From an uncultured Alphaproteobacteria bacterium (lineage in GTDB: Bacteria > Pseudomonadota > Alphaproteobacteria > Thalassobaculales > Thalassobaculaceae), in assembly GCA_902578675.1 (NCBI GenBank), contig CACHDV010000001.1:88065-123479 (forward strand): a stretch of DNA of 35,415 bases, written 5' to 3'. Made by a program: the position numbers and the translations under genes. Of this stretch, positions 1-35,415 are shown in pieces. Every line of letters starts with the position of its first letter. Position 1 is the first letter of the stretch. The notes under the pieces were generated by a model. It worked only from the letters and a program-made list of their open reading frames with translations, did no database searches and was not told where the DNA came from.

Positions 1-2
1 CT

Positions 3-467
3 CTTGGCATTCAGCAAATACAACAAACGGCTGATTTCTTTCGTGATAAAGATATCCAGTTTTGCGTGTCTAGTCCTTACCAGCGAGCTCTTCAGACTAG
101 TGCGGTCTTATTTGATCTAACAATCCAAAACTTGACCGTAAATTTTCTAGTTGGTGAGCAATTTGGTTTTTCTTGCGACATTGGTTCTCCACGGAGCGAA
201 CTTGAAAAGAAATGGCCCCAAATCGATTTTGAGAATCTCGTAGAAGTTTGGTGGCCTTCGGAAGCAGAAACCGAAAACGCTGTAGGTAAAAGAGGTGCTT
301 TATTTCTAAGGGAGGTTTCTAATCGGTTTCACAATACAGATAAGCTTGTAGTTGTTTCCCACTGGGGATTTATCAAAAGCGTCACGGGCTTGTCCCTAGA
401 AAATGGTAGTGTCGTGGAATTCCGCGAAGATCTCTCCAACTGTGTTGTTTATCGGCCTCCCTTATGA
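3..467 (+). CDS. Histidine phosphatase family protein, 5' truncated by window edge
   Basis: Frame is open from position 3 (LGIQQIQQTADFFRDKDIQFCVSSPYQRALQTSAVLF...). SSPYQRALQT and the later VVSHWGFIKSV are typical phosphoglycerate-mutase-like motifs. Confidence 0.8.
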   Translation, partial: LGIQQIQQTADFFRDKDIQFCVSSPYQRALQTSAVLFDLTIQNLTVNFLVGEQFGFSCDIGSPRSELEKKWPQIDFENLVEVWWPSEAETENAVGKRGALFLREVSNRFHNTDKLVVVSHWGFIKSVTGLSLENGSVVEFREDLSNCVVYRPPL

Positions 468-508
468 TAGACCGGACCCGATACAACCAAGGGCAGAAAA
501 GATCCGAA

Positions 509-976
509 ATGACAGACGATACATCCGCATCACCCGAAACACCAAGCTCAAAGTCGCCCATGTTCACCATAAATGCTCAGTACGTGAAGGACCTCTCCTT
601 TGAAAACCCTAATATTCCCGGCTTAATACAGCTAAAAACGGAACCCTCTGTCGAAATGAATATAGATGTCAAAGGTACTAAGTTAGATGATAATCTGTAT
701 GAGGTAGTATTAACTTTGACTTGCAAAGGTAACAGTGGCGATATAGCTTTATTCGTGGCTGAACTTAGTTACGCTAGCCTAGTTTATTTGAACAATGTTC
801 CGAACGAGCATATACAAAAGCTGCTTGTGGTTGATTGTCCTACTTTAATGTTTCCGTTCGCGCGCAATATAATTGCTGAAGTAACTCGCGATGGTGGCTA
901 CCCCCCTATATTGATGCAAACTGTTGATTTTAATGCTATTTTCGAAAATGACGTGAATGATTTAACAGAAACCTGA
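509..976 (+). CDS. secB: Protein-export chaperone SecB
   Basis: FTINAQYVKDLSFENPNIP and CPTLMFPFARNIIAEVTRDGGYPPILMQTVDF are SecB signatures. The track ORF begins at 464; internal ATG at 509 (MTDDTSAS...) is the more likely start. Confidence 0.93.
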   Translation: MTDDTSASPETPSSKSPMFTINAQYVKDLSFENPNIPGLIQLKTEPSVEMNIDVKGTKLDDNLYEVVLTLTCKGNSGDIALFVAELSYASLVYLNNVPNEHIQKLLVVDCPTLMFPFARNIIAEVTRDGGYPPILMQTVDFNAIFENDVNDLTET

Positions 977-990
977 GTTTGTAATCGCGT

Positions 991-1662
991 TTAAATCTTG
1001 TTCCAAATTGGGTCTACCAACGTCTTAACAAAAGCTCGATGAAGCTTTAACTCTTCTTTTGAAATAGGAAAAGATCTGGGCCGTTGGTAGACCCGTGTCG
1101 TGTTTTCTACAACTATTTTAGCCTCTTTGGCCGATAAGCCTAAAGTCGGCTCCTTTCCGCCAATCAACTCAATGTAAACATCGGCAAGTAATGCCGCGTC
1201 TACCAACGCACCATGCAATTCACGATGACGATTCTCAATCGCGAACCTCCGGCATAACGCATCTAGATTCGCTTGCGCGCCAGGGAATTTTTTTCTAGCC
1301 AACACTAGAGTGTCTATCACTCTTTCTGAATATATAGGCGCCATTCCTAGGCGGCTTAATTCCATATTTATGAAAGCTAAATCAAAGGGTGCATTATGAA
1401 TAACAAGGGTGCTATCAGATAAAAAGTTCATAAATTCTAAAGAAATATCGGCGAATTTCGGATGTTGTTTTAGGAACTCATTGGTCAATCCATGGATTTC
1501 CTGTGCCCCGGCGTCCACGTCTCTCTCAGGATTTATATAAGTTTGATAGTTGACCCCTGTTGGTGTGTGATTTATCAACTCGACGGCACCTATCTCTACA
1601 AGCCGGTGCCCTGTTTTTGGATCGAGCCCGGTTGTTTCTGTATCCAATATGACCTCTCTCAT
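991..1662 (-). CDS. dnaQ: DNA polymerase III epsilon subunit (3'-5' exonuclease)
   Basis: MREVILDTETTGLDPKTGHRLVEIGAVEL (ExoI), HNAPFDLAFINMEL (ExoII), HGALVDAALLADVY (ExoIII). Start moved to the internal ATG of the ORF. Confidence 0.94.
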   Translation of the reverse strand: MREVILDTETTGLDPKTGHRLVEIGAVELINHTPTGVNYQTYINPERDVDAGAQEIHGLTNEFLKQHPKFADISLEFMNFLSDSTLVIHNAPFDLAFINMELSRLGMAPIYSERVIDTLVLARKKFPGAQANLDALCRRFAIENRHRELHGALVDAALLADVYIELIGGKEPTLGLSAKEAKIVVENTTRVYQRPRSFPISKEELKLHRAFVKTLVDPIWNKI

Positions 1663-1669
1663 CTTAATA

Positions 1670-2266
1670 TTAACCCTTTGCTTCACTTAAATAACGTACC
1701 AGTCGTTTTAAGGCTCTATAAGTATATGCTTTTCCTAAACCTGTTGGCACAATAAAGTCGGCGCGTCGACGTTTTTCGAAATCGGGCAACTGACGTTTTA
1801 AAATGTCGTGGAATTTTGTTTGTGTCATGCCATGCCGGGCTAAAGCCCTTTGTTTTTGGATGAAATATGGAGCCGACACAACCAGAACTTTATCACAAGC
1901 TTTGTCGCCTCCTGTTTCGTACAGGAGGGGTACATCTAAAATCACTAATCTTGATTTGTAGCGACTTTGTTGTCTGACAAACCGGTCTCTCGCTTCGCGG
2001 ACTAAAGGATGCAATATGTTTTCCAATTGCTCTAGTTTTTCTGGGTTTCTAAATACTTCTTGTCCTAGTTTTGCCCTATCAACACCATTAACTCGGATGG
2101 CTCCCGGGAAATTCTTTGCTATTTCGCAATATGCTTTTCCATTCACACTCATTAATTCATGTACTGTTTTATCAGCATCGTGTATGGGATTATTCAAGTG
2201 AGAAAGCATAGTTGAGACTGTGCTTTTTCCCATCGCTATTGATCCTGTTACTCCCAATACTATCAT
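1670..2266 (-). CDS. coaE: Dephospho-CoA kinase
   Basis: GVTGSIAMGKSTVSTML Walker A, DADKTVHEL, LDVPLLYETGGDKACDKVLVVSA. Confidence 0.93.
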   Translation of the reverse strand: MIVLGVTGSIAMGKSTVSTMLSHLNNPIHDADKTVHELMSVNGKAYCEIAKNFPGAIRVNGVDRAKLGQEVFRNPEKLEQLENILHPLVREARDRFVRQQSRYKSRLVILDVPLLYETGGDKACDKVLVVSAPYFIQKQRALARHGMTQTKFHDILKRQLPDFEKRRRADFIVPTGLGKAYTYRALKRLVRYLSEAKG

Positions 2267-2618
2267 ATCTAGTTGATTCCCCTCAATTACGCCTCCTAAA
2301 GCAGATTGTATTGTTTCTGGATAAGTGCTTCACATTTAAGTTACGTCATAAATATAAACGATAATGATTTTGTCTCCCCTGTTTGTTAACAGCCGTATAA
2401 CATGTGAATATTGATCAATATAATTTAGTGTTTATTTGAGTTCCACTTTATCCATTTTGTTAACATGCGTAGCACGTTAACGTTATAAGGACTTATTAAC
2501 AGAATTTCCCCTATGCTGTATTTTTTGTTTATAGTGTAGTATTTGTGGATACTTCGGTATTCTTTTTAATCCCCGTTATTTATTGTCTCAACTACTACAA
2601 CATCTTTTTTTATATTCT
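2267..2618. other. Candidate chromosomal replication origin (oriC) region
   Basis: AT-rich intergenic region between divergent coaE and hemE. Near-consensus DnaA boxes: TGTGGATAC (2544-2552), TCTGGATAA (2316-2324), TTATCCATT (2448-2456). GTTAAC repeats at 2385, 2459 and 2476, and ATTAAC at 2495. One GANTC site at 2275. hemE-adjacent origins are known in several Alphaproteobacteria. Confidence 0.5.
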
Positions 2619-3653
2619 ATGAGCAGTTTATTTTTAAACACATTAGCCGGTAAAAAAACTGATAGACCTCCTTTCTGGTTTATGAGACAAGCGGGCCGTT
2701 ACCTACCCGAATATCGAGCCCTGAGAAAAAAAGCAGATGGATTTCTAAATCTATGTCTGAATAGCAGTTTAGCTTCTCAAGTTACCCTTCAACCTATGTC
2801 CCGTTTCGAACCCGATGCAGCGATTCTATTTTCTGATATTTTAATTGTCCCTTATGGGTTGGGTATGTCTGTGGATTTTATAGAGGGACGGGGACCAGTA
2901 CTAGATGCGATAAGCGATAGTTCAGATATTAAAAGACTAAACCCAGAACAGTATAAGGCCCGAATTGAAGCGACTTATGAAACAGTCAGGCTGTGTCGCG
3001 ATCAATTATCTCTGGATAAGGCTTTAATAGGGTTTGCTGGCTCACCATGGACAGTCGCTACTTACATGATAGAAGGAGGTGCATCAAAGAACTACGCAAA
3101 AGTCAAAAGCTGGGCGTATAGAGATGATCAAAGTTTCAATACTTTAATAAAAATAGTGACGAGGGCCACCATAGATCACTTAAGTGCGCAAATAGATCAC
3201 GGGGCAGACGCTGTGAAGTTATTCGATTCATGGGCAGGAGTGTTATCACCCAGCCAATTTGAAAAATGGGTCATAAAACCCACCAGAGAAATAGTGGATT
3301 CGATAAATTTGAAATATCCCACTATTAAGATAATTGGTTTTCCGAAGGGTGCTGGACACCAGTATATAGACTATGTGAATAAAACGGGCGTAGATGCGGT
3401 AGCTATTGATACAAGTGTAAATCCGGGTTGGGCAGCAAAAATGTTAGATAAAAAGGTAGTCATTCAGGGAAATATGGATCCTATTTCACTGCTAGTAGGC
3501 GGCGAGTCTATGTTAAATCAAGCCAGTTCTATCATTTCAAATATCAAGGAACGACCACACGTTTTCAATTTAGGTCACGGAGTGTTGCCAGAAACACCGC
3601 CAGAAAATGTAGAGGCTCTCGCTAAATACCTTCGTAATTTAGGTGAAGGGTAA
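2619..3653 (+). CDS. hemE: Uroporphyrinogen decarboxylase
   Basis: RPPFWFMRQAGRYLPEYRALRKKADGFL, FSDILIVPYGLGM, GFPKGAGHQYIDYV, FNLGHGVLPETPPENVEAL. ATG at 2619 preferred over TTG at 2583. Confidence 0.95.
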   Translation: MSSLFLNTLAGKKTDRPPFWFMRQAGRYLPEYRALRKKADGFLNLCLNSSLASQVTLQPMSRFEPDAAILFSDILIVPYGLGMSVDFIEGRGPVLDAISDSSDIKRLNPEQYKARIEATYETVRLCRDQLSLDKALIGFAGSPWTVATYMIEGGASKNYAKVKSWAYRDDQSFNTLIKIVTRATIDHLSAQIDHGADAVKLFDSWAGVLSPSQFEKWVIKPTREIVDSINLKYPTIKIIGFPKGAGHQYIDYVNKTGVDAVAIDTSVNPGWAAKMLDKKVVIQGNMDPISLLVGGESMLNQASSIISNIKERPHVFNLGHGVLPETPPENVEALAKYLRNLGEG

Positions 3654-3661
3654 CCTTCTAA

Positions 3662-4102
3662 ATGGAGAATTATACTTTTATAAAAGCATTACACCTAATA
3701 AGTGTTATAGCCTGGATGGCAGGGCTTTTATATTTGCCTCGACTATACGTATATCACGCGGAAAACTCAGAAGAGCCTATATTGAATACAACGTTTAAAA
3801 TTATGGAGCGGAGATTAATGCTCTATATAATGAATCCGGCTATGATAGCCAGCTTTGTTTTTGGGATTTGGATGATAGCGCTAGTGCCCGAGCTTTTAGA
3901 GGACAGCTGGATGCAGGCAAAAGTATTCTTATTAGTAGCGATGACTGGATATCACGGGGCGTTAGCTCGATGGCGAAGGTTTTTCGCAAGAGATAAAAAC
4001 AGTTTAACACCAAAGTTTTACCGGCTAATAAATGAGGTACCCACAGTTTTAATGATTCTCATAGTTATTTTAGCTATCGTGAAACCAAGCATGGTGAATT
4101 AG
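3662..4102 (+). CDS. hemJ: Protoporphyrinogen IX oxidase, HemJ family
   Basis: KALHLISVIAWMAGLLYLPRLYVYHAE; ~146 aa membrane protein directly after hemE. Confidence 0.92.
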   Translation: MENYTFIKALHLISVIAWMAGLLYLPRLYVYHAENSEEPILNTTFKIMERRLMLYIMNPAMIASFVFGIWMIALVPELLEDSWMQAKVFLLVAMTGYHGALARWRRFFARDKNSLTPKFYRLINEVPTVLMILIVILAIVKPSMVN

Positions 4103-4241
4103 TTATGATTGACTTTATAAAAGAAAACGGCTAAACGACTACCAAATCTAAGAAATGAAACATATCGTCGTTTCAAAAATCCACTACAGTAACAGTTAAC
4201 CCCCACCCATTGTTTAAATGTTATGCGGAGCAATTCCTATT

Positions 4242-5504
4242 ATGCATTTACAGGATCTAAAGAGTAAGAGTCCAGCTGACTTATTAGCGTTTGCAGAGGA
4301 GCTGTCCGTAGAAAATGCGAGCACATTGCGTAAGCAAGATATGATGTTTGCCATATTAAAGCAACTGGCAGAAAACGATGTTGCTATTTTTGGGCGGGGG
4401 GTTTTAGAAACCTTGGCAGATGGATTCGGTTTTCTGAGGTCACCAGAAGCTAATTATTTACCAGGGCCGGACGATATTTATGTATCACCCAGCCAAGTTA
4501 GAAAGTTTGGGCTGAGGAACGGTGATACAGTAGAGGGTGAAATAAGATCACCAAAAGACGGAGAAAGATATTTTGCACTCTTAAAAGTAAACCAGATAAA
4601 TTTTGAGGAACCTGATGTTGTCCGGCATAGAATAAATTTTGACAATTTGACACCTTTATATCCTGACGAACGACTACGCCTAGAGACGGAAAAGCAGGAC
4701 ACCAAACAAGAGGATCCCACGTGCCGAGTGATTGATTTGATATCTCCAATAGGAAAGGGACAACGAGCATTAGTTATAGCGCCGCCGCGAACAGGGAAAA
4801 CTGTAATGCTTCAAAATATAGCGAAATCAATAGCGCAAAACCATCCTGAAGTTTACCTCATTGTCCTATTGATAGATGAGCGGCCAGAAGAGGTAACCGA
4901 CATGGATAGGACGGTAAACGGTGAGGTGATAAGCTCTACGTTTGACGAGCCGGCAAGCCGGCACGTTCAGGTTGCTGAAATGGTCATAGAAAAAGCAAAA
5001 CGGCTAGTAGAACACAGAAGAGATGTAGTGATTTTGCTAGATTCTATAACGCGATTAGCACGAGCATATAACACGGTCGTACCGTCTTCAGGAAAAGTGT
5101 TAACGGGCGGAGTGGATGCGAACGCACTGCAAAGACCAAAGCGGTTCTTTGGCGCAGCCAGAAATATAGAAGAAGGGGGATCGCTTTCCATCATAGCGAC
5201 CGGCCTTATAGACACAGGATCACGGATGGATGAAGTAATTTTCGAGGAATTCAAAGGAACGGGCAACTCAGAACTAATATTAGACAGGAAGCTATCCGAT
5301 AAGAGAACATTTCCGACCATTGATATTACAAAGTCAGGCACCCGAAAAGAGGAGTTGCTAGTAGATAAAGCAACGCTATCGAAAATGTGGGTGTTACGGC
5401 GCATATTGTCACAAATGGGGACGATAGATGCTATGGAGTTCTTGCTTGATAAGCTAAAGGTATCGAAAAATAACGACGACTTCTTTGATGCTATGAACTC
5501 TTAA
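4242..5504 (+). CDS. rho: Transcription termination factor Rho
   Basis: [111 protein letters not shown] at 4242 is the likely start. Confidence 0.96.
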
Positions 5505-5505
5505 A

Positions 5506-6480
5506 TCAAGGCAGAAGAATCGTAGAAGCGGTAGTTTTACGGGCCTCTAACAGTTCGTGAGCCGCCCTCGCTTCTTTCAGAGGAAATTCTTGATCTATTC
5601 GTATCTGTACATCACCACTAGAAACGGCATTAAACAAATCTTGTGCCATCACGTTAAGCCTTTCTTTGTCGCTGGCGTAATGAAAGAGAGTGGGTCGAGT
5701 AAAGCTAAGAGATCCTTTTTGCGCGAACACACCCAAGTCAACCGGTGGTATAGATCCAGAGGATTGACCAAAACTTACCATTTTCCCTAGTGGTTGTAAG
5801 CAATCTAGTGATTGCTCAAAGGTATCTTTTCCAACAGAATCATATACAACAGGTAGCTTGTTTCCATTCGTTATTTCCAGCACCTTATCAACAAAGTTTT
5901 CTTTTGTGTAGATAATCGGGTAATCACAACCGTTATCACTGGCTAGCGCAGCTTTTTCATCATTACCCACAGTTCCAATAACGGTAGCGCCTAACTTTTT
6001 CGCCCATTGACAGACGATTAACCCCACACCGCCGGCGGCGGCGTGGATCAATATAGTGTCGGAAGGACCAACTTTATGTATCTGGCGGATCAGATATTGA
6101 GCTGTTAAACCTTTCAGCATTAAGGCAGCGGCTACTTTATCAGAAACGCTGTCTGGAATTTTAACGACAGCGTCTGCGTTTATGTTGCGCTCCTCAGCAT
6201 ATGAGCCAGGTGGCGGTGAGGCGTATGCTACACGGTCGCCAACGCTTATAGATGTTACGCCTCTTCCAACATCGGTTACTAGGCCGGCACCTTCCATCCC
6301 AATACCTGAGGGAAGGGGGAGTGGATAAAGGCCACTGCGATGATACGTGTCTATGAAATTAAGGCCAATAACAGTGTGACGAACCCTTATATCTTCCTCA
6401 CCTAAAGGGGGTAAATCTATATCATCCCATGATAACACTTCTGGACCGCCAACCTTATGAAACCTTATAGCTTTTACCAC
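5506..6480 (-). CDS. Quinone oxidoreductase-like zinc-independent MDR dehydrogenase
   Basis: MVKAIRFHKVGGPEVLSWDDIDLPPLGEEDIRVRH, ILIHAAAGGVGLIVCQWAKKLGATVIGTVGNDEK; typical Qor/MDR fold. Confidence 0.88.
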   Translation of the reverse strand: MVKAIRFHKVGGPEVLSWDDIDLPPLGEEDIRVRHTVIGLNFIDTYHRSGLYPLPLPSGIGMEGAGLVTDVGRGVTSISVGDRVAYASPPPGSYAEERNINADAVVKIPDSVSDKVAAALMLKGLTAQYLIRQIHKVGPSDTILIHAAAGGVGLIVCQWAKKLGATVIGTVGNDEKAALASDNGCDYPIIYTKENFVDKVLEITNGNKLPVVYDSVGKDTFEQSLDCLQPLGKMVSFGQSSGSIPPVDLGVFAQKGSLSFTRPTLFHYASDKERLNVMAQDLFNAVSSGDVQIRIDQEFPLKEARAAHELLEARKTTASTILLP

Positions 6481-6703
6481 ACCACACCCCTAATAAATTA
6501 CTGTAACTATTTAAGCTTGAGCTATACTCCAAGAACCCTTATTTGTGACGCCGGCAGATGTTTCATATTCAAATCAAAACAGAAAGAGCCGACACGTAAC
6601 CTATTTTGGTACTTAAGTAACCAGTAACACGGAACCTTGCTCTCTGAAAAGACTATATTAATAATACATTAATTCAGCAACTCACGCATTACAAAGGCAT
6701 AAG

Positions 6704-8035
6704 ATGTCGAAAAATTTTAAGGACACCATTTTTGCTTTAGCCACCGGATCTTTGCATGCAGCAACCGCCTTGATCCGGATATCAGGAAACGGCGCGTCGC
6801 GAACTGCCAATATTCTAGGTTTTAAACTACAGAAACAGCGTCTAGCAACTGTGGTCATTTTAAAAGATGGAGAACGCAAGCTAGACGAAGCTCTGGCCAT
6901 ATTTTTTAAAGGGCCCTGGAGCTACACAGGAGAAGACGTAATGGAGCTGCATGTGCATGGAGGCAGGGCAGTTATAGAGGCAGTTATTAATACATTGAAA
7001 AAACAAGAGGGTTTTAGAATAGCAGAGCCGGGTGAATTCACGAAACGGGCGGTGCTGAATGGGAAGATGGATCTAACCAAGGCAGAGGGGATAAACGACT
7101 TAATTCAAGCAGAGACGGAAGCTCAAAGGGTGCAAAGCTTTGCTCAAGTAGATGGAGCCTTGAGCGAAATAGCTTTTGGGTGGCGGGAAAAAGCAACAAA
7201 GATAGCGGCACACGTAGAGGCGTACATTGACTTCCCAGACGAAGAAATCCCGGAAAGCACTCTGACAAGTTTGGGTAACGAAATGAGCGTGTTGATAAGA
7301 GATATAGAAAAAGGACTCAATGATGGCAGGCGAGGTGAGATTTTGAGGGACGGCTTTCGTATAGCTGTCATAGGGCCTCCGAATGCAGGAAAATCCACGC
7401 TGGTGAATTGGCTGTCAAAAAGGCCAGTTTCTATTATTTCTGAACAACCCGGTACCACCCGGGATGTCTTAGAAGCATCTTTGGACCTGGACGGGTACCC
7501 TGTAATAGTAGCTGACACAGCGGGACTTAGGGAATCAACGGATCCCATAGAAAATGAGGGAATAAAACGCGCGCAAGAGTGGGCAAAGACAGCGGATGGT
7601 CGTTTGATATTGCTTGAGCCAACTACGGAAGCAGACTTCCTCGAACGACTGAAACCAAACCCAGAATGCGATTTGGTTGTTCTAAATAAAATAGATTTGC
7701 TGCCGACAGACGTAAAGAAGAGGGAAACGCTTGCCATATCTCTTAGGGATGAGATCGGACTAGATAAATTGGTAAACGGACTAAAAAAGATCGTCTCGAA
7801 AAGAATGGTTGGGCAAGAGCCCGCCGTGATCACAAGGACTAGGCATAGAGAAGCCCTCCAAACTTGCTTAAATAGTATGAGGTCCGCGAAAACAGCACTT
7901 TCGTTGGGCGAAGAACCGGAAATCGTAGCGGAAGAGCTAAGGGCGGCCACCAAATCCCTGGGCCGGGTAGTAGGCGCTGTTGATGTGGAGGACTTGTTGG
8001 ATATAGTCTTTGGAGATTTTTGTATCGGAAAATAA
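6704..8035 (+). CDS. mnmE: tRNA modification GTPase MnmE (TrmE)
   Basis: DTIFALATGSLHAATALIRISG, GPPNAGKSTLVNWLSKRPVSIISEQPGTTRDVLEASLDLDGYPVIVADTAGLRES, C-terminal VVGAVDVEDLLDIVFGDFCIGK. Confidence 0.96.
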   Translation: MSKNFKDTIFALATGSLHAATALIRISGNGASRTANILGFKLQKQRLATVVILKDGERKLDEALAIFFKGPWSYTGEDVMELHVHGGRAVIEAVINTLKKQEGFRIAEPGEFTKRAVLNGKMDLTKAEGINDLIQAETEAQRVQSFAQVDGALSEIAFGWREKATKIAAHVEAYIDFPDEEIPESTLTSLGNEMSVLIRDIEKGLNDGRRGEILRDGFRIAVIGPPNAGKSTLVNWLSKRPVSIISEQPGTTRDVLEASLDLDGYPVIVADTAGLRESTDPIENEGIKRAQEWAKTADGRLILLEPTTEADFLERLKPNPECDLVVLNKIDLLPTDVKKRETLAISLRDEIGLDKLVNGLKKIVSKRMVGQEPAVITRTRHREALQTCLNSMRSAKTALSLGEEPEIVAEELRAATKSLGRVVGAVDVEDLLDIVFGDFCIGK

Positions 8036-8051
8036 TGTTTCACGTGAAACA
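8036..8051. promoter_or_regulatory. parS: parS centromere-like site 1
   Basis: Exact 16-bp palindrome TGTTTCACGTGAAACA, matching the canonical ParB-binding parS consensus. It starts at the base after the mnmE stop codon. Confidence 0.95.
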
Positions 8052-8124
8052 AATACAAAAATTCTTCTTTATAAGAAAAAGATTTAGACTTAAAACACCC
8101 TAAGAAATATTTAATGGAGATCTT

Positions 8125-10008
8125 GTGATACAAACCAAGGTGATTGTTATAGGGGGCGGCCACGCAGGCGCAGAAGCTGCAGCAGCAAGCGCAAGGCTGG
8201 GCGTCCCCACCGTTCTTATAACTCAAAAAAAAGAAACCATTGGCGAAATGTCATGCAACCCGGCTATTGGGGGTTTGGGTAAGGGGCATTTGGTCCGAGA
8301 GATAGATGCCCTTGATGGTTTAATGGCTAAAGCGGCAGATGCTTCAGGTATTCAGTTTCGGGTATTGAATAGAAGCAAAGGACCGGCAGTGCGCGGCCCA
8401 AGGGTTCAGGCCGATCGCGCTTTGTATAGAGAAGCAGTACAGCAGGCTCTTTTTCAGCAAGACAACCTCTCCATAATGGAAGCTACGGTAGAGGACGTTG
8501 TTTGTGAAAAAACCGGGGCGGTTACGGGAGTGGTTTTGAGTAGTGGCGAGGAGGTGGCTTGTAGGGCCTTGGTTCTAACCACGGGGACATTTTTGCGGGG
8601 TGTTATTCACCTGGGGGAATCCAAGACGCCGGCTGGCCGAATAGGCGACGCACCCTCGATTGGGCTAGCTTTAACGCTTGAGAAGTTTGGATTTGCTTTA
8701 TCGCGTCTTAAGACGGGCACGCCACCCCGTTTAGACGGAAAAACCATAGCATGGGGATCGCTGCTTGAGCAAAAGGGGGACTGTCCTCCAGAGCCAATGT
8801 CTTATTTAACAGATGAAATACAGAACGAACAAAGGTCCTGTTTCATCACCAACACAAACGAGTCCACACACGCCATTATAACTAAAAACTTAAACAAATC
8901 GCCGATTTACTCGGGACAAATAGAGGGGGTTGGGCCTAGATATTGCCCCTCCATAGAGGATAAAGTTGTCCGCTTTGCCGACAAGAACGAGCACCAAATA
9001 TTCCTAGAGCCTGAGGGACTAAATACAGACACTGTTTATCCAAACGGCATCTCTACTTCTTTGCCAGCCAACATTCAGGAGCATTTTGTTCGCAGCATAT
9101 CAGGTTTAGAAAACGTAAAAATTATCCGGCCGGGCTACGCAATTGAATATGATCACGTCGATGCACGCGAACTTAAACATACCCTCGAGACAAAAAAAAT
9201 GGCCGGATTTTTTATGGCGGGGCAGATAACTGGCACAACAGGCTACGAAGAAGCGGCTGGCCAGGGCTTGGTGGCGGGCGTCAACGCTGGTCTAATGGCG
9301 CTGGGCAAAGAACCTAATTTCATAATTGATCGGGCTGAGGGCTATCTTGGGGTAATGATCGACGATTTGGTGACAAAGGAGATAAAAGAGCCATACAGAA
9401 TGTTTACCTCCAGAGCAGAGTACCGGCTGCAGCTGAGAGCAGATAACGCTGACATTCGCTTGACAGAAAAGGGTGTGTTTATAGGGTGTGTGGGCGGGCA
9501 CAGAAAAGGTCACTTTGAAGAGAAAAGGTCTAACATTGAAAAAGCAGAGGATACCTTAAAAATGCTGAAGTTATCGCCGTCTGTTCTTTCAAAGCTAGGG
9601 GTTGCCGTCAACCAAGATGGCATAAAGAGGTCGGCCCATGAGCTCCTTGGACATCGCGACATTGGAAAAGAGAGGGTTCTCGAAATTTGGCCGGAAGTTG
9701 GCGAAATACCACAACAATATCTGGAGCTTTGTAGAAACAACTCGATGTATGAAAGTTATGTGCGCCGGCAAGAAGCAGATATCGAGGCTTATAGAAAAGA
9801 CGAAAATCTAGTATTCCCTAAAGGCATGGATTTTTGCTCTGTTGGCGGGCTTTCGAATGAGGCCCGGCAAGCTCTAGAGACAGTAAAGCCGCAGACCCTT
9901 GGTCAAGCTGCCCGAATACCGGGCATAACCCCTGCAGCAACCATAATTTTGCTCCGACACGTGCGGGCGCAGGGTCGTCGACGTAAGTATCTCCAGGAGG
10001 CAGGCTAA
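8125..10008 (+). CDS. mnmG: tRNA uridine-5-carboxymethylaminomethyl modification enzyme MnmG (GidA)
   Basis: VIVIGGGHAGAEAAAASARLGVPTVLIT, MSCNPAIGGLGKGHLVREIDALDGLM, MAGQITGTTGYEEAAGQGLVAGVNA; GTG start. Confidence 0.96.
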   Translation: MIQTKVIVIGGGHAGAEAAAASARLGVPTVLITQKKETIGEMSCNPAIGGLGKGHLVREIDALDGLMAKAADASGIQFRVLNRSKGPAVRGPRVQADRALYREAVQQALFQQDNLSIMEATVEDVVCEKTGAVTGVVLSSGEEVACRALVLTTGTFLRGVIHLGESKTPAGRIGDAPSIGLALTLEKFGFALSRLKTGTPPRLDGKTIAWGSLLEQKGDCPPEPMSYLTDEIQNEQRSCFITNTNESTHAIITKNLNKSPIYSGQIEGVGPRYCPSIEDKVVRFADKNEHQIFLEPEGLNTDTVYPNGISTSLPANIQEHFVRSISGLENVKIIRPGYAIEYDHVDARELKHTLETKKMAGFFMAGQITGTTGYEEAAGQGLVAGVNAGLMALGKEPNFIIDRAEGYLGVMIDDLVTKEIKEPYRMFTSRAEYRLQLRADNADIRLTEKGVFIGCVGGHRKGHFEEKRSNIEKAEDTLKMLKLSPSVLSKLGVAVNQDGIKRSAHELLGHRDIGKERVLEIWPEVGEIPQQYLELCRNNSMYESYVRRQEADIEAYRKDENLVFPKGMDFCSVGGLSNEARQALETVKPQTLGQAARIPGITPAATIILLRHVRAQGRRRKYLQEAG

Positions 10009-10014
10009 TAAAAA

Positions 10015-10626
10015 ATGGATGGTCCAGAGGTCTTTTTGGAGCATGTAAGTGTTTCACGTGAAACAATAGAAAAGTTAGAAACCTACGCCACGTTGTTATT
10101 AAGATGGCAATCTAAAATTAATCTGATTTCGACGAATAGTTTGCAGCAAGCTTGGCATAGACACTTTCTGGATAGTGCTCAGATTTATCTAATGTCGCCG
10201 AAAAAAGCATCTTCAGTTATAGACGTTGGCACGGGTGCGGGTTTCCCAGGGTTGGTACTCTCTATAATGGGCATGAAAAACGTACAGCTGGTTGAACAGA
10301 ATAAAAAGAAATGTGCTTTTTTATATGAGGTTATTAGGGAGACGGAAGCGAGCGCTACAGTCCACCCTTGTAAAATAGAAAATCTACTTGTTAAGGATTA
10401 TGATGTCGTCTTGGCGCGCGCGTTTATGCCCTTAGACGGCTTGTTAAAAGTGGTCAGCCCCTTTTTTGGCAAAGACACGCTTGGGATTTTCCCAAAGGGC
10501 GCACGGGTGAATCAAGAATTGACGGCAGCATCTAAAAACTGGAAGATGAAAACCGTTATCAAACAAAGCATTACCAGCCCTGATGGCAAAATCGTTTTAG
10601 TAAAGGATTTAGTAGGTGAACGATAA
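10015..10626 (+). CDS. rsmG: 16S rRNA (guanine527-N7)-methyltransferase RsmG (GidB)
   Basis: LLLRWQSKINLIS, RHFLDSAQI, VIDVGTGAGFPGLVLSIM; follows mnmG. Confidence 0.94.
   Translation: MDGPEVFLEHVSVSRETIEKLETYATLLLRWQSKINLISTNSLQQAWHRHFLDSAQIYLMSPKKASSVIDVGTGAGFPGLVLSIMGMKNVQLVEQNKKKCAFLYEVIRETEASATVHPCKIENLLVKDYDVVLARAFMPLDGLLKVVSPFFGKDTLGIFPKGARVNQELTAASKNWKMKTVIKQSITSPDGKIVLVKDLVGER
10050..10065. promoter_or_regulatory. parS: parS centromere-like site 2, inside rsmG
   Basis: Second exact TGTTTCACGTGAAACA. In the rsmG frame it encodes the VSRET stretch. Confidence 0.94.
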
Positions 10627-11443
10627 AAGTGAGGAGCCAACCCAGAAGAAGGCCGGAACAAGGGTTTTGGCGGTTGCAAATCAGAAAGGGGGTGTTGGAA
10701 AGACAACGACGGCCGTTAACTTAGCGACTGCAATGGCTGCATGCGATATGAAGGTACTACTTATAGACCTTGATCCCCAAGGAAATGCTAGTACAGGTTT
10801 AGGGATACCAAGAGACGCAAGGGAGTTGGATATTTATGCTGTTTTAAGTGGAGAGTGCAGTTTATCGGCAGCTATAACGCCATGCGCAGTGCCGGGTTTG
10901 GCAATTGTTTCAAGCTCAGAAAATTTATCAGGCGCAGAGTTAGAATTAGTTTCAGCAGAAAAACGCGAGTATAGACTACGAGAGGCGTTGGTTAGGCATG
11001 CTGAAACCGAACGCGAAATCTTTGATTTTGTACTTATAGACTGTCCGCCGTCACTAGGGCTTTTAACGTTGAACTCGCTCGTTGCGTCAGACGCTGTTTT
11101 GGTGCCGCTACAATGCGAGTTTTATGCTCTCGAAGGTTTGAGCATGCTCCTTAATACGATAGAAAGAGTGCGTCGGGTTTTTAATCCGTCCCTAGAAATT
11201 CAAGGGGTTGTTTTGACTATGGCTGATCAAAGGAATAATTTAACCGAACAGGTTGCTGCAGATGTACGTGAGCACCTAGGCGAAAAGGTCTATGAGACCG
11301 TGATTCCAAGAAATGTTAGGGTTTCTGAGGCGCCGTCACATGGTCTGCCAGCTTTAGTTTATGATCTACGGTGTGCGGGATCTCAGGCCTATATTCATCT
11401 TGCAGGAGAAGTAATTAGACGCGAGAGGAGTATCGCTAAGTGA
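10616..11443 (+). CDS. parA: Chromosome partitioning ATPase ParA (Soj)
   Basis: RVLAVANQKGGVGKTTTAVNLATAMAACDMKVLLIDLDPQGNASTGLGI, DFVLIDCPPSLGLLTLNSL; GTG start overlapping the rsmG end. Confidence 0.96.
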   Translation: MNDKSEEPTQKKAGTRVLAVANQKGGVGKTTTAVNLATAMAACDMKVLLIDLDPQGNASTGLGIPRDARELDIYAVLSGECSLSAAITPCAVPGLAIVSSSENLSGAELELVSAEKREYRLREALVRHAETEREIFDFVLIDCPPSLGLLTLNSLVASDAVLVPLQCEFYALEGLSMLLNTIERVRRVFNPSLEIQGVVLTMADQRNNLTEQVAADVREHLGEKVYETVIPRNVRVSEAPSHGLPALVYDLRCAGSQAYIHLAGEVIRRERSIAK

Positions 11444-12345
11444 GCACTGATAAAAACCCGACCAGAAAACGTAAAACACTTGGGAGAGGTTTGTCGGCAT
11501 TGTTTGGCGAAGCGAGTGCAGGCGAGCTGAAGCCGACTAAGGAAAGTGGTCACCAACTCGTACCAATAGACGAAATCATGCCAGGGCCCGGACAACCTAG
11601 GCGGTTGTTTCAGAAGGCGGACCTCGAGTCTCTTGCTGAAAGCATCAGAACTAAGGGTGTTTTGCAACCGTTGCTAGTGCGAAGATCTAACCAACAACAG
11701 CATATGTTTGAAATAGTGGCCGGTGAGCGAAGATGGCGTGCGGCACAATTAGCACAAATTCATGAAGTTCCAGCTATAATTGATGATTATGACGATAAAG
11801 AGATTATCGAGATTGGACTAATAGAAAATATTCAAAGAGCTGATTTATCGCCGATTGAAGAAGCTGAGGCCTTCGCCAAATTAATGGAAGTTCATGGCTA
11901 CACCCAAGAACAAGTCGCGCAGGGGGTTGGAAAAAGTAGGAGCCATATAGCCAACACACTCCGGTTGCTGCTCCTCCCAATGTCTGTCAAGACCAAGATA
12001 GAGAATAATGAGTTGTCAGCAGGGCATGCCCGCGCATTACTTACGTCCCCAAACCCCGAGAGACTAGCAGAGGTAGTGCTCAAGGAGGGCCTGTCTGTAA
12101 GAGCAACAGAAAAACTTGCGAAAGCGGACACCAGTATATCACATCCTAAAGATCAAGACCGACGCTCATCACTTGAGACGCGCAAAAAAAGTTTAGACCC
12201 CGACACACTATCGGCTCAAGATCAATTAGAGGAAGCCTTAGGTTTGAAGGTAATACTTAATGTGAAGGGGGAGACAGGTGAAATAATAATCAAATACGAA
12301 ACGCTAGAACAGTTTGATTATGTATTTGAAAAACTAAAAAACTAA
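11440..12345 (+). CDS. parB: Chromosome partitioning protein ParB (Spo0J)
   Basis: RKTLGRGLSALFGE, PGQPRRLFQKADLESLAESIRTKGVLQPLLVR, IVAGERRWRAAQLAQ, IENIQRADLSPIEEAEAF; HTH VAQGVGKSRSHIANTLRLL. Confidence 0.96.
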   Translation: MSTDKNPTRKRKTLGRGLSALFGEASAGELKPTKESGHQLVPIDEIMPGPGQPRRLFQKADLESLAESIRTKGVLQPLLVRRSNQQQHMFEIVAGERRWRAAQLAQIHEVPAIIDDYDDKEIIEIGLIENIQRADLSPIEEAEAFAKLMEVHGYTQEQVAQGVGKSRSHIANTLRLLLLPMSVKTKIENNELSAGHARALLTSPNPERLAEVVLKEGLSVRATEKLAKADTSISHPKDQDRRSSLETRKKSLDPDTLSAQDQLEEALGLKVILNVKGETGEIIIKYETLEQFDYVFEKLKN

Positions 12346-12351
12346 AAACTC

Positions 12352-13386
12352 TTAGCTAGATAGAGATCGTTTTGATCCCTTAATACATAAGCCTAGCAAA
12401 ATTTGAGATGTTATTGTCATGGCAGGATAACCGGTTGTTTTACACAGTACCTCGGCGTCTTGCAATCGTTCGAGTAAATCGTTTAACTGATTTGTACTCC
12501 ACCTTTTTAATTGTCTTTCAAAATCAAGCTTTTTGTTCCAAAAAACAGGGGGGCGCAAGGAAGAAATGGCATCTTTTGCAGAGCGGCCCTGCTCAACAAG
12601 TGCCCGAGCTGTTCTCAACTTTTGAAAGTAACTAATAGTAGTTCTAAGAATACTAATGGGGTTTTGGGAATCGGAATTGTGGCGGTCAAGAGCAATAAGA
12701 AATGACTTTATATCGCCATCAGCAATACTGGAAGGTATTGCGTCCAGGACAATTGGCCCACCATCACCAATAATATCGATTACAGTCTGTAAATTTATCT
12801 CGTTGTTGTCACCAGCATAAAGTATAAGCTTGTTTAATTCGCTCCTTGTAGTAAGGCGATCACTACCAAGGTACGTCACAAGATACTGTAATGCCTCCGG
12901 ACGCATAGAAACCCCAGCCTCTGACATAGCTGTTGAAATGAGCGACCTTAGGTCACCTTCTTGATCAGTGTAACATGGCAGGGCGCCCAGGCGTTTATTG
13001 TCTTCAAAGAGCTTTCTAAGCTTGGAGCGGGGGCTGAGTGTGCCTGAAAGAATTAAAAATTTGGCTTCTATGGACTCAAGACGACTGATTTCCTCAAGAT
13101 TTGAGGTAAGCACGTCGGTGCATTCGCGTATTATTATTAGTTTACTTCCGCCGGTCATAGGTAGGGACATCGCAGCATCAGTTAAAAGAGCTGGATCCTC
13201 TTTAATTTCATTGACGCTTAGTTCTTCTACCTGAAATGGATCTCTAAGATCTTCTACATGGGATTTTCCTATTTTTTGGCTAACTTCACTGACGTGGCCA
13301 GCGTCAGGCCCATAAACTAGAATGCCATGTAATTCAGGTGGAAATAATTTGCTGAGCTTATCCAGATGTTTTATCGAAAGTTTCAT
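12352..13386 (-). CDS. holA: DNA polymerase III delta subunit
   Basis: LVYGPDAGHVSEVSQKIG, YLGSDRLTTRSELNKLILYAG; standard parB/holA/lptE/leuS context. Confidence 0.9.
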   Translation of the reverse strand: MKLSIKHLDKLSKLFPPELHGILVYGPDAGHVSEVSQKIGKSHVEDLRDPFQVEELSVNEIKEDPALLTDAAMSLPMTGGSKLIIIRECTDVLTSNLEEISRLESIEAKFLILSGTLSPRSKLRKLFEDNKRLGALPCYTDQEGDLRSLISTAMSEAGVSMRPEALQYLVTYLGSDRLTTRSELNKLILYAGDNNEINLQTVIDIIGDGGPIVLDAIPSSIADGDIKSFLIALDRHNSDSQNPISILRTTISYFQKLRTARALVEQGRSAKDAISSLRPPVFWNKKLDFERQLKRWSTNQLNDLLERLQDAEVLCKTTGYPAMTITSQILLGLCIKGSKRSLSS

Positions 13387-13393
13387 TAAATAG

Positions 13394-13930
13394 TCATTTA
13401 TGGTTCTTTAAAAAAAACAGTGCTAGCCGCTCTTTAACTAAGTCACTGATAATGCGTACAGTCCGTCTGCGAGCATCTTTTTGTGCGCTAAGATTAGCGT
13501 ATTCGGAACTGACTATATTGAATACGGTGGTGGAGGAGACAGTTCCACTGTCTAATATATTTTTCGTTTCAATGTTAATTAGTTGGTATTTCGCGCCCAT
13601 TTTTACTTTTGCGAAAGTTGATGTGGAATCCCGTAATATCCCCATGTCAGACCTAGTTTCTTCCAGAGAAATAGTAAGTTTGTAAGTCGGACTAAAAGGC
13701 ACACCTGATGGCGTTAGTTTATCTTGCAAGAAGTTTCGAAGAATTTGGCCGCTTCGATTTTCTATAGGACTGATTTGTATGCGCGAGAGTTGATTGACAA
13801 CATGGCTAGAGTTACCGCTTCCATGAGAATAGAGAGGCTGGAACCCGCAGCCTGTTGCCATTATTAAATTTAAGAAAACTGCTAGTCGTATTATTCTAAA
13901 TGACAAAGTTGATAATTTTGTTTGGTACAA
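13394..13930 (-). CDS. lptE: LPS-assembly lipoprotein LptE
   Basis: Signal sequence with lipobox-like [15 protein letters not shown]; located between leuS and holA. TTG start overlaps the leuS 3' end. Confidence 0.85.
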
Positions 13931-16451
13931 CGATTACCTTCCGCACTTCTTTTTCCTCGATTGCTTTGTTAATATTCGGTAAATCGCGAGCCAAGGCTTT
14001 TACTTCCTCTTCAGTGGCATCACGCTGAATTTGAATACTCCCTCGAAGCTTACCATTAATCTGGATTGCTATAGAAATAGTTTCATCAATTACTAAGTCC
14101 TTATCGTATTGAGGCCAAGGCTGTTCCCCTAAGGCGTCCGTTTTTCCTAGCGCCTGCCAAATTTCTTCGGCTATATGTGGTGTCATGGGCTCAATAAGAC
14201 GTAGAAGTACTTCATATCCAAATAATTTAATTTTAGCGTCATTACTATTTTCTGGCTTAAAATCATTCAAATGGTTACTCAATTCTCGAATATTTGCCAC
14301 TGCGCTATTATATCGCCACCGCTCTATGTTCTCCGTGACTGCTTTTATAGTCTTGTGAATTAACCGCCGGAGTTCGTCACCCTCTTTTGCTATTGATATC
14401 TTGTTAGTTTTTGGAAAAGGGTGCTCATTGAACTCGAGGATACTTCGCCAAAGTCTATTTAAGTAACGCCAGGCGCCATCAACACCAGCCTCTGTCCATT
14501 CTAAATCTCGTTCTGGTGGCGAATCAGAGAGCATAAAGAGCCGGGCCGTGTCAGCGCCGTAACTCTCTATTATCGCTTCTGGGTCCACGACATTACGTTT
14601 CGACTTGCTCATTTTTTCTACTCGTCCAAGCACAACGTTTTCGTTTGTCTCAGAATTTACGAATTCGCCGGCTTCGTTTTTCGTTACCTGGTTTGGAAAA
14701 AGCCAGCCAGTAGAGTCTTTGTAAGTTTCGTGACAAACCATACCTTGCGTCATGAGGCCATCGAATGGCTCGTCTATGTTTAAATAGCCGCATTTACGAA
14801 GTGCGCGAGTGAAAAATCGGGAGTATAACAAATGCAAAACGGCGTGCTCCACACCGCCGATATATTGGTCTACTGGCAACCAATACTGAGCAGACTTTTG
14901 GTCAAAAGCAACCTCCCCTTTCGCATCGCAAAACCGATTAAAGTACCATGAGGACTCAAAGAACGTGTCAAAAGTGTCGGTCTCTCGAAGAGCATCACGT
15001 CCACATGATGGACACTTGGTAAATTTCCAAGAGGGATGATTTTCTAAAGGATTACCAACTTTTTCAAAATCTACGTTTTCCGGCAATAGAACTGGTAAGT
15101 CTTCATCGGGAACAGAAACAATGCCGCAGTCTTCACAATGAATGATTGGTATTGGGCATCCCCAGTATCTTTGCCTCGAAACCCCCCAATCCCTTAGGCG
15201 ATACGTTGTTTTTTTATTGCCGGCTCCTTTGGCCTCCAAAGCGTCAATAACGGCCTTTTTCGCCTCTTCAATTTCTAGGCCGTCCAGGAAACCCGAATTA
15301 ATTATGCAGCCAGGGCCAGTGTAAGCTACTTTGTTTATCTGAAATTCATCGGCGCTCTTGTTTTTTGGCAACACAACAGGGAGCACGGGTAGATTATAAG
15401 TTAGTGCGAAATCTAAATCGCGTTGATCATGTGCAGGGCAGCCAAAAATGGCTCCCGTTCCATAGTCCATCAGCACAAAGTTTGCGACGTAAATGGGCAG
15501 TTCACAGCCATCTAGAAAGGGATGAGCCACTTTTAATCCTGTGTCATAGCCTCGTTTCTCTGCCGTTTCAATGTCAGCTTCACTGGTGCTGAGCTTGTTG
15601 CACTCTGATATGAAGTCTTGGAGTTTAGTATCGGTCTTCCCAAGGCTTGAAGCTATAGGGTGGTTTGCTGCAATGGCGCAGAACGAAGCGCCAAATATCG
15701 TGTCGGGCCTGGTTGTGAATACTTCAAGGCGGTCGTCATGCCCGTTAATGTTAAAGAAGATCGTTGCTCCTTCGGAACGTCCTATCCAATTGTGTTGCAT
15801 TAGTTTGACCTTGTCTGGCCACCGCTCAAGAGTTTCAATTGATTTGAGTAAATCGTCACTATATTCAGTGATTTTTAAGAACCACTGTGACAAAAGGCGC
15901 TTTTCGACAGGCGCTCCCGAACGCCATCCTTTACCGTCTATGACTTGTTCGTTGGCAAGAACCGTATTCTCTACAGGGTCCCAGTTCACCCAACTTTCTT
16001 TTCGGTAAGCAAGATTATTTTTAACAAAATCCAAGAACATCTTCTGTTCATGCTTATAATATTCTGGATCGCACGTTGATAGTTCCCGGTCCCAGTCATA
16101 CGAGAGACCCATTGCTTTAAGTTGCTCACGCATGGTGCTAATATTTTGATCTGTCCACTTTGCGGGATGTATATTCCTCTCAAAGGCCGCATTTTCCGCA
16201 GGCAGCCCAAAGGCATCCCAACCCATAGGGTGCATCACGTTAAAGCCGCACGCCTTTTTGTACCTTGCAAGTAAATCACCGAGGGTGTAGTTGCGAACAT
16301 GACCCATGTGGATCCGGCCTGATGGATATGGAAACATCTCTAAGACATAGTATTTTGGAAGGTCCGTGTTTTCAAATACTTGGAAGGTCTTAGCTTCAGA
16401 CCATTTTTGCTGCCACTTCTGCTCGGTTTCTCGAAAATTATAGCGCTTCAT
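13896..16451 (-). CDS. leuS: Leucyl-tRNA synthetase
   Basis: [25 protein letters not shown] (HMGH), [30 protein letters not shown] (KMSKS). Confidence 0.97.
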
Positions 16452-16507
16452 TGGTGAAACTTATCCTTAATTGGCTTATTTCTGGCTTGTTTGAGATTTA
16501 TAAATCT

Positions 16508-17041
16508 CTAGCGTTGGGGTAAGGAGTTAATCTTAAGCTCTCGGGCTCGTGTCAGGATAGAGTCTTCTACGTCTCTGTCGAGCTCTCCATCGCGTGCGGC
16601 GTCAACCCAGGACCCGTCTGTATCTCTTACTTGTTTAAATACGGTCGCTCGCACTCCATCTGAACGAAGGGTTTTTCCCAGGATAAAAACATTTAACTTA
16701 AAACGTTCATTTTGAGACTCTGGCGGTCCATACCAGTCAGTTATAATGACACCGCCGAATGGATCGGCCGACAGAAGAGGCATGAATGCTATGGTGTCTA
16801 ATGATGCACGCCAAAGAAAACTATTTACGCCAATCCCTCCACTTCCTGAACCGCCACTACCTTTTGATCCTCCAGTGTTGTCAAATAACGTGAAACCATC
16901 TTTTCCGAAAAATTTTTCTGGCTCTTCATAGCCGTATTGATCACCGGCACCCACTTTGACAGGGTATTTGTACTCAATATCCGCCCCCTCACATCCAAAC
17001 AAAATCGGCGCTATGAGCAATGACCAAAAAAAGCGTTTCAT
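16508..17041 (-). CDS. DUF3576 domain-containing lipoprotein
   Basis: MKRFFWSLLIAPILFGCEG lipoprotein signal; GGIGVNSFLWRASLDTIAFMPLLSADPFGGVIITDWY matches DUF3576. Start moved to the internal ATG. Confidence 0.82.
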   Translation of the reverse strand: MKRFFWSLLIAPILFGCEGADIEYKYPVKVGAGDQYGYEEPEKFFGKDGFTLFDNTGGSKGSGGSGSGGIGVNSFLWRASLDTIAFMPLLSADPFGGVIITDWYGPPESQNERFKLNVFILGKTLRSDGVRATVFKQVRDTDGSWVDAARDGELDRDVEDSILTRARELKINSLPQR

Positions 17042-17363
17042 CTCACAAACTCTCGCAAAAATTTTTAAGATTAACAATCTGTTTCTTTTAGCGTGTGCGG
17101 CTCAAAGAAACAAATGAATTAGCAAGGCGAAACTATAAAAGGACATCTCTTTGAAACGTGTGTCACTGCCGCTTCGAACTTTTGCTTCGCTGATATGATC
17201 GGTATTTGTGGAAAACTGTGATATTTATGTAACAGCGCTGTTTTTTTGCATCATTTTTGGTGAACAATGTTTGACCAAACGGCTTAAATTCAATAAATAC
17301 TGAAGGAATCTAGAGGTAGCTACAGCTATAAACGCGTTATGGCTGTTGTCTCTATCAATAAAC

Positions 17364-17378
17364 TACCACAATGTGGTA
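17364..17378. promoter_or_regulatory. Perfect inverted repeat in the porin 5' leader
   Basis: TACCACA-A-TGTGGTA, immediately upstream of the AAGGAGAAG ribosome-binding site of the porin. Confidence 0.45.
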
Positions 17379-17395
17379 CTTAAGGAGAAGAGAAT

Positions 17396-18487
17396 ATGAA
17401 GAAGATTCTTCTAGGATCAACAGCACTAGTTGCTGCTGGTATGATCGCTTCTGCTCCAGCAAGCGCAAAAATGAAATTAAGCGTTGGCGGATACATGGAG
17501 CAGTGGGTTGGTTATGTTAGCCAAGACGACGTTGGCACAGCCGATTACAGTGGCGTAGACGTAAAATCAGACTCTGAAGTTCACTTCAAGGGAATGGTAA
17601 AGCTCGACAACGGCATGTCCGTTGGCGTTAACATGCAGCTTGAAGGTAACGGCGGTGGTGACACCATCGACGAGTCATATCTAATTGTTAAAGGTGGTTT
17701 CGGTGAAATCAACCTAGGTTCGGAAAACTCTGCACTGTACAAAATGCACTATTCTGCAAAAGGTTACGGTATTGGTTTCAACTCTGGTGACCAAAGTTCC
17801 TGGGTTAACACTGGTGGTTCAATCAGCCAATCAGGTCACTTCCGTCAGCCAATGGGATCGACAAACATTGAGCCAAACGGCATGAACGACTCCGAAAAAA
17901 TCACATATTACACACCACGTGTGAATGGCTTCCAGTTGGGCGTATCCTATGCTCCATGGGCCGGTGAAGACGGTGGCGCACAGTTTGACCGTAACGCTAA
18001 CAAGTCCGACTATGTGACAGCCGGTGCTAACTACAAGGCGAAAATGGGCGGCATGTCTGTAGGTATTTCTGCTGGTTACGGTACAGTAACTGACGCAGAA
18101 GCAGGTGCAGGTGCTGACTCTGAGCCACAAGCAACAGCTTTTGGTGTAAGGCTCGGCATGGGTGCATTTGGCGTTAATATCGCTACAGCCAACTTTGAAG
18201 ATACTGGTGCTGCAGACGGTACAGCCGTTGCAGGTAGTATTACATATGACTCCGGTCCTATGGGTATTAGCTTAGGCTACCATCATGGTGAGCGTGAAGG
18301 TGGAGCAGCAAAAGCAGGCCAAGCTGAAGCAGATGTTTTTCATCTCTCTGCTAAATACTCGCTCGGTAAGGGTGTAACGTGGGCCAGCACCTTAGGTATG
18401 GCGACGTACACTACGGACGATCCAACAGTTACTGACGACGAACATTCAGGTACATATCTTGTAACTGGTTTGAAAGTCGGCTTCTAA
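17396..18487 (+). CDS. Outer-membrane porin
   Basis: Signal peptide MKKILLGSTALVAAGMIASAPASA, then alternating beta-barrel strands (KLSVGGYMEQWVGYVSQ, FGEINLGSENSALYKMHY, ...LVTGLKVGF with terminal Phe). Confidence 0.9.
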   Translation: MKKILLGSTALVAAGMIASAPASAKMKLSVGGYMEQWVGYVSQDDVGTADYSGVDVKSDSEVHFKGMVKLDNGMSVGVNMQLEGNGGGDTIDESYLIVKGGFGEINLGSENSALYKMHYSAKGYGIGFNSGDQSSWVNTGGSISQSGHFRQPMGSTNIEPNGMNDSEKITYYTPRVNGFQLGVSYAPWAGEDGGAQFDRNANKSDYVTAGANYKAKMGGMSVGISAGYGTVTDAEAGAGADSEPQATAFGVRLGMGAFGVNIATANFEDTGAADGTAVAGSITYDSGPMGISLGYHHGEREGGAAKAGQAEADVFHLSAKYSLGKGVTWASTLGMATYTTDDPTVTDDEHSGTYLVTGLKVGF

Positions 18488-18505
18488 TAGTTGCAAAAAA
18501 CTTGA

Positions 18506-18535
18506 GGGGTCGCCTTTGGGCGGCCCCTTTTTTTT
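18506..18535 (+). terminator. Rho-independent terminator of the porin gene
   Basis: Stem GGGGTCGCC / GGGCGGCCCC around a short loop, followed by T8, about 20 nt after the porin stop. Confidence 0.9.
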
Positions 18536-18732
18536 ATGTAAATTTAGAGTCACAAAAGAACTGTTTTAAAGAGGTGAACAAAATTCCTAAAAAGAGCAGC
18601 CGTTTTGGGGTAACTTTAAAAATCAAAGTAAAAAAATCTCTTTGTAGCTAGTTCCTAGATAAAGTTTTATTAAACACATCGTAAGTTGCGGAAGCTTTAT
18701 GGGTTTTAGCTGTTCATGAAACGGAGACCGCT

Positions 18733-19581
18733 GTGGGTGGTGGTATAATTTGGTTGGCATCGTATCCAAAGTCGGGGAACACTTGGCTCCGAATTTTTTT
18801 GGAAAATCTTTTCCGTAACACACAAAGTCCGGCGGATATTAATGATCTTGGTGTAGTCAAGTTTTCGGATAATTCGTTTTCTCTATATGAGACGGTTTCT
18901 GGAAAATCACTACGAAATGAGAGTGACAGCAATATTCATAAGCTGCGAAATCAGGTTCAGAAATATATGGGATCTCATTCTGAAACTGTTTTTGCCAAAA
19001 CGCATAACGCTGTGATGAATTTCGAAAATAGTCCATTAATATGGCTGGAGCATTTGGCTGGGGTAATCTATGTGATAAGAAACCCGCTCGACATGCTAGT
19101 TTCCTTTTCTGATCACTATAATTTAACAATTGACGACACTATAGAAGCTATCTCGTCGCCATATCATCGGATAAATTCCACAGAAAAAGGGATTTTCCAA
19201 ATACTGGGAGGTTGGAGTAACCATTACTACAGTTGGTTCAACGTAGAAAATCTTAGCCCTTTATGCCTTCGGTACGAAGATATGATCCAAAATCCCGTCA
19301 AATCATTTGGAAAATTAATGAAGTTTCTACGATTACCAAAAGATACTCCGCGTTTGAAACGCGCTATTCGTCATAGCTCCTTTCAAGTGGTTTCCCAACA
19401 AGAGAATAAAAAAGGTTTTGCTGAACAGTCCCGAGCCGGACATAAATTTTTCCGGCAAGGAAAGGTAGGTTCTTATCGTCGCGTTCTATCAGACGATCAA
19501 ATAGCAAAAGTCATAGACAATCATGGAGAGTTAATGGTTGAAATGGGCTACTTGGACAAGAATGGTATACTTAAGGTTTAA
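18733..19581 (+). CDS. Sulfotransferase domain protein
   Basis: IIWLASYPKSGNTWLRIFLENLF (5'-PSB loop), VIYVIRNPLDMLVSFSDHY (3'-PB region), CLRYEDMIQNP. Confidence 0.88.
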   Translation: MGGGIIWLASYPKSGNTWLRIFLENLFRNTQSPADINDLGVVKFSDNSFSLYETVSGKSLRNESDSNIHKLRNQVQKYMGSHSETVFAKTHNAVMNFENSPLIWLEHLAGVIYVIRNPLDMLVSFSDHYNLTIDDTIEAISSPYHRINSTEKGIFQILGGWSNHYYSWFNVENLSPLCLRYEDMIQNPVKSFGKLMKFLRLPKDTPRLKRAIRHSSFQVVSQQENKKGFAEQSRAGHKFFRQGKVGSYRRVLSDDQIAKVIDNHGELMVEMGYLDKNGILKV

Positions 19582-19604
19582 TCTAAATAAGGGAGGGCTA
19601 CGGA

Positions 19605-20270
19605 TTGAGCTATAAAGAAAAGTTGATAGAGGTACAAGAAGCCATCAACTTGGCTGCCGCCGAAGTAAAGAGAAATACACAAGACATATCGTTAGTTGCT
19701 GTCAGTAAAACTCAACCCATTGAAAAAATAGAAAAGCTAATATCATTAGGGCACAGGGTCTTTGGCGAAAATAGAGTTCAAGAAGCGAAGACAAAATGGA
19801 AGCCGTTAAAATCAAAATATGACGGATTAGAGTTACACCTGATCGGGGCGCTTCAGACAAATAAGGTCAAAGAGGCAGTTGCTCTTTTCGATGTCATAGA
19901 AACAGTTGACCGACCAAAACTTGCTGCTGCACTTTCAAAAGAAATGTCCGAGCAGAAAGTGGAAATACCCTGCTATATTCAGGTGAATACTGGAGAGGAA
20001 AAACAAAAGGCTGGTGTGTATCCAGAAGAGACAGCAGATTTTGTTAATTATTGCAGAAATGATCTGAACCTGAACATCATAGGACTTATGTGTATTCCGC
20101 CCGCCAATGAAACCCCTGCATTACATTTTGCGTTGCTGGCAAATATTGCCAAAGAAACAAACTTAGAAAACCTAAGCATGGGCATGAGTAGTGATTATGA
20201 CGTGGCCATAAAGCTCGGCGCAACTCATATTCGGCTAGGGACAGCTTTATTTGGTAGCCGAGACACTTAA
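19605..20270 (+). CDS. YggS family pyridoxal phosphate homeostasis protein
   Basis: SLVAVSKTQPIEKIEKLISLGHRVFGENRVQEAKTKW, LHLIGALQTNKV, LSMGMSSDYDVAIKLGATHIRLGTALFG. Confidence 0.94.
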   Translation: MSYKEKLIEVQEAINLAAAEVKRNTQDISLVAVSKTQPIEKIEKLISLGHRVFGENRVQEAKTKWKPLKSKYDGLELHLIGALQTNKVKEAVALFDVIETVDRPKLAAALSKEMSEQKVEIPCYIQVNTGEEKQKAGVYPEETADFVNYCRNDLNLNIIGLMCIPPANETPALHFALLANIAKETNLENLSMGMSSDYDVAIKLGATHIRLGTALFGSRDT

Positions 20271-20279
20271 ATTCATCCT

Positions 20280-20792
20280 TCATATAACTATATGCAATAA
20301 ATCATCGTGACTTACCAAAGAAAGCAGATTTAATAGGTCAGACTTTTTTAGAGCAATGCAGCCCGCCGTCGGATCAAAATTAGGGCGTGCAAGGTGCACA
20401 AATATGGCGCTGCCCTTGCCTAAAGTCGGAGGGTTGTCGTTATATCCCAGTTCGATAATTATATCGTATATGCTGTCCGAACGCCAAAGTGTCTCATGAC
20501 TATAGGGATAGGGTGTTTTTATTAAAGTGTTATATCCTCTGTCATCACAAGGGTCATCTGACCAACCCATATTTTTAGAGACACGAAGAGTTTGAAGGCT
20601 GGTGTCTGGCTGTTGTACGCGGTCTTCACGGTAAAAAACCCGTCGAAGAGGCCATTTTCCAGCTGGAGTGCAGAGGTCACCCTCAACTTTGTTTTCTGTG
20701 ATGCCCCCCTTACCAATGCTGCACCGACACTCTAAACCTCTAAAAGACAGGCTAGAATGGTTCGTTTGTGTGTGTCCTACAACAATATACAT
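20280..20792 (-). CDS. L,D-transpeptidase family protein (YkuD-like)
   Basis: CSIGKGGITENKVEGDLCTPAGKWPL and SAIFVHLARPNFDPTAGCIALKKSDLLNLL (His...Gly-Cys catalytic signature). Confidence 0.88.
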   Translation of the reverse strand: MYIVVGHTQTNHSSLSFRGLECRCSIGKGGITENKVEGDLCTPAGKWPLRRVFYREDRVQQPDTSLQTLRVSKNMGWSDDPCDDRGYNTLIKTPYPYSHETLWRSDSIYDIIIELGYNDNPPTLGKGSAIFVHLARPNFDPTAGCIALKKSDLLNLLSLVSHDDLLHIVI

Positions 20793-20929
20793 ATTATCAT
20801 CCAGGCAAGATTTATTTGAATGCAGTCAACCTAAAAAAGCTTCCAATTTCAATTCTCATACACAAGCAGGAAGATGTAGCTTTAACTTATCCGTGCCAAA
20901 GACAGATTTAGCGTAATTTGTGTATACTT

Positions 20930-22129
20930 TTAGAAAAGGTGGCCAGTTTTTGCAGCTTTTGTCTTTAGATACTCAGCATTATGCGGGTTTGGCGGAAATG
21001 CGTGCTTCACTCGTTCTATAACATTGATCCCAGTTGCGGCCAACTGATCAATTTTATTGGGATTATTGGTCAACAGCTTCACTTTTTGAATTCCAAGCTG
21101 TTTTAAAATCTCAGCTGCTGGCGCATAAATCCTCTCGTCAACCTCAAAACCAATTTGGTGATTAGCTTCTACAGTATCAGACCCTAAGTCCTGTAGGTTA
21201 TAGGCCCGCAATTTGTTCACTAAGCCGATGTCTCGTCCTTCTTGCGCCAAATAGATTAAAACTCCTCCACCATACTCGGAAATAGCTTTTATAGCCCCGC
21301 GCAGTTGATCGCCGCAGTCGCAGCGCAAACTCCCAAGCAAGTCTCCAGTTAGGCATTGAGAGTGAAGTCTTACCAAAACCGCTTGATCGGTATCTAGGTC
21401 TCCAATGACTATCGCCACATGTTCTTCCCCCCCATCAACAGGTCGAAACGCTATTAAACTTGTTTTCTCTGAATCAATAAGGGGCACTTGCGCTGATACA
21501 GCCTTTACTAGTCGTTGTGCACGCATTTCAGGCAAGGCGTCAATTAATCTGGCGTCAACTGCAAGCAAAGAGTCTGCTTTATTCCAACCAGACAAGCGAC
21601 TCATTTCAGCATAAGGTATACGAGATATGACAACGCTGGGCAAAAGCCGAGCGAATTTTACAAGCTGGACAGCTTTTGGCGCTAAGCCGTCACTAGCTTC
21701 TGGAACCACGGGTAGATTATCTAATTCTTCTTGATCAATAGACCCAAACCCATCTTCGGTTTCGAAAATAGGGTTGGCGAGTCTGTGTACCAGTTCAACT
21801 CCCCCTTGTGGGGGAATACTAACGCTAATAACTTCTGTTGTTTTAGTGTTTATACGAATGGCTGTGCTTCGTCGGTTTGTTATTACTACCGAGGGTTCAG
21901 AGCCAGCTAGTTTTAAGATTAGATCAAGGCCTTCGGCAGTTGATAACTCGGCGGCTTGGATTATTGCGGCGGTTCGTCTTAAAGGATCAAAGAGCATAAC
22001 AAGTGCTCCTCTTCGAAGGTCGCTAATGGCTCTCTCCACAGATGTTTTTTCACGAGCCATATTAGTCTCTTGCTCATCAGTATTTTTATTAAGCTGGTAC
22101 GAGTTTTTATTTTGCTCTGAAGTTGTCAT
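20930..22129 (-). CDS. ribA: GTP cyclohydrolase II with N-terminal extension
   Basis: VRLHSQCLTGDLLGSLRCDCGDQL zinc motif, YLAQEGRDIGLVNKLRAYNLQDLGSDTVEAN; ~190 aa N-terminal domain precedes the RibA core. Confidence 0.93.
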   Translation of the reverse strand: MTTSEQNKNSYQLNKNTDEQETNMAREKTSVERAISDLRRGALVMLFDPLRRTAAIIQAAELSTAEGLDLILKLAGSEPSVVITNRRSTAIRINTKTTEVISVSIPPQGGVELVHRLANPIFETEDGFGSIDQEELDNLPVVPEASDGLAPKAVQLVKFARLLPSVVISRIPYAEMSRLSGWNKADSLLAVDARLIDALPEMRAQRLVKAVSAQVPLIDSEKTSLIAFRPVDGGEEHVAIVIGDLDTDQAVLVRLHSQCLTGDLLGSLRCDCGDQLRGAIKAISEYGGGVLIYLAQEGRDIGLVNKLRAYNLQDLGSDTVEANHQIGFEVDERIYAPAAEILKQLGIQKVKLLTNNPNKIDQLAATGINVIERVKHAFPPNPHNAEYLKTKAAKTGHLF

Positions 22130-22212
22130 TTCTTTCCTGGAACCTTAAGCATGGTCATAGATCAAAAATTGTCTTAAGTTTGTTTTCTAATAAAGGGTAA
22201 AAAGGGCTAGTC

Positions 22213-23088
22213 GTGTCAACAACTGAGTTTATCTATAAAGGGCTGAGCCAGGAATCGCTAGATAGCGAATACAACAATCTCAACAAAATATCAAATGCAG
22301 TAGAAATAATTAACCTATGGGAGAAAAGAGGTGATGAAGCATGTGCACTCTTACCCTGCAAGCTTGATATAAAATATGGTCCGGATGATATGCAGTCGAT
22401 GGATATCTTTCCCATTAACAAACCAATGGGTCCTATATTAGCATTCATACACGGGGGCTATTGGTCTTCCCGTAGTAAAAGTATAGGTAGATTTTTGGCG
22501 CCGTTTTATACAGCTGCCGGCGTTAATTTTATTTCCATCGGATATCGCCTCTGTCCCGCGGTTCAGATTGGATCGATAGTTAAAGATATCAGAAATTGTT
22601 TAGATTGGATCTTTGAAAACGCATGGCAATTTGACGGTGATAAGAACAAAATTTTTGTTGCAGGGCATTCTGCTGGCGGTCACCTTGCGGGGTTGATGTG
22701 TAGCCCAAGTGGGCCAAGCTACCTGAAGGGCGGGTGCTCTTTAAGTGGTATACATGATCTTGAGCCAATACGATTATCTTACTTAAACGCTCAAGTCAGG
22801 TTAACTCTTAATGAAGTAGATAAATATAGCCCTGTCCGAGTAGTTGAAAGCATGGTTCCAGAAGAGGTCAAGCTGCCTCCAATAATTATCGCAGTTGGGG
22901 CAAAAGAGGGGCAAGAGTATCTTTATCAAACCAATTGTTTGACTGATGTGTTAAATGAAGCCAAGCAACCCGTCCTGAAATCGATCATAGAAGATGGAAA
23001 CCATTTTTCAGTTTGCGAGTCGTTTTGTGACCCAAGCAGTTCTCTATCAAACGAAATGCTTAAGCTAATTTTTGCACCACGATTTTAA
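22213..23088 (+). CDS. Alpha/beta hydrolase, kynurenine-formamidase-like esterase
   Basis: LAFIHGGYWSSRSKS (HGGYW) and FVAGHSAGGHLAGLM nucleophile elbow; GTG start. Confidence 0.85.
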   Translation: MSTTEFIYKGLSQESLDSEYNNLNKISNAVEIINLWEKRGDEACALLPCKLDIKYGPDDMQSMDIFPINKPMGPILAFIHGGYWSSRSKSIGRFLAPFYTAAGVNFISIGYRLCPAVQIGSIVKDIRNCLDWIFENAWQFDGDKNKIFVAGHSAGGHLAGLMCSPSGPSYLKGGCSLSGIHDLEPIRLSYLNAQVRLTLNEVDKYSPVRVVESMVPEEVKLPPIIIAVGAKEGQEYLYQTNCLTDVLNEAKQPVLKSIIEDGNHFSVCESFCDPSSSLSNEMLKLIFAPRF

Positions 23089-23108
23089 GTTATACAGGGG
23101 ATTCAAAT

Positions 23109-23405
23109 ATGTTTGTGGCCTCATTGGGAGACACTGTAATCGCGAAATCGGAAGATTGCTTGGTTATTGAAAACAATATTTATTTTCCGGAAAATGACGT
23201 TAAAACAGAATATCTTTTTCAAACAGAAACTTTAACGCGTTGTCCGTGGAAAGGGATGGCGACTTACTTTGATATAAAAACAATGGAAAACTCTGTTAAG
23301 GATGGAGCTTGGGGCTATCTGCGGCCGAAGTCAAAAGCTAAACGCATTAAAGGCCATATAGCCTTTTGGAAAGATGTTGTGGTTAAAGAATTTCAGGCTA
23401 ATTAA
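23109..23405 (+). CDS. DUF427 domain-containing protein
   Basis: TETLTRCPWKGMATYFDI...AWGYLRPKSKAKRIKGHIAFWKDVVV is characteristic of DUF427. Confidence 0.85.
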   Translation: MFVASLGDTVIAKSEDCLVIENNIYFPENDVKTEYLFQTETLTRCPWKGMATYFDIKTMENSVKDGAWGYLRPKSKAKRIKGHIAFWKDVVVKEFQAN

Positions 23406-23451
23406 TAAATGAACCTAGTTAGATCTAATAAAGTATTTGAAGAGATAGCAT

Positions 23452-24132
23452 ATGAAAAAGCTTTTATTAGTCGATAGTGATAATGACAGCAGCTCTGCTC
23501 TACGTAAACAATTAGAATTCGACAAAACATATTTGGTTCATCAAGTGACAGGTTATCAAGAGCTACAGGAGCTCAAAGAAGAAAAAAAGACAACCGATAT
23601 CATTTTAGTGAATATTAATAAAAGCCAGCATGACAGTGTTGTTTTGGATGAGATTTACGATAGTTTTCCAGGATCACAATTGATAGTTTTAATGCCAGAT
23701 GACTCCTTCCTTAAGGGTGTTTGTCAAACGTTAGATTCCCAAAAAGAAATATTACTAAAGCCAATAAAGGTGAGTGACTTATTAACAGCGATATCTCGGA
23801 AGATTGCTTTACAGAAGAGCGGCGGTAAAGATTTGAAAATAGCAAACTATGGTTTTCGGCGAAATGAAAAGGTTTTAATTAATTTAGATACTAAGGTTAG
23901 AGTTAGACTAACCGAAAAGGAGACGGATATTTTGTGGCAATTGTGGCAGGCTCCTCAAAATGAATTATCGAGACAAAAATTGCTGAGTGATGTATGGGGA
24001 TATAACGATGGAATTTCGTCACACACTTTGGAGACACATATCTACCGTCTCAGAAAAAAAATTGAGAACAGCTCCTCGGAGGCACTTATTCTGACTACAA
24101 CTGAAAATGGTTACCGCTTGAATTTGTATTAA
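23452..24132 (+). CDS. OmpR-type response regulator with degenerate receiver domain
   Basis: MKKLLLVDSDNDS receiver start; TDIILVNINK where the phospho-Asp should be; ILLKPIKVSDLL; C-terminal winged helix LTEKETDILWQLW...SSHTLETHIYRLRKKIE...TTENGYRLNLY. Confidence 0.88.
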   Translation: MKKLLLVDSDNDSSSALRKQLEFDKTYLVHQVTGYQELQELKEEKKTTDIILVNINKSQHDSVVLDEIYDSFPGSQLIVLMPDDSFLKGVCQTLDSQKEILLKPIKVSDLLTAISRKIALQKSGGKDLKIANYGFRRNEKVLINLDTKVRVRLTEKETDILWQLWQAPQNELSRQKLLSDVWGYNDGISSHTLETHIYRLRKKIENSSSEALILTTTENGYRLNLY

Positions 24133-24212
24133 CGGAAATCTTTAGATAATATCTGCAATTATCAGTCGGATCTCAAAAGGTAAACGCGTTTGGCCGGGGA
24201 AAAGGTGCGATC

Positions 24213-25046
24213 TTGAGTAAAGAGGCAAAATTAACAGTTAAGTTCTGGGGGGTACGAGGAAGCATACCGTGTCCCGGTTTGGGTTATCAACGATACGGCG
24301 GAAATACCCCTTGCGTAGAAATTACCTGTGGAGATAAGACCTTAATATTTGATGCTGGTACAGGACTTCGCGCTCTCGGTCAGGAATTAATTAAAAAGGG
24401 TAAGATTGAGGCTGAAATTTTCTTCAGTCATGCTCACTTAGACCACATAATAGGTTTTCCATTTTTTGCGCCAGCGTTTAATCCTAAAAATAATTTTAAA
24501 ATTTGGTCGGGTGTCTTTGATCAGCAGATACCTATAAAGGAAGTATTCCAAAAACTTACTAGCCCTCCAATGTTTCCGGTTTCGTTGGAGGTGTTTAATG
24601 CAAACTTAGAATTCTTGACATTTAAACCTGGCGATAAAATTGAGCTGGATGGAGGGATAAGTTTATCAACGGCGGCGTTAAATCATCCCCAAGGGGCAGT
24701 GGGCTATAGAGTAAATTTTGGGGGAAGGTCAGTATGCTACATCACCGATACTGAGCACAAAGTAGGAGAAATAGATCAGAATATAAAAAGTCTTGTTAGT
24801 GGATCGGATCTAGTAATATATGACGCATGTTTTACTGATGAAAATTATCATCATTTTGCTGGTTGGGGTCATTCCACATGGCAAGAGGGTGTGAAGTTAT
24901 GCGACGTGGCTTCAGTAAAAAAGCTGGTAATTTTTCACCATGACCCAGGGAATGATGATGCTGCAATGGATATTATCTCCGAAGAGGTTAATAAAGCCAG
25001 ACCGGGCTCTTTAGTGGCAATGGAAGGAATGGAGCTCGAGGTATAG
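24213..25046 (+). CDS. MBL-fold metallo-hydrolase
   Basis: VKFWGVRGSIPCPGLGYQRYGGNTPCVEI, FSHAHLDHIIGFPFF metal-binding motif, TDTEH; TTG start. Confidence 0.9.
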   Translation: MSKEAKLTVKFWGVRGSIPCPGLGYQRYGGNTPCVEITCGDKTLIFDAGTGLRALGQELIKKGKIEAEIFFSHAHLDHIIGFPFFAPAFNPKNNFKIWSGVFDQQIPIKEVFQKLTSPPMFPVSLEVFNANLEFLTFKPGDKIELDGGISLSTAALNHPQGAVGYRVNFGGRSVCYITDTEHKVGEIDQNIKSLVSGSDLVIYDACFTDENYHHFAGWGHSTWQEGVKLCDVASVKKLVIFHHDPGNDDAAMDIISEEVNKARPGSLVAMEGMELEV

Positions 25047-25082
25047 TTTTGAATAATATCTTTTTATAGCTGGTTCCCTTAG

Positions 25083-25934
25083 ATGAGTATAAAACGAATT
25101 ATCTATGGGCTACTAACTGTCTTAAATATAAAAGATATGGGTTTCTTTATACCGCATAGATATGCCGCTGGATTAGAAAGGAATAAAAATAAAACTTGTT
25201 GGATACACAAGTGGTTTTCAGAAGACAAAATAGATGCGTTTTCAGATACTCTTGAAACAGTCTCAGCATTCAACAAAGATCTAAAAAAAATCGATCACCA
25301 GCCCCGAAGTAAAAACACACCCCGTTGGCATCAAGATTGGTTCCCTGGACTTGATGCAGCAGTCGCTTACAGTCTCGTTAGATCGAAAAAACCCAAAAAT
25401 ATTTTAGAAATAGGCTCGGGTCACTCGACGCGTTTTATATTAAAAGCGATCAAAGATGGTAATTTAGATACCTCCTTAACTTGCGTAGACCCTGCTCCGC
25501 GAGCGTCTTTTTTTTCCGAACGAATTAATTTCTTCGAAAAAACAATCCAATCGGTGGATCTAAAGAAATTACCAGAGTTAAGCGAAGGTGATTTTTTAAT
25601 AATCGATTCAAGCCATATCGCGGTATCAGGGAGCGATGTGGATACAATAGTTAATCAAATTTTACCCAATCTTCCAAAAGGCGTTTTTGTTCACTTTCAC
25701 GACATATTTCTTCCAGATCATTATCCTTCTAAATGGAAGTGGAGAGAATATAATGAGCAGTTAGTAATATCATCACTACTCTTAGGGGGAAGATTTGAAC
25801 CAATTTTTTCAAGTCATTTCGTGAGGCTTTATCTAAAAGAGTCAATAAAACTGCATGGCTTGTGTTGGATCCCTGTTTTACCAGACGCTATTGAGTCTAG
25901 CTTGTGGATTGAGGTTAACGGGAGAAAACGTTGA
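25083..25934 (+). CDS. Class I SAM-dependent methyltransferase
   Basis: KNILEIGSGHSTRFILKAI motif I, TCVDPAPRASF, FLIIDSSHIAVSGSDVD, FVHFHDIFLPDHYP. Confidence 0.82.
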   Translation: MSIKRIIYGLLTVLNIKDMGFFIPHRYAAGLERNKNKTCWIHKWFSEDKIDAFSDTLETVSAFNKDLKKIDHQPRSKNTPRWHQDWFPGLDAAVAYSLVRSKKPKNILEIGSGHSTRFILKAIKDGNLDTSLTCVDPAPRASFFSERINFFEKTIQSVDLKKLPELSEGDFLIIDSSHIAVSGSDVDTIVNQILPNLPKGVFVHFHDIFLPDHYPSKWKWREYNEQLVISSLLLGGRFEPIFSSHFVRLYLKESIKLHGLCWIPVLPDAIESSLWIEVNGRKR

Positions 25935-25942
25935 CTATTCAG

Positions 25943-26017
25943 TGGCTGGGGCGGCAGGATTCGAACCTGCGATGGCGGGATCAAAACCCGCTGCCTTAAC
26001 CGCTTGGCCACGCCCCA
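25943..26017 (-). tRNA. tRNA-Gln (anticodon TTG), CCA encoded
   Basis: Reverse complement TGGGGCGTGGCCAAGCGGTTAAGGCAGCGGGTTTTGATCCCGCCATCGCAGGTTCGAATCCTGCCGCCCCAGCCA folds as a cloverleaf. Anticodon loop TTTTGAT gives TTG; T-loop GGTTCGAATCC. Confidence 0.97.
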
Positions 26018-26120
26018 GCAATTTTTTGGGCAGTCAGATTATGAAGGCAAAGATTAACCAAAAGCCACGTCTTAACAAACTGTCCACTCGTGCGTTATAA
26101 TAATGTAGGAGGTCTTGTCA

Positions 26121-26489
26121 ATGGGGAAAAGTGTTAAAACTGGAAAGTTTCCGTGGAGTATAAAAGGTGTGTCTGTTGAAGCCAGAGATTTTGTAAGGAC
26201 AGCTGCTGCTGAACGAGGCATCACCATGGGCGAGTGGTTAACAAATGTGATTCAGAACGAAACAAAAGCGTTTGAGTCAACTGGTGATAGCCAACAAAAA
26301 ACTAATGATGTTTTTAAAACACCTCAAATGGTAACAGAGGTTCCTAAACGCGCTGAAGACAGTTTGCTGAAAAAGCTAGATGAGACGGAGGGTCGTGTTT
26401 TAGAGGCAGTGAAGCCACTGAGAGAGATCTTATTGAAACTGTCCTTAAGATTAGAAGCTTTGGAAAGTCGCCACGAGGTAGAACGCTGA
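26121..26489 (+). CDS. Small protein with PodJ-like N-terminal (RHH-like) domain
   Basis: FPWSIKGVSVEARDFVRTAAAERGITMGEWLTNVIQNE resembles the N-terminus of the downstream ORF. AGGAGG lies 8 nt before ATG 26121. Confidence 0.75.
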   Translation: MGKSVKTGKFPWSIKGVSVEARDFVRTAAAERGITMGEWLTNVIQNETKAFESTGDSQQKTNDVFKTPQMVTEVPKRAEDSLLKKLDETEGRVLEAVKPLREILLKLSLRLEALESRHEVER

Positions 26490-26630
26490 TGCTAGTGTGG
26501 GTCACGGTAAGATTTTGATTAATGTTTGATCGATCATAAAGTATGAAATATGCTTGGTGTTGGAATATTAATAATTTGCTAATTTCTGTATAAATAAGCT
26601 ACCCAAAAGTAGTTGATATTTGGAAGATGA

Positions 26631-27683
26631 ATGAACCAGGCATTAACTCCATGGAGCGTCAAGGGTATCGACGAAGAAACCCGAAAGACCGCGCGACAGA
26701 AAGCAAAAGAAGCAGGACTTTCCATAGGAACTTGGATCGACCAAATTATTTTGGAGCAGCAGGCGCAGGTTTCGCGTAAAGATAGCAATTTACTAAATTC
26801 AGAAGAGAAAAATACTTATGAATCAAAAGAGTTTACCACCCAAAAAGATGTTGATGTTCAAAGCCTCTCAAAGGCTTTAGAAGAATATGATAGCCGTCTC
26901 GAAAAAGAATTACGTCCTATAATTTTTGGACTTAATGAACTAGCGTTGCGACTGGTTGCGGCTGAGGCATTAAAATCAAAACCGAGAACGTCATACCAGG
27001 ATCAGGCCCCAATCGAAGATATTAGAGAAGAGTTTGTAAATGAAGAAATAGCCAATGACGATGACATAAATAAGGAAAGCTATATCGTTGACGAGCGGCC
27101 AGCTCCTGTTCCCCCCACCTTTGATCTTGAGCAAACCGAAGAAGAACTTTTCTCTGATCTTGAGGAATTTGATTCTTCTGAAGAAGACTCCACACTAGAC
27201 AAAGAAAAATTAGTTGAGCCAAATGCAACGACGAATCAGGAAATAATTAAAAGAAAGCCGCTCAATAAGTGGTTGTTAATTTTACCATTGCTGGTTTTCT
27301 TGGGTGGTGTGGTAACTGTTACAGCATTCATTTTCCCGACACATTATAAGACCTTCTTTTATAAATATAGCGGTGCGATGCTCGTGAATATGAACTCTAT
27401 CTTAAAGACGGTTGAAGATGCGTATGATGAAGTTGACCATCTAGTTACAAAAACAATCCTTAAGTTCATAGGGTTAAAAGATGACCCAAAAGTGTCTTCC
27501 GAAGCTATTGAGAGTGATAGTGAATCAAGCAAAGGAGTATTCCCTGCGGGCACTGAGGCTGCCCAAATAAGACAATCTAATGAATACTTGAATAATAGAA
27601 CTACTCAAAAACCAATTCACAACTCAAAAGTAGCTAGCACTTACCCAGAATCAGAAAAAAAAAAGAAAGTGAACCTAATTTAA
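26631..27683 (+). CDS. PodJ-like membrane protein, N-terminal part (RHH-like domain, acidic linker, one TM helix)
   Basis: LTPWSVKGIDEETRKTARQKAKEAGLSIGTWIDQIILEQ; acidic middle; TM KWLLILPLLVFLGGVVTVTAFIFP; ends just after the A10 tract (ESEKKKKVNLI). Confidence 0.8.
   Translation: MNQALTPWSVKGIDEETRKTARQKAKEAGLSIGTWIDQIILEQQAQVSRKDSNLLNSEEKNTYESKEFTTQKDVDVQSLSKALEEYDSRLEKELRPIIFGLNELALRLVAAEALKSKPRTSYQDQAPIEDIREEFVNEEIANDDDINKESYIVDERPAPVPPTFDLEQTEEELFSDLEEFDSSEEDSTLDKEKLVEPNATTNQEIIKRKPLNKWLLILPLLVFLGGVVTVTAFIFPTHYKTFFYKYSGAMLVNMNSILKTVEDAYDEVDHLVTKTILKFIGLKDDPKVSSEAIESDSESSKGVFPAGTEAAQIRQSNEYLNNRTTQKPIHNSKVASTYPESEKKKKVNLI
27655..27664 (+). other. A10 homopolymer with in-phase slippery heptamer A_AAA_AAG (27659-27665)
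   Basis: In the upstream ORF frame the codons are AAA (27660-62) and AAG (27663-65), preceded by A at 27659. A -1 shift enters the frame of the Sel1 ORF. Confidence 0.75.
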
Positions 27684-27742
27684 TTTCCAAGCAAAAGACC
27701 TTTAGCTCACACGGAGGTCATCTTGAAATAGGCAAACAACGG

Positions 27743-28237
27743 TTGTCCTCAGAAAAAAATCTTAAAGACGCGGACCTGCTGGAGAATGCAAATAAAGGAG
27801 ATCCGAAAGCTCAATACCATTTAGGACTAATGGCTCTAGCTTCTCCAAAAAAGAAAGATATTAACAGAGCATTAAATTGGTTTAATTTAGCAGCCATTCA
27901 AGCATTTCCGCCCGCACAATACAGCATGGGCGTTCTCTACGATAAAGGGTTAGGCGTCACAGAAAATAAGTCGACGGCTTTGCTTTGGTACTATGCGGCA
28001 GCGCAAAATAACTATGCCAAAGCGCAGTACAATCTTGGGGTTTTTTTTCTTAAAGGTATCGGTACTTCAGTGAACTTAGAAGAAGCCAATTTATGGTTTT
28101 CAAAAGCAGCGCAGCAAGGCATTAAACCGGCTGCTAAAATTCTAGCAACACCATCTCGATCTAACGACAACGGATTGAAACGTTTTAATCACGTAAAGCC
28201 TATTGAAGCGCTAGGATTCTTAGAAAATGAAAAATAA
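27743..28237 (+). CDS. Sel1-repeat (TPR-like) protein; probably the C-terminal part of the preceding PodJ-like protein
   Basis: Three Sel1-like repeats: PKAQYHLGLMAL...DINRALNWFNLAAIQAFPPAQYSMGVLYDKGLGVTENKSTALLWYYAAAQNNYAKAQYNLGVFFLKGIG. The frame is open upstream to 27638. Confidence 0.82.
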   Translation: MSSEKNLKDADLLENANKGDPKAQYHLGLMALASPKKKDINRALNWFNLAAIQAFPPAQYSMGVLYDKGLGVTENKSTALLWYYAAAQNNYAKAQYNLGVFFLKGIGTSVNLEEANLWFSKAAQQGIKPAAKILATPSRSNDNGLKRFNHVKPIEALGFLENEK

Positions 28238-28340
28238 CTATTCGATAAACTAATATACTTTTTATTAAGAACTAATCTTTACGACTACGAGGCGGCGGGC
28301 GCTTTTGGCTTGATTAAATTTGCTGAATACTCACGCACCT

Positions 28341-29204
28341 TCAAGGAAGCAAATAAGTTAGCTTATGCCACCAAGTTGTCCCGTTAAGCCTTCCCAATGC
28401 TTCATTTATCTTTGATGGTTTACCACGCTCGAAAATAGCAAAGCAGGTTGCGCCGCTACCTGACATGCCAACGCCTATCACTCCTGGCAACTCCCTTAAT
28501 AGTCTCAAAACCTGGGAGATTTGCGGAACTAACGAAATAGCTGCGTCGTAAAGGTCATTTTGCTGTTCTGATGTTAATAAGTTTTTTAGTTTTTCCTGGT
28601 TCCAGGACTTTTCCAATAGGCAACTATGTATTGGGTCTGAGTAATTTCCCCTGAATGCTCCAAAAACATCTTTAGTTTCGAGCCGGCAATTTGGGTTAAC
28701 TAATACGATGGGTAGTTTTGGAAGCGGTTGGAGTAGCGAAAGTCTTTCCCCAATTCCCTGCATTCTAGTTGTTTTTCCGTGAAGGCAGACTGGTACGTCT
28801 GCACCTAATTCTAAAGCCATGTTAAATAGTTCTTTGTGAGTAAGGGGAGGGCTGTTTGGAATTTGTGATAATAGCCTGAGCGTTGTTGCTGCATCGGAAG
28901 AGCCGCCACCAAGCCCAGCTCCGATCGGAATTTCTTTTTCTAATCGTATCCTTACAGGCCGTTCCCATCTGGTCGTTTCCCGAAATTTTTCTAATGTTTT
29001 TATAATAATATTGTTGTCGCCAATTTCTTTCCCAAACGGACCTTCCGTAATGATTTCATCTTGTGCGTCATTTAAAGAAATTTCTAAGCGATCACCAAAT
29101 TCGCAAAAAGCTACCAAACTGTCTAGAAGATGGTAGCCATCATTGCGACGGCCAGTCACCTTCAAAAGCAAATTTATTTTCGCGAAAGCCAATGATGAAA
29201 ACAC
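28341..29204 (-). CDS. ispE: 4-diphosphocytidyl-2-C-methyl-D-erythritol kinase
   Basis: AFAKINLLLKVTGRRNDGYHLLDSLV, IPIGAGLGGGSSDAATTLRLL, VIGVGMSGSGATCFAIFE (GHMP kinase motifs). Confidence 0.95.
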   Translation of the reverse strand: MFSSLAFAKINLLLKVTGRRNDGYHLLDSLVAFCEFGDRLEISLNDAQDEIITEGPFGKEIGDNNIIIKTLEKFRETTRWERPVRIRLEKEIPIGAGLGGGSSDAATTLRLLSQIPNSPPLTHKELFNMALELGADVPVCLHGKTTRMQGIGERLSLLQPLPKLPIVLVNPNCRLETKDVFGAFRGNYSDPIHSCLLEKSWNQEKLKNLLTSEQQNDLYDAAISLVPQISQVLRLLRELPGVIGVGMSGSGATCFAIFERGKPSKINEALGRLNGTTWWHKLTYLLP

Positions 29205-29244
29205 AACGTACTACCAGTTATTGACGTTTCAATATAAAAACTAT

Positions 29245-30963
29245 TTAGTTTAAACCAAAAGATAACTTTTGCTGTATTTTTTCCTTTAGTTCGGCGTCTG
29301 GGTTCATTGTAATTGCTCGCTTCCACTGGTAAATAGCTTCCAGTTTGCGTTGAACTTGCCAATAAGCATCTCCCAGATGGTCGTTGATCGTCGCATCGTT
29401 TGGGCGAAGTCGCACTGCGCGTTCTAAAATAGGAACGGCTTCATCGAACCTAGAAGTTTGATACAAAACCCAGCCAAGGCTATCTGTTATATAACCATCT
29501 TTTGGCCGTAAACCTACCGCTTTTCGGATAAGTTGTTCTGCTTTTTTCAAATTTATACCTTGCTCTGTCCAGGCATATCCAAGATAGTTCATTATAAAGG
29601 GCTGATTGGGGGCAAGTTCTAGAGCCTTGATGAAATCAGCTTCAGCCATATCCCACTGCCCAGATTGCTCGAGAGCTACACCTCTGCTGTAGTATAAAAT
29701 CCAGTCCGACTTGCTATCTCTATTTGTAAGATTTATAGCCGTATTGTAAGCAAAAATCGCTTCATCCCAATCTTTTTGAGATCGGTATATATCTCCGAGC
29801 CTTATAAAATTTTCGGCATTTTCGGGTTGCCGCTGCTTAAGCCTCTCGAGGACCAGAATTGCAGCACGTGGTTTGCCATCTTGCCTTAGGGTCTGTGATA
29901 ACCGTAACTGTGCCATCCTAAAAAATATTGATTCTTCTGGGATTTGTTCAAATTCTTTTATGGCCTCTGGATACTTGCCTCGCTCCTCAAGAATTTCGCC
30001 CAAAAGTATTTGGGCGGAATGAAACTCTGGGCGCATATAACTGGCGAGACGCACAAAAATAAGCGAAGCATTATTGTCATATTCGTCTCTTAGTGCGCTC
30101 GCTATATCGAAAAGCGCTTCTGATATTCCATCTTGTGGAGACCTAACGGTTACCTCCGAAAGACTAGAGCCTTTAGCGGTGCGTCGTCCCCCTTTCAAAA
30201 TTTCTAAATTAAAATCTTTGGATTTAATTCTATCGATGAGGTTGATAGCTTTGTCTGTTCTACCGGTTTTCTGGTAGTAATTTGCTGCAGTTAGAGCAAG
30301 TCTACTAGGGGTTTCCTCGACGCTCCTGATAGCCTCATCTAATAGCTTGTCTACAACAGATGTCTTTTCTTGATCTTGGAGAGCGAGTGCTGTGTGGAGA
30401 AGACTAAGAATCTCAAAGCCTCTTTTTTTCTTTAAGCTTAATAGATTTTGCCGAGCTTTCGGAAGGTCTTTTTTTCCAAGATAGGACCAGCCAAGCAACA
30501 GCGGTTTTAAAATCTCATTGACTTGTGACGACTCCATTTTGGTAAAATTATCGAGCGCTTTGTCCCAGCTTCCCTTTTTAGCGTCTCGTAAACCAATTAC
30601 AAGGTGCATAAATATAGAAGTTTTCTTCTGTTTCAAAGCACGCTCGGCAAGCTTGATGGTCTGATCTAAATTTCCAGCCTCTAGTTCCGCGATAAAGCTT
30701 CGCCGTAATAACAAGTTCTCGTTCGGATTTTTTTTTAATGCGCCTCTGAAGCTTAATGTAGCGTCATTTAAATCGTGGTTGTTATACGCAACTCTCCCCG
30801 TGAGATAGTTGCCGGCATTTGAAGTTGATGGAACATTCGCGTTGATATCTAAGCTATTTTCTGTCGTGCACGAGTTCAGGAGAAGAAGCGCGCAAAAAAG
30901 AATGAAGTAAAGATAACCGCCTCGCAGCGATGATGGATATATTCTAATTGTCTCGGGAACCAT
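29245..30963 (-). CDS. Tetratricopeptide-repeat lipoprotein
   Basis: FILFCALLLLNSCTTE lipobox; multiple TPRs (e.g. WDEAIFAYNTAINL, WDMAEADFIKALELAPNQPFIMNYLGYAW). Start moved to the internal ATG (MVPETIRIY). Confidence 0.87.
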   Translation of the reverse strand: MVPETIRIYPSSLRGGYLYFILFCALLLLNSCTTENSLDINANVPSTSNAGNYLTGRVAYNNHDLNDATLSFRGALKKNPNENLLLRRSFIAELEAGNLDQTIKLAERALKQKKTSIFMHLVIGLRDAKKGSWDKALDNFTKMESSQVNEILKPLLLGWSYLGKKDLPKARQNLLSLKKKRGFEILSLLHTALALQDQEKTSVVDKLLDEAIRSVEETPSRLALTAANYYQKTGRTDKAINLIDRIKSKDFNLEILKGGRRTAKGSSLSEVTVRSPQDGISEALFDIASALRDEYDNNASLIFVRLASYMRPEFHSAQILLGEILEERGKYPEAIKEFEQIPEESIFFRMAQLRLSQTLRQDGKPRAAILVLERLKQRQPENAENFIRLGDIYRSQKDWDEAIFAYNTAINLTNRDSKSDWILYYSRGVALEQSGQWDMAEADFIKALELAPNQPFIMNYLGYAWTEQGINLKKAEQLIRKAVGLRPKDGYITDSLGWVLYQTSRFDEAVPILERAVRLRPNDATINDHLGDAYWQVQRKLEAIYQWKRAITMNPDAELKEKIQQKLSFGLN

Positions 30964-30985
30964 TGATTTACCATCGCAAATTTCT

Positions 30986-32626
30986 TTACATGTTTGGGTA
31001 ATTTGGTCCCCCCCCACCCTCAGGTACAACCCAATTTATATTTTGGGAAGTATCTTTTATATCGCAGGTTTTGCAGTGAACACAATTCTGCGAGTTTATT
31101 TGTAATTGAGGGTTTTCTCCTTCCTCATCTGTAATAATTTCATAAACTCCTGCTGGACAAAAGCGTTGTTCGGGTGCGTCGTACAGGCGGAGGTTGAAAT
31201 TTACGGGCACTGAGGAATTGTTGAGCTTAAGATGCACTGGTTGATTTTCTTCATGATTTGTGTTCGAGAGAAAAACAGACGAGGGTTTATCAAAACTCAC
31301 AACCCCATCAGGTTTTGGGTAATCGATCTTCTGGCAGTGCGCTGCTAGCTGTAAAGCTTCGTGATCATGGTGATTTCGGAGCGTCCAGGGAGCCTTACCT
31401 CTAAATAAAACCGTATCTATCCCTGCATTGATTAAACCAAGTGTAAGACCTGCTCTAAACCCTGGCCGAATATTTCTGACTTTGTGTAGCTCATCCCACA
31501 GCCATGTTTTCTCTAACCTGGTCTTATAGTCGTCAATTTCAGCACCAGGCTTAAGTCCGTGGGTTCTAAAGGTGTTTTCGACTGCTTCAGCAGCAGTCAT
31601 CCCCGACTTCATCGCTGTATGGGTCCCCTTTATTTTTGGAACATTAAGAAAACCAGCTCCGCATCCCACGATTAAGCCTCCGGGGAAAGTCAGTTTTGGA
31701 ATGCTTTGGAAGCCGCCTTCATTCAATGCTCGGGCCCCATAAGCAATCCTTCTCCCTCCTTCGAATAGAGGTCTGATTTTCGGATGCGTTTTGAATCGCT
31801 GAAATTCGTCAAACGGGCTCAGGTGAGGATTTTTATAATCTAATCCTATAACATAACCAACGGAAACTTGATTACCTTCTAAGTGATAAATGAAAGATCC
31901 TCCGTATGTTGAGCCATCAATTGGCCATCCAACACTATGGAGCGCGAGCCCTTCCTGATGTTTTTCTGGTTCGACTTCCCATAGCTCTTTTATGCCAATA
32001 GCGTATGTTTGAGGGTCTGCATCACTTCTTAAATTGAATTTGTCAAAAAGGACCTTTGTTAGCGAGCCTCTGCTTCCCTCGGAAAACACAGTCTGTTTGG
32101 CGTGAAGTTCTATACCAGGCGTAAAATTTTCAGTTTCTGTCCCATCTTTCCCGCGACCCATATCACCAGTAGCTACGCCCTTAACAGATCCGTCCTCGTT
32201 GAATAATATTTCCGATGCGGCAAACCCAGGGTATATTTCGACCCCCAGTGCTTCAGCTTGTTCAGCCAACCAGCGGCATAAGTTACCCAAACTAATGATA
32301 AAATTGCCATGATTATTCATTTGTGGTGGCGTCGGTAGTTTGAAACTATTGTTCTGAGTTAAAAATAAAAATTGATCACTTGTAACCGGTGTATTTAAAG
32401 GAGCGCCTCTTTCTTTCCAATCGGGGAAAAGCTCGTTTAATGCTCTTGGCTCTAGAACAGCACCTGAAAGTATATGTGCTCCTACTTCTGATCCTTTTTC
32501 TATAACGCAAACACTGATATCGGATTGATTTTCTAAGCAAAGCTGACGCAATTTTATTGCAGTAGATAATCCTGACGGTCCCGCGCCAACAATAACTACG
32601 TCATATTCCATAGACTCACGACTCAT
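30986..32626 (-). CDS. Electron transfer flavoprotein-ubiquinone oxidoreductase
   Basis: YDVVIVGAGPSGLSTAIKLRQL, GAHILSGAVLEPRAL, RFCPAGVYEII...QINSQNCVHCKTCDIKDTSQNINWVVPEGGGGPNYPNM C-terminal Fe-S domain. Confidence 0.95.
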   Translation of the reverse strand: MSRESMEYDVVIVGAGPSGLSTAIKLRQLCLENQSDISVCVIEKGSEVGAHILSGAVLEPRALNELFPDWKERGAPLNTPVTSDQFLFLTQNNSFKLPTPPQMNNHGNFIISLGNLCRWLAEQAEALGVEIYPGFAASEILFNEDGSVKGVATGDMGRGKDGTETENFTPGIELHAKQTVFSEGSRGSLTKVLFDKFNLRSDADPQTYAIGIKELWEVEPEKHQEGLALHSVGWPIDGSTYGGSFIYHLEGNQVSVGYVIGLDYKNPHLSPFDEFQRFKTHPKIRPLFEGGRRIAYGARALNEGGFQSIPKLTFPGGLIVGCGAGFLNVPKIKGTHTAMKSGMTAAEAVENTFRTHGLKPGAEIDDYKTRLEKTWLWDELHKVRNIRPGFRAGLTLGLINAGIDTVLFRGKAPWTLRNHHDHEALQLAAHCQKIDYPKPDGVVSFDKPSSVFLSNTNHEENQPVHLKLNNSSVPVNFNLRLYDAPEQRFCPAGVYEIITDEEGENPQLQINSQNCVHCKTCDIKDTSQNINWVVPEGGGGPNYPNM

Positions 32627-32709
32627 TAGTTTCCCTCTTGTATTTTTACTATTTGATCTATGTAATATGATACAGGGCTGGCGATACGGCAAGCGAGGCT
32701 TTGCTTACA

Positions 32710-33525
32710 ATGATTGAAAATCCTAAAAAACGTGCCTACGAGCCTCAAAAACCGCCTTCTCAATTAGAAAAGTGGCAAGTTGACGCAGGCATAAACGAAA
32801 TTCTTCTGGAAACTCCTGTAAATAGGTTAACAACAGATATATCAGCTTCGACAAAAAGGCCTGAAATATCAAAGCCCCTAAAGGATAAGGAGGTCGTATC
32901 TCCAAATATCAGTTCTTCAGATAATTCGATAAATCTGGTTAACAAAATAACCAATTTGGATGAACTTCGGTTGGCTGTGTCGGAATACGAGGGCTGCTCA
33001 TTAAAAAACACTGCTACCACCCTAGTTTTCTCCGACGGGAACGAAAATGCGAGGGTTATGTTAGTGGGCGAGGCGCCCGGAGCAGATGAAGACCGGCAAG
33101 GAAAACCTTTTGTTGGTGTCAGCGGGCAATTATTAGACAAAATGTTGTCGTCGATAGGGCTTGATCGGTCGTCTGTTTATATATCCAATATAATCCCATG
33201 GCGTCCTCCCGGAAATCGGCAACCAACACCAAAAGAAATCGATTTATGCTTACCATTTATTAGGCGCCACATCCAGCTTGTAAACCCGTTAGTGCTGATT
33301 CTCGTGGGAGGCACTGCTGCGAAAGCACTGTTAGATAAAAAAGATGGAATAATGCGGTTGAGGGGACGTTGGTTTGAGTATGCCGCGGATGAGAGTGAGA
33401 CAATCATCCCGGCACTTCCTATCTTCCATCCAGCTTTTTTATTGCGATCTCCGGTTCAGAAATCCAACGCATGGAAGGATTTGATTCAGATAAAGAGAAA
33501 GTTAACGGAATTGGGTATCGAATAG
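32710..33525 (+). CDS. Uracil-DNA glycosylase superfamily protein (family 4-like)
   Basis: [64 protein letters not shown] and [10 protein letters not shown]. Confidence 0.88.
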
Positions 33526-33581
33526 GTGAAATTTACATGCTATTAATAATCACATAAAAGCTCTTGTGGGCTCAGTTTGCT

Positions 33582-35415
33582 TTGAACGTTAAGTCTGCAT
33601 TATTTAAAAAACGTGGTGACCGCGGAAAAGAGATAGTTATCTTTCATTTTTTCACAGCAGTTTTTTTCTTAATATGTTTTGTGATAGCGCCGAATAGTGG
33701 GGCAGCTGCAAATAAAAACAATGTTGAAATCCAAGCATTCGATAAGAAAGTTGTTCTACAGCCCAGTAGGAATTGGACATTACCCTCTGTACTCGAAGAA
33801 AAAGATCTAAGTCTTTATGGACAGATTTTTAAACTTCAGGAAAAAGGAGATTGGTCGGCCGCTAAAAACCTAATAAAAAAGCTAAATAATCCGCTTTTGA
33901 TGGGACACGTCAGTGCACAAAAGTATCTCCATCCAACAAAATACCGTTCTAAATACTTAGAATTACTGCAATGGATGCGTAAGTACGCGGACCATCCACA
34001 AGCTAAAAGGATTTACTCGCTCGCACTACGCCGTCGCCCCCCAAATTGGAAAAGTCCCCCGAAGCCTTCTGGCCAAAGATTGTGGGGGAGTGGAACCGTT
34101 TCGGAAGGTGCAGTTGAACCCTGGGTGGCTAGAATTAAAAAGAGATCTACATCAAAGAGAAAAAGAGCAAAGGCGTATAAACGGAATATTAGGTCATTAA
34201 TTCGGAAGGGTTGGCCAACGGGGGCTTATAGAAAATTATCGTCGGCGTCTTTTCAGAAAACACTTGACCCCGTGGAAATAGCTGTTGCTAGAGCTGAGAT
34301 CGCTCATGGGTATTTTATTTTTGGTAAAGATAAACTCGCATTGCGATTGTCTAAAAAAACGTTTGAAGAATTTGGTCATTTTATACCGTTAGCAACTTGG
34401 GTTGGAGGTTTGTCTGCTTGGCGGCTGGGACAGATCTCTGATGCGGCTTTCTACTTTCAGCGACTAGGCGAGAACATGAAGGCCAGTCCTGATTTGCAGG
34501 CTGCGGGTGCTTTCTGGGCGTCAAGGGCACATATGATTATGCAGCAGCCAAAAAATGCAAATAAATATTTGAGGTTGGCGGCTAAAATTCCCGATAGTTT
34601 TTATGGAATGTTGGCGCGAAAAGCGCTGGGAATGTCCAATGGACTGAATATGACCATCGATCTTAAGGAGATTAATTTTGCATCAAACATTCTGAATTAT
34701 TCAAAAGGTAAAAGAGCGGTAGCTCTCATTCAGTTGTCAAAATACAAAAGTGCCGAAGAAGAGTTGAGAAGATTATACCATGAGATACCCGGTCATGAGC
34801 ATTTTAGTCTGATGGTATTTGCCGAAAAAACAGGTTCACCTGGTCTGGCAATGCGGATAGCTGGATTGTTAAAAGAAAGAGGACTGCCATCCTATTACAC
34901 AAGTTTGTATCCCCTCCCGGCTTGGAAAATACCCTCTGATGTTGTTTTTGATGCAGCATTAATCTATGCAATTGTTCGTCAAGAGAGCCAATTTAAATTA
35001 AGGGCAAAGAGTGGTAGAGGAGCCAGAGGGTTGATGCAGTTGATGCCAAGAACTGCGGCTGAAATGGGAAGAGATCGACGTTTTAGAAGGGGTAAAGGGC
35101 GTGACGCGCTTTTCAATCCAAAGATAAATATAGAGTTGGGTAGCAAGTACCTTTCGCACTTGATGTATAACGGAGACACAGTGAGAAATTTATTTAAAAC
35201 ATTAGCAGCGTATAACGCTGGTCCTGGAAAGTTGGGGAGATGGGAATCAAAGATCAATTACCAAAACGACCCACTAATGTTTATGGAGTCTATACCCTCT
35301 CCGGAGACACGGAATTTTATAGAGCAGGTTTTTATTGGCTTATGGATTTACCGGTTTAGGCTAGATCAACCTGCTCCGTCTCTTACACAACTAGCAGAAG
35401 GTAATTGGCCGCATT
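33582..35415 (+). CDS. Soluble lytic murein transglycosylase (Slt-like), 3' truncated by window edge
   Basis: Manual translation, absent from the ORF track because it runs off the end. Signal-like IVIFHFFTAVFFLICFVIAPNSGAAA; DAALIYAIVRQESQFKLRAKSGRGARGLMQLMPRTAAEMGR...FNPKINIELGSKYLSHLM...LAAYNAGPGKLGRW. Exact start uncertain. Confidence 0.9.
   Translation, partial: MNVKSALFKKRGDRGKEIVIFHFFTAVFFLICFVIAPNSGAAANKNNVEIQAFDKKVVLQPSRNWTLPSVLEEKDLSLYGQIFKLQEKGDWSAAKNLIKKLNNPLLMGHVSAQKYLHPTKYRSKYLELLQWMRKYADHPQAKRIYSLALRRRPPNWKSPPKPSGQRLWGSGTVSEGAVEPWVARIKKRSTSKRKRAKAYKRNIRSLIRKGWPTGAYRKLSSASFQKTLDPVEIAVARAEIAHGYFIFGKDKLALRLSKKTFEEFGHFIPLATWVGGLSAWRLGQISDAAFYFQRLGENMKASPDLQAAGAFWASRAHMIMQQPKNANKYLRLAAKIPDSFYGMLARKALGMSNGLNMTIDLKEINFASNILNYSKGKRAVALIQLSKYKSAEEELRRLYHEIPGHEHFSLMVFAEKTGSPGLAMRIAGLLKERGLPSYYTSLYPLPAWKIPSDVVFDAALIYAIVRQESQFKLRAKSGRGARGLMQLMPRTAAEMGRDRRFRRGKGRDALFNPKINIELGSKYLSHLMYNGDTVRNLFKTLAAYNAGPGKLGRWESKINYQNDPLMFMESIPSPETRNFIEQVFIGLWIYRFRLDQPAPSLTQLAEGNWPH

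Follow-up and report, generated by a model that had tools for sequence, protein, structure and literature searches.

A PodJ-like gene split at a conserved poly-A tract in two low-GC genera: a candidate site of transcriptional slippage

The window analysed here, a 35,415-nucleotide stretch of DNA from an uncultured alphaproteobacterium, contains a PodJ-like gene whose two halves lie in different reading frames. The frame changes inside a run of ten adenines, and the locus raises the question of whether the split reflects an error, a decayed gene, two separate genes or a single gene that encodes two proteins. The window genome (G000) is a draft of 1.67 Mb in 109 contigs, and the window alone is therefore unable to exclude an error; relatives have to decide. 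The comparison set comprised 36 genomes of the family, several of them incomplete; no other family of the order was represented.

Architecture of the locus

The features of the gene are collected in Table 1. At the tract, the 0-frame codons are TCA GAA AAA AAA AAG AAA GTG AAC CTA ATT TAA, so that the short form ends in VNLI, while the long form would carry the junction peptide YPESEKKKESEPNLISK. The transmembrane (TM) segment and the Sel1 repeats stand in one chain only when the two frames are joined. All coordinates given in a preliminary description of this DNA for the A10 tract, the 0-frame stop beyond it and the -1-frame Sel1 part were found to be correct, and the codons GAA AAA AAA AAG bear out its statement that A_AAA_AAG is phased for a -1 shift. 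The same description called the N-terminal domain RHH-like. In Pfam, this part gave only a NikA-like match with an E-value of 0.017, below the cut-off; what it does contain is the PWSVKGID-type motif of Caulobacter PodJ, matching a PodJ-type ORF of C. vibrioides in tblastn (40% over 45 aa). Homologues of the 0-frame ORF are present in G001, G002, G033 and G027, and a partial one in G030.

Table 1. Features of the split gene in the window (window coordinates)
Feature	Position	Strand	Remarks
PodJ-like gene, full extent	26631-28237		
0-frame ORF, short form, 350 aa	26631..27683	+	N-motif, acidic linker, TM, periplasmic stub, slippery tract
N-terminal motif PWSVKGIDEETRKTARQKAKEAGLSIGTWI	26649..26738	+	common to alphaproteobacterial PodJ
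Single transmembrane segment WLLILPLLVFLGGVVTVTAFIF	27270..27335	+	hydropathy 2.55 over 19 aa
-1-frame open stretch; from the tract onward, C-terminal part of the long form	27638..28237	+	
A10 slippery tract	27655..27664	+	
A_AAA_AAG heptamer, phase fits -1 ribosomal frameshifting	27659..27665	+	heptamer kept in 3/3 g1 species
0-frame TAA stop, end of short form	27681..27683	+	16 nt after A10
Three Sel1 repeats, -1 frame	27788..28120	+	Pfam PF08238, E 6e-24

The gene order at the locus is methyltransferase, small N-motif ORF, PodJ-like gene, ispE, TPR protein and ETF-QO, and it is retained wholly or partly across the family. The small ORF (window 26115-26489) contains a diverged PWSIKG copy of the N-motif without Sel1 repeats, and such an ORF adjoins the podJ-like gene throughout the family.

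Conservation of the split and selection on the -1 frame

Six species from two sister genera carry the split gene, namely G000, G001 and G002 (genus g1) and G027, G030 and G033 (genus g8). In all six, the Sel1 part is read in the -1 frame, and the change of frame falls inside an A-run, which is A9 in G033, A10 in G000, G001 and G030, A11 in G027 and A12 in G002. A run of at least nine A between the TM segment and the Sel1 repeats occurs in 7/7 low-GC relatives with a readable junction (the window species counted), and the two parts stand in the -1 relation in six of these seven. The remaining species, G011, which is basal in g8, has an unsplit 628-aa ORF with an in-frame A9 at codon 358, between TM and Sel1, so that not every low-GC relative is short by default. 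Slippage at this in-frame A9 would truncate the product, a mirror of the arrangement in the window gene. Elsewhere in the family, most genera have the N- and C-terminal parts in one ORF at syntenic loci. This also holds for most of the high-GC genera (60-78% GC), whose uninterrupted podJ-like genes lack A runs of eight or longer. The interrupted genes of G034 and G025 were considered as the same feature and rejected, as they have 68-77% GC and no homopolymer; the G034 piece contains 100 N, and both interruptions are either draft errors or real frameshifts.

The preliminary description had named two mundane alternatives, a one-A assembly error and an inactivating indel. In their favour, the genome is only 62% complete. 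Both are contradicted by the same -1 split in six species, among them the single-cell genome G027, and by the dN/dS of the -1-frame Sel1 part, which is 0.09-0.33 in 6/6 comparisons and indicates purifying selection beyond the tract. Judged from these comparisons, the split is neither a one-base error nor a fresh inactivation, readings to which we give a negligible chance. The further scenario of that description, in which relatives would all have an uninterrupted frame and no tract, proved false: an A9-A12 tract and a split frame are present in six species.

Homopolymers easily gain and lose bases. The -1 relation has nevertheless outlasted both a G/A substitution through which the tracts of G000 and G002 came to differ in length with no indel, and compensating indels that flank the tract (G033 versus G027/G030), and the dS between G000 and G001 is 1.5-2.3, near saturation. 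An out-of-frame phase held over so long a divergence argues that the split is kept. This bears on a neutral reading, in which an indel was fixed by drift, slippage happens to rescue the product and the short form has no role. The linker is AT-rich and Lys-rich, the 0-frame tails past the tract are not conserved between species, and many A-tract cases are known without evidence of function (PMC1088944), all as such a reading would have it. Under neutrality, however, restoration of the frame should be frequent, yet the split in g1 lasted across near-saturated synonymous divergence; by this argument, which is not a test, neutral rescue is improbable. The distance from tract to Sel1, taken from the translations, is about 45 codons in g1, 10 in g8 and 25 in G011. 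As it varies by lineage, the sites may have arisen repeatedly or moved via linker indels, and as the six split species fall into two groups, they count as two or three events of independent evidence.

Could the Sel1 protein be a separate gene, translated alone through reinitiation or from its own start? Candidate starts exist: TTG 27743 in G000 is matched in place by GTG in G002, and in G027 a TTG lies a few nucleotides past the stop. However, G001 has no such start before the first Sel1 repeat, nor do G030 and G033 near the stop, and no ATG, GTG or TTG with an SD in the -1 frame ahead of Sel1 is conserved across the split species, which makes independent initiation unlikely. The preliminary description was accurate in this respect as well: the TTG AAA TAG that comes after GGAGG (27713-27717) is in another frame, and TTG 27743 lacks an SD. 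Further, a Sel1 protein made alone would have no TM segment with which to reach the periplasm. In the 26 codons from the tract to TTG 27743, where the -1 frame is translatable only via a frame change, the differences between G000 and G002 number 8, 1 and 9 at the first, second and third codon positions of the -1 frame, with P 0.007 for so low a count at position 2. This is a small sample, and the amino-acid identity in the stretch is not above simulation, 25% of simulations reaching the same value. The codon-position bias upstream of TTG 27743 speaks against a separate gene, which thus has only a very slight probability.

How the two frames may be joined

Taken together, one PodJ-like gene probably yields two proteins through RNA polymerase slippage on the A-tract, which would constitute a conserved recoding site. 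When the A10 is read normally, translation would stop 16 nt on, giving a 350-aa inner-membrane protein with a cytoplasmic N-domain, the TM segment and a short periplasmic stub. When RNA polymerase slips on the tract, some transcripts would gain one A (or lose two), which would join the frames into a 535-aa product extended by the periplasmic Sel1 domain; in g8, the long form would add a peptidoglycan-binding domain as well. The tract would set the ratio, with the long form minor and the short form major. The preliminary description had suggested slippage or frameshifting at this site; comparison supports recoding of the split gene, and we infer slippage or frameshifting itself from the sequence pattern.

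Slippage, if it occurs as we suppose, is likely to be mostly transcriptional rather than ribosomal. The polymerase is favoured over the ribosome because the tracts have at least nine A, no downstream structure stands out and dnaX offers a parallel (see below). One published set of criteria for programmed transcriptional slippage (PMC1088944) asks for at least nine consecutive A or T where two ORFs overlap, with a fused product that exceeds the default one in length; the A9-A12 runs of the six species are of this kind. The main rival is programmed -1 ribosomal frameshifting by tandem tRNA slippage, to which we give a small but real chance. An in-phase slippery heptamer of the type X_XXY_YYZ is present throughout, A_AAA_AAG in 3/3 g1 species and A_AAA_AAA or A_AAA_AAC in g8. 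Given stimulators, A_AAA_AAG is among the most efficient motifs in E. coli (PMC4066793), and an SD-like GAGG lies about 17-20 nt before the tract end in g8 only. On the other hand, the tracts run to 9-12 A although 6 A plus G would be enough, G030 has A_AAA_AAC, and g1 is without an upstream SD. No RNA structure stood out downstream (z -1.25 to +0.9), and with a best z of -1.25 a structural stimulator was provisionally rejected. The variable codons after the dnaX tracts likewise suit polymerase slippage.

In a further alternative, phase variation, tract length would change in the DNA itself, the long form being on or off in each cell and the assemblies representing a consensus. Contingency loci made of homopolymers do exist, among them the poly-A tracts of phase-variable O-antigen genes (PMC3441752), and G011 could be taken as an 'on' state. 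Random phases would scatter, however, whereas 6/7 low-GC species share the -1 phase; were the species independent, the probability that all six fall in a particular phase would be about 0.0014, but they are related. Phase variation is accordingly given little credence.

The A-runs of the genome bear on polymerase slippage from both sides. In a G000 sample of 407 kb (41.7% GC, 335 genes called), the genes contained only 11 runs of at least nine A, so that the presence of such a run at the junction in 7/7 low-GC relatives exceeds chance. A/T runs up to 8 in these genes are above the codon-shuffled expectation, while those of at least 9 number 15 against 20.6 expected and those of at least 10 number 1 against 5.2, counts that hold for this sample only; the shortage of runs of at least 9 is a weak sign of a slipping polymerase. 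Against the slippage reading, A runs arise readily in Lys-rich linkers of AT-rich genes. An A10 alone was rejected as evidence of programming, as several A10 runs of G000, G002 and G027 are in frame within intact genes or intergenic. A QueG-like gene, identified by eye, has an in-frame A10 in G000 (C12:15001-15010) and in G002 (C103:1952-1961). An ORF overlap at an A10 run was also seen in G002 (L178).

Comparison with known systems

Assignment to the PodJ family, as proposed in the preliminary description, stands with a caveat. As in Caulobacter PodJ, the PWSVKGID motif, a cytoplasmic part, a TM segment and, if the frames are joined, periplasmic Sel1 repeats are present, and the short form would retain the TM and drop the periplasmic domain. 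Caulobacter PodJ, however, is encoded by a single ORF and has roughly 650 aa of coiled-coil cytoplasmic sequence; this long coiled-coil region is absent from the window gene, in which about 213 aa precede the TM. The C-terminal PG_binding_1 domain known from Caulobacter was detected by Pfam in g8 (E 1e-9); the window species gave no match, and genus g1 lacks the domain. By its sequence, the window protein is thus best described as PodJ-like, with a much shorter cytoplasmic part. The origin of the short form would also differ. PerP presumably belongs to the clan AA aspartic proteases of TIGR02281. This protease group was not found in 11 genomes of the bacterial family (several incomplete, fused-gene genera included) and was present in the Caulobacter control. 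In Caulobacter, PerP cleavage removes the periplasmic domain of PodJ to give the short form (PMC10790692; PMC10148035), whereas a frame change is proposed here. By analogy, the short and long forms may act like PodJS and PodJL at the pole and envelope. If so, a two-form polarity protein would be possible without a dedicated protease, and the gene is well suited to testing what a membrane scaffold gains from a form that lacks its periplasmic domain.

A second gene of the same clade, dnaX, shows a similar pattern. In six low-GC species of both genera (G001, G003, G011, G020, G027 and G033), an in-frame A10 or A11 lies in dnaX (codons 392-409), and each of the two alternative frames meets a stop within 4-11 codons. 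No such run was found in dnaX of eight high-GC relatives; the incomplete genomes G000, G002 and G004 yielded no dnaX, and the G030 match was weak, below dnaX-like strength. The codons after the tracts differ among species (GTC, ATT, GCT, GTT), which fits polymerase slippage. In Thermus thermophilus, dnaX undergoes transcriptional slippage at an A9, while E. coli dnaX uses frameshifting. As in Thermus, a run of at least nine A would yield two length forms, and dnaX of this clade has the Thermus-type slippage layout for gamma/tau; Thermus dnaX is long by default and is truncated by slippage, whereas the window gene is short by default. Caulobacter DnaX is processed by ClpXP (PMC7566177), and a further source states that gamma arises there by proteolysis of tau (PMC5009743). 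We put forward, as a tentative idea that may well prove wrong, that the low-GC marine lineage moved both PodJL/PodJS (PerP) and DnaX tau/gamma (ClpXP) from Caulobacter-style proteolysis to slippage at A9-A12 tracts. If this is true, RNA polymerase stuttering sets the isoform ratios of polarity protein and replisome.

The literature searched contained no earlier report of a PodJ-like/Sel1 gene split by slippage or frameshift, and PodJ and Sel1 are not mentioned in the accessible portions of the GeneTack survey and the recoding review. Gene callers would list such a gene as two entries, a truncated protein and an orphan Sel1 protein or pseudogene. Conserved slippage genes that are chromosomal and non-mobile are few, namely dnaX and tssM, and a survey of 108 genomes gave one non-mobile candidate (PMC1088944). 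Shigella mxiE/spa13 and IS-element sites also have two overlapping ORFs from which slippage yields a longer product (PMC1088944; PMC5009743), but these are mobile or plasmid genes, whereas the window gene is chromosomal with conserved synteny.

The nearest precedent is tssM1 of Citrobacter rodentium, in which slippage at an A11 gives truncated and full-length forms that are both required (PMC4256274). As proposed for the window gene, tssM1 encodes an inner-membrane protein with the tract just ahead of a premature stop, and the long form gains a periplasmic C-terminal domain. It differs in being a type VI secretion gene with experimentally proven slippage, the window gene being known by sequence comparison. 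The default form is short in tssM1 and long in tssM3 of Yersinia pseudotuberculosis (PMC4256274), which parallels the two arrangements seen in G000 and G011.
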